Shown here: positions 1 to 51,484 of the stretch, one piece after another | How the letters are laid out: the number at the start of each line of letters is the position of its first letter | How positions within the stretch are numbered: position 1 is the stretch's first letter | Source of the DNA: Deltaproteobacteria bacterium RIFCSPLOWO2_12_FULL_60_19 | Lineage (GTDB): Bacteria > Desulfobacterota > Binatia > UBA9968 | Assembly: GCA_001798595.1 (NCBI GenBank) | Contig: MGSS01000149.1 | Location: 1 to 51,484, forward strand | Length of the DNA: 51,484 nucleotides | Direction: 5' to 3' | Translations under genes and position numbers: made by a program | The notes under the pieces: model-generated | The model's database searches: none | What the model was told of the DNA's origin: nothing | What the model saw: only the letters and a program-made list of their open reading frames with translations

Positions 1-3
1 CAT
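1..3 (-). CDS. Start codon of a gene running off the left edge (partial)
   Basis: The first three bases are CAT, which is an ATG on the minus strand. Reading toward it on that strand there is a GGAGG ribosome binding site (complement of about 12-16) eight bases upstream. This arrangement suggests that a minus-strand gene starts here and leaves the window, divergent from the gene at 311. Nothing of its product can be seen, so only the start is annotated. Confidence 0.35.
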
Positions 4-171
4 GCTGCTAACCTCCGATCTGTGAAAAACGCGCCTATCATTGCGTCAAGCCTGCCTAAAAGTCAAACTTCGACGGGACCGCCCCATCCGTTCGCTAACT
101 GTCTTCGCAACTCTCTTGCTTTCTTTCAATGGGCCATTTAGTGTCTGGTTTCGGCGATCGTAGACACCTCT

Positions 172-244
172 CGTCACTCCCGCGAAAGCGGGAGGGAGTC
201 CAGGCCAAAAGAGACTCTGGATTCCCGTTTCCACGGGAATGACG
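172..244. repeat. dRS3-like inverted repeat (short palindromic element)
   Basis: A 73-bp imperfect inverted repeat. The left arm begins CGTCACTCCCGCG and the right arm ends CACGGGAATGACG. Each arm is itself a small hairpin. The right arm at 221-240 has the form ATTCCC-N8-GGGAAT, the pattern of the 20-bp dRS3 repeats of Neisseria. Similar elements are scattered between genes in many proteobacterial genomes. The element ends about 65 bases before the start of the cyclodeaminase-family gene, and the in-frame codons upstream of that start fall inside it, which argues against a longer N-terminus. Confidence 0.7.
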
Positions 245-310
245 AAAAGACCGATTCTTGACTTCTTGTGGAAGTTGGCGGTTCAATTCAACGGAGGCTT
301 AGAGGTAATC

Positions 311-1399
311 ATGCTGCTCATCAACAACAAAGAGGTGGGGCAACTCTTCGACATGAAGAGCTGTCTGGAAGCGTTGGAAATCGGCTATGACGATCTGCTC
401 AAAGGCGATGCGGTCTATCGGCCGCGGCTGGACGTGTGGGTCCCCGCGGAGCGGACGGACGGCTATTTCCGCTGGGGGACGATGGAAGGGGCGAGCCGGA
501 AGATCGGCGTTTTCGCGATTCGCATGAAATCGGACATCGTGCACTGGCCCGACGGCGTCACGGAGGAAAAATATTGCACTAAGCCCGGCACCTATTGCGG
601 GCTGGTGATGGTCTTCAGCGTGCGCAACGGCGAGCCCCTGGCGATCATCAACGACGGCCTGGTGCAGCACATGCGCGTAGGCGGCTGCGCCGGACTCGGC
701 GTCAAATATCTCGCCCGGCCCGACGCGTCGATCGTCGGCATCTTCGGCTCCGGCGGGATGGCGCGGAGTTACCTTGAAGCATTCCATGAGGTTCGGACGC
801 TTAAGGGGGTGAAAGTGTACAGCCCGACGAAAGCGAATCGTGAAGCGTATGCCAAGGAGATGACCGCCAAGCTCGGCATCCCGGTCGAAACCGTGAACAG
901 CCCGGAAGCCGTCGTGCGCGGCGCGCACATCGTCGCGGCCTGCACCGACTCGACGCGCACGGTGTTCGACGAGCCTGAGTGGCTCGACGACGGCGCGCAT
1001 GTCACCTGCGTGCGCGCCTGCGAGATCGGCCCGAAGGTCGTCAAGCGCTGCGACATATCCATTAAACTCGGCCGGAACACGGTGGACACGATGGACGAGG
1101 GGATGGTTCGCCTCCACGGCAACGTCGGCTACATCGCCGGCCAGCCCGAAGAGCGCGCCCGCATCCCGAATCCGACGGTCGATAATTATCGCGGCGACTT
1201 CTTCAAATATTTTATGGACCTCAAGGCGGGCAAAGTGCCGGGACGGACGAATCCGAAGCAGATTACCTTTTTCATCAACGCGGGAACGCAAGGCCTTCAG
1301 TTCGCCGCCTGCGCCGGCAAGATCTACCAACTGGCCAGAGAAAAAGGCCTCGGCCGCGAGATTCCGACGGAGTGGTTTTTACAGGATATCAGGGATTAG
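311..1399 (+). CDS. Ornithine cyclodeaminase / mu-crystallin family protein
   Basis: A 362-residue cytoplasmic protein of the ornithine cyclodeaminase/mu-crystallin family, NAD(P)-dependent enzymes that deaminate or reduce amino- and imino-acids (ornithine to proline, alanine dehydrogenase, ketimine reductase). The Rossmann dinucleotide-binding loop is visible as VGIFGSGGMARSYLEAF in mid-protein, preceded by the family's substrate-domain segment around MRVGGCAGLGVKYLARP. Length is normal for the family. The ATG at 311 is preferred over an in-frame ATG at 239 because GGAGG and AGAGG lie just upstream and the longer form would translate a dispersed repeat. The substrate cannot be told from sequence; soil genomes hold many paralogues and the gene stands alone here. 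Confidence 0.85.
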   Translation: MLLINNKEVGQLFDMKSCLEALEIGYDDLLKGDAVYRPRLDVWVPAERTDGYFRWGTMEGASRKIGVFAIRMKSDIVHWPDGVTEEKYCTKPGTYCGLVMVFSVRNGEPLAIINDGLVQHMRVGGCAGLGVKYLARPDASIVGIFGSGGMARSYLEAFHEVRTLKGVKVYSPTKANREAYAKEMTAKLGIPVETVNSPEAVVRGAHIVAACTDSTRTVFDEPEWLDDGAHVTCVRACEIGPKVVKRCDISIKLGRNTVDTMDEGMVRLHGNVGYIAGQPEERARIPNPTVDNYRGDFFKYFMDLKAGKVPGRTNPKQITFFINAGTQGLQFAACAGKIYQLAREKGLGREIPTEWFLQDIRD

Positions 1400-1425
1400 G
1401 GCCTAATCAGCCCATAACGTTTCCT

Positions 1426-1472
1426 TTGACCTAGGGGAAGTCATGGTGTATCTTTAATAAAACATACATCAT
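1426..1472 (+). promoter_or_regulatory. vapBC promoter with overlapping operator palindrome
   Basis: TTGACC at 1426-1431 and TATCTT at 1449-1454 are separated by 17 bases, a good sigma-70-type promoter. An inverted repeat overlaps the -10 region: ATGGTGTAT at 1443-1451 and ATACATCAT at 1464-1472, arms of nine bases with one mismatch and a 12-base spacer. This is where VapB-type antitoxins normally bind to autoregulate. A GGAGG at 1476-1480 follows, six bases before the vapB ATG. Promoter and palindrome are read directly; the binding role is inferred. Confidence 0.6.
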
Positions 1473-1486
1473 TACGGAGGAGAGGC

Positions 1487-1675
1487 ATGGCTTCGCTGAC
1501 ACGGAAGAATTTTCTGGTAGACGAGCAGGCCCTAAAAAGGGCCAAACGGATACTCAACGCTAAGACAGAGTCGGACACTGTGCGTCAGGCGATTTCTCTA
1601 GTGGCTTTCCGCAAAGCCGTCATGCGAGGCTACGATCGGGCAGCGGGAAAGCTCCGCGCCTTTGGGACTTCGTGA
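1487..1675 (+). CDS. vapB: VapB-type antitoxin
   Basis: A 62-residue protein that fits the short VapB/ribbon-helix-helix antitoxins: an N-terminal strand (ASLTRKNFLVDEQALKRA), a helix ending in TESDTVRQAISLVAF, and a charged C-terminal tail that would wrap the toxin. Such proteins neutralise a PIN-domain ribonuclease and repress their own promoter. The stop overlaps the start of the PIN-domain gene by 14 bases, the usual translationally coupled arrangement. GGAGG six bases before the ATG supports the start. Identification rests on size, position and fold pattern rather than a diagnostic motif. Confidence 0.8.
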   Translation: MASLTRKNFLVDEQALKRAKRILNAKTESDTVRQAISLVAFRKAVMRGYDRAAGKLRAFGTS

Positions 1676-2120
1676 CGTGAGTGGAGGAAAAATCCTGTAT
1701 GATACCAGCGTCTACATAGAGGTTCTCCGCTCCAAGTCCTTCGCCCAAGCCTTCCGTTCTCGTTACGAGGCCGATATTCCTATTACGTTTTTTAGCTCGG
1801 TAGTGATTCAAGAGTTGCTCGCCGGCGCTACTGACAGATTGAAGCAGGCAGTCGTCGAGGGTCTTTACCGCCCTTTTGTGCGCAACGGCCGCATCGTCAC
1901 ACCGACCCATTCCGCTTGGGAAGAGGCAGGCCGCCTTCTTGGGGTTATGAGGGGCCAGAGAAAGGATCAAGGAGATCGTCTTACCGGTAGCTTCGTTAAC
2001 GATCTCCTGATTGCCTTAAGTGCTAGAGGCGTTGGGGCTAAGGTGCTTACCTTTAACTCGCACGATTTTACCCTGATCCGCAAATACCTCGTCTTCTCGC
2101 TGGAAATCTTGAAGGCTTAG
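1662..2120 (+). CDS. vapC: VapC-type PIN-domain ribonuclease toxin
   Basis: A PIN-domain toxin of up to 152 residues. The acidic residues of the metal site are visible: an Asp in LYDTSVYIEVLRS near the N-terminus, a Glu in VVIQELLAG, an Asp in GSFVNDLLIALSAR and a final Asp in TFNSHDFTLI. VapC toxins are Mg-dependent endoribonucleases that cleave tRNA or rRNA when released from VapB. The start is uncertain: TTG at 1662 overlaps vapB, while an in-frame GTG at 1677 begins two bases after the vapB stop and gives a more typical short N-terminus. All catalytic acids are present, so the toxin looks intact. Confidence 0.85.
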   Translation: MGLRDVSGGKILYDTSVYIEVLRSKSFAQAFRSRYEADIPITFFSSVVIQELLAGATDRLKQAVVEGLYRPFVRNGRIVTPTHSAWEEAGRLLGVMRGQRKDQGDRLTGSFVNDLLIALSARGVGAKVLTFNSHDFTLIRKYLVFSLEILKA

Positions 2121-2133
2121 AATGTTGCCCCGG

Positions 2134-2469
2134 TCAAATCTCCCGTCGTGAATTCCGATCTATGGCTCCGACACTGCCAATACGAGATTGTCGAGATCGC
2201 GAAGTCTGAGAGGCCCTGGTCAGTGCCAAGTGTTCAAGGATATTTTGAATCACGTCAGGCTGATCAATGAAGCTGATGATGCGCATCTCCCGCTGGCACT
2301 TGGGGCAAGTGAGAGGGTCTGTCTCATAGACCTTTCTTATAAAGTAGCACCAACGTTTCTTAAGGTCCTCTGATGCCAGCAGGGGATCAAGCGCGGCGCG
2401 GAGTGCCGTCCGCCGGTTAGGCTGCCAACTCTCCGGAGTCGAGACCGTGCTTATGAGCGTAAGTGACAT
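2134..2469 (-). pseudogene. C-terminal remnant of an IS91-type transposase
   Basis: About 110 minus-strand codons. The middle part (RKVYETDPLTCPKCQREM followed by RIISFIDQPDVIQNILEHL) is the conserved C-terminal tail of large IS91-like transposases, with the CPKC zinc-ribbon half-site. The N-terminal zinc finger and the catalytic domain with its tyrosine/histidine motifs are missing. After the tail the frame continues into non-homologous sequence. It is therefore a decayed piece of a mobile element, next to the vapBC operon and a gene-poor stretch. Assignment to IS91 is from memory of the tail motif. Confidence 0.6.
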
Positions 2470-2909
2470 CGAATCACAGGTTCCATCTAAGTTTTCAATC
2501 GGGCCGTCGACTCGACGATAACACGGGTCATGAAGTTTGTTTAGCTATATTACCACTATGGCGCGCAGATCCCAATGCGTCTTATGAACCGCGAACACCC
2601 TCTGCGGGGCCGAAGCGCGCGACCGCTTGTCAGACGGGCGGCTCCCGGCGTAAGCTGGGTTTGAATTAGTGCTAGGAATTTGCTTTGAGGGGCCAGCCAC
2701 CGAGAACTCAAAAATGTCCCCGCCGACCTTCCGACGACCCGCTTTCGAGAATCCAAGGAGCCTGGCAGAAAGGGTCTGAGCGTCGCCGATCCGCAATTTG
2801 TCGGGGTGAGTATCCGATAAGGATGCGTTATGTCAACCTGAGGTCGATTTGGAAGCAGGTACTCAACGGGCGAGTTTAAAGCCTGTGTGAATAGTGGTAA
2901 AAGTATCTT
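2470..2909. other. Gene-poor stretch with one dif-like sequence
   Basis: No convincing coding sequence in 440 bases; the short frames present lack family motifs. At 2810-2838 there is GATAA, seven bases, then TTATGTCAACC, which resembles the inner half-sites of Xer recombination (dif) sites in order and spacing. Together with the neighbouring transposase remnant this looks like a former insertion region. The dif-like call is weak. Confidence 0.3.
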
Positions 2910-3185
2910 ATGAGCCGGAACATGACAGACAGGCCGGACTTTTTGTGGGATGAGCCGCTCAATCGAGGGGATCTCAAGAAAGTTTTGGCCGGCGAAGACG
3001 AGGAAGAAAGCCTCTATTACGCGGCTAAGATTTTAAGAGAGGCGCGGTTCGAGGAGGTCTGGGAGTATCTCTCCCCGGCCTTTCTCGCCTCTCACTGGGA
3101 AAGGCTTCGAGCGAGACTCGGACGAAAAAAAGGCTTCTGGGAATTTCTCTACAGCACATGGCGCGCACATGGCCTTATCCACTAA
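2910..3185 (+). CDS. Hypothetical protein, probable antitoxin partner of the next gene
   Basis: A 91-residue, strongly charged, mostly helical protein with no motif I can name with certainty. Features: an acidic N-terminal half (DRPDFLWDEPLNRGDLKKVL, GEDEEES) and a C-terminal segment LGRKKGFWEFLYSTWRAHG. It overlaps the downstream nucleotidyltransferase gene by 17 bases, which implies translational coupling. In many genomes the AbiEii/AbiGii-type nucleotidyltransferase follows a small gene of this size that acts as its antitoxin, so the role is inferred from context only. Confidence 0.6.
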   Translation: MSRNMTDRPDFLWDEPLNRGDLKKVLAGEDEEESLYYAAKILREARFEEVWEYLSPAFLASHWERLRARLGRKKGFWEFLYSTWRAHGLIH

Positions 3186-3834
3186 AGATATCCTTTCCGC
3201 TCTCCAGTGGGATTTTCTGTCTTTATTTTTTCATGGCGCGCCGCCTTTTTTTTTAACCGGCGGGACGGCCCTCAGCGCGTTTTATCTCCAGCACCGTTAT
3301 TCCGAAGACCTCGATCTCTTCACCTTGGACGGTGACGCGTTCGACCGCGTGCCGTTCTATGTGGCGGACACGGCCGCAAGGTTGACGGCCTCCGTCGCCT
3401 CGCTCCAGACCGCGCCTCAGTTCCGCCGTTACAAGCTTTCCCGGAAAGGGGAGTCGGTCATCGTGGACTTCGTGAGAGAGGTAGTCCCGCAGGTATCCGC
3501 GGAAAAGAACCGATTCGACGGGATCGTCGTGGATACGTTGGATGAAATTGCGACCAATAAGGTTTGCACCGTCGTCAGCCGTGCGGAGGTCAAAGATTAT
3601 ATCGACCTCTACTTCCTTGCACGCGCCGGATATCCGTTGGAAAACTATATCGAGGCCGCGCAACGGAAGGATGCGGGAGTGTCCCAAGCGACGCTGGCAT
3701 ACCTCCTGTCCGAGTTCAGGTTATCCAAGGTCCCCGATTTTATGATCGCCCGGATTTCTCCTGCGGAGGTTCAGGGATATTTTGAGTCTCTTGCCAGGAA
3801 GCTTGCCGTGGAGTCGTTCCCGAAAGGCGAATAG
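3169..3834 (+). CDS. AbiEii/AbiGii-type nucleotidyltransferase (toxin)
   Basis: A 221-residue protein of the AbiEii/AbiGii (DUF1814) nucleotidyltransferase family. The signature FFLTGGTALSAFYL followed by RYSEDLDLFT contains the GG of the nucleotide loop and the two metal-binding Asp residues (DLD). A third acid is in ESVIVDFVREV, and a conserved Lys plus DYIDLYFL follow. Family members act as toxins that transfer nucleotides to targets such as tRNA, or in abortive phage infection. No ribosome binding site is obvious before the ATG at 3169, so translation probably depends on the overlapping upstream gene. Length is normal and motifs are intact. Confidence 0.8.
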   Translation: MALSTKDILSALQWDFLSLFFHGAPPFFLTGGTALSAFYLQHRYSEDLDLFTLDGDAFDRVPFYVADTAARLTASVASLQTAPQFRRYKLSRKGESVIVDFVREVVPQVSAEKNRFDGIVVDTLDEIATNKVCTVVSRAEVKDYIDLYFLARAGYPLENYIEAAQRKDAGVSQATLAYLLSEFRLSKVPDFMIARISPAEVQGYFESLARKLAVESFPKGE

Positions 3835-3852
3835 CAGCAGTTAGACGCCGCC

Positions 3853-4221
3853 TTAATATCCCAGGTCTTCGATCTCCGTTTCATCCATGCCGAAGTAGTG
3901 GGCGATCTCGTGGACGAGGGTGAGGCGAATCTGTCTTCGTAGCTCCGCAGGGTCGGGAAAGTCTTGGACCAGGGGCTCGGCGAAGATCGTGATTCTGTCG
4001 GGCAGCAGGGGCGGGTCGAAAGCGGAGCGGTCGGACAGCGGCGTGCCTTCGTAGAGGCCGTAGAGCGTATCTTCCTTCGGGTTAAGACCCATGGACCTGA
4101 GCTGGGCCCTTGTCGGGCTAGCCTCCACAATAATGGCGAGGTTGTGAAGCCGGGCGCGGAATTTTCTTGGCAATCTCCCCAAAACCCGCGCGGCCTCTTG
4201 CTCGATCTCCTCGATAGTCAT
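3853..4221 (-). CDS. Zincin-like metallopeptidase family protein
   Basis: A 122-residue small zinc-peptidase-like protein of the DUF1025/Zincin_1 type. The metal motif HEIAHYFGMDE (HExxHxxGxxD) lies near the C-terminus, as is usual. The N-terminal half (MTIEEIEQEAARVLGRLP, then FRARLHNLAIIVE) matches the family pattern. A longer open frame to 4326 exists, but its extra codons fall in a dispersed TTCGAC-type repeat, so the ATG at 4221 is chosen. These proteins are common and of unknown substrate; cytoplasmic location is expected as no signal peptide is present. It converges with the nucleotidyltransferase gene. Confidence 0.8.
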   Translation of the reverse strand: MTIEEIEQEAARVLGRLPRKFRARLHNLAIIVEASPTRAQLRSMGLNPKEDTLYGLYEGTPLSDRSAFDPPLLPDRITIFAEPLVQDFPDPAELRRQIRLTLVHEIAHYFGMDETEIEDLGY

Positions 4222-4263
4222 ATCTAGAAGTCTGCACGAAACGCTGTTGGGGATCAAGCGGGG

Positions 4264-4336
4264 CCCTTCGACCCTTCGACGGGGCTCAGGGCAGGCGGGA
4301 TGCACGATGCGGGATGCAAAGTGCAAAATGAAAAAT
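4264..4336. repeat. TTCGAC/CTCAGG repeat fragment and TGCAAAGTGCAAAATG word
   Basis: The stretch CCCTTCGACGGGGCTCAGGG belongs to the family of dispersed TTCGAC...CTCAGG repeats seen again near 16955, 19113, 21311 and 37443. Right after it, TGCAAAGTGCAAAATG at 4315-4330 is identical to two overlapping copies at 27811-27840. Neither part shows coding potential. Confidence 0.55.
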
Positions 4337-4356
4337 GAAATAGGCAGAGGGATGGG

Positions 4357-5514
4357 ATGGGCGCACGCGGCTTGAGTTTGCTATTACCGGCACTGCTGGC
4401 GGCGTCGCCGCTCGCGTGGGGTGGGCAGGCGGGCAAGGGAAATCCGGCGGCGCTGCGCGACGATCTGGATCGGGAGTCGCTGCGGCAGGCGATCGAGCGC
4501 AGCCTGGAATTCCTTGCCAGAGTTCCGCCGCATCAGATCGTCGGCGAGCGACCGAGGAAGGTCGCCGCGCAGGAGGTGAGAGAATCGTTCCTGGTTCTTC
4601 TCAAGCTGCTGGATCTTTGGAACCGGCCGGAGAAGCTGGCTGAGGCGATCCGCTCGCGCTTCGAGTTAATCGAATCCGCGGGTAACCCGGAGGTGGTTTT
4701 CACCGGGTACTACCAGCCGGTGCTGGCTGCGAGCCTGACGGAAACGGAAGAGTTCCGCTATCCGATCTATGGAATACCCGACGACATGATAGACGCGATG
4801 GTTGTGACTCTGCGCCCCGAGGCTCGTAACGAAAGAGTTGCAGGACGATTGGAAGAGGATCGCTTCGTGCCATATTTTTCACGGGAAGAGATCGATCGGT
4901 TGGGGCGCTTAAAAGGCAAGGGATACGAGATCGCCTGGGTCAGAGATCCGGCCGAGCTTTTTTTTCTCCACGTGCAAGGCTCGGGTATCCTTCAATTGAC
5001 GGATGGGCGGAGGCTCCACCTGAACTATGCGGCGACGAACGGCCGGCCTTACACCAGCATCGGGAAGGTGTTGATCGACGGCGGCAAGCTTCCGCCGGAG
5101 GGAGTGTCGATGCAGCGGCTCCAGCGCTACCTGAAAGAACGGCCCGAAGAGCGCGACGATTTGTTGGCCCGCAATGAGCGCTACGTGTTCTTTCGCTTCG
5201 TCGAACGCGGCCCGCTGGGGAGCCTCGATGTCCCGTTGACTGCGGGACGGTCCCTGGCGACCGATCCGGCGTATTTTCCCAAAGGCGCGCCGGGCTTCAT
5301 GGTCAGCCGGAGGCCGCTGGTTGATAGCGCCGGGAATTTCATCGGCTGGCAGCCCTTTTCCCGTTTCGTTGTAAATCAGGATACGGGAGCTGCGATTCGC
5401 GGGCCTCAGCGAGCGGATCTCTACTTCGGAACGGGCGATCAAGCGGGATGGGGCGCGGGCTTTATGAAGAGCGCCGGCAAGCTCTATTTCCTTGTCCTGA
5501 AGAAAAAGCGCTGA
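4357..5514 (+). CDS. mltA: Membrane-bound lytic murein transglycosylase A
   Basis: A 385-residue MltA-type lytic transglycosylase, which cleaves peptidoglycan glycan strands between MurNAc and GlcNAc leaving 1,6-anhydro ends. A signal peptide is evident (GLSLLLPALLAASPLAWGGQ) but no lipobox Cys, so it may be soluble in the periplasm. Family segments: FTGYYQPVLAAS, LFFLHVQGSGILQL, LNYAATNGRPYTSIG, and the C-terminal 3D domain VNQDTGAAIRGPQRADLYFG containing the Asp that serves as catalyst in characterised MltA. Length fits the family. It converges with the MBL-fold gene three bases downstream. Confidence 0.93.
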   Translation: MGARGLSLLLPALLAASPLAWGGQAGKGNPAALRDDLDRESLRQAIERSLEFLARVPPHQIVGERPRKVAAQEVRESFLVLLKLLDLWNRPEKLAEAIRSRFELIESAGNPEVVFTGYYQPVLAASLTETEEFRYPIYGIPDDMIDAMVVTLRPEARNERVAGRLEEDRFVPYFSREEIDRLGRLKGKGYEIAWVRDPAELFFLHVQGSGILQLTDGRRLHLNYAATNGRPYTSIGKVLIDGGKLPPEGVSMQRLQRYLKERPEERDDLLARNERYVFFRFVERGPLGSLDVPLTAGRSLATDPAYFPKGAPGFMVSRRPLVDSAGNFIGWQPFSRFVVNQDTGAAIRGPQRADLYFGTGDQAGWGAGFMKSAGKLYFLVLKKKR

Positions 5515-5517
5515 AGA

Positions 5518-6288
5518 TCACAAGGCGAGCGACTCGCCTTGCTTCAGGATTTTGATGCGCGGATTTTTCAGTTTTTTAAGCTCGGCGATGATCTCCTGGC
5601 GGAATTGCGGCTTGAGGTGGGTTACCAGAATCGGCACGGACGGGCGGCCAAGTTTTTCAAGCTCTTTGGCGAGGACTTGAGGCGTCAGGTGGCGGCTGAT
5701 ATCGGCGATATTTTGCAGGCGGTTGGGAAAGGAGGTCTCGACTACGACGGCGCGAAGATTTTTTCGCCGCCGCGCCATGGCCCAGACTTTTTCCGTCGGT
5801 CCGGTGTCGCCCACGTGCAGCAGCGTCTCTTTGTCGTTCTCGATAAAAAAGGCCGTGCTCGGGACGAGGTGATGCACGCGCACGGCGGTAACGGTCACAT
5901 TGCCTATCGGTATCGGCTCGTCCTCGGGGAGGTTATGAAAGCTCAGCACCGGCCACGATTGGCTATCGCCGGTGATCCGGGTAAAGTCCGGCCAGAGCGT
6001 GTCGTTGAAAAAAGAGGCGTGGAGCCCGGCTATGACCTCCTGTAATCCCCAGACGTTGACCGCGGCTTGGCAGAAGCCGAACAGATTGTCGGCCATGGTC
6101 GCCAGGCTCAGCACGTGATCCAGATGGACATGCGTGACGAGGACGTTCCTGATCTTCTGCTGGCCTTTCAGGCTCAACACGGCCGTGACGGAGCCCGCGT
6201 CGATGAGCAGCGAGCCGTTGACGAGGTAGGAGGAGAGGTGCTGTCCGGGAATCTGGCCGCCGGAGCAGCCGAGGACGCGAAATTGCAT
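5518..6288 (-). CDS. MBL-fold hydrolase, class II cyclic-nucleotide phosphodiesterase-like
   Basis: A 256-residue metallo-beta-lactamase-fold protein. The metal motif is THVHLDHVLSLATMADNLFG (HxHxDH), with further ligands in LLHVGDTGPT, VETSFPN and VTHLKPQ. This arrangement resembles class II 3',5'-cyclic-nucleotide phosphodiesterases and the RNase Z-like group rather than beta-lactamases. The start at 6288 (MQFRVLGCSGGQIPG) agrees with the family N-terminus; an open extension to 6414 has no homology-like sequence and overlaps the SCO gene. cAMP hydrolysis is a reasonable but unproven prediction. Confidence 0.8.
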   Translation of the reverse strand: MQFRVLGCSGGQIPGQHLSSYLVNGSLLIDAGSVTAVLSLKGQQKIRNVLVTHVHLDHVLSLATMADNLFGFCQAAVNVWGLQEVIAGLHASFFNDTLWPDFTRITGDSQSWPVLSFHNLPEDEPIPIGNVTVTAVRVHHLVPSTAFFIENDKETLLHVGDTGPTEKVWAMARRRKNLRAVVVETSFPNRLQNIADISRHLTPQVLAKELEKLGRPSVPILVTHLKPQFRQEIIAELKKLKNPRIKILKQGESLAL

Positions 6289-6350
6289 GGGATTTTTTCT
6301 AACATGTTTTTCGTGTATTGTCATGCCGTGACGGATAGCGGGGTTCGACG

Positions 6351-7019
6351 ATGAGCGAGAGGCCGTTTTTTCGACAGCCGTGGGTTTGGGTGACGGCGGC
6401 GGTTCTCGCCGCAAGCGCGGCGGGGATCGGGCTTTGGGCGCGCCAGGCGCTGCGATCGAGACAGGGTACGAGCGACGAGCGACCGCTCGAAGGGATGCAG
6501 CGCTTCGGCGCTGTCCCTGACTTTTCCTTCACGGAGCGGAGCGGCCGTGAAGTCCGTCTGGCCGAGCTCTTGGAGAAGGTGTGGGTTGCGGACTTCATCT
6601 ACACCAACTGCCCCGACACCTGCCCGCTCCAGACCGCGCAGATGAAATCGCTGCACGACGAGTTCGCGGCGGAAAACGATCTTCGTTTCGTCTCGATCAC
6701 GGTGGATCCGGCGCGGGACACGCCGCCGGCGCTCTTGGAGTACGCGGTTCGTTTCAAAGCCGATCCGCAACGCTGGCTCTTTCTGACCGGCGACAAAGAG
6801 ACGATCTACGAGCTGGCGCAGGAGGGGTTCCACCTCGCCGTGGCCGAGCTTCCGCAACAAAGTAACAGGGAGCCGTCCGCCGCCACGCATGCGCACAGCC
6901 CGCGTTTCGTGCTGATCGACCGTAAGGCGCAGATTCGCGGCTATTACCAGGCCATGGACAAGCAAGTCGTGGCGCGCCTAAGGCGGGACCTGAAAAACCT
7001 TTTACGAAGCGGCGAGTGA
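6351..7019 (+). CDS. SCO1/SenC family copper-binding thioredoxin-fold protein
   Basis: A 222-residue SCO family protein, anchored by one N-terminal membrane helix (WVWVTAAVLAASAAGIGLWA) with the thioredoxin-fold domain outside. The copper-binding CxxxC is in FIYTNCPDTCPLQT and the distal His in HSPRFVLIDRK; the SCO signature VSITVDPARDTP is present. SCO proteins deliver copper to the CuA site of cytochrome oxidase or act as thiol reductases. The next gene is a cation exporter of the CDF family, so the pair may share a metal-homeostasis role. No oxidase genes lie in the window. Confidence 0.92.
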   Translation: MSERPFFRQPWVWVTAAVLAASAAGIGLWARQALRSRQGTSDERPLEGMQRFGAVPDFSFTERSGREVRLAELLEKVWVADFIYTNCPDTCPLQTAQMKSLHDEFAAENDLRFVSITVDPARDTPPALLEYAVRFKADPQRWLFLTGDKETIYELAQEGFHLAVAELPQQSNREPSAATHAHSPRFVLIDRKAQIRGYYQAMDKQVVARLRRDLKNLLRSGE

Positions 7020-7052
7020 TGCAGACTCCCGTAAGCGAGCCTAGAACCCGCG

Positions 7053-7925
7053 ATGGAACGAGCTAACGACAGCCGCCGCTTGGCGCTGGCATTCGTCATC
7101 ACCGCCATTTACTTCTTCGCCGAACTGGCGGGAGGGCTCCTAACCAACAGCCTTGCTTTGTTGTCGGACGCCGGGCACATGTTTTCCGACATTGCGTCGC
7201 TGAGCCTAAGTCTCTTCGCGTTACAGATGGCCCGCCGGCCGGCTACCGCCAAGAAAACTTACGGCTACCATCGGCTGGAGATTCTCGCGGCACTCATCAA
7301 CGGTCTCGCCCTCTGGCTCATCGTCGGCGTGATCTTCAACGAGGCCTACCGGCGGTTGTGGAATCCGCCGCAGGTTCACGGGATGGGCATGCTCGTCGTG
7401 GCGGGCGTGGGATTGATCGTGAACGTGGTGACCGGATTGATCCTGCTCGGCTGCGACCGGGAGAGCCTCAATATCCGCGGCGCTCTGCTCCACGTCGTCG
7501 GCGACGCCCTGGGATCAGTGGGCGCGGTGATCGCGGCGATCGTGATGTTGCTCACCGGCTGGTATCTCGCCGATCCGCTGGTTAGCTTCGGGATCGGCCT
7601 GCTGATTCTTTACACTTCCTGGGATCTTGTCCGCGAGTCAGTGGATATCCTGATGCAGTCGGTGCCGCGGGGCATCGACGCGGCGCAGGTCCAACAGGCG
7701 ATGGAGCAGGTGCCGGGCGTCGTCAAGATCCACGATCTCCACGTCTGGTCGGTGACGTCGGGGGTCTTCACGCTCAGCGCCCATGCGGTGATCCGGCCGG
7801 ACGGCCACGCGCACGCCATTCTCGATCAGATGGAAGAGAGGCTGAAAAACGACTTCGCGATCGAACACACGACGATTCAATTGGAAACGGAAGACAGAGA
7901 AGAGAAGGAATTTCAGGCGTTTTAA
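7053..7925 (+). CDS. Cation diffusion facilitator family transporter (CzcD/ZitB-like)
   Basis: A 290-residue inner-membrane cation/proton antiporter of the CDF family with six predicted helices and a cytoplasmic C-terminal ferredoxin-like domain. The transport-site motifs HxxxD/DxxxD are visible: LLSDAGHMFSDIASL in helix 2 and LHVVGDALGSVGAV in helix 5. The histidine-rich loop is short. The C-terminal part (VVKIHDLHVWSVTSG) matches the regulatory domain. It exports Zn, Co or Cd in characterised relatives; the metal here is not decided by sequence. It is 33 bases after the SCO gene and its stop overlaps the next start by one base. Confidence 0.92.
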   Translation: MERANDSRRLALAFVITAIYFFAELAGGLLTNSLALLSDAGHMFSDIASLSLSLFALQMARRPATAKKTYGYHRLEILAALINGLALWLIVGVIFNEAYRRLWNPPQVHGMGMLVVAGVGLIVNVVTGLILLGCDRESLNIRGALLHVVGDALGSVGAVIAAIVMLLTGWYLADPLVSFGIGLLILYTSWDLVRESVDILMQSVPRGIDAAQVQQAMEQVPGVVKIHDLHVWSVTSGVFTLSAHAVIRPDGHAHAILDQMEERLKNDFAIEHTTIQLETEDREEKEFQAF

Positions 7926-8233
7926 TGGAACTATCACGATTTGTCGCTCTGTTTCTGCTCGTCACGTTTCTAGGTCACGGCATCGCTTTCATCGCGCTCG
8001 GCCTCAAGCGGCGCAAGGGCTACTATCTTTTTCTCACCGGGACGTTCGTCTTTCTTACGGCGATCTATCTCATCAAGTTCGAAGGCTGGGAGCTGAGCGT
8101 GCCGGGCACCGATTTTCCCGCGACCTGGCTTCTGAGAATCGGCGCGACGCTGTGCACGTTGGCCTACCTTAAGACTATCGCGGGAGAAGAAGGAACCTGG
8201 CTTTGGAAGCTGCTGCGCCGGAAGCAACGGTGA
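7925..8233 (+). CDS. Small membrane protein of unknown function
   Basis: A 102-residue protein with three predicted membrane helices (around residues 5-27, 33-51 and 66-85) and a basic tail LLRRKQR. Its start overlaps the stop of the CDF gene (TAATG), so the two are translationally coupled and probably co-expressed. I do not recognise the family. A cofactor of the cation exporter or an unrelated envelope protein are both possible. Confidence 0.7.
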   Translation: MELSRFVALFLLVTFLGHGIAFIALGLKRRKGYYLFLTGTFVFLTAIYLIKFEGWELSVPGTDFPATWLLRIGATLCTLAYLKTIAGEEGTWLWKLLRRKQR

Positions 8234-8251
8234 CCCGGCCCGGCGCGCTCG

Positions 8252-9541
8252 CTAGTCGGGGTCTCTCGCATCGACGGGCGCTGCTTCTCTTTGTTCCTCC
8301 CAGCGAAACCCGGAAAGGCTCGGAACCTTCCACGTTATCACCAGCGTGACGGCGGCCACCACCAAGCCTCCCAGCACCGTAGTTCCCCTTGCGCCGATCA
8401 GCGGCACCGCGAGTCCGGTTTCAGTCTGGCCGAGAGGGTGGAGACCCCGATTGCTCAGGTGGAAGACTCCCATGACCCTCCCTCGCATGCTCTCCGGCGT
8501 GTGAAGCTGAAGAATCACGTTTCTCGCGGCCGCCCAGATCGTGTCGGCGGCGCCCATAAGCAAAAGCAGCATTAAGGAGATTACGAAAGCATGGGACAGT
8601 CCGAACAGGACGAAGGTTGCGCTATAGAGCGCGGCCGAAACGAGAAGGATCTTGCCGTGCGACCGGCGGCGATCCATCGAGATCATGAAGGCCGATCCGA
8701 TCACGGCGCCGAGACCGCGAGCGGATTGGAGAAAACCCAGGCCGCTTGCGCCCACCTGAAGGGTGTCGCGCGCGAAGATCGTCAGAATCGCCTGGTCCAG
8801 GCCAAAGACCGACGACACGGCTTCCATCACCATCAGTCCCAGGATGATCTCCCGTGTTGCCACGTAGGAAACGCCCTCTTTGAGTTCATGCATGAAATCG
8901 CCGGTGTGGCTGCTGCGGGTCGCGGGGATGCGCATGAGGGCAAGGGCGAAAACCACGGCCAGGAAACTCAGCGCGTTGGCGTAGAAGGCCCCGTCCGTGC
9001 CGATGGCGCTGATGGCGATGCCGGCGAGCGACGGCCCGAGCAGCGCGGTCCCTTTCCACAAGAGAGAGTTGAGCGCGATGGCGTTGGGCAACACGGCGCG
9101 CGGGACCAGCGAAGGGTAGATGGCCTGGCGGGCCGGGCCGTCGAGCGTTCCGACGACGGCGCTCACAACCGTCAAACCATAGATGTGCCAGACCTGAATC
9201 AGCTCCGTCTGCGCGAGTATGCCGAGGCTGAAGGCTAGCAACATCGACGTGACTTGCGTGACGAGCATCAGGCGCTTGCGATCGTAGCGATCGGCCATCG
9301 TGCCGCCGAACAGCCCCAGGCCGATGGCGGGAATGGCGCGGAACACGCCGTTCAGGCCGAGCTGCAGCGGCGAGTTGGTAAGATCGTAGAGCAGCCAACT
9401 GATGGCCGTCATCTGCATCCACGTTCCGACGTTCGAGATGAACAGGCCGATCCAGAAGAGGCGAAAGTCGCGGAAGTGCAGCGCGGCAAACGGGCCGGAG
9501 ACTTCCCCCGCCGCGGCGCCGGAAGGTTGCTGATCTGTCAT
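8252..9541 (-). CDS. MFS transporter (MFS_3, enterobactin-exporter-like)
   Basis: A 429-residue major facilitator with about 12 membrane helices. The N-terminal PFAALHFRDFRLFWIG start and the cytoplasmic loop GGTMADRYDRKRLML after helix 2 are typical of the MFS_3 subfamily, which includes the EntS siderophore exporter and many drug-efflux pumps. Substrate is unknown. It lies 78 bases downstream of the Do protease gene on the same strand and could be read from the same message. No clear ribosome binding site precedes the ATG at 9541. Confidence 0.88.
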   Translation of the reverse strand: MTDQQPSGAAAGEVSGPFAALHFRDFRLFWIGLFISNVGTWMQMTAISWLLYDLTNSPLQLGLNGVFRAIPAIGLGLFGGTMADRYDRKRLMLVTQVTSMLLAFSLGILAQTELIQVWHIYGLTVVSAVVGTLDGPARQAIYPSLVPRAVLPNAIALNSLLWKGTALLGPSLAGIAISAIGTDGAFYANALSFLAVVFALALMRIPATRSSHTGDFMHELKEGVSYVATREIILGLMVMEAVSSVFGLDQAILTIFARDTLQVGASGLGFLQSARGLGAVIGSAFMISMDRRRSHGKILLVSAALYSATFVLFGLSHAFVISLMLLLLMGAADTIWAAARNVILQLHTPESMRGRVMGVFHLSNRGLHPLGQTETGLAVPLIGARGTTVLGGLVVAAVTLVITWKVPSLSGFRWEEQREAAPVDARDPD

Positions 9542-9619
9542 GATGTTGTTGAGGGGGGAAGAATATCCCGGACGGAGCGATCTAACAAGCCTTCGGCAAG
9601 CGAAGACGATGCGAACAGG

Positions 9620-11074
9620 CTACCGTTTCAGCGTGACAAACAGCGAGGCTCCTTCCCGCTTTACAAGGAAGAGCAGCCGTGCGCCTTTCTTCGTCTCCGC
9701 AACGGCTTTGCGGTAATCCGCGAGATCGCGAACCGCTTTGCGGTTGATTTCGAGAATCACATCCCCCGCCTGCAATCCGGCTTCATCCGCGAGGCTGCCC
9801 GGCTCCACGCCGGTGATGACCACGCCCTGGGCGCGGTCGAGGCCGAGGCTTTCCGCCATGTCGGGCGTCACTTTCTGCACGGCCAGCCCCAACTCTCCTT
9901 TTTCCTTGGCGGTGGCGACGACCTCGGCCTCTTTCAACTCACCGACAGTCACCGAGAGCGTAAGCTCCTTTTTGTCTCTGAGCAGCCTGACGCGAGCGGT
10001 CGTCTCGGGACGCAGGCGCGCGACCAGAGCCGGCAGCTCGTTCGCCTGTTTTATTTCCATGTCGCCGAACTGCACGATAACGTCGCCGGCTTTGATCCCG
10101 GCGCGCTCCGCCGGGCCGTTTTTTGTGACATCGGAGACCAGGCCGCCGCGATGCTGCTCCAATCCAAGCGAGGTCGCCAGATCCGGCGTCACCTCCTGTA
10201 TCGACACCCCCAGCCAGCCGCGCGTCACTTTCCCTTTGCTCTTGAGCTGCGGCAGGATCTCTTTGGCCAGATTGATCGGCGTGGCGAAGCCGATTCCGAT
10301 GTTGCCCCCGCTCTGGCTGAATATCGCCGTGTTGATGGCGATCACCTCCCCGCGCAGGTTGATCAGCGGCCCGCCTGAGTTTCCCGGATTGATCGACGCG
10401 TCGGTCTGGATGAAGTCGTCGTAGGGGCCCGCGCCGATGTGCCGCCCCTTGGCGCTGACGATGCCCGCCGTCACGGTGTTGTCCAGGCCGAACGGATTGC
10501 CGATCGCCACGACCCATTCCCCGACTTCGAGCCGGCTCGAATCTCCCAACGGCGCCGCCGGAAGCTCTCCCTTCGCTTCGATCTTGATGACGGCGATGTC
10601 GGTTTTCGGGTCCCGGCCGACGATCTTGGCGTCGAATTCTCTCTCGTCCGCCAGCTTAACCACGATCTTTTGCGCGTTGTTGACGACGTGGTTGTTGGTC
10701 AGGATCGAGCCGTCCGGGTCGATGATGAAGCCCGAGCCCAGGCTCTGTTGGCGAGGCTGGCCGCGCGGAGGGCCGCCGAAAAATCTTCGCTGCAGCTCTC
10801 CAAAAGGATCGCCGCGCTCCGGGCCCGTTCCTCGCTCCACCTTTTGGGTGGCGGAGATGTTCACCACCACGGGCTTCAATTTGTTTGCCAGCGTGACGAA
10901 GTCCGGGAGCGCGCGCGCTTCCCCGGAGGCGCCCGCGTAGGCGCTCGCAAAATCGGTGGGAAGAGTTCGCGAGGCGCCGAAGCGCGGGGCGATCTCCAAA
11001 CCGATGAGCGAAAATACGAGCGCAGCGGCAATCAACACACAGCTCGCACGTTTGTTTTTCATGAGCCTTTTCAT
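9620..11074 (-). CDS. degP: Do-like serine endoprotease (DegP/DegQ/HtrA)
   Basis: A 484-residue periplasmic trypsin-like protease with two PDZ domains, for degradation and refolding of envelope proteins. An N-terminal signal/anchor (CVLIAAALVFSLIGLEIAP) is followed by the protease domain with the triad His129 (LTNNHVV), Asp159 (TDIAVIKI) and Ser233 (NPGNSGGPL), then PDZ1 (RGWLGVSIQEVTPDLA) and PDZ2 (GVVITGVEPGSLADEAGL). The order and length are standard for the Do family. GGAGG is well placed before the ATG at 11074. It follows a conserved unknown gene on the same strand. Confidence 0.94.
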   Translation of the reverse strand: MKRLMKNKRASCVLIAAALVFSLIGLEIAPRFGASRTLPTDFASAYAGASGEARALPDFVTLANKLKPVVVNISATQKVERGTGPERGDPFGELQRRFFGGPPRGQPRQQSLGSGFIIDPDGSILTNNHVVNNAQKIVVKLADEREFDAKIVGRDPKTDIAVIKIEAKGELPAAPLGDSSRLEVGEWVVAIGNPFGLDNTVTAGIVSAKGRHIGAGPYDDFIQTDASINPGNSGGPLINLRGEVIAINTAIFSQSGGNIGIGFATPINLAKEILPQLKSKGKVTRGWLGVSIQEVTPDLATSLGLEQHRGGLVSDVTKNGPAERAGIKAGDVIVQFGDMEIKQANELPALVARLRPETTARVRLLRDKKELTLSVTVGELKEAEVVATAKEKGELGLAVQKVTPDMAESLGLDRAQGVVITGVEPGSLADEAGLQAGDVILEINRKAVRDLADYRKAVAETKKGARLLFLVKREGASLFVTLKR

Positions 11075-11113
11075 CTGAATAACCTCCGTGTCTGCGGCGA
11101 CAGCGCCGCCGGC

Positions 11114-11635
11114 TCAAAAGCCGTCGGCGTTCTGAAGCTGTCTTTGTTTCATGGCGGACCGGTTCGGGTCGCTTCTGCTCTCTTCGCTCACCCGAGTCAA
11201 CGGCAGGACCTTGGCCTGCCCTCCGCGTTTTACCGTTTCTTTTTTCCACTTGAGCAACTCGTTGCGGATCGACCTGGCATCGAGGCCCAGGATGTCGCAA
11301 ATGTGCTCGAACGAGAAAAGCCAGTCCCCGTTCTTCTCCGTGATCCAGGCCTCGCTGTCCTTGAACAGCTCCCGTCGCCTGTGGTCCCGGGCATGCAGCC
11401 CGTTTCGAAAACAGGCCACCGCATCCTCGAGAACCGCCAACATGAGCTTTTTCTCCGGATCCTGCGGCGTCCTGCGTCGCAGGGAGTCCCGATACTGGCT
11501 TGGCAGGATGATATCGGGCTGGAAAAGAGGATGCGCCTTTCCTTCTCCGTAGAGCGGATTCGACAGTTCGAAGCGGTCGACGATTTCGGAGTTTGGCGCC
11601 GTCGCCGCAAAGCTTAATGTTTTTTGTTTTTGCAT
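11114..11635 (-). CDS. Conserved hypothetical protein, possible DNA-binding
   Basis: A 173-residue protein that I recognise only as a family of unknown function found in deltaproteobacteria-like genomes. The conserved core is EKKLMLAVLEDAVACFRNGL, then an acidic segment SEAWITEKNGDWLFSFEHIC and DILGLDARSIRNELLKWK. The last part has the look of a helix-turn-helix (a helix, DARS turn, recognition-type helix). No signal peptide. GAGGAG stands just before the ATG at 11635. It lies 39 bases upstream of the Do protease gene on the same strand. A regulatory role is speculative. Confidence 0.7.
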   Translation of the reverse strand: MQKQKTLSFAATAPNSEIVDRFELSNPLYGEGKAHPLFQPDIILPSQYRDSLRRRTPQDPEKKLMLAVLEDAVACFRNGLHARDHRRRELFKDSEAWITEKNGDWLFSFEHICDILGLDARSIRNELLKWKKETVKRGGQAKVLPLTRVSEESRSDPNRSAMKQRQLQNADGF

Positions 11636-11770
11636 TTTTTATCTCCTCGATTGCGTGACATTGAATGCTTCGGAGAAGCCGATGCTCTCCAAAGCGGCCA
11701 TTAAGGGAATCCTCGCCTGGGGAGATAAAATATCGCTCCGGCGACGGATGGCCCAGCTAGTCGAGAAGGA

Positions 11771-12139
11771 TCAAAGGTTCAGAACGGATTGGAGAATGTT
11801 ACTCGATAACTTGCTTGTAACGGGAAGCCGCGTGGTCCAGGCGACCGGCGGGTCGTCCGTATGGGGTTTCGCAAGGCTCCTGGCCGCTGCGGCGGCGTGC
11901 GGGGCGTTTTGCGCTTCCCGATTTTCTTTCAGCACCACGTCGCCCACGATAGCGCGGGTATGCTGCTGCGTCGCCTTGAAGTTCGGAACGTTGCTGCGCT
12001 GAACCCGGTGAAGCCTTTTTCCGTGATGGGCGATCTTCGATACGGCGGGGCCGCACACGCTCAGGCCGGCGGGCAGGAGCGCGAGGGCGAGAAGCCCGAT
12101 GAAGCCCAATGCCGCCAATCTGTTCTTTAAGGCTTGCAT
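11771..12139 (-). CDS. Possible small exported protein
   Basis: A 122-codon frame whose N-terminus looks like a signal peptide (NRLAALGFIGLLALALLPAG, then LSVCG, which could be a weak lipobox). The remainder is basic, His- and Ala-rich and low in motifs. No strong ribosome binding site is visible. Codon choice is plausible, but no family is recognised, so it may be a fast-evolving exported protein or a chance frame. It is followed on the same strand by the conserved unknown gene. Confidence 0.4.
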   Translation of the reverse strand: MQALKNRLAALGFIGLLALALLPAGLSVCGPAVSKIAHHGKRLHRVQRSNVPNFKATQQHTRAIVGDVVLKENREAQNAPHAAAAARSLAKPHTDDPPVAWTTRLPVTSKLSSNILQSVLNL

Positions 12140-12200
12140 ACAACCGCTCGATTACCCTTGAGGCTAACATTCTAAGACGCGATGTCAAGCGCAGCAGGCC

Positions 12201-12240
12201 GCGGCCCACGCATCGGCCCTCTGAGAGACCTCGAGGCGGG
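12201..12240. repeat. Half copy of the 134-bp structured repeat (family A)
   Basis: These 40 bases match the right-hand end of the complete copies at 19132-19265 and 37477-37610, ending in the same AGGCGGG terminus. Similarity continues a further 15-20 bases (GATGGTTGC). The left half is absent. The copy ends just upstream of the HlyD-type gene and its tail lies inside an in-frame extension of that gene, supporting the shorter start. Confidence 0.6.
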
Positions 12241-12297
12241 CGGTAGGGATGGTTGCCAATGGCCACGCAGTTATTTACAGTAGCCCCAGGCTCATTG

Positions 12298-13287
12298 ATG
12301 TCCGGAAAATATCTCTTCATTGCGCTCGTTTTTGCAGGCGGTCTCGCGGTTGGGGGTTACGCGCTTTGGAATCGCGTGACCGACCCGGCGGAGATCGCTC
12401 TGTCCGGCATCATCGAAGCGGACGACGTGCACGTCGGGTCGAAAGTCGGCGGGCGCGTGCTGCGGGTCGTTGCCGACGAAGGACAGAAGGTCAAAGCCGG
12501 AGACTTGCTCGTCGTGCTCGAAGCCGACGAGGCCAAGGCGTCGTTGGCCGAAGCGCAGGGCGTCTTAAAAGAGGCTCAGGCGAAGCTGGCGGAGCTTGTG
12601 ACCGGCTATCGCAAGCAGGAGGTCGATCAGGCCAAGGCCGACTGGCTCGCGGCCAAGACGCAGTACGAAAACGCCGAGCGATTCCGAGGCCGCATGAAGG
12701 ATCTGGTCGCGCGCGAGATGGTTGCGCATCAGGACTACGACGACGCCAAGGCCAAGGCCGAGGGCGATGAGCAGAAGATGGCGGCCGCGAAAGAAAAGTA
12801 CGACATGCTCGTGGCCGGCTCGCGCAAGGAAGAGATCGACCAGGCGCGCGCGCGGGTGGAAGCGGCCCAGGCGAAGGTGGCGCTGCTCAAGACCCGGCTG
12901 GACGAGACCGTGGTGAAGGCGCCGGTGGATGCCGTCGTGGAGGTACTCGATCTTGAGCCGGGGGATCTGGTCGGGGCGGGCAAGCCGCTGGCGACGCTCC
13001 TCCGCACGCAGGAGTTGTGGGTGCGCGCCTATCTTCCCGAGGACAAGCTCGGCTATGCGCGGCCGGAGCTGCGCGTGAAAGTTCGGGTCGATTCTTTTCC
13101 AAAAAAAGATTTTTCCGGCGTGGTGCGCCGGATCCACCGCCAGGCGGAGTTCACTCCGCGCAACGTGCAAACGCCCGAGGAGCGCGTGCTCCAGGTTTTT
13201 CAGATCGAGGTCGTGGTGGAGGATCCGGATCAGGTTCTGAGACCGGGGATGAACGCCGATGTGTATGTGCCGATTAGTTCGCCGTAG
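12298..13287 (+). CDS. HlyD-family efflux periplasmic adaptor (YbhG-like)
   Basis: A 329-residue membrane-fusion protein linking an inner-membrane ABC exporter to the outer membrane. It has an N-terminal membrane anchor (YLFIALVFAGGLAVGGYALW), a split biotinyl-lipoyl domain (GGRVLRVVADEGQKVKAGDL), a long alpha-helical hairpin rich in Ala, Lys and Gln (about residues 75-190) and a beta-barrel domain (ELWVRAYLPEDKLGYARP). The ATG at 12298 is preferred because earlier in-frame starts lie in a dispersed repeat. The ATPase and permease genes follow directly, giving a complete inner-membrane exporter as in the ybhGFSR type. Confidence 0.92.
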   Translation: MSGKYLFIALVFAGGLAVGGYALWNRVTDPAEIALSGIIEADDVHVGSKVGGRVLRVVADEGQKVKAGDLLVVLEADEAKASLAEAQGVLKEAQAKLAELVTGYRKQEVDQAKADWLAAKTQYENAERFRGRMKDLVAREMVAHQDYDDAKAKAEGDEQKMAAAKEKYDMLVAGSRKEEIDQARARVEAAQAKVALLKTRLDETVVKAPVDAVVEVLDLEPGDLVGAGKPLATLLRTQELWVRAYLPEDKLGYARPELRVKVRVDSFPKKDFSGVVRRIHRQAEFTPRNVQTPEERVLQVFQIEVVVEDPDQVLRPGMNADVYVPISSP

Positions 13288-13296
13288 GCGACAAGG

Positions 13297-14265
13297 ATGA
13301 GGATAGAGGATGGCGTGGAGGCCGTGATTAAAGCCGACGGGCTGACGAAAAAATTCGGCAATCTGGCAGCCGTTCAGGATGTTTCGCTGGCGGTCGAGCG
13401 CGGGGATATTTTCGGCTTTCTCGGTCCCAACGGCTCGGGCAAATCCACGGTGATCCGCATGCTCTGCGGCCTGCTTCAACCGACGGCGGGCAGCGCGGCG
13501 CTCGACGGCCTCGACGTGGTGCGCGAGACCGAGGAGATCAAACGGCGCATCGGCTACATGTCGCAGCGCTTCAGCCTCTACGAAGATCTCACGGCGCAGG
13601 AAAACCTCGATTTCTACGGCGCGATCTACGGCCTGGACCGGAGCAGCCTGAGCGAGCGGCGCAGAACCGTGTCGGAGCTGGTCGGTTTGCAGGAGCGGCT
13701 GGCGCAGATCGTCGGGACGCTCTCCGGCGGATTTAAGCAGCGGCTGGCGCTCGCCTGTGCCCTGCTGCACCGGCCGAGGATTCTCTTTCTCGACGAGCCT
13801 ACGGCAGGCATCGATCCGGTGGCGCGCCGGGAGATCTGGGACCTGCTCTTCCGCCTCGCCGGCGAGGGGACGACGCTGTTTGTCACGACCCACTACATGG
13901 ACGAAGCGGAGCGCTGCTCCGAGGTCGGCTACATCTACCATTCGCGTCTCCTCGCGGTGGGCAAGCCCAAGGATTTGAAGCAACTGCCGGAGCTTACCTC
14001 CGAGGGCGCGCGCTGGTTTGCGCTGTCGTGCGCCGAGCCGACGCGCGTCTTAAGCCTGCTGAGGACGCTGCCGCAGATTCTCGACGCCACGATCTTCGGC
14101 GAATCGATTCACGTCCAGGCGCGCAGCGGGACGGATTGCGAAGCGATCGTGGCCGCGCTGAAAGGGCAGGAACTCAACGGCATCGACTGCCGGCCGGTGG
14201 TTCCGTCGTTGGAAGATGTCTTCGTGACCCTGACGCGCCGCCATCGCGCCCGCCTGGGAGGTTAG
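13297..14265 (+). CDS. ABC transporter ATP-binding protein (YbhF-like)
   Basis: A 322-residue single ABC ATPase. Walker A is GPNGSGKST, the signature LSGGFKQR, Walker B ILFLDEPTAGIDP and the switch His is in TTHYMDEAERC. The C-terminal 90 residues resemble the accessory domain of drug/lipid ABC-2 exporters. E. coli YbhF carries two ATPase domains, while this protein has one. It starts nine bases after the adaptor gene and ends two bases before the permease gene, so the three form an operon. Substrate is unknown. Confidence 0.94.
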   Translation: MRIEDGVEAVIKADGLTKKFGNLAAVQDVSLAVERGDIFGFLGPNGSGKSTVIRMLCGLLQPTAGSAALDGLDVVRETEEIKRRIGYMSQRFSLYEDLTAQENLDFYGAIYGLDRSSLSERRRTVSELVGLQERLAQIVGTLSGGFKQRLALACALLHRPRILFLDEPTAGIDPVARREIWDLLFRLAGEGTTLFVTTHYMDEAERCSEVGYIYHSRLLAVGKPKDLKQLPELTSEGARWFALSCAEPTRVLSLLRTLPQILDATIFGESIHVQARSGTDCEAIVAALKGQELNGIDCRPVVPSLEDVFVTLTRRHRARLGG

Positions 14266-14267
14266 AG

Positions 14268-15371
14268 ATGTTTCGCGGACTCCTGGCGGTGATGCGCAAA
14301 GAGATCATCCATATCCGTCGCGATCCGGCGACGCGCTTCGTGTTTGCGATTCCGCTGATCGAGCTTTTGCTCTTCGGCTACGCGATCGACATGGACGTCA
14401 AGAATATCCCCACGGCCGTGTTCGACCTGAACCAGCAGAAAGAGAGCCGGGAGCTGATCGAAGAATTCGAGAGTATGCGCTACTTTAAAGTCACGGCGCG
14501 AGTCTATTCCGACCGGGAGCTGGAGGAGGCCATAGTCGGCGGCGACGTCAAGGTGGGCATCAAGATTCCGGCGGATTACTCGGAAAATCTGCTGAACGGC
14601 CGCCAGGCGCGCGTCCAGGTCTTGATTGACGGCTCGGATTCGACTACGGCGCTGCGCCTGCTGCAGGCGAGCCAGCAGTTGGGGATGGTCAAATCGTTCA
14701 AGATCGAGGGATTGCCGACCGATAAAATGGCGGTCGATGTGCGCTCGCGGCTGCTGTTCAATCCCAACCTGGAGAGCGCCTACTTTTTCGTTCCCGGATT
14801 GGTCGGCGTGATTCTCCAGCTGGTGACGGTTTTCCTCACGGCGTTTTCCATCGTGCGCGAGCGCGAGCGCGGCACGATGGAGCAGCTGCTCGTCACGCCG
14901 GTCTCGCGCGGCGGGCTGATCGTCGGCAAGCTGCTTCCGTACTGCGCCATCGGTTTCATCCAGACCTGCCTGGTGCTGGCGCTGATGGTGTTTCTCTTCG
15001 GCGTGCCGATCCACGGCTCGGTCGCGCTGCTGTTGATTCTGTCCGGCCTCTTTCTCGTTTCCGCGCTGGGGATGGGCATCGTGGTCTCGACCTTCGCGCG
15101 CAACCAGGGAGAGGCGATGCAGGCGTCGATTATGTTCATGCTGCCGGCCTTTCTCTTGTCGGGTTTTCTCTTTCCCCGCGAGTCGATGCCGCTGCCGATC
15201 TATTGGCTGAGCTTTCTCATCCCGGCGACTTACTATCTGGAAATCCTGCGCGGCATTATTCTCCGCGGCGCCGGAATCAGCGCGTTGTGGGACGAGGCGC
15301 TGATCTTAATCGTCTTTGGCGTCGCGTTTATGGCGCTCAGCGCGGTAAAGTTCAAAAAGCGACTGGGGTAG
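14268..15371 (+). CDS. ABC-2 type permease (YbhS/YbhR-like)
   Basis: A 367-residue permease with the ABC-2 layout: one N-terminal helix (TRFVFAIPLIELLLFGYAID), a large extracytoplasmic domain (about residues 45-170) and five C-terminal helices. The segment FSIVRERERGTMEQLLVTPV is the conserved cytoplasmic coupling region of this family. An open frame runs upstream to 14028 but overlaps the ATPase gene; the ATG at 14268 follows GGGAGGTTAGAG. Related operons usually have two permease genes; here only one is present, so it must work as a homodimer or pair with a distant gene. Confidence 0.92.
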   Translation: MFRGLLAVMRKEIIHIRRDPATRFVFAIPLIELLLFGYAIDMDVKNIPTAVFDLNQQKESRELIEEFESMRYFKVTARVYSDRELEEAIVGGDVKVGIKIPADYSENLLNGRQARVQVLIDGSDSTTALRLLQASQQLGMVKSFKIEGLPTDKMAVDVRSRLLFNPNLESAYFFVPGLVGVILQLVTVFLTAFSIVRERERGTMEQLLVTPVSRGGLIVGKLLPYCAIGFIQTCLVLALMVFLFGVPIHGSVALLLILSGLFLVSALGMGIVVSTFARNQGEAMQASIMFMLPAFLLSGFLFPRESMPLPIYWLSFLIPATYYLEILRGIILRGAGISALWDEALILIVFGVAFMALSAVKFKKRLG

Positions 15372-15382
15372 ACGGTTGCTTG

Positions 15383-15500
15383 CGTGATCGTGCTCGTGAT
15401 CGGAGAAAGCCGTGCTCGTGCTCGGAAAGGGTTGTGCTCGAGGGACGAACACGAACACGGGACCTCGAACGGCACCTTCGGAGTGACACGAACACGGTAG
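15383..15500. repeat. Low-complexity GTGCTCGTGCTCG / CGAACACGAACACG inverted tract
   Basis: The spacer after the export operon contains repeated GTGCTCGT units followed by their complement, CGAACACGAACACG, so the tract can fold on itself. It has no coding potential. It may help terminate the convergent transcripts of the permease and the solute-binding protein gene, but there is no T-tract. Confidence 0.55.
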
Positions 15501-15504
15501 CTGT

Positions 15505-16506
15505 TCATTGCCACAGCTTTTGGATAAATCCCTCGCGCTCCATTTCCTGGAAAAATCGGTTGTCGATGAATTGCCCGGGCCGGGCGGCGGCCGCCTTGGG
15601 GTCTTTCTCGCCCAACTGATCGAGAACGGTCTTCATCGCTTCGGGCGACGGATAGGGGATCTTCGGGACGTAGCGCACGATATAGAGGTCGTAAATCGCG
15701 TTCAGATATTCGCGGTCGTCGTTTCTCAGATATTTTCTAAATACGTCGACGCTGAAGGCGCGCTGGGTCTTGGCGTAGTGGACCCCTTCGACGAAGCCGC
15801 GAACGAATTTTCGGACGGTGTTTTCGCTTCGCTTGATAAAGGAGCGGGTTGTGACGATCGCGGAAGTCGGGAAGTTGAGGCCCATGGCGGACATATCGAC
15901 TAGCTCCCGCAAGTTGTCCTTCCGCGCCAGGAGAGTAAATTCGACGTTCAGCGTCGCCGCCTCCAGCGCGCCGCTCTTCAGCCCCTGAAGCATCTCCGGC
16001 ATCCCGCCCATTTGGATCACGGCGAAGTCCTTCCCTCGCTTGATCGGCCAGCTTCTCTCCCCGTAACTGAGCGCGAAGTCGGTCGCGGAGCCGAAGCGGG
16101 TGATGCCGATCCTCTTTCCCTTGAGGTCTTCGATCTGTTTTATCTCCGGGCGGGCCACCAGGAAAAAGGTGATGACGTTCATGGTGCTGGCGACCACAAC
16201 GAGATCGCCGCCGGCCAGATCCGCGTTGACCACGGCGCCGCCGGTGAAGACCCCCATCGGCACCTCGCCCGACTGCACGACCTGCGCCGCGCGCCCGCCG
16301 CCGCCGACGTAAAGCAGCTCGATGTCCAGCCCGTGCTTCCGAAAAATCCCCGCCTCATGCGGTATCCAGATCGAGCTCTGCGACCCGCCGACCGCGCTGT
16401 AGATAAAGCGCATCTTTTCCAGCGGCGGCTTGGGCTGAGCCCAGAGAGCGCTGTTCCCGGTCCAAAGAACGCCGCACAGCAGAACCGCAAAAAGTTTTGC
16501 TCGCAT
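15505..16506 (-). CDS. ABC-type substrate-binding protein, NMT1/THI5-like
   Basis: A 333-residue periplasmic binding protein of the NMT1/THI5/SsuA type. A signal peptide ends near SALWAQ. The first strand and helix of the mature protein (FIYSAVGGSQSSIWIPHEAG, then IFRKHGLDIELL) and DLKGKRIGITRFGS in the hinge region are typical. AAAGGAG precedes the ATG at 16506; an in-frame extension lacks a signal sequence. No permease or ATPase gene is adjacent, as for the other binding proteins in this window. Ligand unknown: relatives bind sulfonates, nitrile- or thiamin-precursor-like molecules. Confidence 0.88.
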   Translation of the reverse strand: MRAKLFAVLLCGVLWTGNSALWAQPKPPLEKMRFIYSAVGGSQSSIWIPHEAGIFRKHGLDIELLYVGGGGRAAQVVQSGEVPMGVFTGGAVVNADLAGGDLVVVASTMNVITFFLVARPEIKQIEDLKGKRIGITRFGSATDFALSYGERSWPIKRGKDFAVIQMGGMPEMLQGLKSGALEAATLNVEFTLLARKDNLRELVDMSAMGLNFPTSAIVTTRSFIKRSENTVRKFVRGFVEGVHYAKTQRAFSVDVFRKYLRNDDREYLNAIYDLYIVRYVPKIPYPSPEAMKTVLDQLGEKDPKAAAARPGQFIDNRFFQEMEREGFIQKLWQ

Positions 16507-16659
16507 AAAGTCTCCTTTGGAAACCCGACCCGGCCTAGCATATTTCCAGTGGGGGATGGCGGTCAAGCCGATTCCGTTGCGCTTGCCGACCGATGACGCA
16601 CAGGTTAAAATTCGGCTTCATCGGGATTTGTAGGCTGAAGACCCCACGAAGCGGAAGAC

Positions 16660-16830
16660 ATGAGAAAAAGGCGGCATACAAAACCCGTTCATGAGGGTGG
16701 GGTTTCTTCTCACATTTCTATAGAGAAGTTGGACAGCCTTGTCGTTCCAATGATCTGCCGCAACGAGGCCGAGGTAGAACTGATTTTAAACAAGCGCACC
16801 GAAGGCCTCGCTTTCTTCGGCGCGTCATAG
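16660..16830 (+). CDS. Small open reading frame of 56 codons
   Basis: An ATG with GGAAG four bases upstream opens a 56-codon frame ending in a segment that looks protein-like (MICRNEAEVELILNKRTEGL). The N-terminal part is basic (MRKRRHTKP). I recognise no family. It stands alone in a 620-base interval between divergent genes, so it may be a small regulator, a remnant or chance. Confidence 0.25.
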   Translation: MRKRRHTKPVHEGGVSSHISIEKLDSLVVPMICRNEAEVELILNKRTEGLAFFGAS

Positions 16831-17128
16831 CTTCAATCCGTAAAAAGGACAGCATCAATGAGAAAACATTCGTATGAAGGACCGGAGGCCGATATCACGA
16901 ATCCGGCGGAGGGGTCACCTATGTGTCTGCCCGGTTTTTGGGCGACCACACAGGCCTGTCCTGAGCCTGGTCGAAGGGGTCGCCCCTACAAATGTTCGCG
17001 GAACTGAACCACTACCCGCGCTTGACATTGGTTCACCGCCCTCGATATAAGCCGCCTCTAGGGAGGAAATTCAAAATCACGGAGTTCGACAAGATTCGGT
17101 TCACCTAACTCGGCGGACGGAGGTGTCT
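16831..17128. other. Spacer with TTCGAC-type repeat and GGGCGACC/GGTCGCCC words
   Basis: CCTGTCCTGAGCCTGGTCGAAGG at 16955-16977, here only noted in part as TCCTGAGCCTGGTCGAAGG, is another member of the TTCGAC/CTCAGG repeat family. It is bracketed by TGGGCGACCACA and GGGGTCGCCCCTAC, which can pair. No coding sequence is supported here. A GGAGG at 17119-17123 serves the DoxX gene. Confidence 0.45.
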
Positions 17129-17536
17129 ATGGCATTATTGATCGTGCGTTTAGGTCTGGCGGCGGTGTTCTACGCGCATAGCGCGCAGCAACTGCTCGGC
17201 TGGTTTGGCGGCAACGGGCCCCAGGCGACCGTCAAGGGCTGGAGCGAAAGGTATGGGCTGCCGGTGTGGCTCTGCTGGGTCGGCATCTTCACCGAATTCA
17301 TCGGCAGCTTCTCGATGGTGTTGGGATTATTCACGCAGGTTTTCGCCTTCGGCCTGACGGTTTTCATGGCCGTCGCGATCTGGAAGGCTCACTGGAACAA
17401 CGGCTTCTTCCTGGCGCGCAAGGCCGGCGAAGGCAACGGCATCGAATTTTGCCTGATGCTGATCCTCATGGCGCTCGCGATTCTCATCGGCGGCCCCGGC
17501 CCCGTCTCCCTCGATTGGTTGATGGGTTGGGCCTAG
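17129..17536 (+). CDS. DoxX family membrane protein
   Basis: A 135-residue protein with four predicted membrane helices. The start (MALLIVRLGLAAVFYAHSAQ), the segment GWFGGNGPQATVKGWSERYG and EFIGSFSMVLGLFTQV are typical of DoxX family proteins, which are associated with thiosulfate oxidation, redox balance or oxidoreductase complexes. The ATG at 17129 follows GGAGG at five bases; the GTG six bases earlier overlaps that site. It lies 60 bases upstream of a reductive-dehalogenase-like gene on the same strand and could be its membrane partner, but that is inference. Confidence 0.85.
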   Translation: MALLIVRLGLAAVFYAHSAQQLLGWFGGNGPQATVKGWSERYGLPVWLCWVGIFTEFIGSFSMVLGLFTQVFAFGLTVFMAVAIWKAHWNNGFFLARKAGEGNGIEFCLMLILMALAILIGGPGPVSLDWLMGWA

Positions 17537-17596
17537 CCTGGAGAGCACAGATCGGGTTTTTGACCTTGAACGAGGCCGTCTAAGGAGGTCCACGTT

Positions 17597-18796
17597 ATGC
17601 TCGGATTCAAACAGCCCAGTCCGCGATCGTACAGTGTCGTAGGCCCGCAGCGGCAGATCGACGAGCGCGAGACCCCCCATCCACGGGTCGACCGCGGGGA
17701 GCTGGGAGAGAAGCTCCGCGCCTGGCGCAAGACGCGCTTTGGCGAGGAGCCTTTCAGACGCATCTTCGGCGGCGGCGGCGGCGAAGGCAATCAGTACAAT
17801 TCCTTCCAGTATGTCATGCGAGATGTCCCGGAAGGGCCGGTGAGCCCTAATAAGACGCCGGTCCCCGATCCTGCTCACATGGCGCGCAACATCAAGGAGA
17901 TCGCTCGTTTCCTAGGCGCGAATGTGGTCGGGATCGCCCACCTGGACCAGGCTTACGTGTATTCCCGCAGAGCCAGAGGCAACGCCGCGATGGATGAAAA
18001 AGCAGGCGACCCCATCCACCTGCCTCACCGCTATGCGATCTGCATGGGGTTCTCCAGCGATTACTATAAATTTCTGAGTAACAACAGTCGGATCTCCGAC
18101 GCCGACTATGGATTGGGCAACATCCACACGATTCAGCCGACCTTCATGCTCGCCGCCTACATCCGCGAGTTAGGATACCCTGCGCGAGCCCATTATTACG
18201 GGAAGGGCGAGGTCAATCCTATTCCTCTGGCGATAAACGCCGGACTGGGAGAGCTGGGACGTCACGGGATGCTCATCCATGAGGAGTACGGCTCTCGTCT
18301 GCACCTCGCTGTGGTTACCACGGATTTGCCCCTGGCGGTCGACCAGCCGGTCGATATCGGCGTCGAAGAGGTCTGCAAGTATTGCATGAAGTGCGCTCGC
18401 ACCTGCCCGTCGCACAGCATCCCGTTCGGGGGCAAGGAGGTCTACAACGGCGTCGAGAAGTACCGGGTCAACGTGGATAGCTGCTACAAGTACCGGCTGG
18501 CCTCGAGAGGGCAGTGGTCCAATTGCGTCATTTGTGTTTCCGCGTGCTGCTATAACAAGCCGAAGGCGTGGTGGCACACGCTGGCTGTAAAGTCGATCAA
18601 GTGGACTCCAAGCCCGCTGCGGGTGCTCATCATCAAGCCGCTGCTCTGGATCGACGATCTCTTCTGGGGGAAGAGGCCCTGGAAGCATATGAAATGGCTG
18701 GACTACGACAACGCGCCCGAAGCGGTGACCTGCGCCATCCCCGGCTGCACCGTGAAGCACGCCAACCTACAGCACAAGCAGCTCCATACGGCCTAA
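17597..18796 (+). CDS. Reductive-dehalogenase-like corrinoid/iron-sulfur protein
   Basis: A 399-residue protein resembling the catalytic subunit of reductive dehalogenases (RdhA), which remove halogens using cobalamin and two [4Fe-4S] clusters. The corrinoid-domain segment IPLAINAGLGELGRHG is characteristic. The cluster motifs follow: Cys260, 263, 266 and 270 (CKYCMKCARTCP), then Cys296 with Cys310, 313 and 317 (CVICVSACC). Unlike respiratory RdhA there is no Tat signal peptide and the protein is about 80-100 residues shorter, so it is probably cytoplasmic. AAGGAGG precedes the ATG. DoxX lies upstream and a ferredoxin downstream; no RdhB anchor is seen. Dehalogenase activity is not proven; an epoxyqueuosine-reductase-like or other corrinoid reduction is possible. 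Confidence 0.8.
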   Translation: MLGFKQPSPRSYSVVGPQRQIDERETPHPRVDRGELGEKLRAWRKTRFGEEPFRRIFGGGGGEGNQYNSFQYVMRDVPEGPVSPNKTPVPDPAHMARNIKEIARFLGANVVGIAHLDQAYVYSRRARGNAAMDEKAGDPIHLPHRYAICMGFSSDYYKFLSNNSRISDADYGLGNIHTIQPTFMLAAYIRELGYPARAHYYGKGEVNPIPLAINAGLGELGRHGMLIHEEYGSRLHLAVVTTDLPLAVDQPVDIGVEEVCKYCMKCARTCPSHSIPFGGKEVYNGVEKYRVNVDSCYKYRLASRGQWSNCVICVSACCYNKPKAWWHTLAVKSIKWTPSPLRVLIIKPLLWIDDLFWGKRPWKHMKWLDYDNAPEAVTCAIPGCTVKHANLQHKQLHTA

Positions 18797-18831
18797 GCGA
18801 TTTCGAATGGACTGAGGGAGAAATCGAGACG

Positions 18832-19086
18832 ATGACCTACGTGATCACTCAGCCGTGCATCGGCGTCAAGGATAGATCCTGCATCGACGTTTGCCCGATG
18901 GATTGCATCCACGGCAGGGACGAGGACGAGATGCTCTATATTGAGCCTGAAGATTGCATCGACTGTGGCGCTTGCGTTCCCGCCTGCCCGGTGGAAGCCA
19001 TTTTCGCAGAATCCGAACTGCCGGATAAGTGGCGGAACTTTGCTCGGATTAACGCCGACTACTTCCAGAACAGAAAGTCCGCCTAG
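18832..19086 (+). CDS. fdxA: Ferredoxin, 7Fe/8Fe type (FdxA-like)
   Basis: An 84-residue ferredoxin with eight cysteines: Cys9, 17, 21 and 25 (CIDVCPMDCI) and Cys42, 45, 48 and 52 (CIDCGACVPACP). The layout matches FdxA-type ferredoxins that carry a [3Fe-4S] and a [4Fe-4S] cluster; the extra Cys usually found at position 12 is absent. It begins 35 bases after the reductive-dehalogenase-like gene on the same strand and is the natural electron donor to it. GAGGGAG lies upstream of the ATG. Confidence 0.93.
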   Translation: MTYVITQPCIGVKDRSCIDVCPMDCIHGRDEDEMLYIEPEDCIDCGACVPACPVEAIFAESELPDKWRNFARINADYFQNRKSA

Positions 19087-19131
19087 CAGGCCGACTCCAG
19101 CTGTCCTTTTTCTCCTTCGACAGGGCTACCG

Positions 19132-19265
19132 CCCGCCTGGGAATCCCTCTCCGGGCCTATGCGATACGTCGTTAGTACGCTGCTCCTACGAAACAAGAGC
19201 AGCCCGAAGCTACGATTGGCACTTCGCGTCCCACGCATAGGCCCTTCGAGGGACCCCCAGGCGGG
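19132..19265. repeat. Structured 134-bp repeat, family A copy 1
   Basis: The two ends form an inverted repeat of about 32 bases (CCCGCCTGGG at the left, CCCAGGCGGG at the right) with about five mismatches. The interior has a perfect hairpin GCTGCTC ... GAGCAGC. The copy at 37477-37610 has the same length and shape, and a half copy lies at 12201-12240. No open reading frame fits. It looks like a small non-autonomous mobile element or a structured RNA; a TTCGAC word adjoins its left side. Confidence 0.75.
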
Positions 19266-19300
19266 CTAACGGCGGATGACAGCCTTTTTCTAGCGGGGTG

Positions 19301-20230
19301 CTAGAAGCCGAAGAGGCTCTGCGCGTTCTTGTAATAAATCTTCTCTTTGTCCGCTTGCGGGATATCCAGCTCTTCCATTGCCTCAAGAGTCATCGGATAG
19401 AACTGGTCGTCCCGCCCGCCTCTGCCGTGAGGATAGTCAGCGCCGAAGAGGATCTGTTCCGCGCCGACCGTATCGCAGACGAGCTTGATGAACGGGGCGC
19501 GGATGGGTCCCGCCGTGTCGTAGTAGATTTTCTTAAAATATTCTTCCGGCTCGCGCGCGCACTCCGGTTTTCCCTCGCGCCAGTTGAGCCGGTCGAGGTA
19601 GAGGAGAATCATTCCGCCGAGATGCGCCGCGATCAGCTTGAGCTTGGGATAGCGGTCGAAGATGCCGCTGTAGACGACGCGCGAAATTGCCAGCGTCGTG
19701 TCGGTCGGCCAGAGGATCTTCTGATGGAGCGAGTATTTGTTCCAGTTGGCCTGGCACGGCGCGTTGGCGGGATGGAGAAAGAGCGGCTTCCCGCCGAGGG
19801 CGACGGCGTCCCAGAAGGGCTTGCACTGAGGCTCGTCGAGATATTTTCCGGCAAGGTTGGTCGGCAGCATCACGCCGTGCATCCTCAGCTCTCCGTAGCA
19901 GCGCTCCAGCTCGCGCGCGCAGTCGTCGAGGTCGAGCATCGGCAGTCTGGCGAAAGCCTTGAAGCGGCGCGGATGCTTGACGCTCGCCTCGGCGAAGGAG
20001 TCGTTCAAAATTTTACACAGCTCCAGCGCCCTGGCGCGGTTGCCGTCTTTCTCGATCCGGCCGCCGGTGTTGGAGAGGACGCCGATGTCGATCCCGTGCT
20101 TGTCCATGACGTCCAGATACTCGCGGTGCTCGAAAGCGTGGAAGCCGACGCCCCGGACATCGCTCTGGGCCTCCGGAACGAGATCGAGATATTTTCCGGG
20201 AAAGGCGTGAAAATGGGTATCGATGATCAT
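19301..20230 (-). CDS. Amidohydrolase family protein (ACMSD-like)
   Basis: A 309-residue amidohydrolase of the ACMSD/resorcylate-decarboxylase branch (amidohydrolase_2). Metal ligands are visible: the N-terminal IDTHFHAF (HxH), His in LFLHPAN, His in IAAHLGGM and the Asp in ILFGADYPHG. These metal-dependent enzymes decarboxylate or hydrolyse aromatic and cyclic acids. It is directly downstream (15 bases) of a solute-binding protein gene on the same strand, suggesting that the binding protein delivers the enzyme's substrate or precursor. The exact reaction cannot be predicted. Confidence 0.9.
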   Translation of the reverse strand: MIIDTHFHAFPGKYLDLVPEAQSDVRGVGFHAFEHREYLDVMDKHGIDIGVLSNTGGRIEKDGNRARALELCKILNDSFAEASVKHPRRFKAFARLPMLDLDDCARELERCYGELRMHGVMLPTNLAGKYLDEPQCKPFWDAVALGGKPLFLHPANAPCQANWNKYSLHQKILWPTDTTLAISRVVYSGIFDRYPKLKLIAAHLGGMILLYLDRLNWREGKPECAREPEEYFKKIYYDTAGPIRAPFIKLVCDTVGAEQILFGADYPHGRGGRDDQFYPMTLEAMEELDIPQADKEKIYYKNAQSLFGF

Positions 20231-20245
20231 CGCGGCGTCCTCCGG

Positions 20246-21277
20246 TCATTTCCTTGTCTGCGCCGACAAGTCGCGATAGAAGGCGCTTTTTTCCAGCCGC
20301 TGCACCGGCGCCTCGTCGATCACATTTTCCGACCGAACGCTGTTCATCTTGGGATTGGTCAACGCCAGCAGGCGGTGCATGTTCTGGACGCCCTTCAGAT
20401 TGGGGTTGATGTCGAAGCTGTAGAGCCATTGCAGCACCTGATAGCCGCTCTCCGCGTCCTGGGCGTTTTTGAGGCGCAGGTTTTTGGCGAGGGACTTGAG
20501 CACGGCATCTTTGCGCGACGGCGTCTGGATGAAGGCGACCGATTCCATGACGCCGCGCAGGATCGAATCGACGATCTGCGGGTTCTGCTTTAGATAGCTG
20601 CGCTGCGTCGCGAGGGCGAGACCTTGATAGACAATCGGCGCTTTGCCCATATCGACCAGCACGTTATAGCCTTTCTCCTTGAGCGTGGCGCTGTAGCTGT
20701 AGCTCAGATAGGTTGCGTCGATCCCGCCGGTGGCGATCGCCTGCGTCAGGACCGATTGGTCGCCCAAAACCATCAGCAGGATTTTGTCCCGCGTCGGCTC
20801 GAGCCCCAGGTATTCGAGCGCCAGCATGGTCATCGACCAGACGCCGCCGCCGATGCTCTGGACGCCGACCTTTTTCGCCTTGAGCGCTTCGGCGGTGCGG
20901 AGCGCGGGCGCGGCGAGGAAGTCGCCGTCGGCGCGGTTGACGAGACCGGCAAAGAAGGCGATATCCATCCCGCCCGCCGCCGCGCTCAGGACCGATCCCG
21001 GAATGGTGTAGGCGATCTGGATATCTCCGGATGAGAGCGCGGCGATGGTCTGCGGGCCGCTGCGGATGTTGATGACTTCGACGTTAACGCCGTGCTTGCG
21101 GAAAAGACCCTGTTCGACTCCGACCCATAGAGTCGCAATTTTTTCGTTGAATGCGCCGTGGGCGATGCGCACGAGCGGCGGCTCGGCGGCTTGCAGGCCG
21201 GGCGCGACGACCGGCGGCAGCAAGAGGAAGAGGAGGAGAGCGAACGGCAAAAACAGTTTATCCCGTTTTGGCATCAT
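20246..21277 (-). CDS. ABC-type substrate-binding protein, NMT1/THI5-like
   Basis: A 343-residue periplasmic binding protein. A long signal peptide (LPFALLLFLLLPPVVAPG) is followed by the family's N-terminal lobe (HGAFNEKIATLWVGVEQGLF, then RKHGVNVEVINIRSG) and ALKAKKVGVQSIGGGVW in the hinge region. GGAAGGAGA precedes the tandem ATG codons at 21277. It is co-oriented with, and 15 bases from, the amidohydrolase gene and has no transporter partner nearby. Ligand unknown; an anionic or aromatic compound handled by the amidohydrolase is a guess. Confidence 0.88.
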   Translation of the reverse strand: MMPKRDKLFLPFALLLFLLLPPVVAPGLQAAEPPLVRIAHGAFNEKIATLWVGVEQGLFRKHGVNVEVINIRSGPQTIAALSSGDIQIAYTIPGSVLSAAAGGMDIAFFAGLVNRADGDFLAAPALRTAEALKAKKVGVQSIGGGVWSMTMLALEYLGLEPTRDKILLMVLGDQSVLTQAIATGGIDATYLSYSYSATLKEKGYNVLVDMGKAPIVYQGLALATQRSYLKQNPQIVDSILRGVMESVAFIQTPSRKDAVLKSLAKNLRLKNAQDAESGYQVLQWLYSFDINPNLKGVQNMHRLLALTNPKMNSVRSENVIDEAPVQRLEKSAFYRDLSAQTRK

Positions 21278-21310
21278 GGCGGCGAATCTCCTTCCTGAAC
21301 CGTGCGTTCA

Positions 21311-21390
21311 CCCTTCGACAAGTCTCAGGGCGAACGGGTCGGGCGCTAAGTTTGTTGAAGATTTTCCGTTCGTGCTGAGCCCGTCGAAGC
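21311..21390. repeat. Inverted TTCGAC/CTCAGG repeat pair
   Basis: CCCTTCGACAAGTCTCAGGG on the left and CTGAGCCCGTCGAAGC on the right are near-complements, separated by about 30 bases. Flanking CGAACGG and CCGTTCG also pair. This is the most complete member of a repeat family seen in fragments at several other intergenic sites. It lies between divergent genes. Confidence 0.6.
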
Positions 21391-21570
21391 ACGACAAATA
21401 AGTTTTCAGCCCCATCCTCCAAGCTCCGGCCCACACCTGCCAAGACGGTAACGGAAGTCCTGCCCCGGAGTCAAGTCAAAGAATAAAAACAAAGAACCTT
21501 GTAAGCCAGGACACGATTGCTTAAGATTCGGCCCACCAATGCGCAATCCTTTGCAGGGGGCTTCTTCGGG

Positions 21571-22782
21571 ATGACGAGACGGAAGAGAACAGGCTTTGTC
21601 CTCGGTTTCATCGTGGCGCTGTTGTTGAGCCAGACGCTGCTCGCCGGCCCGAGCGACGCGGCGGTCGCCCGGCGCGCGGCACGTAAACCGGTCGAGCAAG
21701 GGAAGCCGACTTACACCGCCGCGCTCCTAATGGAGCCGACCACGGGAAGAGTTCTTTTTGAGCGGGAGAGCCACAAGCCGTGGCCGCCGGCATCTCTCAC
21801 GAAGATGATGCTCATGCTCATCGTCATGGAAAAAGTGAAGCAGAAGGCGATTTCCCTAAACGATCGGGTGGCGATTTCGGGGCGGGCCGATAAGCTCGGC
21901 GGCTCTCGGCTATCGCTCAAGCGCGGCGAAGCGTTCATGCTTGAAGAGCTGATGCGGGCGGTCGTGATCCATTCGGCCAACGACGCCGCCGAAGCCGTGG
22001 CGGAGCGGATCGCGGGCGACGCGGGGGGCTTCGTCGCGCTGATGAATCGGCGCGCTCAGGAGCTGGGGATGAAGGAGACAAAATACCATGGTGTCCACGG
22101 CCTTCCGCCGGAGAAGGGGCGGCCCGCCGACGTGACGAGCGCCTACGACGTTGCAATCCTGGCGCGCGAGCTGGTCAAATACCCGGAGATTCTCAAGTGG
22201 GCCTCCACGGTCAAGCAGCAGTTTCGCGGCGGCAAGTCCGTTCTGGAAAACACCAACCGTTTGATCGGACAATTCCCCGGCGCGGATGGGCTTAAGACCG
22301 GCTCCTACCGCGAGGCCGGCTTCAATCTCGCGGCCACCGCCGAGCGCGACGGGCTGCGGTTTATCGCCGTTACGCTCGGCTCCGCCAGCGACGAGGCTCG
22401 GGCGCGCGAGGCGGCGGCGCTGCTCGCTACGGGGTTTAACGAATATATGATGCTGGCGGCAATGAAGGCGGGACAGGCGCTGGCGCAAGATATCCGAGTC
22501 AGGGGCGGGCGAGTGGAGGCGATTCGTGTTGTTGCGGCAAGCGCGGCTCAAGTGCTCATCAAGCGCTCGGAGGCCGGCTCGGTGAGATCGAGCGTTCGGA
22601 TCGACGAGCCGCTTTGGGCGCCTCTGAAAAAAGGGGACAAGATAGGCGAGCTGACGGTGACGGTGGGCGACAAACCGCTGGGAAAATTTCCTCTGGTTTC
22701 CGATCGCGACGTGGAGCAAGCGGATATCGCCAAGCGGCTTTGGGACTGGATTTTGCTGCCCGCCGAGCGGTGGGGAAGATGA
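21571..22782 (+). CDS. D-alanyl-D-alanine carboxypeptidase (PBP5/6 family)
   Basis: A 403-residue low-molecular-mass penicillin-binding protein (serine peptidase S11) that trims the terminal D-Ala from peptidoglycan stems. Signal peptide GFVLGFIVALLLSQTLLAG. Active-site motifs are all present: SxxK in PPASLTKMML, SxN in VIHSANDAAEA and KTG in ADGLKTGSYREAGF. A PBP5 C-terminal beta domain follows (about residues 300-385), ending in a helix that may bind the membrane. The ATG at 21571 gives the proper signal peptide. The stop overlaps the start of the EamA transporter gene (ATGA). Confidence 0.93.
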   Translation: MTRRKRTGFVLGFIVALLLSQTLLAGPSDAAVARRAARKPVEQGKPTYTAALLMEPTTGRVLFERESHKPWPPASLTKMMLMLIVMEKVKQKAISLNDRVAISGRADKLGGSRLSLKRGEAFMLEELMRAVVIHSANDAAEAVAERIAGDAGGFVALMNRRAQELGMKETKYHGVHGLPPEKGRPADVTSAYDVAILARELVKYPEILKWASTVKQQFRGGKSVLENTNRLIGQFPGADGLKTGSYREAGFNLAATAERDGLRFIAVTLGSASDEARAREAAALLATGFNEYMMLAAMKAGQALAQDIRVRGGRVEAIRVVAASAAQVLIKRSEAGSVRSSVRIDEPLWAPLKKGDKIGELTVTVGDKPLGKFPLVSDRDVEQADIAKRLWDWILLPAERWGR

Positions 22783-23639
22783 CCGGCTGGGCGATTACGC
22801 TGATTCTCGCCGCTGCGTTCATTCACGCGACCTGGAACCTGCTGGCGAAGCGCGCCAGCGGCGGCGCCGCCTTCACCTGGCTGTTTGCCGGCTGGTCGGC
22901 CATTCTCTATACGCCGCTCGCCGCCGCAATCGTTCTGTTCCAGCAAGCCCACATCGGTCTGACTGAGATCGGTTTTATGGCCGGCAGCGCGGCGCTGCAC
23001 ACGGCCTATTTTCTGCTGCTCAATCAAGGCTACCGCGTGGGAGATCTTTCGCTGGTTTATCCGCTCGCGCGCGGGACCGGGCCGTTGCTGTCCAGCTTGA
23101 CGGCGATCCTGCTCTTGGGCGAGCGGCCCTCCGCGCTCGCAATTTCCGGCGGCCTGCTCATCGTCCTCGGCGTCGTCGCGTTGACCAGCGGCCCGGCACG
23201 ACTGCGCATGGGCGGCGCCCGGAGCGCCGTGAGTTACGCGCTGCTGACGGGCACTTTCATCGCGGGTTATACGCTGTGGGACAAGCAGGCGGTGAGCGCG
23301 TTTCTGATTTCTCCTCTATTGTTAGACTGGGGCGCCAACGTCGGGCGGGCTTTACTCCTCACTCCCGTCGCGCTCAGCCGTTGGAGCGAGGTGCGGGTCG
23401 AGTGGAATACTCACCGCTTCGAAGTTCTCGGCGTGGCTGCTCTTGCGCCGCTGTCATATATCTTCGTTCTCACCGCGCTCAGCTTCACGCCCGTGAGCTA
23501 CGTCGCGCCCGCGCGCGAGATCAGCATCCTCATCGGCGCCGCCATGGGCACGCGCCTGCTCGGCGAAGGCGACGCCCCACGCCGCCTCGCCGGCGCCGGC
23601 GCGATGGTGCTGGGGGTTGTGGCTCTGGCGCTGGGGTGA
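22779..23639 (+). CDS. EamA/DMT-family transporter
   Basis: A 286-residue membrane protein with about ten helices in two homologous halves, typical of the drug/metabolite transporter superfamily. The start (MTGWAITLILAAAFIHATWN), then LLAKRASGG, and the repeat-end motif LLLGERPSALAISGGLLIVL, are EamA features; the second half ends with RLLGEGDAPRRLAGAGAMVL. It overlaps the carboxypeptidase gene by four bases and is thus translationally coupled to it. Substrate is unknown; export of an amino acid or sugar nucleotide cannot be distinguished. Confidence 0.9.
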   Translation: MTGWAITLILAAAFIHATWNLLAKRASGGAAFTWLFAGWSAILYTPLAAAIVLFQQAHIGLTEIGFMAGSAALHTAYFLLLNQGYRVGDLSLVYPLARGTGPLLSSLTAILLLGERPSALAISGGLLIVLGVVALTSGPARLRMGGARSAVSYALLTGTFIAGYTLWDKQAVSAFLISPLLLDWGANVGRALLLTPVALSRWSEVRVEWNTHRFEVLGVAALAPLSYIFVLTALSFTPVSYVAPAREISILIGAAMGTRLLGEGDAPRRLAGAGAMVLGVVALALG

Positions 23640-23728
23640 GGCGGTGGCGTATAAGTGAGAATCACGGAAGACTGGATATTACCATTACTCCATCACTCCC
23701 GTACTCCAATCTTAAAAGGAGGTAACCC

Positions 23729-24451
23729 ATGTTCGAAAGCTGGAGAGGCATCGTCGGAGATATCAAGCCGACTCACCGGCCAGGTTCGCTGGAAGAGTTT
23801 ATCCGGCTGCTCCCCGAAGGGATCGGCGTGATTCCGCTCACGGTCGGCATAAGCTCGGGAACCGAGCAGGAGTTCCGTGACGTGCTTGGGAACTACCAGC
23901 AGAAGGCCGCCGAGCTGGCGGCGCTGGGCGTCGATATGATCCACGTCGGCGGCGCGCCGCCGATGATGGTGCACGGTTTTTCGGGAGAGGACAAGATCGT
24001 GAGGGAATTGGAGGCGAAGCACGGGATACCGATCAGCACCTCCGGCAGGTGCCAGGCGAAGGCGATGCGCGCGCTCTCGATCAAAAGTGTCGTCGGCGTC
24101 ACATACTTCAAGGCAAGCTTGAACCAGATCTTCAACCGTTACTTCACCGAGGCGGGATTCCAGGTCGCGGCGATGGAAGGGATCGACGTGCCTTTCAAAG
24201 ACGTGGGAAGACTCTCGGCGGAGGAGATCTACAGCCACACCAAGAAGGCCTTTCTCAAACATCCGGACGTTCAGGCGATCTACATGCTCGGCTCCGGCTG
24301 GCGGCTGCTTAAAATCGTGTCGCTCCTCGAACAGGACCTCCAGGTGCCGGTGATCTACGCTCTGTCGGCAAAACTCTGGGATGTCCAAAAACGCCTCCAC
24401 GTCCGCCAACCGATCAAGGGCTACGGTCGGTTGTTGGAGGAGTTGCCGTAG
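23729..24451 (+). CDS. Asp/Glu racemase superfamily protein (maleate isomerase / AMDase-like) lacking catalytic cysteines
   Basis: A 240-residue protein of the Asp/Glu/hydantoin racemase fold, nearest in pattern to maleate cis-trans isomerases and arylmalonate decarboxylases. Where these carry the first catalytic Cys the sequence reads DMIHVGGAPPMMVHG, and where they carry the second it reads AIYMLGSGWRLL, so both positions are non-Cys. The only Cys is in TSGRCQAKAMR, outside the usual sites. AAAGGAGG precedes the ATG. The gene heads a same-strand run of binding-protein genes. A decarboxylase/isomerase with altered chemistry or a non-catalytic ligand-binding role are possible. Confidence 0.75.
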   Translation: MFESWRGIVGDIKPTHRPGSLEEFIRLLPEGIGVIPLTVGISSGTEQEFRDVLGNYQQKAAELAALGVDMIHVGGAPPMMVHGFSGEDKIVRELEAKHGIPISTSGRCQAKAMRALSIKSVVGVTYFKASLNQIFNRYFTEAGFQVAAMEGIDVPFKDVGRLSAEEIYSHTKKAFLKHPDVQAIYMLGSGWRLLKIVSLLEQDLQVPVIYALSAKLWDVQKRLHVRQPIKGYGRLLEELP

Positions 24452-24472
24452 GGAGAAGCAAAGCTCGGACTA

Positions 24473-24515
24473 TTCCAATCGTTCAACGGGCCCAAACGGT
24501 TCAAAACGATTGGAA
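24473..24515. repeat. Perfect 11-bp inverted repeat in an intergenic spacer
   Basis: TTCCAATCGTT at 24473-24483 and AACGATTGGAA at 24505-24515 are exact complements with a 21-base loop (itself containing GTTCAA words). It lies between the racemase-like gene and a binding-protein gene on the same strand and ends about 30 bases before the latter's ribosome binding site. A regulatory hairpin or a dispersed repeat are both possible. Confidence 0.5.
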
Positions 24516-24558
24516 GGGTGCGATTGCGCAGCCGAGCGGACTTTGGTAAGGAGCGGGC

Positions 24559-25656
24559 GTGGCGATGCTGCTGGTCCTAACACTCCTCTTCTGGCTTTGC
24601 GCCGCTCCCGTCGTTGCCGCCGAGGCGGAAGGATGGAAAAGCGAGTGGGCGAGGACGGTCGAGGCGGCGAAGAAAGAGGGGCAGCTTGCGGCGTATGGCG
24701 GAGCGGAGATCAGCCACCCGGATATTATCGCTGCGTTCACCAAAGAATATCCTGAGATCAAAGTCACCAACGTCACGGGAAGGGCGTCGGACGTGACGGC
24801 GCGCATTCTGGCCGAGCGGCGCGCGGAAAAATATCTGGCCGACGTGATCGCCAGCGGGCCGAACGCTCCGCGGACGCTCTATCTGGCAAAAGCCCTCGAC
24901 CCGATCGCTCCCGCGATGATCCTGCGGGAGGTCACGGACCAATCGAAATGGTACGGCGGCAAGCACTGGTACGCCGATCCCGAGCACAAGCACATCCTGA
25001 TATTCGAAGGCTCCGTCGCCACCACGGGGCTCGCCGTCAACACCAAACTCATGAGCCCGAACGAGATCGCCTCTTACTGGGATCTCGCGCAGCCGAAATG
25101 GAAAGGGAAGCTCCTAGCGATGGACCCGCGCGGCGCGGCGCTGCCCACGCCGGTTTTGATGCTCTACTACGATCCGGACGTCGGGCCCGAGTATTTGAAG
25201 ACGCTGCTCGGCAAGATGGACATCACGCTGTTCCGCGACCGAGCCCAGGGAACCAACTGGCTTGGCGTGGGGAAATTCCCGGTTTGTTTTTACTGCCGCG
25301 ATCTCGATCTCGCGCAGAAGCAGGGGCTGCCGATCGCCGAGGTGCCGCCGGCGCAGATGAAAGAGGGCGGAACGATCGGCGGCGGGAGCAGCAGCGTGCT
25401 CGCGCTCGTCAACCGCGCGCCTCATCCCAACGCGGCGCGTGTCTTTATCAACTGGTATCTCTCGCGCCAGGGGCAGATGGTCTGGCAGAGGGTGATGAAC
25501 GCAAAAGAAGTGGAGCCGTCGGACTCCATGCGGATCGATATTCCAAAAGACGACGTCCTGCCCGAAGCGCGGCGCGCCGACGGGCGGAAATACCGGGTGG
25601 TGGGTTTCCTCGATCCCGCGCCGTTGCAACAGCTTCTTAAAGAAGTCTTAAAGTAG
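24559..25656 (+). CDS. Extracellular solute-binding protein, Fe(III)-type (family 1), copy 1
   Basis: A 365-residue periplasmic binding protein of the iron(III)/polyamine type. Signal peptide MLLVLTLLFWLCAAPVVAAE. The mature start (WARTVEAAKKEGQLAAYGG) and SYWDLAQPKWKGKLLAMDPR are family hallmarks. GTG at 24559 lies five bases after AAGGAG and is preferred to the ATG six bases later. A Cys pair (VCFYCRD) is unusual for this family and recurs in the paralogue at 26652. The downstream gene encodes a leaderless NMT1-like protein, and the two-gene unit is repeated immediately after. No permease gene is present, and iron specificity is not implied. Confidence 0.88.
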   Translation: MAMLLVLTLLFWLCAAPVVAAEAEGWKSEWARTVEAAKKEGQLAAYGGAEISHPDIIAAFTKEYPEIKVTNVTGRASDVTARILAERRAEKYLADVIASGPNAPRTLYLAKALDPIAPAMILREVTDQSKWYGGKHWYADPEHKHILIFEGSVATTGLAVNTKLMSPNEIASYWDLAQPKWKGKLLAMDPRGAALPTPVLMLYYDPDVGPEYLKTLLGKMDITLFRDRAQGTNWLGVGKFPVCFYCRDLDLAQKQGLPIAEVPPAQMKEGGTIGGGSSSVLALVNRAPHPNAARVFINWYLSRQGQMVWQRVMNAKEVEPSDSMRIDIPKDDVLPEARRADGRKYRVVGFLDPAPLQQLLKEVLK

Positions 25657-25666
25657 GAGGAACCGC

Positions 25667-26632
25667 ATGTCCGAACCCGAAAGATACGCCCCCATCGAAA
25701 TTCGCGGTTTCTTCCGGTCTCACACCCATTTGCCGATCTGGGAAGTGATCGAGCAGGCGGGCATCTGGAAGCAGCTCGGCATGAAAGTGAGCTTCGAGTT
25801 TTGCGACAGCTCCAATATCGCGGAGGCGGCGCTGTTCAGCGGCGAAGTCGATTTCGTCTCCGGCAATCACATCACGCCTTACGCGCTGGTTGCGCGCGGC
25901 AAGCCGATCGTTTGTCTCGCCTCGCCTTCCAACAGCGTGAACGACAAGCTGGTCTCGCGCGAGCCGGTCAAATCGGTCGCCGATCTGCGCAGCGCGCGGA
26001 TCGCCGACACGACGCTGCTCGATCCGGCGGGCGGCTACCATCACCTGCGCGGCAACCACATGCTCTACGTCATGCGCGGTGGACTCCGTCTGGACGAGGT
26101 GCAATGGGTGGAGCTTACGGACAGCATGGCGGTGTTTCGCACGGCGCAGCTGGAGGCGCTCAAGGCGGGTAGGGCGGATGCGACGTTCGTCACCGGCAGC
26201 ACGGAGAAGTATGAGCAGGCGGGATTTAAAGTCCTCGATATCGAGCCGCTGCCGATGATCACCGGCCCGACGCTGACCAGCACCCTGGCGAACTTAAAAC
26301 GCAAAGAGCGCCTCGGCGAGCGGCTGGTCAAGGCGCTGGTCCTGGGCATTCACTTCGCGCGCACGCGGCGGCAGGAGACCGAGCGCATTCTGGAAGGACT
26401 CAAGCGGAGAGAGCCGCTGACCGGCCGGGTGAGCTACAACAGCGTCGCCAAACTCCTGCCCAAGCCCTACCCGGATTATCAGGCGATCGCCAACGCCTAC
26501 ACGCTATGCTGCTTGAAAGATGCTACCGCGAAGGAGACAGGCCCCATCGCCCTCTGGGATTTGCATTATCTACGCGAGCTGGACGACTCGGGCTTCATCG
26601 ATGGACTTTACGATCAGAGGCGCGAGGCGTAA
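25667..26632 (+). CDS. Leaderless NMT1/THI5-like binding-fold protein, copy 1
   Basis: A 321-residue protein with the periplasmic-binding fold pattern (IEIRGFFRSHTHLPIWEVIE, then QAGIWKQLGMKVSFEFCDSS; later SVADLRSARIADTTLL), but it begins directly with the mature-type domain and has no signal peptide. It is therefore probably cytoplasmic. A GGAGG is close to the ATG and the gene starts ten bases after the iron-type binding protein gene. The paralogue at 27976 is about two-thirds identical by eye. Leaderless members of this fold include THI5-type HMP synthases and 4,5-dihydroxyphthalate-decarboxylase-like enzymes, so an enzymatic role is possible. Confidence 0.8.
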   Translation: MSEPERYAPIEIRGFFRSHTHLPIWEVIEQAGIWKQLGMKVSFEFCDSSNIAEAALFSGEVDFVSGNHITPYALVARGKPIVCLASPSNSVNDKLVSREPVKSVADLRSARIADTTLLDPAGGYHHLRGNHMLYVMRGGLRLDEVQWVELTDSMAVFRTAQLEALKAGRADATFVTGSTEKYEQAGFKVLDIEPLPMITGPTLTSTLANLKRKERLGERLVKALVLGIHFARTRRQETERILEGLKRREPLTGRVSYNSVAKLLPKPYPDYQAIANAYTLCCLKDATAKETGPIALWDLHYLRELDDSGFIDGLYDQRREA

Positions 26633-26651
26633 GCCGCAACGAGGAGACCTT

Positions 26652-27776
26652 ATGAAGCAGATGACGACGTTGGCGGCGGCAGTTTTGGCCTTCGTTGTGT
26701 CGTGGAGCAGGGCGGAGGCAGCCGAGGCGAAGCCCGGCGCCGCGTGGGAGGGAGTGGTGGCGGCGGCGAAAAAGGAGGGGGAGGTGAGGCTCTGGGGCGA
26801 CATGGAGATCACCCACCCGGACATCGTCGCCGTCTTCACCAAAGAATTTCCCTTCATCAAGGCGGTGCTCGTCAGCGGCCGGGTCGGCGATCTGATGCCG
26901 CGCATCACCGCCGAGCGCCGGGCGGGCAGATATCTGGCCGACATTTACAGCGGCGGTCTGGGTGGCCGGGCCTTCTTCGATTTTCAGCGCTCCGGCATGC
27001 TCGATCCGCTGAAGCCCGTGCTCATGCTGCCCGATGTCGTCGACGAATCGAAATGGCAGAACAGCAGACACCACTACGCCGACGGCGAGGGGCGATACGT
27101 TTTCATGTTCGAGGGGAGCGTCGCCGGCGTGGGGCTGTACTACAATTCCAAACTGTTCGATCCGAAGGAGTTCCGCTCTTACTGGGACCTGTTGAATCCG
27201 AAGTGGAGGGGAAAGATCGCGCTGTTCGAGCGGCCGGGGACGGGCTCACCGAACATGGTGCGATTCTATTACAATCCGCAGCTCGGACCGGAGTTCGTGC
27301 GGCGGCTGTGGAGCGAAATGGATCTGGTCGTGTCGAAAGAGCGGCGCCAGGCGACCGACTGGCTCGGCAGCGGCAAGTTCGTTCTCTGCATCGACTGCGC
27401 CGACACCGACGCCGCGAGGAAACAAGGGGTCCCGGTCGAAGAGTTCGACCGCGCCTATCTCAAGGAGGCCGGCGGCGAGATCAGCACCAGCGGCAACAGC
27501 GGTCTGGCGCTGATGAACCGCGCGCCGAATCCCAACGCGGCCAGAGTCGCGATCAACTGGTTCCTGTCGCGCCAGGGGCAGATGGCCTGGCAGGAGGCGA
27601 TGAACAAGAAGGTCGTCGAGCCTTCGGACTCGATGCGGATCGATATTCCCAAAGACAACGTTCTTTCCTCCGCGCGCCGCGAGGAGGGGCGGAAATATTC
27701 GGTAAGCGGTTTTCAGGACCCCGATCCGGTGGCGAAGCTGATTCAGGAGATTCGAGCGAAAACAAGTAGGCAGTAA
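26652..27776 (+). CDS. Extracellular solute-binding protein, Fe(III)-type (family 1), copy 2
   Basis: A 374-residue paralogue of the gene at 24559, roughly half identical by eye. Signal peptide MTTLAAAVLAFVVSWSRAEA. Shared blocks include HPDIVAVFTKEFPFIKAV, AERRAGRYLADI, SYWDLLNPKWRGKIALFE, the C-terminal EPSDSMRIDIPKDNVL and a Cys pair (LCIDCAD) at the same place as in copy 1. The ATG at 26652 follows GAGGAG; an open extension upstream overlaps the preceding gene. It is 19 bases after the first leaderless gene, so the module order (exported binding protein, leaderless protein) repeats. Confidence 0.88.
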   Translation: MKQMTTLAAAVLAFVVSWSRAEAAEAKPGAAWEGVVAAAKKEGEVRLWGDMEITHPDIVAVFTKEFPFIKAVLVSGRVGDLMPRITAERRAGRYLADIYSGGLGGRAFFDFQRSGMLDPLKPVLMLPDVVDESKWQNSRHHYADGEGRYVFMFEGSVAGVGLYYNSKLFDPKEFRSYWDLLNPKWRGKIALFERPGTGSPNMVRFYYNPQLGPEFVRRLWSEMDLVVSKERRQATDWLGSGKFVLCIDCADTDAARKQGVPVEEFDRAYLKEAGGEISTSGNSGLALMNRAPNPNAARVAINWFLSRQGQMAWQEAMNKKVVEPSDSMRIDIPKDNVLSSARREEGRKYSVSGFQDPDPVAKLIQEIRAKTSRQ

Positions 27777-27810
27777 GCAGTAAACAGCGAGCAGAGCGCA
27801 TGGCGCAGAA

Positions 27811-27955
27811 TGCAAAGTGCAAAATGCAAAGTGCAAAATGAAGAAGGCTACAGGCAGTAGGGGGCGCGATTCATCGCGCCCGTATGAGCTTTTCAGTCCT
27901 CAGGGTTCCGTTTTGAGTTAGTCAATCCAAAATCTAAAATCCAAAATTGAAAGAG
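27811..27955. repeat. Intergenic repeat cluster (TGCAAAGTGCAAAA words, GGGCGCGAT palindrome, AATCCAAAAT words)
   Basis: Two tandem copies of TGCAAAGTGCAAAA at 27811-27838 share a 16-base word with 4315-4330. At 27862-27881 GGGCGCGAT-TC-ATCGCGCCC is a perfect nine-base inverted repeat, a dispersed element I have seen between genes of many unrelated bacteria. AATCCAAAATCTAAAATCCA-like words follow at about 27925-27948. The cluster sits in the 199-base gap between the two halves of the duplicated module. Confidence 0.6.
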
Positions 27956-27975
27956 GCAAGGGCCGAGGAGAGGTT

Positions 27976-28923
27976 ATGGCAGACTACCAGCCAATCGAGA
28001 TTCGCGGATTTTTTCGCTCTCACACCCATTTGCCGATCTGGGAAGTGATCGAGCAGGCGGGCATCTGGAAGCAGCTGGGGATCAAAGCGAGCTTCGACTA
28101 CTGCGACAGCTCGAGCATCGCGGAAGCGGCGCTGTTCGATGGCAGCGTCGATTTCGTCTCGGGAAACCACATCAGCCCTTACGGCCTGGTCGCCAAGGGA
28201 AGACCGATCGTGTCGCTCGCCTCGCCAAGCAACAGCGTCAACGACAAGCTGATCTCGCGCGCGCCGATAAAACACGCGAGCGAGCTGCGGGGAAAACGGC
28301 TGGCCGATACCACGGTGACGGACAAGGGCGGAGGTTACAACCACATCCGCGGCAATCACATGCTCTATGTGCTGAAAGCCGGGTTGAAGCTGGAAGACGT
28401 CAAATGGGTCGAGATCGCCGACATCATGTCGGAGAGCTTTCGCGTGGAGCAAGTCGCGGCGGTGAGGGAAGGGAAAGCGGACGCCACGATGGTGACCGGC
28501 GGAACGGAGAAATTTGAAAAAGAGGGTTTTCACGTCCTTGAGCTCGGACGGCTCCCGATGGTCAACGGCCCGACGCTCACGTCAACCCTGACCAATCTCA
28601 AGCGCAAAGAGCGCCTCGCCGAGCGTCTCGTCAAAGCTCTGGTCCTGGGCATCCATTACGCGCGGGCGCATCGCGCGGAGACCGAGCGCATTCTCGACGG
28701 ATTGCGGCAACGGGTGCCGGAGGCGAACGCGACCTACAATAGCGTCGCCAAACTCCTGCCCAAGCCCTACCCGGATTATCAGGCGATCGCCAACGCCTAC
28801 GAGCTTTGCTGCATGAAAGATCCCAAAGCGAAAGAGCTTAGCCCGCTCGCGCTCTGGGACCTGCACTATCTGCGCGAGCTGGACGACTCCGGCTTCATCG
28901 ACCGGCTCTACGCAGACCGTTGA
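27976..28923 (+). CDS. Leaderless NMT1/THI5-like binding-fold protein, copy 2
   Basis: A 315-residue paralogue of the protein at 25667, again without a signal peptide. Two stretches are nearly invariant at DNA level: about 60 bases coding SHTHLPIWEVIEQAGIWKQL, and about 60 bases coding SVAKLLPKPYPDYQAIANAY. The rest has diverged moderately, so those stretches are under strong constraint or have been homogenised by gene conversion. Conserved CC (ELCCMKD here, TLCCLKD in copy 1) near the C-terminus is notable. GAGGAGAGG precedes the ATG. It ends the run that starts with the racemase-like gene. Confidence 0.8.
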   Translation: MADYQPIEIRGFFRSHTHLPIWEVIEQAGIWKQLGIKASFDYCDSSSIAEAALFDGSVDFVSGNHISPYGLVAKGRPIVSLASPSNSVNDKLISRAPIKHASELRGKRLADTTVTDKGGGYNHIRGNHMLYVLKAGLKLEDVKWVEIADIMSESFRVEQVAAVREGKADATMVTGGTEKFEKEGFHVLELGRLPMVNGPTLTSTLTNLKRKERLAERLVKALVLGIHYARAHRAETERILDGLRQRVPEANATYNSVAKLLPKPYPDYQAIANAYELCCMKDPKAKELSPLALWDLHYLRELDDSGFIDRLYADR

Positions 28924-29046
28924 CAAAGGTCCATCTCCAACAAGGATGAAGTATGAAGGCGGAAGGCTGAATGAAGATGTGGAACCGCCGTCATCGTTCC
29001 ACTCGCGCGTTTTGCACCCGGGAGCTTAATATTGGTATCGACAAAC

Positions 29047-29178
29047 TCAGCGGGCATGGAGGTCGTCGCGCTTCCAGGTTGCCTTGCCGTGCGTTCCGAG
29101 CTTCAAGCCCCGGCGCATCAACTCCCGCTGTCTGTCTCCCGCTCCTTGAATCTGCCGCAGCTGTTTGACGCGGTCCAT
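29047..29178 (-). CDS. Short open reading frame or truncated remnant, possibly antitoxin-like
   Basis: From ATG at 29178 a 43-codon minus-strand frame reads MDRVKQLRQIQGAGDRQREL and ends TWKRDDLHAR. The in-frame codons upstream (ELGRIAERATRSLVEAL) also look like a real helix, but no start is found before the frame runs into the end of the iron-sulfur gene. It therefore looks like the 3' end of a small gene, perhaps an antitoxin-type protein, cut off at its 5' side. No family assignment is secure. The rest of the 28924-29240 gap shows nothing. Confidence 0.35.
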   Translation of the reverse strand: MDRVKQLRQIQGAGDRQRELMRRGLKLGTHGKATWKRDDLHAR

Positions 29179-29240
29179 GAGGGCCTCGACAAGACTTCGG
29201 GTGGCTCGCTCCGCTATGCGTCCCAGCTCTGCCGAGAGCG

Positions 29241-29762
29241 CTACGGCGCCGCAGCGGCTTCCAGCACCGCGCTGATGATTTTCTGATAGCCGGTGCAGCG
29301 ACAGAGGTTGCCGGCCAACGCCTTTTTAATGTCCTCTTCGGTCGGCGCAGGGTTGCTGTCCAGCAGGGCTTTGGCGGAAAGTATCACGCCGGGCGTGCAG
29401 TAGCCGCACTGGACCGCGCCCTTTTCGAGAAAAGCTCTCTGCAGCGGATGAAGGCGCCCGTCTTTCGCCAGTCCCTCGATCGTCAAGATTTTTTTGCCGC
29501 GCAACGTCGCCGCGAGCGTCAAACAGGCGAGGCGAGGCTCGTCGTCTATGAGAACCGTGCATGCGCCGCATTCGCCGCCGTCGCAGCCTTCCTTGGTCCC
29601 GGTGAGATCGAGATCGTCGCGCAACAATTCGAGCAGTGTTCGCGCAGGCTTGAAGGTCAGGTCGAACTCCTCGCCGTTGATGGTGACTTCGATTCTTCGA
29701 AGCGGCTGGCCCTTCTCTAAAACCGCGCGACGGCGCGCGGCCCGCCGTTTCGGCCGTTTCAT
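29241..29762 (-). CDS. 2Fe-2S subunit of a molybdenum hydroxylase (XDH/CoxS/HcrC-like)
   Basis: A 173-residue small subunit with two [2Fe-2S] domains. The plant-ferredoxin-type cluster uses Cys60, 65, 68 and 80 (EGCDGGECGACTVL), the all-helical domain Cys119, 122, 154 and 156 (CGYCTPG, CRCTGY). A basic N-terminal extension (KRPKRRAARRR) precedes the domain. Its start overlaps the stop of the molybdopterin subunit gene by four bases. It passes electrons between the Mo cofactor and the FAD (or FAD/4Fe-4S) subunit. Length and motifs are complete. Confidence 0.93.
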   Translation of the reverse strand: MKRPKRRAARRRAVLEKGQPLRRIEVTINGEEFDLTFKPARTLLELLRDDLDLTGTKEGCDGGECGACTVLIDDEPRLACLTLAATLRGKKILTIEGLAKDGRLHPLQRAFLEKGAVQCGYCTPGVILSAKALLDSNPAPTEEDIKKALAGNLCRCTGYQKIISAVLEAAAAP

Positions 29763-32101
29763 TCGGACCTCCTCTTCGCTTCCTTCGCCCGCAAGGCCGC
29801 GAGGATCTTCTGCGGAGTAACCGGCAGGCTCGTAATTCTTACCCCTATGGCGTGATAGACGGCATTCGCCAAAGCCGGGGCCGTAGCCACGAGCGCCGGC
29901 TCGGCCACGCCCTTGGCGCCATAGGGGCCGACGGGATCGTTGGACTCCACCATCATGATTTTCATTGGAGCAATGTCCAGCATGGTCGGCAAGCGGTAGT
30001 TGAGGAAGTTCGGGTTATAGGTCCGGCCATCGACGCCGACCATGTCTTCCATCAAGCCGTAGCCCGCGCCTTGAACGAGCGCGCCTTCGAGTTGACCCTC
30101 AACGGCCATCGGATTGATCGCTTTGCCGACGTCGTGAGCTGCCGTGAAGTTGAGGATGGTAACTTTGCCCGTCTTGGGATCGACCTCCACCTCGGCGACT
30201 TGGGCGCCGAAGGTATAAGCCGATGAGACATTGCCGTACTGGCTCTCCGGATCCGGCGGCACTGAAGGAGGATCCCAGGAGCCCCGCCCGACGATCTCCT
30301 TGCCGCCGGCGCGGAACCAGGATCGCCGGGCGACTTCGAGAAAAGTCACGGCCCGTTGCGGCGAGCCCTTGGGAAAAATCCTGCCGTCTTGCGCGACGAG
30401 GTCTCCGGGATCGGCCTCCAGCATCTCGGCCGCGAATTCGAAAAGCTGCTGCTTTGCGTCGATAGCGGCCAGCCGCGTCGCGTTTCCGCCGATGTGCGTG
30501 GTGCGGTCCGCATAGGCGCCCAGACTGTGCGGCGAGAAATCGGTGTCCAGATCGGGAACGACGATATCCGCCACGCGAATGCCCAATTCCTCCGCGACGA
30601 TTTGCGCCATGACTGTCTTGCATCCTTGTCCCAGCTCGGACTCGCCCGAAAGGAGATAAACCTGGCCGTTATCCCCGATCGTCACGACGGCGTTGGAGCC
30701 GTAAAAGCCGGGATAGTAACGGCAACCCGAGACATGAATCATGCAGCCGATTCCTATGCCGCGCGGCTTGCTCCGGCTCGACTTCGCTCTAGCCCTTTTC
30801 TCCTTCCACCGGCTGGCCTCCGCGGCTTTCTCGATGCACTCCGTCAAGGCGCAGCTCTTCACCTCCCAGCCATGCGCTGAAACCTCGCCGACGCGGCGCG
30901 CATTCTTGAGCCTCAACTCCACCGGATCCATCGCCAGTTTCTCGGCGAGCGTATCCATGTGGGATTCCAGGGCGAAATCCATCGGCGGATTGCCGAAGCC
31001 GCGGAACGCGCCGCCGGGCACCGTATTCGTGTAAACCAGGAAGGAATCCGTCTTGATATTGGCGAAGCGGTAAAGGCTATCGACCCTCTTGGTCATGGTA
31101 TCGAGAATGATCGGTCCCACCTCGCCGTAAGCGCCGCTGTTCAAGACGATGTAGGTCTCTTTAGCCACGAGCGCGCCGTCTCGACTCGCTCCCATCTTGA
31201 GACGGATGTGAGTGGCATGGCGAGGAGGGGAGGCGATGAACTCTTCCTCGCGCGTAAGGCAGAGGCGCACCGGCCTTCGGGCTTTTAACGCCAGCAGCGC
31301 GCAAATCGGCTGGACCCGCTTGAAATGCTTGCCGCCGAAGCCGCCGCCGACGTGGGTCTGGAAGATGCGGACTTTAGAGGCGGGCAGCCCGAGCATGTCG
31401 GAAAGCAGCCGCCGCGCGCGGAAAGGAGACTGAAGCTCGGTCCAGAGCGAGATCCTGCCTGCCCCGTCCACGTCAGCGACGCAAGCGGTCGGCCCAAGGT
31501 ACGCCTGGTGCTGGAGCTGGGTCGTGTAGATCTCTTCATGGATGACATGCGCCTGAGCAAAACCTTCCTCCACGTCGCCCCGGCGTATGACAAACTTGTA
31601 AGCAATGTTGCGCTCCACGTCGTGCAGGAGGGGCGCTCCCGGCTCCATCGCCTTCAACGGATTGAAGACCGGCGGAAGCAGGTCGTAGTCTACTTTGATG
31701 AGGCTCAGCGCTTCGAGCGCCGTTTCCTCATCGATGGCGGCTACGGCCGCCACTTCGTCCCCGACGAAGCGCGCCACACCCTCGCAGAAAACCGTCTGAT
31801 CCATCACCATCGGTGTCGAAGAAGCGGCTCTCTCGCCCTGGTCATCGAACTGGTAGGTGGAAGAACGCCGGTTGCCGTCAGGCGTATCCGCCGCCGTAAC
31901 TATCGCCTTGACCCCGGGCAATCGCGCCGCTCTGCTCGTGTCGACGTGGAAGACCTTGGCGTGCGGGTGCGGACTGCGCAGAATCTTGCCGACGATCATC
32001 CGCGGCAGCTTGATATCCGGCGAGAAGCGCGCGGTCCCGGTCACCTTGTCCAGACCATCCACGCGCGGATGGCTATGACCGACAACGCGCAAATCGGCCA
32101 T
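29759..32101 (-). CDS. Molybdopterin-binding subunit of a xanthine-dehydrogenase-family enzyme (HcrA-like)
   Basis: A 780-residue catalytic subunit that holds the Mo-pterin cofactor. Motifs: QTHVGGGFGGKHF (residues 249-261), VPGGAFRGFGNPP around residue 365 as in xanthine dehydrogenases (not the CSFR loop of form-I CO dehydrogenase), and YGAKGVAEPALVA near the C-terminus with the catalytic Glu. GAGGAGG is well placed before the ATG. With the FAD subunit upstream and the 2Fe-2S subunit downstream it forms a complete beta-alpha-gamma operon. The FAD subunit's extra cysteines suggest a 4-hydroxybenzoyl-CoA-reductase-like enzyme, but aromatic-CoA pathway genes are not nearby. Confidence 0.92.
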   Translation of the reverse strand: MADLRVVGHSHPRVDGLDKVTGTARFSPDIKLPRMIVGKILRSPHPHAKVFHVDTSRAARLPGVKAIVTAADTPDGNRRSSTYQFDDQGERAASSTPMVMDQTVFCEGVARFVGDEVAAVAAIDEETALEALSLIKVDYDLLPPVFNPLKAMEPGAPLLHDVERNIAYKFVIRRGDVEEGFAQAHVIHEEIYTTQLQHQAYLGPTACVADVDGAGRISLWTELQSPFRARRLLSDMLGLPASKVRIFQTHVGGGFGGKHFKRVQPICALLALKARRPVRLCLTREEEFIASPPRHATHIRLKMGASRDGALVAKETYIVLNSGAYGEVGPIILDTMTKRVDSLYRFANIKTDSFLVYTNTVPGGAFRGFGNPPMDFALESHMDTLAEKLAMDPVELRLKNARRVGEVSAHGWEVKSCALTECIEKAAEASRWKEKRARAKSSRSKPRGIGIGCMIHVSGCRYYPGFYGSNAVVTIGDNGQVYLLSGESELGQGCKTVMAQIVAEELGIRVADIVVPDLDTDFSPHSLGAYADRTTHIGGNATRLAAIDAKQQLFEFAAEMLEADPGDLVAQDGRIFPKGSPQRAVTFLEVARRSWFRAGGKEIVGRGSWDPPSVPPDPESQYGNVSSAYTFGAQVAEVEVDPKTGKVTILNFTAAHDVGKAINPMAVEGQLEGALVQGAGYGLMEDMVGVDGRTYNPNFLNYRLPTMLDIAPMKIMMVESNDPVGPYGAKGVAEPALVATAPALANAVYHAIGVRITSLPVTPQKILAALRAKEAKRRSE

Positions 32102-32131
32102 CTCAGTACCTCCTCATGACAAGCTGCTGAA

Positions 32132-32147
32132 AAGGCCTCGCGGCCTT
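32132..32147 (-). terminator. Intercistronic hairpin with GCGA tetraloop and short T run
   Basis: On the minus strand the stop codon of the FAD-subunit gene is followed at once by AAGGCC-GCGA-GGCCTT and then TTC. The six-base stem with a GNRA loop and a run of four T resembles a weak intrinsic terminator. It lies between two subunit genes of one enzyme, so it more likely adjusts subunit ratios or protects the upstream message end than ends the operon. Confidence 0.4.
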
Positions 32148-33133
32148 CATTCCTTTTTGCCGGACTCGCACGCCAGAATCGCCTGTTCCACCAGGGCTCT
32201 CAGCACGTCCCGCTTGAAGCGGGAAGGATAAAAGACATCTTTGATCGGCCCGACCTCCTTGGCCGCCGCCGCGGCGGCTTTTTGAGCGGTACTTTTGTCT
32301 ATCACTTTGCCGCGCAGCAGCGCCTCCGCTTGAAGCAACCGCTTCGGCGCGGGATCGACGCCGCCGGCCACAAGGCGAAACTCGGCGGATTCTTTTCGCC
32401 GATAACGAGCCGCCGCCACGCTCACGACGGAAAAATCGATGACCTCCCGCTGACTATATCTGAGATAAATGGTCTGGAGGCGGCAGGAGTCCTCCGGGAC
32501 CAGCACTTCGGTTAAGATCTCGTCTGCGGCGATCTTGCAGGGCTTGTCTCCCAAGCCCGAGTAGAGTCGCTCGATGGGAAGCCAGCGCGCTCTTTCGCCT
32601 CTCACCAGCTTGACCCGAGCATCCAGAGCGACGAGCGGCGGCGCGGTGTCGGAGGACCAAACCGCATAACAAGAATCTTGCCCTTGGACGGCGAGACATC
32701 GGTCGCCCCCTGCTTTGAGACATCGCTCCCCCGACTCAAGCCAAAGCGGAGATTGATTGTAGTAAGGACACTTGGTGTCGAGAAGAATATTTCCGCCGAG
32801 CGTGGCGGCATTGCGCATTTGAGGAGAGGCTATTTTCTCGGCTGCTTGAGCCAGCATGGGACACTGCCGCTTAACCTCCGGGGAATTGCCGACGGCGGCG
32901 AGGGAAGTAAACGCGCCGACCCTCAGTCCTCGTCCCTTCCGGTAGCTGATAAAAGACAGGCCCGGAATGGCCCCGAGACTGACCAGAAGGGCGGGCTCTT
33001 CCAACCTCATGCGCATCAGGGGAAGGAGATCCGTTCCCCCGCTCAGGACTTTTCCTCTCCCCGTCTTTCTGAGAAGCCGGGATGCCTCTTTTACGCTTTT
33101 GGGCTCAAGATACTGGAATGCGGGAAGGGGCAT
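32147..33133 (-). CDS. FAD-binding subunit with extra [4Fe-4S] motif (HcrB-like)
   Basis: A 328-residue FAD subunit (CoxM/XdhB fold): FAD motifs KVLSGGTDLLPLM and ATLGGNILLDT. Inserted after the second motif are four cysteines, Cys122, 138, 146 and 155 (KCPYYNQSP, ERCLKAGG, DRCLAV, DSCYAV). Spacing 16-8-9 and, as I remember it, even the numbering match the loop that binds an additional [4Fe-4S] cluster in the beta subunit of Thauera 4-hydroxybenzoyl-CoA reductase. This makes reductive rather than oxidative chemistry plausible. It is the first gene of the three-subunit operon. Confidence 0.9.
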   Translation of the reverse strand: MPLPAFQYLEPKSVKEASRLLRKTGRGKVLSGGTDLLPLMRMRLEEPALLVSLGAIPGLSFISYRKGRGLRVGAFTSLAAVGNSPEVKRQCPMLAQAAEKIASPQMRNAATLGGNILLDTKCPYYNQSPLWLESGERCLKAGGDRCLAVQGQDSCYAVWSSDTAPPLVALDARVKLVRGERARWLPIERLYSGLGDKPCKIAADEILTEVLVPEDSCRLQTIYLRYSQREVIDFSVVSVAAARYRRKESAEFRLVAGGVDPAPKRLLQAEALLRGKVIDKSTAQKAAAAAAKEVGPIKDVFYPSRFKRDVLRALVEQAILACESGKKE

Positions 33134-33301
33134 GGATCTCCGGCCTTCGCTGTAAGCTGTAGTGCTTCAGCGTGAGGTCAGCATATTCCATGCCAGGATT
33201 TCCACGCCGAAAGGCCGTTCCGAGAGAGGCGAAGCGAGTCGAGGGGCGACTGAATTCCATGAACTAGGAAAATCTTCTTGCGGAATTCTTAAACGCTGGA
33301 A

Positions 33302-34051
33302 TCAAAGTGAAGCCTTTTCGTCTGCCGAACGGTTTAAAGGCGCCGGCGTCACTTCGACCGCGCCGTCGCGGCGCAGTCGAACGACATTGACCGTGCCGGC
33401 GTATTCGGGCGAGCCGGAATAATAGGCCTGGATTTGCCCATCGCCGACGCGCGCTGCTCGATTCCAGTGGCCGAGCGCAACATAGTCCGCCCCGGCCGCG
33501 GCCAGCTCTTTACGGCGGATCAGCCAGGAGCCAAGCAGGCGGCCCGGCTCTTCCGGCTCTTCGACGTAGTGGCCGTGGGCGGCGACGATCCGCCAGCGCG
33601 TCGAGCCGGAAGGCGGGTTTGGCAGCGGCGACATGTCGAAGTAGTCCTGGTGCGCCCTTCCCCGAACTTCCACTTCTAGATCAGGGAACGTTACCGTTTC
33701 CTCGACCGTGAGACCAAGCACGCAGACGTTTGAAGCAACCGTGATCCGTGGGTGACGGTAAACCGAATCGGGCGTCAGCGGATCGTGATTGCCTGGCAGA
33801 ATCACGATCGGCGCGCCGAATTGGTCCAGGATATGCGCGGCTCGCTCGACCAGCCCCGGTGGCTGGCGATTGTGGTCGAAGGTATCGCCTGCGAGTATCA
33901 CCAGGTCCGCGCGCGCCGCGGCCGCGGCTGCCAGAACCGAGCGGAGAACGGACAACCTATCCGATGAAGATGAGCCCAGGACGGGATCGGCGCTAAGATG
34001 CAAGTCCGAGCTGTGAACGACCACTACTTCGTCTCGTGACGCCGCACTCAT
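33302..34051 (-). CDS. Metallophosphoesterase, SbcD/YhaO-like
   Basis: A 249-residue calcineurin-like phosphoesterase. Metal and catalytic motifs in order: SSDLHLS (DxH), LAGDTFDHN (GD), LPGNHDPL (GNHD), AAHGHY and ALGHWNR (GH). The arrangement is that of the nuclease domain of SbcD/Mre11-type exonucleases, but the C-terminal capping domain is short and no sbcC gene adjoins. The ATG at 34051 is chosen since the open extension to 34108 is not family-like. A phosphodiesterase or repair exonuclease function is likely. Confidence 0.85.
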   Translation of the reverse strand: MSAASRDEVVVVHSSDLHLSADPVLGSSSSDRLSVLRSVLAAAAAARADLVILAGDTFDHNRQPPGLVERAAHILDQFGAPIVILPGNHDPLTPDSVYRHPRITVASNVCVLGLTVEETVTFPDLEVEVRGRAHQDYFDMSPLPNPPSGSTRWRIVAAHGHYVEEPEEPGRLLGSWLIRRKELAAAGADYVALGHWNRAARVGDGQIQAYYSGSPEYAGTVNVVRLRRDGAVEVTPAPLNRSADEKASL

Positions 34052-34276
34052 CGTTATGAAGAAAAAACTCCCGGAGCGACTATAGGGGTTACGCTGCGAG
34101 GTTGTCAACCAACCGGGTCTGCCATCTCCCCGAAACTAAAAACTCAAAACTGAGAACTGAAAACTGGAGTCTCTTCTTATTGCTCCGGTGGCCTTAGCTG
34201 TGATAAGCGCAAAGGATCACCAACGGCAACCTGGCGGTGGGCCGGTTTGCTCAACACTCAAACGGAAACAATTGTC

Positions 34277-35245
34277 ATGGCGATTCTCATCTTCATTCCG
34301 CTCTTGCTATTTGTTCTTACATCTCCGTCCGAGCTTCGGGCGCAAGGGCCGCTTCAGAAAGCGGTGATCACCTACTCGAGCCGCAGCATCGCCTCGGTGG
34401 ATCTCTTTATCGCGCAGGAGCGCGGTTTTTTCCGCGAGGAGGGACTCGATCCGCAGCTCGTGCAGGTGAGAGCGACCGCGGCGATCGCCGCCATCGTCTC
34501 CGGAGACGTCGACGCCCTTGGCTCGGTCGGCAGCGCGATCCGGGCGATCCAGCGCGGCGCGCCGGTCAAGACGCTCGCCGTGAGCCTCAGGCGGCCGCTT
34601 TTCTGGCTGGTGAGCCGGCCTGAGCTCAAGTCCTTCCGCGATCTCAAAGGCAAGATCATGGGAACGACGACGTTCGGCGGCAGCCAGCATACCGCCGGCA
34701 TCCGCATGCTGCGCCGGGCCGGGCTCGATCCGGACAAGGACGTGACCGTCCTCCTTGCCGGCGACGTGCCGACGCAGCTCCAGGCGCTGGTTACCGGAAC
34801 TATCCAGATCGGCATCCTCTCTCCGCCGACGCTGATCCTCGCGCGCGACAAGCACAAGATGAATGTCCTGGCCAACGCGATGGAGGAGTTCACCAGCCTG
34901 CAAAACGGTCTTGCGGTTCAGGAGAAGACTTTGGGGAGCCGAAGAGACTTCGTGAAACGAATTCTCCGCGCGCGCGCCAAAGGGAACCGCTATTTTCACC
35001 AGAACGAGCGGGGCACCGCCGAGGTGCTGGCCAAGGTTCTGAGCGTGGATATGGCGACGGCGCTGGAGACTTACCGCATCTCCCGCGCGGCGTTTACGAC
35101 GGACGGAATCCCGAGCGACGACGAGATCCGCGAATACCTCAAGATGGATGCGCAGATTCTCGGCCTTCCCGCGCCCATTCCGGCGGCGAAGATTTTTGAC
35201 TTTTCTCTTCAGCGGGAGGTCAACCAGGAGTTGGGGCTGAAATGA
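34277..35245 (+). CDS. ABC-type substrate-binding protein, NMT1/TauA-like
   Basis: A 322-residue periplasmic binding protein. Signal peptide MAILIFIPLLLFVLTSPSEL. Mature segments AVITYSSRSIASVDLFIAQE, then RGFFREEGLDPQLVQVRAT, and FRDLKGKIMGTTTFGGSQHT are typical of the NMT1/TauA group. A TTG at 34247 gives ten more residues; the ATG yields a better signal peptide. It is the first of a same-strand group that includes a TenA/PqqC-fold protein, a bicupin and another binding protein. No membrane components are near. Confidence 0.88.
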   Translation: MAILIFIPLLLFVLTSPSELRAQGPLQKAVITYSSRSIASVDLFIAQERGFFREEGLDPQLVQVRATAAIAAIVSGDVDALGSVGSAIRAIQRGAPVKTLAVSLRRPLFWLVSRPELKSFRDLKGKIMGTTTFGGSQHTAGIRMLRRAGLDPDKDVTVLLAGDVPTQLQALVTGTIQIGILSPPTLILARDKHKMNVLANAMEEFTSLQNGLAVQEKTLGSRRDFVKRILRARAKGNRYFHQNERGTAEVLAKVLSVDMATALETYRISRAAFTTDGIPSDDEIREYLKMDAQILGLPAPIPAAKIFDFSLQREVNQELGLK

Positions 35246-35249
35246 AGAG

Positions 35250-35271
35250 GCGGGTGAAAGCCGCCACCCGC
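35250..35271 (+). terminator. Possible hairpin after the binding-protein gene
   Basis: GCGGGTG and CACCCGC form a seven-base stem with an eight-base loop starting five bases after the stop codon. No T run follows, so it is either a rho-dependent pause site or simply an mRNA-end hairpin. Confidence 0.35.
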
Positions 35272-35408
35272 TCTCCGAGCCCGCGCAATGGGTAGCTGCT
35301 TATTCCCACCGCCGGTATCGGATGCGCGGTCTCTACGACGGGGCACCGGCTTCCACCTCGAGGTGTCGCTTTCTCGAGCATGGAAAATCCTGTAAGCAAG
35401 AGGAATTG

Positions 35409-36182
35409 ATGGCGATCGAGATTGAATTGGGAAAAAAGGTCGCGCCGGACGAGGCGAAAAAGACCGTGGACGAAGTTTACCGCAAGGTGGCCGAGCGATG
35501 GGAGCAGCGGGTGAATCGCGCGCCGTTCATGATGCGGCTGGTTGAAGGAAAGCTGCCGCTCAAGGTATTGAAGACTTTTTTCAAAAACTGGGGCGCCTAT
35601 ACGATCGAGATCAACACCCTGGCGGCGTGCTCGTACCACAAGCACCTGACCTTCTTTAAGACGCACCGCGACCTGATGGCGCCGCTCGGAGAGAAGATCG
35701 CCGATGAATTTATCCATCCCAAGCCGCCGGGCCATTTTCTGGTGATGCTGCAGACGGCCAAGGCGTTCGGCTTAACTGAAGAGGAAGTTTTTACTCAGCC
35801 CATGCTCTCGGAATTTCGCGCCAAGATCGACTTCATGCGCGGCATTATCTACGAAGGGACGGCGGCGGAGTGGTACGGCTCGGTGACGACCGAGGAGCAG
35901 ATCGGCCACTGGTCGGCGGTCTGCTACAAGGCGTTGACCGAGCACTACGGCTTCGATCGCGAGAAGGCGACCTATTTTGCCACGCACGTCGAGGCCGATC
36001 TGGAGGAGCACGAGGAGGGCGTCATGGGTCACGGGAGCTTCAATCGGATGGCTTTGCAGCGGCTGATCGAAAGCGGCATGGCGGACGAACGGCCGACGTA
36101 CGGCGTGGAATACTGCGCGATGACTTCGGTCGATCTGCACGGCGTCATGCTGCGCGCGGCGATGGAAGAAGCAGGCCGGTGA
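35409..36182 (+). CDS. TenA/PqqC-fold (heme-oxygenase-like) protein
   Basis: A 257-residue all-helical protein resembling PqqC/TenA and the iron-containing heme-oxygenase-like oxidases. Possible metal or catalytic residues are Glu and His clusters in EFIHPKPPGHFL (residues 100-111) and HVEADLEEHEEGVMGHGSFN (193-212); NWGAYTIEINTLAAC matches helix 2-3 of the fold. AGAGGA precedes the ATG at 35409; an upstream open extension is not family-like. The last codons and stop lie in a dispersed repeat (family B). The neighbouring bicupin suggests a shared oxidative pathway of unknown substrate. Confidence 0.8.
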   Translation: MAIEIELGKKVAPDEAKKTVDEVYRKVAERWEQRVNRAPFMMRLVEGKLPLKVLKTFFKNWGAYTIEINTLAACSYHKHLTFFKTHRDLMAPLGEKIADEFIHPKPPGHFLVMLQTAKAFGLTEEEVFTQPMLSEFRAKIDFMRGIIYEGTAAEWYGSVTTEEQIGHWSAVCYKALTEHYGFDREKATYFATHVEADLEEHEEGVMGHGSFNRMALQRLIESGMADERPTYGVEYCAMTSVDLHGVMLRAAMEEAGR

Positions 36183-36305
36183 AAAAGGCTCATCTGCTTC
36201 GTTGCGCTCGGCCCGCTTCGCGTCAACGTACTGGAAAGTACGCCTCCGCTCGCGGACCTTCGCGCGCCTTGTGACTATCTCAACTTGGACCTTTTTGACC
36301 GGCCT
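36173..36305. repeat. Structured 133-bp repeat, family B copy 1
   Basis: The ends AGGCCGGTGAAAAAGG (36173-36188) and CCTTTTTGACCGGCCT (36290-36305) are 16-base terminal inverted repeats with one mismatch. Inside, CGTACT-GGAA-AGTACG is a perfect hairpin. The copy at 48391-48515 is in the opposite orientation and keeps the hairpin stem with a different loop. The element supplies the last codons and the TGA stop of the TenA/PqqC-fold gene. Fragments of its end (TGAAAAAGG) occur at 32129, 37425 and 38632. Confidence 0.75.
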
Positions 36306-36358
36306 AAGGGCAGATTGCTTCAAGAAGAGTTAAGAAACAGAGCAACAAGAGGAGAATG

Positions 36359-37417
36359 ATGGAAACCAAACCACCGGGTTACGACGAGTATCTCAGAATG
36401 TACATGGAGATGGTGAGCTTCGCCAAAGAGGAGCTTAAGCGGAGAGCGACGTCCCCGGTCCATGTGCCGCGCGAAAAGATCGACCGGGAGTTTGCCGGCC
36501 ACAACTGGGTTTTGCTGGTCGATCCCCGGATCGGATTCAATTCGCGCATCATCCGTTTCTGGATCAACGGCTTTCCTCCGGGGGAAGCCGAGAACAAGTG
36601 GCAGTTCATGGGCCACCGCCATACGGTGGAAGCGGTGATCTACGTCCTCAAGGGATACGGCTATAGCATCATCGACGGCGTCCGCTACGATTGGGAGCCG
36701 GGCGACTTCCTCTGTGTTCCCGTCTTCGCCTGGCATCGCCACATCAACCTGTCCAACGAAGACATGGTGTACGTCGCCTCGACGACGGGGCCGCTCTCGA
36801 TGGGCATCGGCGTGGCGATTTACGAGGACGAGCGCTTTCCGGAATATTGGGTCTTCGCCCAAAAAGACACCAACGAAAAGAAGAGCCTGATTCCGGGCGC
36901 GGTGGAGATCCCCGACGCGCAGCGGGGGATTCCCGAAGGGATCGATCCCAAAGAGTACGCCGGCTCGACGGCGGCGAAAATCTATTTCGATCAACTGACC
37001 TTTGCCGAGCGGGAAGAGCAGGCGCGCCGCGGAGGGAAGGTTCTGGTCAAGGGGAAAGATTTGAAATTCGAGAAGACGCCGATGGGTTGGGTGGCGCCGG
37101 TGGTCGACCCGAAGCTCGGATTTTACGTCAAAGTCATGTCCACCTGCGTTGCGGAGATCGAGCCGGGCAAGCGCTCGGGGGCGCACCGCCACCTCTACGA
37201 AGAGGTGAATCACATCCTCGCGGGAGAGGGCTACAGCATCATCGAAGACAAGCGCTACCAATGGAAAAAGGGCGACACGCTTTCGATTCCGGTCTTTTCC
37301 TGGCACCAGCATTTCAGCACGGGCAAGGAGCCGGCGCGGATTCTCGTCCACACCGGGCGCCCCGCGATGGAAAATATCGGGCTGATGATCACGCAGCAGG
37401 GAGAGGTGGCGGATTAA
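36359..37417 (+). CDS. Bicupin, gentisate-dioxygenase-like
   Basis: A protein of 352 residues with two cupin domains. Cupin 1 has GHRHTVEAVIYVLKGYGYSI ... FAWHRHINL and cupin 2 GAHRHLYEEVNHILAGEGYS ... FSWHQHFST, each with His, Glu and His ligands for a metal (Fe or Mn). The two-domain layout resembles gentisate 1,2-dioxygenase and related ring-cleaving bicupins, though the N-terminal part differs. ATG at 36356 and 36359 are adjacent; the second is better spaced from AGGAG. It lies downstream of the TenA/PqqC-fold gene. Substrate unknown. Confidence 0.82.
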   Translation: METKPPGYDEYLRMYMEMVSFAKEELKRRATSPVHVPREKIDREFAGHNWVLLVDPRIGFNSRIIRFWINGFPPGEAENKWQFMGHRHTVEAVIYVLKGYGYSIIDGVRYDWEPGDFLCVPVFAWHRHINLSNEDMVYVASTTGPLSMGIGVAIYEDERFPEYWVFAQKDTNEKKSLIPGAVEIPDAQRGIPEGIDPKEYAGSTAAKIYFDQLTFAEREEQARRGGKVLVKGKDLKFEKTPMGWVAPVVDPKLGFYVKVMSTCVAEIEPGKRSGAHRHLYEEVNHILAGEGYSIIEDKRYQWKKGDTLSIPVFSWHQHFSTGKEPARILVHTGRPAMENIGLMITQQGEVAD

Positions 37418-37476
37418 CGGACCGATGAAAAAGGCCCATCTGCCCTTCGAGTCTGAGCTAATCGAACCACCGTCAG

Positions 37477-37610
37477 CCCGCCCGGGAATCTCTCTCCGGG
37501 CCGATGCGATACGTCGGTGTTACGCTGCTCCTATGAGATGGGAGTAGCCAGGAGGTACGATTGATGCTTCGCGTCCCACGCATAGGCCTTTCGAGAGACC
37601 CCCAGGCGGG
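37477..37610. repeat. Structured 134-bp repeat, family A copy 2
   Basis: Same length and organisation as 19132-19265: terminal inverted repeats (CCCGCCCGGG left, CCCAGGCGGG right) and an inner hairpin GCTGCTCC ... GGGAGTAGC in which one G-C pair of copy 1 is replaced by G-T. That compensatory-type change argues for an RNA or DNA fold being maintained. It occupies most of the gap between the bicupin and the next binding-protein gene. A TTCGAG...TCGAACC word borders it on the left. Confidence 0.75.
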
Positions 37611-37649
37611 TGGCGGTGATGGTTGCGATCTGTTGCCTGGGAGTGACGG

Positions 37650-38624
37650 ATGAATGTTCGCGAGAGCAAGATGAAAAGTTTCCGAACCGGAGGGACGCTG
37701 GCGTGGGTCGGACTTGTTCTGGGGGCGATCTTTGGCCCGAATCCAGTTCATGGGTTGGAGAAAGTGCGGATCGGGCTCTCGGTCAGGAACGTGGTGTTTC
37801 TGCCGTTCTACTACGCGAAAGACAAAAAGATTTTCGAGAAGCACGGGCTCGACAGCGAGCTCATCCAGATGCGCAGTGACCTTCAGATGGTCGGTCTGGT
37901 ATCGGGCGAGCTCGATTTCAATCCGGCCATCGGCCCCGCAACGCTGGCCATCGCCGGCGGAATGCCTCTTAAAGCGGTTGCGGTCTTCTATCGCGCGCCG
38001 CTCTTTTCCCTGGTCAGCCCCGCGAGCCTGGCGAGCCTCAAGGAGCTGGAGGGGAAACGAGTCGCGGTGTCCCGCCTCGGATCGGACAGCCATCGCTACG
38101 GCGTCATGATGATGGAGCAGAGCGGCGTGGACGTGAAGAAGGTCACGTTCATTCAGAGCGGCAGCACGACGGTCAGCCTCACCGCGTTGCAGCAGGGATC
38201 GGTGGCTGCTGCGGTCCTCAGCCCGCCCTTTACCGGCGCGATGGCGGAGAAGGGGTACAAAGTCCTGGCCAAAAGCAGGTCGCTTCTCGACCTGCCCTGG
38301 CTCGGCCTGGTCACGAGCCGCCAGAAAATCGAAAAGCAGCCCGAACGGGTGAAGAGCGTGTTGAGGGCGATGCGCGAGGCGCTGGAGTCGATTCGCGCGG
38401 ACCGGCAAGGCGTCGTCGCATACATCGAAAAAAATTTCAACGTCAACCAAACTGTAGCTACGGAATCCTACGAAGATCTTCGCGGAGTCCTCGTCGACGG
38501 CCTGATGATGCCGGAAGAGCAGATCAAGAAGTATTTAGAGGGCGCGCACGCCCGTGGCGAACTCCCCAAGCCGCTCTCCTTCGGCGACGCCTTCGACTTC
38601 TCCGCGCTTAAGAGTCTGAAGTAG
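37650..38624 (+). CDS. ABC-type substrate-binding protein, NMT1-like
   Basis: A 324-residue periplasmic binding protein with a signal peptide (GGTLAWVGLVLGAIFGPNPV, then HGLE). Segments KVRIGLSVRNVVFLPFYYAK and FEKHGLDSELIQMRSDLQM open the first lobe; ELEGKRVAVSRLGSDSHRYG marks the hinge. An alternative ATG at 37671 would shorten the n-region. It shares overall layout with the binding protein at 34277, which brackets the same cluster. The stop is followed directly by a partial family B repeat end (GGCCGCTGAAAAAGG). Confidence 0.88.
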   Translation: MNVRESKMKSFRTGGTLAWVGLVLGAIFGPNPVHGLEKVRIGLSVRNVVFLPFYYAKDKKIFEKHGLDSELIQMRSDLQMVGLVSGELDFNPAIGPATLAIAGGMPLKAVAVFYRAPLFSLVSPASLASLKELEGKRVAVSRLGSDSHRYGVMMMEQSGVDVKKVTFIQSGSTTVSLTALQQGSVAAAVLSPPFTGAMAEKGYKVLAKSRSLLDLPWLGLVTSRQKIEKQPERVKSVLRAMREALESIRADRQGVVAYIEKNFNVNQTVATESYEDLRGVLVDGLMMPEEQIKKYLEGAHARGELPKPLSFGDAFDFSALKSLK

Positions 38625-38791
38625 GCAGGCCGCTGAAAAAGGTTCGACCTTGAGGGTGAACGAAGAGCCGACTTGACCCCTGACTCTTCCCACGAACCCA
38701 AATATCGTTCGGGAGTTCAGGTCCGTGGCTCACGCCCCTTTGGATTCACTGCCGCTTAAAATTCAGGAAAGAGTGTCAACATTGCAATGTC

Positions 38792-38835
38792 TGACCCTCG
38801 ACATGACCCTCGACACGCGACATGACCCTCGACAC
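38792..38835. repeat. Short tandem repeat TGACCCTCGACA x3
   Basis: Three copies of TGACCCTCGACA occur in 44 bases, preceded by ATTGCAAT (palindromic) and followed by ACAACATTG. The tract lies in the 226-base gap between convergent genes (binding protein and GST) and has no coding potential. Confidence 0.6.
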
Positions 38836-38850
38836 AACATTGAAACGGTA

Positions 38851-39513
38851 CTATTGTCTCCAATGCGGCGGGTAAGTACGCTGGTAATTCGGTAGCGCTT
38901 CGACACGCTGCACCCATTTGGCGACGTTGGGAAAGGTTTGCGCCAGCGGGAGCAAGCCTAAATTGAACGGCCGGGCGGCTTCTTTGGACGCAGCGCGCAA
39001 GAGCAGTTGGACCAATGGAAACACGCCGATGTCCGCGGCGGAAATCTTATCGCCGACCAGCCAGTGCGAATCGGCCAAGCGCTCGTCGATCATCTTGAGC
39101 TCGTGGCGCAGCGTTTGCGCCGCCTGTTGGATTTCTTCGACTTTATCCAATCCTTTGCCGAAGAAAATCGGCCGAACGACTTTGTCGCCGGCGGTCACGA
39201 CATAGGACTCACATTCAGCGAGCGCGCGCCAAATCAAACCGGCTTCCTCGGGCGATTTGCCGAAGAGCGGCGGGTCGGGGTATTTGCGATCGAGGTAGCT
39301 CATGATTGCGAGCGACTCGTAGAGGACGAAGGCTCCGTCTTTCAGAGTCGGGACCTTGCCGCGTGGATTGAGCTGAAGATACGCCGGCGCTTTGTGTTCG
39401 CCTTTGGAAAACTCCAAGAGCTTCGATTCATAAGGTAGCCCTTTCACTTCCAATGTCAGCATCACCCGCCAAGCGAACGGACTGCCGCTGCCCCAATAAA
39501 GTTCGATTGCCAT
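38851..39513 (-). CDS. Glutathione S-transferase family protein
   Basis: A 220-residue cytosolic GST. The N-terminal thioredoxin domain has IELYWGSGSPFAWRVMLTLE and the glutathione-binding NPRGKVPTLKDG ... LYESLAIMSYLDRKYP; the C-terminal helical domain contains WLVGDKISAADIGVFPLVQL, with the conserved N-capping Ser/Asp motif. GGAGGGAG stands before the ATG at 39513; a long open extension to 39891 is not homologous. The ligand is probably glutathione or a related thiol; the reaction is unknown. A second GST gene is cut by the right window edge. Confidence 0.92.
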   Translation of the reverse strand: MAIELYWGSGSPFAWRVMLTLEVKGLPYESKLLEFSKGEHKAPAYLQLNPRGKVPTLKDGAFVLYESLAIMSYLDRKYPDPPLFGKSPEEAGLIWRALAECESYVVTAGDKVVRPIFFGKGLDKVEEIQQAAQTLRHELKMIDERLADSHWLVGDKISAADIGVFPLVQLLLRAASKEAARPFNLGLLPLAQTFPNVAKWVQRVEALPNYQRTYPPHWRQ

Positions 39514-39755
39514 GTTTCTCCCTCCTGCGCCTGCTGCAAGCAGTTTTTCACGAACGGGGCAGAAAGCAAGTGGGCCTATAGTTAACCGACCAAGACCGTC
39601 ACTTGGCCGCCCCGCGGCAAACCGCCTTCGAGCAGCACCTGCGGCACAGCTGGTGGGGTCAAAAGTTTTGCCTTCAACTCGTCGCCTACAACCGCTGGCG
39701 GCTGACGCCTCTCTCAACCGGATCTTAAGCCGCCTGTTTCGCGGTGCTCGGCAAT

Positions 39756-39857
39756 GGGTTGGACTAAACCGACGAGCCGGATGTAAGTTGCGACTAGACG
39801 GATTATGCGGTCGGGGCGATTGATCGAAAGATTGTTTAGATATCCAGGCCCGACCCC
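39756..39857. repeat. 102-bp direct repeat, left copy (flanks HNH cassette)
   Basis: Starts GGGTTGGACTAAACCGACG and ends ATCCAGGCCCGACCCC. It matches 41002-41103 at the same length with about 13 differences by eye; 35 bases near the right end are identical apart from the final block. It marks the left border of a 1.1-kb segment carrying a small gene and an HNH endonuclease. The rest of the 39514-39972 gap shows nothing recognisable. Confidence 0.75.
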
Positions 39858-39972
39858 AATTCCCGACCCAGATTTCATCTTTTGTTGCCACTCATGAACC
39901 CAACGGGGAGGAGAGACATATGAGTTGTAGCCTGGTATGATGCTCGAAGGTCAAAACTATTGAGGAGATGAC

Positions 39973-40206
39973 ATGCCACAGATGGTCGCGATTCAATTAG
40001 AAGTCCCTGATGATCTGGCGCGGTTTCGATTGCCGCCAGGGGTTAACACCCGACTCCAAGAACTCCTGGACCGCCAAGACAGTGGCAAACGGCTAACTGC
40101 GGCGGAGCGCAAAGAAGCCCACGGGCTCGTCAACCTCGCCGAGATGCTTTCGCTGCTCCGGCTGCGAGTGGAACGAGCCAGCAGTCGTCGAGCGAAGAAG
40201 CCATGA
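39973..40206 (+). CDS. Small hypothetical protein, partner of HNH endonuclease
   Basis: A 77-residue protein: N-terminal MVAIQLEVPDDLARFRLPPG, a helical middle (NTRLQELLDRQDSGKRLTAA) and a basic tail SSRRAKKP. The pattern (strand then helices, basic end) resembles antitoxin-type or DNA-binding small proteins, and similar small genes often precede HNH genes of this kind in cyanobacteria and Chloroflexi, as far as I recall. It overlaps the HNH gene by four bases (ATGA). GAGGAG precedes the ATG. Confidence 0.7.
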   Translation: MPQMVAIQLEVPDDLARFRLPPGVNTRLQELLDRQDSGKRLTAAERKEAHGLVNLAEMLSLLRLRVERASSRRAKKP

Positions 40207-40616
40207 GCGACATTCCCGCTCGCTTGCGTCGATTGGTTGTGTTGCGAGCGGGAGATCGATGCGAATATTGCCGTTTGGCGCAGAAAGGCCAGGAGGCCAC
40301 TTTCCACGTTGATCATATCTTGCCCAAGGTGGCCGGTGGCCGGACTGCCGCCGCAAATTTAGCTCTCGCTTGCGTCTCCTGTTCATTGCGCAAGGAGGCA
40401 CGACGCTCCGCCATCGAACCCAATACAAACCGGAGAGTGGCATTGTTTCATCCCCGCCGCCAGCGGTGGCGAGACCACTTTCGTTGGGAAGGATTTCGTA
40501 TTGTCGGGCTAACATCGACGGGTAGGGCTACCGTCGCTGCGCTTCAAATGAATCGCCCGCTGATCTTGGCAATACGGCAAGAAGAGGCGGCTAGAGGTTG
40601 GGCTTCCGAGCCATGA
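40203..40616 (+). CDS. HNH endonuclease
   Basis: A 137-residue HNH nuclease. Zinc-knuckle cysteines CEYC and CVSC enclose the core FHVDHILPKVAGGRTAAANL, which has the HDH variant of the catalytic site; a basic segment SLRKEARRS follows. These small McrA-like nucleases cut DNA with little specificity, and many are linked to mobile elements. Translation is coupled to the preceding small gene. The pair is enclosed by direct repeats at 39756-39857 and 41002-41103, suggesting a transposable or exchangeable cassette. Confidence 0.9.
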   Translation: MSDIPARLRRLVVLRAGDRCEYCRLAQKGQEATFHVDHILPKVAGGRTAAANLALACVSCSLRKEARRSAIEPNTNRRVALFHPRRQRWRDHFRWEGFRIVGLTSTGRATVAALQMNRPLILAIRQEEAARGWASEP

Positions 40617-41001
40617 CTCCTCGATATCAACGACGTTGAACCTTGACCTTGAAATCTCCGTTTAAAAAGCCAACAGTAGGCTTAACACGTTTCCTCGTTT
40701 GCTCACTCTGGGCGCGACCACTCGCGTTTTGTTTGTTGCGGATTTGCGCAATTGAGCAAACGTGCAAGTTCATTCTGATCGAGAGTGGTGGCGCTGAACG
40801 GACGACAAGAAGCCGGAGCAAATTTCGAGAAAGCGGATTGCAATGCCGGTCGGATTCAATTGTTTAGATACACTCCGTCGCAGTGGCTCCGATTCGGCTT
40901 GGCCGTCACGCGCGACGGTACGGCAGCAGTAGCAATTCGTTCAAAGTTCCGCGTTCAATGTTCAAGGTTGAAAGCGGACGACTCGGAACTTGGACAAAAC
41001 G
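40617..41001. other. Non-coding right half of the HNH cassette
   Basis: No supported gene. The sequence includes GTTCAA-type words (GTTCCGCGTTCAATGTTCAA) and, at about 40857, CAATTGTTTAGATAC, reminiscent of the ATTGTTTAGATATC core of the flanking repeats, perhaps a decayed third copy. Confidence 0.35.
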
Positions 41002-41103
41002 GGGTTGGAGTAAACCGACGAGCCGCGTGTAAGTTGTGACTCATCGCATTCTATGGTCGCGGCGATTGATCGAAAGATTGTTTAGATATCCAGGCACGAC
41101 CCC
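41002..41103. repeat. 102-bp direct repeat, right copy
   Basis: Starts GGGTTGGAGTAAACCGACG and ends ATCCAGGCACGACCCC, in the same orientation and with the same length as 39756-39857. Both contain GGCGATTGATCGAAAG and ATTGTTTAGATATCC unchanged. Direct orientation and equal size suggest either target-site recombination borders or a duplicated dispersed element. Confidence 0.75.
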
Positions 41104-41192
41104 GAATATGTCATCGAGTTTGGTCTCCTCTGCGTGCAAGGGAGAACATTTTGAAATGAAAGAGAATACGACTCAAAAAAGGAGGCAAAGAG

Positions 41193-41717
41193 ATGGAAAG
41201 AACTGAAGTGTTAAACTTTTCGGGAATACACGCAGGGCTTGTGTTACTGCTGCTTCTTCTCCCTGGTCAGGTTTTGGGCCAGACCGCTGGAGCCACTACC
41301 CACACGATTTTCATGGCGGCTATCGAGATCAAGGGTGGAACATCGGCCGAGAAGCTCGCGCCACCTTCTGTCAATCCGAAGGACCTCTCAAAAGGGTATG
41401 ACTTCAAGGCGCCTGGTCAGGCCGATAAGAACGATCCCAAAAGGTGGGAGGTCTCAAGCTACATGTTCTCGCCGAGCAGTGTGGCCGTGCGCCAGGGAGA
41501 TACGGTAAAGTTGACGGCCTTCGTCGTTAACGGCGATGAGCATCACGTGCGGGTCAATGACCCCGACGGGCGTGAGGTGATCGCCGAGACAAAGTGGAAC
41601 CGCGGCCGAGAGTACCAGCTTTCTTTTGTCGCAAAAAAACTTGGCACCTACCATCTGACCTGTTCGGACCACGCGCCGACCATGGCTGCAGCAATCCTGG
41701 TCCTACCGAGAAGGTGA
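41193..41717 (+). CDS. Periplasmic cupredoxin-domain protein
   Basis: A 174-residue exported blue-copper-type protein. Signal peptide HAGLVLLLLLLPGQVLGQ. The C-terminal cupredoxin domain keeps the copper ligands His118 (or 117, DEHHVRV), Cys157, His160 and Met164 (LTCSDHAPTM). A loop of about 50 residues (SAEKLAPPSVNPKDLSKGYD onward) precedes the domain. GGAGG seven bases before the ATG supports the start. It probably carries electrons or copper in the periplasm. It is followed on the same strand by an outer-membrane barrel protein gene. Confidence 0.87.
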   Translation: MERTEVLNFSGIHAGLVLLLLLLPGQVLGQTAGATTHTIFMAAIEIKGGTSAEKLAPPSVNPKDLSKGYDFKAPGQADKNDPKRWEVSSYMFSPSSVAVRQGDTVKLTAFVVNGDEHHVRVNDPDGREVIAETKWNRGREYQLSFVAKKLGTYHLTCSDHAPTMAAAILVLPRR

Positions 41718-41856
41718 TAGGGAGAATGGAGGCCGGAACGAGGGCTGAGCGCCCGGGCTTGTGCTTCTCTCAGGCCTCGCATCCCTTATGGCGGAGGTGA
41801 GCAGTGCGATCGGACTCATGCCCATCGCTATAAGAAAAGGGGTGCAGACCAATCGA

Positions 41857-42714
41857 ATGAAGCAAGGAAGGTATATTTTTGCGTTATGGCTTGCCGTTCT
41901 GACTCTTTTCTCCGGCGTCATGGCGCGAGCCGCTGAACCGCGTCCCATTGACGGATTTTCGGATCACAGTTTCCTGGTGGAAGAGGCGTACAACCAAGAA
42001 CGGGGCGAGGTGCAGCATACCTTTAACGCGGTCTACGGCAATGACTTCAGGCGCCGCGGCTGGTCATTTAACTTCGAGCAGGAATGGTGGCTCTTCACCG
42101 AAGACCACCAAGTCGCGTTCAGCATCCCCTTCTCTCATCTTCGGGAAGAGGGAGAGAAACAGCGCGGAGTCGGAGACATTCTTATCGAATACCGCTACCA
42201 GTTAACGGAAGAGGGGCCGAACATTCCTGCCGTTGCGCCCAAGTTCGGCCTTATCCTTCCAACCGGAAATCGAGACAAAGGAACCGGCAACGGCGTTGTG
42301 GGATACGAGTGGAGTATTGCTGCCAGTAAGAAGGTGGCCTCGCGCCTCGCCTTGCACGCCAATCTCGGGCTGACCTACCTCCCTAAAGTTCGAGTGCCGC
42401 TGGATGATGATCAGCGGCTTTCGCCCAAGCGATCTTTGGTCTCTTACGACCTTGGGGCGAGCGTCGTCTTTGCTCTTTCATCGGACGTTCACATGCTGCT
42501 GGAATGGGTAGGCGAATTTGAAGAAGAGATCAATGGGAGGGGGAGAAAGGAGCGCGCTTTCAAGGCGATCCTCTCTCCCGGAATTCGCGCTGCTGTGGTC
42601 AATAAAGCTGGCCTGCAAACGGTGGTCGGCGTCGGATTTCCGATCGGCGTTACCCGCCCGGCCGATAACTACGGCGTCTTTCTGTACTTCTCCGTCGAGC
42701 ACAAACTTTTCTAG
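41857..42714 (+). CDS. Outer-membrane beta-barrel protein (MetA-pathway/phenol-degradation-like)
   Basis: A protein of 285 residues with a signal peptide (YIFALWLAVLTLFSGVMARA). The mature part is built of alternating amphipathic strands and ends in YFSVEHKLF, an aromatic C-terminus as in outer-membrane barrels. Segments such as GVGDILIEYRYQLTEEG and PKFGLILPTGNRDKGTGNG fit the 'MetA-pathway of phenol degradation' barrel family (transport of hydrophobic compounds). Earlier in-frame starts at 41761 and 41818 would spoil the signal peptide. A functional link with the upstream cupredoxin is likely by position only. Confidence 0.8.
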   Translation: MKQGRYIFALWLAVLTLFSGVMARAAEPRPIDGFSDHSFLVEEAYNQERGEVQHTFNAVYGNDFRRRGWSFNFEQEWWLFTEDHQVAFSIPFSHLREEGEKQRGVGDILIEYRYQLTEEGPNIPAVAPKFGLILPTGNRDKGTGNGVVGYEWSIAASKKVASRLALHANLGLTYLPKVRVPLDDDQRLSPKRSLVSYDLGASVVFALSSDVHMLLEWVGEFEEEINGRGRKERAFKAILSPGIRAAVVNKAGLQTVVGVGFPIGVTRPADNYGVFLYFSVEHKLF

Positions 42715-42834
42715 CCGGCTCTCCTACCGCGGACCTGACGACCTGCTCTGGCCTCCTTCGGTCTCTTTCACTACCTTTTGGGGCCGGCACTGGCCTAGCG
42801 TAAGTCTAATAGATACACTCGTTCTGCCGGCTTC

Positions 42835-42978
42835 GCTGCACATGCCGCCGATTTGCTCGACGCCTACCCGCGCCTTACACGCGAGGATATTCAAGCCGCC
42901 ATCGGTTATGCCGCAGACACGGTGGCGCACGAGGAAACACTCATCTTGGAGCCGGCCCGCAAGCGCTCGAAGCGTTGA
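42835..42978 (+). pseudogene. C-terminal fragment of a DUF433-type antitoxin
   Basis: From 42835 to the TGA at 42976 one frame reads AADLLDAYPRLTREDIQAAI followed by GYAADTVAHEE and a basic end. This is the C-terminal half of DUF433 proteins, helix-turn-helix antitoxins of PIN-like toxins. The N-terminal half (usually with a GKPxIRGTR motif) is absent and no start codon or toxin gene follows, so it is a remnant. The rest of the 42715-43021 gap shows nothing. Confidence 0.55.
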
Positions 42979-43021
42979 GCGATGCAGTTCCTCGCCTTTG
43001 TGCTCATGCCTTGTAAAGCCT

Positions 43022-43894
43022 CTATCGTTGCGAGGCCAAGCCCATCTGGCGCAGCATCGCGCGGGCGAGGGGGCTGGCGGGGTCGGCGAGATGCGCCGAG
43101 ATCGAATAGTGGTTCGCGCCGGGAACTTCCAGATAGTCGCACTTGAGACCGCGCTTTTTGCAGAGCTTGTAGAAATCCTCCGACATCTGCCGCCATCCTT
43201 TAGGCTCGTCGCCGCCGACGGCGACGAGCAACGGCGAGTGGGGGAGAGGCGGGTGGAGAAAGGGGCTGTTCTCGCGCGCGCTTTCCGGAGTCAGCCGAAT
43301 CTCGCTGTTGGCGGTGATGTGGAGCACGGCGTCGAGGTCGTAAACGCCGGAAATGGCGGTTGCGCCTTTGATCGCGTCGCGCGGCAACCCTTCTTTCTCC
43401 CAGTCGTGCGCGAGGGCCATCGCGACGAGATGGCCGCCGGCGGAGACGCCGGCGACGTAAAGCTTGGCCGGATCGCCGCCGTAGGCTGAAATGTTTCGGT
43501 AAACCCACGCGACCGCCGAGCGCGCCTGCCGGACGATGTCCGCAACCGTCACGCTCGGGCAGAGGTCGTATTCCACAACCGCCACCGCCGCTCCGGCCTT
43601 CACAAACAGCTCCGCCAGGTGGCAATTCTCCTCTTTGCTTCCGCCGCGCCAGTAGCCGCCGTGAAAATAGAGGAGCACCGGCGCTTCGCGCTTGCGCGGC
43701 GAAAAAATGTCCGTGACCTGGCGGGGAGAAGCTCCGTAGGGCACGTCGAGCCGCGACTTGAGCGCCGCGCGCGCTTTAAGGCTCGCTTTTTTTCGCTCTC
43801 CGGTCCACCACTTCTGGTTCGGCACGGCGGCTTGAGGATTGAACTGGAACTCCATCTCCTCTTTGGTGAAACCTTTGTAGACAGCGGCGCTCAT
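43022..43894 (-). CDS. Alpha/beta hydrolase, kynurenine-formamidase/esterase-like
   Basis: A 290-residue alpha/beta hydrolase. Oxyanion-hole motif LLYFHGGYWRGGSKEEN, nucleophile elbow VAGVSAGGHLVAM, the Asp in VAVGGDEPKGW and the His in PGANHYSISAHL make a full triad. The segment VVEYDLCPSVTVADIVRQ is typical of arylformamidase-like enzymes. No signal peptide. It is the last gene of a five-gene minus-strand operon and follows an amidohydrolase gene after 17 bases. A formamide or ester linkage in an aromatic compound is a fair guess for the substrate. Confidence 0.87.
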   Translation of the reverse strand: MSAAVYKGFTKEEMEFQFNPQAAVPNQKWWTGERKKASLKARAALKSRLDVPYGASPRQVTDIFSPRKREAPVLLYFHGGYWRGGSKEENCHLAELFVKAGAAVAVVEYDLCPSVTVADIVRQARSAVAWVYRNISAYGGDPAKLYVAGVSAGGHLVAMALAHDWEKEGLPRDAIKGATAISGVYDLDAVLHITANSEIRLTPESARENSPFLHPPLPHSPLLVAVGGDEPKGWRQMSEDFYKLCKKRGLKCDYLEVPGANHYSISAHLADPASPLARAMLRQMGLASQR

Positions 43895-43911
43895 GAACTT
43901 GCGGCTCTTTG

Positions 43912-44868
43912 TTATGCCGGTTGTGTGAGTCCCAGCAATCGCAACGCATTATGACACAAGATGGCATCTCTTTCCGACTGGCTTATGGGCAGCTCTTCTA
44001 TCAGTCGTTTCGCGCGCGGGAGTAACGGCAGCATCGGGGGCGCATCGCTGCCGAAGAGCAGGCGCTCCGCTCCCACGGTTTGGTACGCGCAGATGACGGC
44101 GGGCGCGTGATAGCTCACCGTGTCGAGATGGAGTTGTTTCAAATATCGGCTGGGAGGCTTTGAAATCAGCATCGGCTCGTAGGGTCCCAGGCCAGAGGCC
44201 GCGTCGCCCAGCTCGTAGGCGTAATCCATGCGGCCGATGACCTCGCAGATGCCGCCGCCGAGATGGCAGCCGACGAATTTCAGGCCGGGAAATTTTTCAA
44301 ATACCCCGCGCACGATCATGCGCGCGATGCTCAGACACTCGTCGAACGGCCGCCCCACGCTGGAGGCGAGACGATAGTCTCTCATCCGCTCTTCGCCGAA
44401 GGCGACGGACGGGGCGTGCATCATCACCGGAATTCCCAGCCGCGCGACCAGTTCGAAGAACGGGCGCGCCTCATCGTCGTCCGGGTAAGCGCCCTGGTGG
44501 CTTGAGTTGATTAAGACGCCTTTCAGCCCGTCTTTGAGAACCGCCCGCTCCAGCTCTCGCAGAAACGGCTCGCCGCCGCACGGCAGCGTGCTGGAAAACA
44601 CTACAACGCAGCCGGCATATTTTTGTTGAAGCTCGGCGCCGTAGCCGTTCCAGCGCCGGATGAACTCAAGCGATTCGGCCGGAGACTTCTCCTTGAGATA
44701 ATGGATGGTGTTGCTGACGACGCAGAGATCGATGCCGGCCTTCGCGTGGGCGTCAAGCAGCTTCTCGATCGTCAGCGGCGTGTCGTTGCCCCACCGGCGC
44801 TCTTTGGCGATCTCCGGCGGATAGACATGGGCGTGCCAATCGACGATCAAGCTTCCCGCCTTCAACAA
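43912..44868 (-). CDS. Amidohydrolase family protein (ACMSD-like)
   Basis: A 318-residue amidohydrolase_2 protein: N-terminal VDWHAHVYPPE (HxH), VMMHAPSVAF, VGCHLGGGICEVI and LLFGSDAPP supply the metal ligands. It is a distant relative of the protein at 19301, and both are next to a solute-binding protein gene. Here the start is one base after the binding-protein stop, so the two are probably translationally linked. Decarboxylation of an aromatic or unsaturated acid is typical for the family. Confidence 0.9.
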   Translation of the reverse strand: MLKAGSLIVDWHAHVYPPEIAKERRWGNDTPLTIEKLLDAHAKAGIDLCVVSNTIHYLKEKSPAESLEFIRRWNGYGAELQQKYAGCVVVFSSTLPCGGEPFLRELERAVLKDGLKGVLINSSHQGAYPDDDEARPFFELVARLGIPVMMHAPSVAFGEERMRDYRLASSVGRPFDECLSIARMIVRGVFEKFPGLKFVGCHLGGGICEVIGRMDYAYELGDAASGLGPYEPMLISKPPSRYLKQLHLDTVSYHAPAVICAYQTVGAERLLFGSDAPPMLPLLPRAKRLIEELPISQSERDAILCHNALRLLGLTQPA

Positions 44869-44869
44869 C

Positions 44870-45829
44870 TTAACGCGCTTTAAGGCCCAGTTCCGCCTGC
44901 GCCTCGCGGAGCGGAGCGAGATCGGCTACGTCGGCCGGCGTCACGTCGCGCGTGATTTTCGCATTGCGCTTTGCCTGGTCGATGACCAGCCTAAGCCCGT
45001 CCTCCGGCACGGCGCCGTCGGCGTTGAACAGAACGCGCAGCGCGTCATAGGAAGAGTAAGCGAATTCCCGATCCACCTTTCCCCAATCGACGAGTGTCCG
45101 CGCCGCCTCTTCGCGATTGTCCCGTATAAACCTGTTGGCGCGGATGGTTGCCTTGATGACTCTTTTTATCTCCTCCGGCTTGTCCTTGATCTTCCTCGTG
45201 TGCGCGCCCAGTCCGAGATACGGCAAATTAAACAACTCGTAAGCGCGCGCCAGGATCGTGTAACCGAGCTTCTCCATCTGCGCGTCGGCGGGCGGGGAAA
45301 TGACGATGACATCCACGACCCGTTGCTTCAACGCCGTGATCCTGGCGGCGTCGGAGCCCAGGGCGAGGACCTTGATCTCTTTCTCCGGATCGACGCCGAA
45401 ATGCCTGAACATCAGCCGCGCCCCGACGTCCGGCGTCGCGCCGTAGCTGCTCACGCCGAGCGCTTTGCCTCTGAGTTCCTTCACGGACTTGTACTCGGGC
45501 TGGGCGATGAGCGTCATCGGCCAGTTGTCGAGAAAGCCGGCAACCACCCGCACCGGCAGGCCCGCGATCGCTCCCGCGACGACGGCGCCGAAAAGCTGGC
45601 AGTAGTCGATATCGCCGCTCGCCAGCGCCGTGATCGCCACGTTGGGATTCATGCGGATGATCTCGGCGTCGATCTTTTCGTCTTTGAAGAACCCTTTTTT
45701 CTGCGCCACCGCCGAGGTGAGATTCGGCATGTTCGGATTGGAGACGCCGATCCTGATCCGATCCGCCGCCTGGGCGGAGGAGATGAGGAAAAGCGTGAGG
45801 GCAATGGAGACGGCAAGACTTCCCGTCAT
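44870..45829 (-). CDS. ABC-type substrate-binding protein, NMT1-like
   Basis: A 319-residue binding protein with signal peptide LAVSIALTLFLISSAQAAD. RIRIGVSNPNMPNLTSAVAQ opens the first lobe and ELRGKALGVSSYGATPDVGA lies at the hinge. It is the third gene of the operon, ten bases after the PNPOx-like gene and one base before the amidohydrolase. A second binding protein of the TctC type heads the same operon. No transporter membrane genes are present. Confidence 0.88.
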   Translation of the reverse strand: MTGSLAVSIALTLFLISSAQAADRIRIGVSNPNMPNLTSAVAQKKGFFKDEKIDAEIIRMNPNVAITALASGDIDYCQLFGAVVAGAIAGLPVRVVAGFLDNWPMTLIAQPEYKSVKELRGKALGVSSYGATPDVGARLMFRHFGVDPEKEIKVLALGSDAARITALKQRVVDVIVISPPADAQMEKLGYTILARAYELFNLPYLGLGAHTRKIKDKPEEIKRVIKATIRANRFIRDNREEAARTLVDWGKVDREFAYSSYDALRVLFNADGAVPEDGLRLVIDQAKRNAKITRDVTPADVADLAPLREAQAELGLKAR

Positions 45830-45839
45830 AGAAGACCAT

Positions 45840-46259
45840 CTATCGCTGTTGAAAAACCTCGTCGCCGCTGTAGCGGCGGATCCGGTCGACGCGGACGATC
45901 ACGCCGTAACCCTTGCGCTCCGGGTCCTTGTCGAGCTCGTCTTTGATCGTCCGGCTCATGATCTTCTCCCGCATCTCGCCGTCCTTATAAATCGTAGCCC
46001 GGCCGTCGAAGCGCCAGCCGACGCGGTCCGTGAGGTCGATATAGAGCATGCAGACGTTGGGGTTTTCCTCCAGGTTCTTCGTGCTGATCCCGCGCGAGCG
46101 GTCCCAGAAGGCGATGTGCTCGTCGTCCCAGACGTAGGTGCTGCCGCGAAAGCTGATGTCCGGACGGCCGTCCTTGGACGAGGTGCCCCACACGCAATAT
46201 TTCTTATCCTTAAATGCCTTGCCGATTCGCTCTTTCATATCGTCGCTGATTTTAATCAT
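45840..46259 (-). CDS. Pyridoxamine-5'-phosphate-oxidase-family flavin protein
   Basis: A 139-residue split-barrel FMN-binding protein of the PNPOx-like group: YCVWGTSSKDGRPDISFRGS, then HIAFWDRSRGISTKNLEENP and GWRFDGRATIYKDGE. Such proteins bind FMN, F420 or heme and reduce or detoxify small molecules. It lies three bases after the TctC gene and ten before an NMT1-like gene, in the operon's second position. Cofactor and substrate cannot be decided from sequence. Confidence 0.85.
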   Translation of the reverse strand: MIKISDDMKERIGKAFKDKKYCVWGTSSKDGRPDISFRGSTYVWDDEHIAFWDRSRGISTKNLEENPNVCMLYIDLTDRVGWRFDGRATIYKDGEMREKIMSRTIKDELDKDPERKGYGVIVRVDRIRRYSGDEVFQQR

Positions 46260-46262
46260 AGC

Positions 46263-47291
46263 TCATTCCTCCAATACTTTTTTTATCCTTTCGACCACTT
46301 CGCGCGGCTGGGCCATTGTCTCTTTGGCGATCCCTTCCATCTCTTCGCCGCTGTTCGGGTCCGGCTGGAGCTTCTTCTTTTTCACGTCCTCCAGAAATTC
46401 GGGATCCTGCATCGTCTTCGCAAATGCCTCGCGCAGAATTTTGACCCGCTCCGCCGGCACGCCGGGCGGGGCGATGAAGGGCCGGCCGAGATCGCCCGAC
46501 GCGAGGATCACGGTCACGAGCTTGCGCGTCGCTTCCGGTGTTTTGTACTCGTTCATCAATTCGAAAATCGTCGGCGCGTTGGGCGCCCGTGGGTCCCGTT
46601 TGCGGCCGGTTTGCAACATGACGCGGACGAGATTGTTCTTGCGCCAGGTGCCGAACGGCTCGCGCGAGAAAAAGGTGGGGATGCTGAGCGCGCGGCACTG
46701 GACTTCCGCTCGCTCGAGCGCCAGGTCCTGCTCGCCTCCGCCCTTGTAGCCCATGACGAGCTTGAACTTCAGCCCCAAGGCCTCTTCGAGCAGCTTGGGA
46801 ACAAAATGGCCGCTGGTGCCCGTGCCGGTGGCGGAGCATTTGGGCGCCTCGGATGCCTTGCGGATATCGTCGACGGTTTTATAGGGACTGTCCGTGCGCA
46901 TGTAAAACAGCCACGGCGTTTTCTCCGTGGAGCCGATCCAGGTAAACTTCGCCCAGTCGAACTGCGCCTCCTTTTTCCCTGTGAGCTGATCGAGATAGAC
47001 CGAGGGGCCGATCGCGCCGAGAGTCAGGCCGTCGGGTTTGGCGACGTTGTAAATATTATTCGTCGCGATCAGTGATCCGGCGCCCGGCATGTTTTGGACG
47101 ATCACGGCGGGGTTCCCTGGAATATGCCTGGCGACGTGCGCCGCCAGAAGCCGCGCCCATACGTCGTAGCCGTCGCCGGGAAGATAGCCAACGACGATCG
47201 TGATGGTCTTCTTCTGATAAAACGGCGTCTGCGCCTGTGCCCCGGCGACAGCCACGAATAGAGCGAAGACGGCTAACAGGAATTTTCGCAT
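46263..47291 (-). CDS. Tripartite tricarboxylate transporter substrate-binding protein (TctC/Bug)
   Basis: A 342-residue TctC/Bug receptor. Signal peptide MRKFLLAVFALFVAVAGAQA; family motifs ITIVVGYLPGDGYDVWARLL, then NPAVIVQNMPGAGSLIATN and IAPPGVPAERVKILREAF. These receptors bind carboxylates and aromatic acids for a TctAB carrier; no tctA or tctB is in the window. GGAGG well before the ATG at 47291 sets the start; the open extension to 47429 is low-complexity. It heads a five-gene operon ending at 43022. Confidence 0.93.
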   Translation of the reverse strand: MRKFLLAVFALFVAVAGAQAQTPFYQKKTITIVVGYLPGDGYDVWARLLAAHVARHIPGNPAVIVQNMPGAGSLIATNNIYNVAKPDGLTLGAIGPSVYLDQLTGKKEAQFDWAKFTWIGSTEKTPWLFYMRTDSPYKTVDDIRKASEAPKCSATGTGTSGHFVPKLLEEALGLKFKLVMGYKGGGEQDLALERAEVQCRALSIPTFFSREPFGTWRKNNLVRVMLQTGRKRDPRAPNAPTIFELMNEYKTPEATRKLVTVILASGDLGRPFIAPPGVPAERVKILREAFAKTMQDPEFLEDVKKKKLQPDPNSGEEMEGIAKETMAQPREVVERIKKVLEE

Positions 47292-47494
47292 CGAAACCTC
47301 CATTCGGCTGGAGACTTGTTCGAACGGTGTCAAAGTTAGTCGATAGCGGGGCCAGGCGTCAAGGGGGAGGGGGGGGGCGTAAGGCGTGAGGGGTAAGGCG
47401 AAAGAAAAAAGACAGAAGAAGAAAGACAAAAGCCAAAATTCAAAGGCGCATCATCAATGATGGGTCTGGCCGGATGATTCTCAAACCAGGGTAG

Positions 47495-47553
47495 TTCCGC
47501 CCGCCGGCAATTCGGGCCGGTCAGGACCGGAGTCCGAGGCGGCGGGCGGGGAA
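47495..47553. repeat. Nested palindromic structure below the small lipoprotein gene
   Basis: TTCCGCCCGCCGG at 47495-47507 pairs with GGCGGGCGGGGAA at about 47541-47553, enclosing a perfect CCGGTC-AG-GACCGG palindrome at 47517-47530. On the minus strand it follows the lipoprotein stop after about 20 bases. It could end that transcript, though no T run follows. The interval 47292-47490 is otherwise low-complexity and purine-rich. Confidence 0.5.
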
Positions 47554-47572
47554 TTCGCTGTCATCGCCGGTC

Positions 47573-47713
47573 CTAGCGGCGATGGCGATGGGGCCAATAC
47601 CCGTAATGGCGGAATTCTTTCACGGCGTTTTTATCGACGACGACACAGGCGCCGAGAGTAGCCAAAAACCCCGCCATCAAAACCACCGCTAAAATCTTCT
47701 TCGCCTTTTTCAT
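47573..47713 (-). CDS. 46-residue lipoprotein
   Basis: A very short gene: ATG at 47713 with GAGGAGGG about eight bases upstream, 46 codons and TAG at 47573. The product has a basic start (MKKAKKILAV), a hydrophobic core (VLMAGFLATLGAC) with a lipobox Cys, and a tail of about 23 residues rich in Tyr, His, Trp and Arg (EFRHYGYWPHRHRR). Entericidin-like and other tiny lipoproteins share this design, but no family is recognised. Ribosome binding site, signal and stop all fit, so it is likely real. It lies in the otherwise gene-free gap next to the rhodanese gene. Confidence 0.65.
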   Translation of the reverse strand: MKKAKKILAVVLMAGFLATLGACVVVDKNAVKEFRHYGYWPHRHRR

Positions 47714-47856
47714 CGTTCCGCCCTCCTCTCTGCCTGGTTAGACGAAGGAGTGGCTGAATTCATCAAAGCCAAGGAAACCCATATCTCTTAGGGGGGCGTT
47801 TGTCCCTTGCCCGGCGGAACCGGGGAGGCAACTATGGACCTATGGGGGGGGGAGCG

Positions 47857-48318
47857 TTAAGCGCCGCGGTCTATGGGATAACCCTTCTCGATCCAGCCGG
47901 GGAGGCCTTCGTAGAGGACCTTCATGTTGCGATAGCTTTTCTGGTGGAGGATGCCGTAGGCCAAACTGGCCAGGTGATGGGGACAAGCTCAATAGAAGAC
48001 GACCGACCGGTCCTTCGGAATCTCGGCCAGCCGCTTAGCCATGTCGCCTAGGGGGATGGAGACGGAGCCCGTGATGTGGCCCTCCTGGTATTCTCCGGCG
48101 CTGCGCACGTCGACGATAAGCGGTTTTTCCCCGGCGCGAATCTCCTCCACTAACTCGTTCAAATGGATAAACTCCGGCTCCACGCCCTGGGGCAATTTCT
48201 GCTGCGCGTATTGCGGATACCGGCTAGGGTCGGCTAACGACACGGCCGGTTGAAAGGCAGCGCTAAGGAGAAGAATGGTCGAGGCGAGGAGGTTTTTTGT
48301 CGTCATTCCAAGCTTCAC
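47857..48318 (-). CDS. Exported rhodanese-like protein with in-frame TGA at the catalytic Cys (candidate selenoprotein)
   Basis: GTG at 48318 (AAGGGAA upstream) starts a signal peptide (KNLLASTILLLSAAFQPAVS) and a rhodanese domain (LIVDVRSAGEYQEGHITGSV, then SIPLGDMAKRL). At residue 110, inside VVFY-TGA-ACPHHLASLAYGIL, TGA (47989-47991) stands where rhodaneses have the sulfur-accepting Cys. The same frame stays open for 43 further codons to TAA at 47857 and encodes the normal rhodanese end (VLYEGLPGWIEKGYPIDRGA). Read through, the protein has 153 residues, the usual length. Selenocysteine insertion would give an active selenoenzyme in the periplasm; otherwise it is a pseudogene with a single nonsense change from TGC/TGT. 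Confidence 0.75.
47954..47974 (-). promoter_or_regulatory. Candidate bacterial SECIS stem-loop
   Basis: On the message, 14 bases after the TGA, CCTGGCC-AGTTT-GGCCTACGG can fold: four G-C pairs next to the loop, then a U-A and two C-G pairs with single-base bulges. The apical loop starts 22 bases after the TGA and has G in its second position followed by T, which agrees with the known rules for bacterial SECIS elements (distance of roughly 16-37 bases, a G among the first two loop bases). The stem is short, so this is suggestive only. Confidence 0.45.
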
Positions 48319-48390
48319 GGAAGCGTTCCCTTGAATTTTTTACTGTGCCCGGTCTCCCGAGTCAAGTCTGTCCTCTAAGACTCTGTTTTC

Positions 48391-48515
48391 AGGCCGGTCA
48401 AAAAGGTCTCAGATGCAAGGCGCGCGAAGGTCCGCGAGCGGAGGCGTACTCGTCTAGTACGTTGACGCGAAGCGAGCCAAGCGCAACGAAGCAGATGAGC
48501 CTTTTTCAGCGGCCT
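48391..48515. repeat. Structured 125-bp repeat, family B copy 2
   Basis: AGGCCGGTCAAAAAGG at the left and CCTTTTTCAGCGGCCT at the right are terminal inverted repeats; CGTACT-CGTCT-AGTACG is the inner hairpin. It matches 36173-36305 in reverse orientation, with an eight-base length difference. Its right end supplies the final codons and TGA of the carrier gene at 48506. Confidence 0.75.
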
Positions 48516-49819
48516 GCCATGGTTTCCTGCTTGCGCCCAAGCCATAAGCCATTGAGCAGCCACGCGGCGGACACCGGCACGGCCACGAATGCGATTCCGG
48601 TCAAGCCCAGGCCGATAAAAGACAACAGCGCAAACGACCAGGCGCCGAGCTGATCGCCGCTGCGATAGACAACGGTGTCGATGAAGCTCTTGGCCTTGTA
48701 CTTGTCCTCGCGGGGAATGACGGTGAAGAGCACCTCGCGCGTCGGCCGCGCGACGGCGAAATTGCCGGCGCGCCGCAGCACCTGAAAGGCGACGATGACC
48801 GCCACCGTCGGCGCCAGACCCACGGTGGCGAAGCCGAGCACGCTCAAGGCCGGCAGCAGCGTGAGCGTCAGCGCCACGCCGAGGAGGCGCAGGAGGCGCT
48901 CCGTCAAAAACAGTTGGGCTCCCAGCGTGAGCGTATTGACCGCCAGATCGACGTGCGCGAAAAACTCGGTGCGCGCCACTCGATCTGTGAAGCCGGCATT
49001 CACGATCGAGGCCTGCTGGAAGTAGAGAAATGTCGAGGTGATCGCGTAGAGCAGCATGTAGACACTGATACCCAGAAGGTAGGGCGAGTTGAAAGCATGA
49101 GTCAGGCCGGAGAGGAGATTTCCGCCGATAGGCGCCTCATCGACGCGCGCTGCGGGCCGAACGCGCAACGCCTCTGAAAGGCGAGACAGCCGCCGGACAC
49201 TAAAAACCGCAACTTCGAGTAAAACGGCCGAGCCGAGCAACAGGTAAATCGACCCCACGTGCCGCGCGAGGACAGCCGTCAAGCTCGATCCTAAGATGCT
49301 CCCGAGCGTCGCCCCGGCCGCGATGAAGCCGAAGAGCCGCTTGCCCTGCCCGGAATCGAAGAGATCGACCATGAGCGCCCAGAAGACGGAGACGACGAAC
49401 AGGTTGAAGACGGAGGTCCAGATAAAAAAGAGGCGGCCGACCCAGATGTTTTGTTCTACGCCGGCTATGCCCAGCAGCAGGCAGAACAGCAACAGGTTCG
49501 CGATGAAGAATCTGTAGGCGGCGGAAATAAACCTGGCGCGCGGCAGCCTGGCGACCAACGCCGCAAACAGCGGGTTCGCGGCGATCATGGCGACGAGCGT
49601 GCCGGTAAAAAGCCACGGCAGATTTTCGACGCCGCCGGCGACGCCCATCTCGTCGCGGATCGGCCGGATGACGTAATAAGACGAGAATACGGAGAAGATG
49701 TAGAGCCACGACCAGCCGAGCGCCTTAAGCTCGTCGGGCCGCGCGTCGATCACGCGGCGGAGCAGCCGGCGTCCGATGGCACCTGCGCCAGACGCCGCAG
49801 GATGGGGATTCAGCTCCAT
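48506..49819 (-). CDS. ADP/ATP-translocase-like (NTP/NDP exchange family) membrane carrier
   Basis: A 437-residue membrane protein with about 12 helices. The start of the domain, SWLYIFSVFSSYYVIRPIRD followed by EMGVAGGVENLPWLF, and FFIWTSVFNLFVVSVFWALM resemble the ADP/ATP translocases (TLC family) of Chlamydia and Rickettsia and their distant homologues in free-living bacteria, where the substrate is not established. A general MFS assignment is the alternative. Its last residues (MAGR) and stop are provided by a dispersed family B repeat. It lies ten bases after the aldo/keto reductase gene on the same strand. Confidence 0.78.
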   Translation of the reverse strand: MELNPHPAASGAGAIGRRLLRRVIDARPDELKALGWSWLYIFSVFSSYYVIRPIRDEMGVAGGVENLPWLFTGTLVAMIAANPLFAALVARLPRARFISAAYRFFIANLLLFCLLLGIAGVEQNIWVGRLFFIWTSVFNLFVVSVFWALMVDLFDSGQGKRLFGFIAAGATLGSILGSSLTAVLARHVGSIYLLLGSAVLLEVAVFSVRRLSRLSEALRVRPAARVDEAPIGGNLLSGLTHAFNSPYLLGISVYMLLYAITSTFLYFQQASIVNAGFTDRVARTEFFAHVDLAVNTLTLGAQLFLTERLLRLLGVALTLTLLPALSVLGFATVGLAPTVAVIVAFQVLRRAGNFAVARPTREVLFTVIPREDKYKAKSFIDTVVYRSGDQLGAWSFALLSFIGLGLTGIAFVAVPVSAAWLLNGLWLGRKQETMAGR

Positions 49820-49829
49820 TCGCCGCGGC

Positions 49830-50750
49830 TTACACGCCGTCGATGAAGTTCTCCATGCGGCGGCGCATGGCGGCGTCGGGCAGCCGTCCCCGGGCGGCCG
49901 CGAGATTGTCTCTCACGTACTCGGTCTTCGCCATGCCGGGGATCGCGCAGGTCACGGCGGGATGCGACACGAGGTACTTGAGGAAGAACTGGGGCCACGT
50001 TTTACAGTCGAACTCGCCCGCCCACTCGGGCAGCTTCTTGCCCTGCACCGCGTTGAAGAGCCGGCCCCGCCCGAACGGCAGGTTGATCATCACCGCCATT
50101 CCGCGGTCGGCGGCCAGAGGGATGATGCGCTCGCCGGCGTCCCGGTTGTCGAGCGCGTGGTCCACCTGAATGAAGTCGAGCTTCTCGGCTTTCATTGTCT
50201 GCTCGAAATCCCGATACTGGTTGTCGAACGAGGTCGTGATGCCGACGTAGCGGATGCGGCCCTGCTGCTGCCATTCGCGCAGCGTGCGGAGGTGCGTCTG
50301 GGTGTCGCGCAGATTGTGCACGGCGATGAGATCTATCTTGGGCGTCTGCAATCGCTTGAAGGACTGCTCGAGCTGCTTCAAGCCGGCGTCGCGGCCGCTG
50401 ATGCTTACCTTGGTGGCGATAAACAGCGAATCGCGGATCTTCAGCTCCGACACGAGATCGCCCACCACCTGCTCGGCGGTGCCGTAGGTCGGGGAGCTGT
50501 CGATGACCTTGCCTCCGAGCGCCTTGAACTCGCGCAACGTCTCTCTCAGCGGAGCGCGCTCCGCCTCGGTCGTGACCGCCTCGTAGCGGCGCGCGGTCCC
50601 GAGACCGACGATCGGCAGGCTCTCGCCCGTCGAGGGAATCTTTTTCTGAATCAACGGGCCCGCCTGCGCGAGCAGATTGGTCGAGGGCAGGAACAGCGAA
50701 GCCCCGACGCCGATACCGGCTTTAAGCAGCTCTCGACGACTCAGTTGCAT
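49830..50750 (-). CDS. Tat-exported aldo/keto reductase
   Basis: A 306-residue aldo/keto reductase. The catalytic tetrad is visible: Asp in KVIDSSPTYG, the Tyr of the same motif, Lys in FIATKVSISG and His in LIAVHNLRDT; the cofactor end has TCAIPGMAKTEYVRDNLAA. Unusually, the protein begins MQLSRRELLKAGIGVGASLF, a twin-arginine signal, so it is exported folded and perhaps with bound NADP(H). GGAGG precedes the ATG. The carrier gene follows after ten bases. Confidence 0.9.
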   Translation of the reverse strand: MQLSRRELLKAGIGVGASLFLPSTNLLAQAGPLIQKKIPSTGESLPIVGLGTARRYEAVTTEAERAPLRETLREFKALGGKVIDSSPTYGTAEQVVGDLVSELKIRDSLFIATKVSISGRDAGLKQLEQSFKRLQTPKIDLIAVHNLRDTQTHLRTLREWQQQGRIRYVGITTSFDNQYRDFEQTMKAEKLDFIQVDHALDNRDAGERIIPLAADRGMAVMINLPFGRGRLFNAVQGKKLPEWAGEFDCKTWPQFFLKYLVSHPAVTCAIPGMAKTEYVRDNLAAARGRLPDAAMRRRMENFIDGV

Positions 50751-50790
50751 GATTTCCTCCCTGTCACAAATCGTCAGGCCAGGAACAGGT

Positions 50791-51484
50791 TCATTGCAAA
50801 ATGGCTTTGACGCGCGACTGGACTTCCGCGCCTTTCTCTTTCATCAGCGATAGGTAGGAGGCGTTCAGCCACTTGTCGATCGCTTCCGGATAGCCGCGCC
50901 GCTCCTGGAGTCGCTCGTGCCACGCGGGGACGCGCGGCCGCTTGTCCCATAGAAATTGCATCTGAAGGTGCTCCAGCCGCAACATGTAAGGCGCGTAGCC
51001 GATGTCCGCGAGCGAGAACTCTTTTCCCGCAAGCCACGGACTCTCCGTCAGCGCCGCTTCGATGTCGGCGAGCAGCTTGTCGAATCGCTTCACCGCGCCG
51101 GCGAAGTAGCTCGACTCGACGCCTTTGCTGATCGTCTCCCAGCTGCGCTCGCGCTTCACCGGATCGGGCATCTGCTTGTGCAATTTCTCCAGCGCCTCGA
51201 TCCCCGTGGCGAGCTTTTGATGGCGGAAGGCGATGGCGCTGCTCACTACCGATGTCGCCGCATGCACGCTCTCGTCGAGCTGCTTGGTCCAGAGACGCAC
51301 GCGCGCACGGGCGAGAGCGTCGGCCGGCCGCAGGCGCGGTTCAGGATAGGCGTCGTCGAGGTACTCGTTGATGACCGTCGATTCGATGATTACCGTGCCG
51401 TCGTCGACCAGGGTCGGCACGACCGCGTTGGGGTTGAGCTTCAAGTACTCCGGCTTCTGCTGATCTCCCGCTCGCAGGTTCAGA
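50791..51484 (-). CDS. Glutathione S-transferase family protein (5' end outside window)
   Basis: A GST-like protein whose N-terminus lies beyond the right edge: the frame is open to the last base, and codons before the apparent TTG start read LRAGDQQKPEYLKLNPNAVV, which is normal thioredoxin-domain sequence. Visible parts are VVPTLVDDGTVIIESTVINE (glutathione-binding) and the C-terminal helical domain WLAGKEFSLADIGYAPYML. At least 230 residues are encoded. It is about 40 bases upstream of the aldo/keto reductase gene on the same strand. Confidence 0.9.
   Translation of the reverse strand, partial: LNLRAGDQQKPEYLKLNPNAVVPTLVDDGTVIIESTVINEYLDDAYPEPRLRPADALARARVRLWTKQLDESVHAATSVVSSAIAFRHQKLATGIEALEKLHKQMPDPVKRERSWETISKGVESSYFAGAVKRFDKLLADIEAALTESPWLAGKEFSLADIGYAPYMLRLEHLQMQFLWDKRPRVPAWHERLQERRGYPEAIDKWLNASYLSLMKEKGAEVQSRVKAILQ

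Follow-up and report, generated by a model that had tools for sequence, protein, structure and literature searches.

A predicted exported rhodanese-fold selenoprotein with a Sec-x-Cys loop in a Binatia genome and its relatives

The rhodanese gene and its features

The stretch of DNA analyzed here in full, which we call the window, comprises 51,484 nucleotides of contig MGSS01000149.1 from Deltaproteobacteria bacterium RIFCSPLOWO2_12_FULL_60_19. It carries a rhodanese gene on the minus strand (48318-47857) that runs from a GTG at 48318 (an ATG at 48306 is a possible alternative start) to a TAA at 47859-47857 and encodes 153 residues when its single in-frame TGA, at 47991-47989, is read through. 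The original prediction that one TGA interrupts a rhodanese-like frame, which then runs on for 43 codons, was borne out by the minus-strand translation: the TGA is residue 110 within VVFY-U-ACPHH (YUACPHH, where U is selenocysteine, Sec), and the 43 codons that follow end in GLPGWIEKGYPIDRGA. A plus-strand gene at 47857-48318 was rejected, the stretch not being a gene on that strand. The minus strand, a second conserved cysteine, a constrained hairpin and, in relatives, neighboring VKOR and SCO1 genes go beyond that prediction. The features are as follows.

47857..48318, minus strand: coding sequence of the predicted exported U-x-C rhodanese, 153 residues with the TGA read as Sec (reading frame, Pfam match, orthologues)
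48232..48318, minus strand: signal-peptide-like N terminus, residues 1-29 (hydrophobic core LLASTILLLSAA, relatives)
47887..48150, minus strand: rhodanese domain PF00581, residues 57-144 (Pfam score, predicted fold)
47989..47991, minus strand: TGA codon, predicted Sec110, at the catalytic position (frame, orthologue alignment, solved rhodaneses)
47983..47985, minus strand: codon of Cys112, the invariant cysteine that completes the U-x-C pair (orthologue alignment)
47959..47971, minus strand: SECIS-like hairpin GGCCA-GUU-UGGCC, loop 22 nt past the UGA (synonymous constraint, bSECIS model)
6351..7019, plus strand: SCO1/SenC homologue on the same contig; in most orthologue loci, a relative of this gene lies two genes upstream of the rhodanese

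The N terminus is of the signal-peptide type, with the hydrophobic core LLASTILLLSAA reaching a mean hydropathy of 2.2 and an end point placed by the conserved ADPSKYPE that opens the mature part in relatives, and the protein is predicted to be exported. The Pfam Rhodanese profile spans the TGA, scoring 63.4 bits over residues 57 to 144 (cut-off, 22.2; 58.4 bits in the scan of the genome). When the protein was modeled with AlphaFold from 23 aligned sequences, the best of five models reached a mean pLDDT of 84.7, with values above 90 across most of the mature domain, and the worst reached 50.0. The predicted structure places residue 110 right after a strand (residues 106 to 109) and ahead of a helix (residues 115 to 126); its matches from Foldseek and VIA-align were rhodaneses, with Z values of up to 16.6 (105 residues, 1.6 A). 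Residue 110 aligns with a cysteine of solved rhodaneses that we take to be the catalytic one, in keeping with the earlier claim that the TGA occupies the sulfur-accepting position. On the basis of the profile score above the cut-off and the predicted rhodanese fold, we assign the protein to PF00581. Classical rhodaneses display the pattern CxxGxR in the active-site loop; this pattern is absent from the loop of the U-x-C proteins, which read UACPHH, UACPRH or UQCPRH. Its absence limits any claim of classical sulfurtransferase activity but not the assignment of the fold.

Conservation of the TGA codon

We searched 148 genomes of the class, 147 of which gave some rhodanese match, and recovered clear orthologues at 50 to 68% identity in 22 genomes besides the host, all of the same order. 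Each of these 22 has exactly one TGA, always at the same codon, which is therefore TGA in 23/23 genes once the window gene is counted. It is followed by A or Q, an invariant Cys (Cys112, 23/23 genes), Pro, His or Arg, and a His (His115) that is likewise invariant among the orthologues. Of 395 genomes sampled across the phylum, 342 had some match; the best further one, in genome G035, is 53% identical over residues 74-150 and reads YUACPHF at the loop. This genome has tRNA-Sec and selA, and it was the sole member of its class. The other TGA-bearing homologues sought to evaluate the prediction were thus found in all 22 order orthologues and in G035.

Alignment with cysteine-containing homologues, likewise proposed at the outset, revealed Cys at the Sec position in a WOR-3 protein (L026, YCACPHH) and in L154 (YCACPHH) and L146 (YCACPPG). 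In the WOR-3 genome, the best tRNA-Sec candidate scores 45.6 against a cut-off of 47 and no selA match was obtained. A single-protein search of genome contigs gave 52 pattern matches, one of which is a relative (that from WOR-3), and a profile search of viral contigs gave 11 pattern matches with no relative among them.

Coding constraint and a SECIS-like hairpin past the TGA

Over 231 orthologue pairs (22 rows, with the damaged L144 left out), the summed pN/pS is 0.33/0.69 before the TGA and 0.18/0.60 after it. In the 28 pairs usable for the ratio, the omega medians are 0.24 upstream and 0.29 downstream of the TGA, both well under 1. These values indicate that the protein past the TGA is under purifying selection, and the downstream decay of homologues that would have spoken for a broken gene was not found.

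Superimposed on this is a constraint at the nucleotide level. Codons +1, +3 and +4 vary freely at their synonymous sites, but such sites are nearly frozen at codons +6 to +10 (CTG GCC AGT YTG GCC), where identity beyond expectation is 0.57, the top value of 106 windows compared (median, 0.09). These codons form GGCCA-GUY-UGGCC, a hairpin whose five pairs are all formed in G035 and in 21 of the 23 genes; one pair is lost in each of L138 and L141, and the WOR-3 Cys gene has only two. When the 23 genes were recoded synonymously 2000 times, the number of complete hairpins averaged 1.9 and never exceeded 7, against the 21 observed. According to the available part of a recent selenoprotein catalogue (PMC13188914), the bSECIS model comprises a loop of 3-9 nt with G in the first two bases, a stem of 4-16 bp, a distance of 16-37 nt from the UGA, and a minimum free energy at or below -7.5. 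The window hairpin, with a loop of 3 nt, G first, a stem of 5 bp, a spacing of 22 nt and an energy of -10.8 for 45 nt, lies within all four constraints.

Across the 24 TGA genes, the minimum free energy ranges from -8.7 to -16.9, and in five of them (L129, L132, L138, L139 and L141) the minimum-energy structure differs from the 5-bp hairpin. Compared with synonymous recodings, folding energy gave a weak signal (mean z of -1.29 over the 24 genes), and the stability of the single 62-nt stretch was not unusual (z of 0.07). The hairpin displayed no two-sided compensating change, all shuffles scoring as high for covariation. A lower stem (7-10/37-40), in which only 78% of cells pair, is not claimed, and an Rfam search of the window returned no family at the gathering threshold.

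This evidence bears on the possibility that a nonsense change, whether a mutation or a sequencing error, truncated an ordinary rhodanese at its catalytic codon. A lone TGA would look alike in that case, and two copies are imperfect: the orthologue of G520 (L144) is missing part of the 3' end present in its close relative G521 (L131), which is either a real deletion or an assembly fault, and the upstream half of the G035 gene is not open in one frame in its assembly. However, the recurrence of TGA at this codon in all 23 order genes makes a read error untenable, and purifying selection past the TGA and a hairpin under synonymous constraint argue against decay. We therefore reject both a pseudogene and a sequencing error, to which we accord a very slight chance.

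Selenocysteine machinery and genetic code of the host

The host assembly (4.19 Mb in 162 contigs, 97.1% complete, 2.95% contaminated) encodes a single tRNA-Sec that passes the gathering threshold (76.6 versus 47 bits; anticodon TCA), and selA (604 bits), selB (380 bits) and selD (383 bits) lie side by side on contig C142. The genes of the Sec pathway on whose presence the original prediction depended are thus all there. Host SelD itself has a TGA, reading KAAGUAAK, which fits the SelD motif UxxK given in the available part of the catalogue (PMC13188914). The composition of the window resembles that of the sel-bearing contigs (G+C, 0.60; tetranucleotide r, 0.98), a weak check given that L161, from another genome of the family, reaches an r of 0.96.

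Within the order, 25 of 35 genomes have a tRNA-Sec over the cut-off, including 17 of the 23 gene-bearing genomes and 8 of the 12 others; this association is not significant (Fisher p, 0.71), and copresence alone thus proves nothing. Five of the six gene-bearing genomes in which no tRNA-Sec was found carry selA over the cut-off. The exception is G507 (93% complete, 670 contigs), in which the gene is present and neither tRNA-Sec nor selA exceeds the cut-off. Likewise, neither is over the cut-off in G198, a genome of the same family that is 100% complete and has no orthologue.

A non-Sec amino acid could also be inserted at the UGA, by a reassigned code or plain read-through, either of which would give the same frame. 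However, TGA terminates 5 of the 13 Pfam-supported genes of the window (one, MFS-like, just below the Pfam cut-off), and the code is thus not reassigned; reassignment was rejected on this ground. With selA, selB, selD and tRNA-Sec present and a SECIS-type constraint in place, we consider the probability of a non-Sec reading negligible. Because the same codon is UGA in all orthologues found in the order, a SECIS-type hairpin follows it, the machinery genes are present, and coding is conserved past it, we hold it as close to certain that the UGA encodes Sec. The gene is almost certainly a whole selenoprotein gene rather than a pseudogene, and the earlier preference for a Sec gene over a one-base nonsense mutation is supported by the sel genes, the lack of decay past the TGA and the orthologue TGAs alike.

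Relationship to known rhodanese selenoproteins

Rhodanese selenoproteins are already known. The available part of the catalogue (PMC13188914, 2026) gives five forms, UxxS, UxxG, CxU, UxxG and UxxxxU; it assigns proteins that share a domain to separate subfamilies when their Sec motifs differ and describes the functions of these proteins as mostly unclear. The U-x-C arrangement is absent from the five catalogued forms, and UxC is given there, in the same part, for other families only: the thioredoxin-like Sec.2 and the SO_0444 Cu/Zn efflux transporter share the Sec-x-Cys spacing but belong to other protein families. Forms 1, 2 and 4 resemble the window protein as PF00581 proteins with one Sec and differ by their listed motifs (UxxS/UxxG, as given in that part) from the U-A/Q-C-P found here in 23/23 genes.

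Form 3 (rhodanese_LYCAU, NF041203) is likewise a single rhodanese domain with Sec in the same catalytic loop and uses the same two positions, but in the order C-x-U, the mirror image of the U-x-C seen here in 23/23 genes. It is the best NCBIfam match of the window protein and falls on a separate branch of the tree; membership was rejected by the score (50.3 bits versus a cut-off of 115) and by the Sec/Cys order. Four other U-x-C proteins score 47-60 against this model, and C-x-U and U-x-U domains cut to the matched part score 59-110, likewise below 115, making the cut-off alone a weak test. Form 5 (TsoB, NF045694) also has a rhodanese domain with Sec but is a large DsbD-like fusion with two Sec residues, and membership was rejected by score (36.1 versus 805 bits). 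Escherichia coli PspE is, according to the available text of PMC2593051, an exported periplasmic single-domain rhodanese; it differs in having one catalytic Cys and no Sec, and membership in its model, PRK10287, was rejected at 29 versus 102 bits. No model cut-off of NCBIfam release 20 was passed by the window protein (matches up to E 0.001).

We did not recognize a UxC rhodanese in the literature searched, outside of which lies Haft and Tolstoy 2025, nor in the available parts of PMC9312934, PMC2398784, PMC1088965, PMC1794560 and PMC8318568; the main text of PMC12013277 does not mention rhodanese. In their available parts, PMC9312934 gives rhodaneses with CxU or no motif and PMC2398784 has rhodanese rows without a motif, and these motif-less rows leave room for an unrecognized UxC.

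To place the U-x-C proteins, we assembled 93 rows, which are best or TGA-bearing matches and not a census. Besides 22 UxC rows, they display the loops C-x-U (14), U-x-U (1, from G119), C-x-C (5), C-x-x-x-x-U (22) and C-x-x-x-x-C (15), other Cys loops (11), or none (3). In a tree of these rows, from which the window gene and G035 were left out (118 columns, midpoint rooting, long branches), the 22 UxC rows cluster together (96/90) and group next with four CxC proteins (98/90), the CxU rows standing apart from them (98/82). This topology is no more than suggestive of separate captures of Sec, at position 1 and at position 3, by a C-x-C loop. In a 68-row tree that also included the window gene and G035, and from which 27 of the 37 CxxxxC/CxxxxU rows had been removed, UxC is again one group (88/84), and it remains so without L026 (98/95). 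Without L154, UxC is not one group (2 changes), and the WOR-3 protein L026 lies in or beside UxC; its shifting placement may be compatible with a single UxC origin or with reversion to Cys in WOR-3.

The U-x-U row (G119, L041:1501-1809) has two Sec codons in the rhodanese loop, LYUTUPDE, in a genome whose tRNA-Sec exceeds the cut-off (65.2 bits); this pattern is absent from the rhodanese forms in the available part of the catalogue (PMC13188914). A further set of rhodaneses from various genomes carries Sec five residues past the catalytic Cys (YCxGxxU, e.g., CQGFRUVLS and CGGPTUGMS): L030, L032, L034, L036, L048, L057-L064, L067, L069, L072-L076, L079, L083 and L085. Many of these belong to long frames that stay open for about 440-500 aa, and some, with U-x-x-S, may correspond to form 1 as listed in that part of the catalogue.

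Gene neighborhoods

Of the 22 orthologue loci, 20 have as their immediate upstream neighbor, in the same orientation, a gene for VKOR, a quinone-linked disulfide-forming membrane enzyme (tblastn; a Pfam check on two loci gave 93 and 89 bits). For 17 of these 20, the VKOR stop and an in-frame ATG of the rhodanese overlap by 4 or 1 nt, an arrangement suggestive of translational coupling. SCO1/SenC lies ahead of VKOR in 18 of the 22 loci (checked with Pfam in two). The contigs of L125 and L139 end before the SCO1 position; L132 has SCO1 and no VKOR match, and L124 has neither. CtaG/Cox11 occurs upstream in L142 (94 bits), and similarity to parts of that protein was seen in other loci.

The window copy lies between a possible MFS gene (30.4 bits, cut-off 33.4) and a gene for a TctC receptor, and neither VKOR nor SCO1 was found beside it. 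The only VKOR of the host is on contig C55, has a CPHC motif in its C-terminal part, and reaches base 186; no SCO1 match was obtained on that contig. The module of VKOR, SCO1 and rhodanese seems to be dispersed in the host, with the sequence after VKOR lying past the contig end. A VKOR/SCO1 partner by gene adjacency is thus seen in the relatives and not in the window itself.

Predicted function

Taken as a whole, the explanation that we favor with high confidence is a periplasmic rhodanese-fold selenoprotein, probably with a Sec110/Cys112 redox pair. SelB and Sec-tRNA would decode the UGA as selenocysteine, and the protein would be exported and its signal peptide removed. Sec110 could then attack a disulfide, a persulfide or another sulfur electrophile, and Cys112 could resolve the adduct via a Sec110-Cys112 selenenylsulfide. 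The protein would thus act not so much as a classical one-Cys sulfurtransferase but mainly as a two-electron thiol/selenol oxidoreductase or persulfide reductase. A dithiol-type redox role is, on balance, the function that we consider probable.

Its main rival is classical sulfur transfer by a genuine selenoprotein, with Sec110 carrying sulfane sulfur (of the Sec-S-SH type) and Cys112 having no redox role. The rhodanese fold and the Sec at the sulfur-accepting position are consistent with this, as is the occurrence of persulfide reductases and persulfide dioxygenase fusions among the nearest structures. However, the invariance of Cys112 in 23/23 genes and the loop UACPHH, which departs from the CxxGxR of ordinary rhodaneses (e.g., CAVGSR in other rows), render this rival unlikely, if still of some weight.

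Returning to the dithiol-type redox protein, in the relatives the neighboring VKOR would likely be its partner and SCO1 possibly so. PspE is reportedly linked to disulfide formation without DsbA, in the title of a 2012 study by Chng, which provides a precedent, by title, for a periplasmic rhodanese in this process. The available part of a review (PMC5403849) describes VKOR as a functional equivalent of DsbB. Partnership with VKOR/SCO1 nevertheless remains a tentative proposal. The same neighborhoods could also point to a copper-site chaperone, in which the U-x-C pair and a conserved His would bind or reduce copper during oxidase assembly with SCO1 and Cox11. Compatible with such a role are the invariant His115, the CtaG/Cox11 gene of L142 and the presence of SCO1 nearby in 18 of the 22 orthologue loci and additionally in L132; the fold, though, is that of a rhodanese and metal binding is putative, and we give this proposal a slim chance.

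A wider reading, offered as speculative, would combine these strands: a rhodanese would have been retooled as a selenium-dependent periplasmic dithiol-type oxidoreductase, with the Cys-x-Cys loop capturing Sec in separate lineages (U-x-C here, C-x-U in LYCAU and U-x-U in G119) and the U-x-C branch, translationally coupled to VKOR, acting in disulfide exchange in SCO1-dependent copper-site assembly. If true, selenium would be part of the apparatus by which respiratory oxidases are built or exported proteins oxidized.

The orthologous group adds a Sec motif beyond the five catalogued rhodanese forms, and ordinary gene calling, which stops at the catalytic codon, leaves the group truncated or missed. 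Its neighborhoods link a rhodanese selenoprotein to VKOR and SCO1, giving it a concrete setting. One fold with Sec at loop position 1, position 3 or both, along with Cys-only relatives, also amounts to a natural experiment in which the value of selenium at the attacking versus the resolving atom could be measured.

Other features of the window

Just downstream of the rhodanese gene, an ORF on the minus strand (47573-47713), read by eye, encodes a lipoprotein-like product of 46 residues (MKKAKKILAVVLMAGFLATLGAC...). One copy of a 65-nt inverted repeat (48453-48517/36171-36235, 94% complementary) lies just upstream of the rhodanese gene. The region 25366-28912 displays a tandem-like duplication with four direct-repeat families that are 73-85% identical at a spacing of about 2.1-2.3 kb. 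On the plus strand, 3169-3834 encodes an AbiEii nucleotidyltransferase of the type IV toxin-antitoxin family (65.9 bits).
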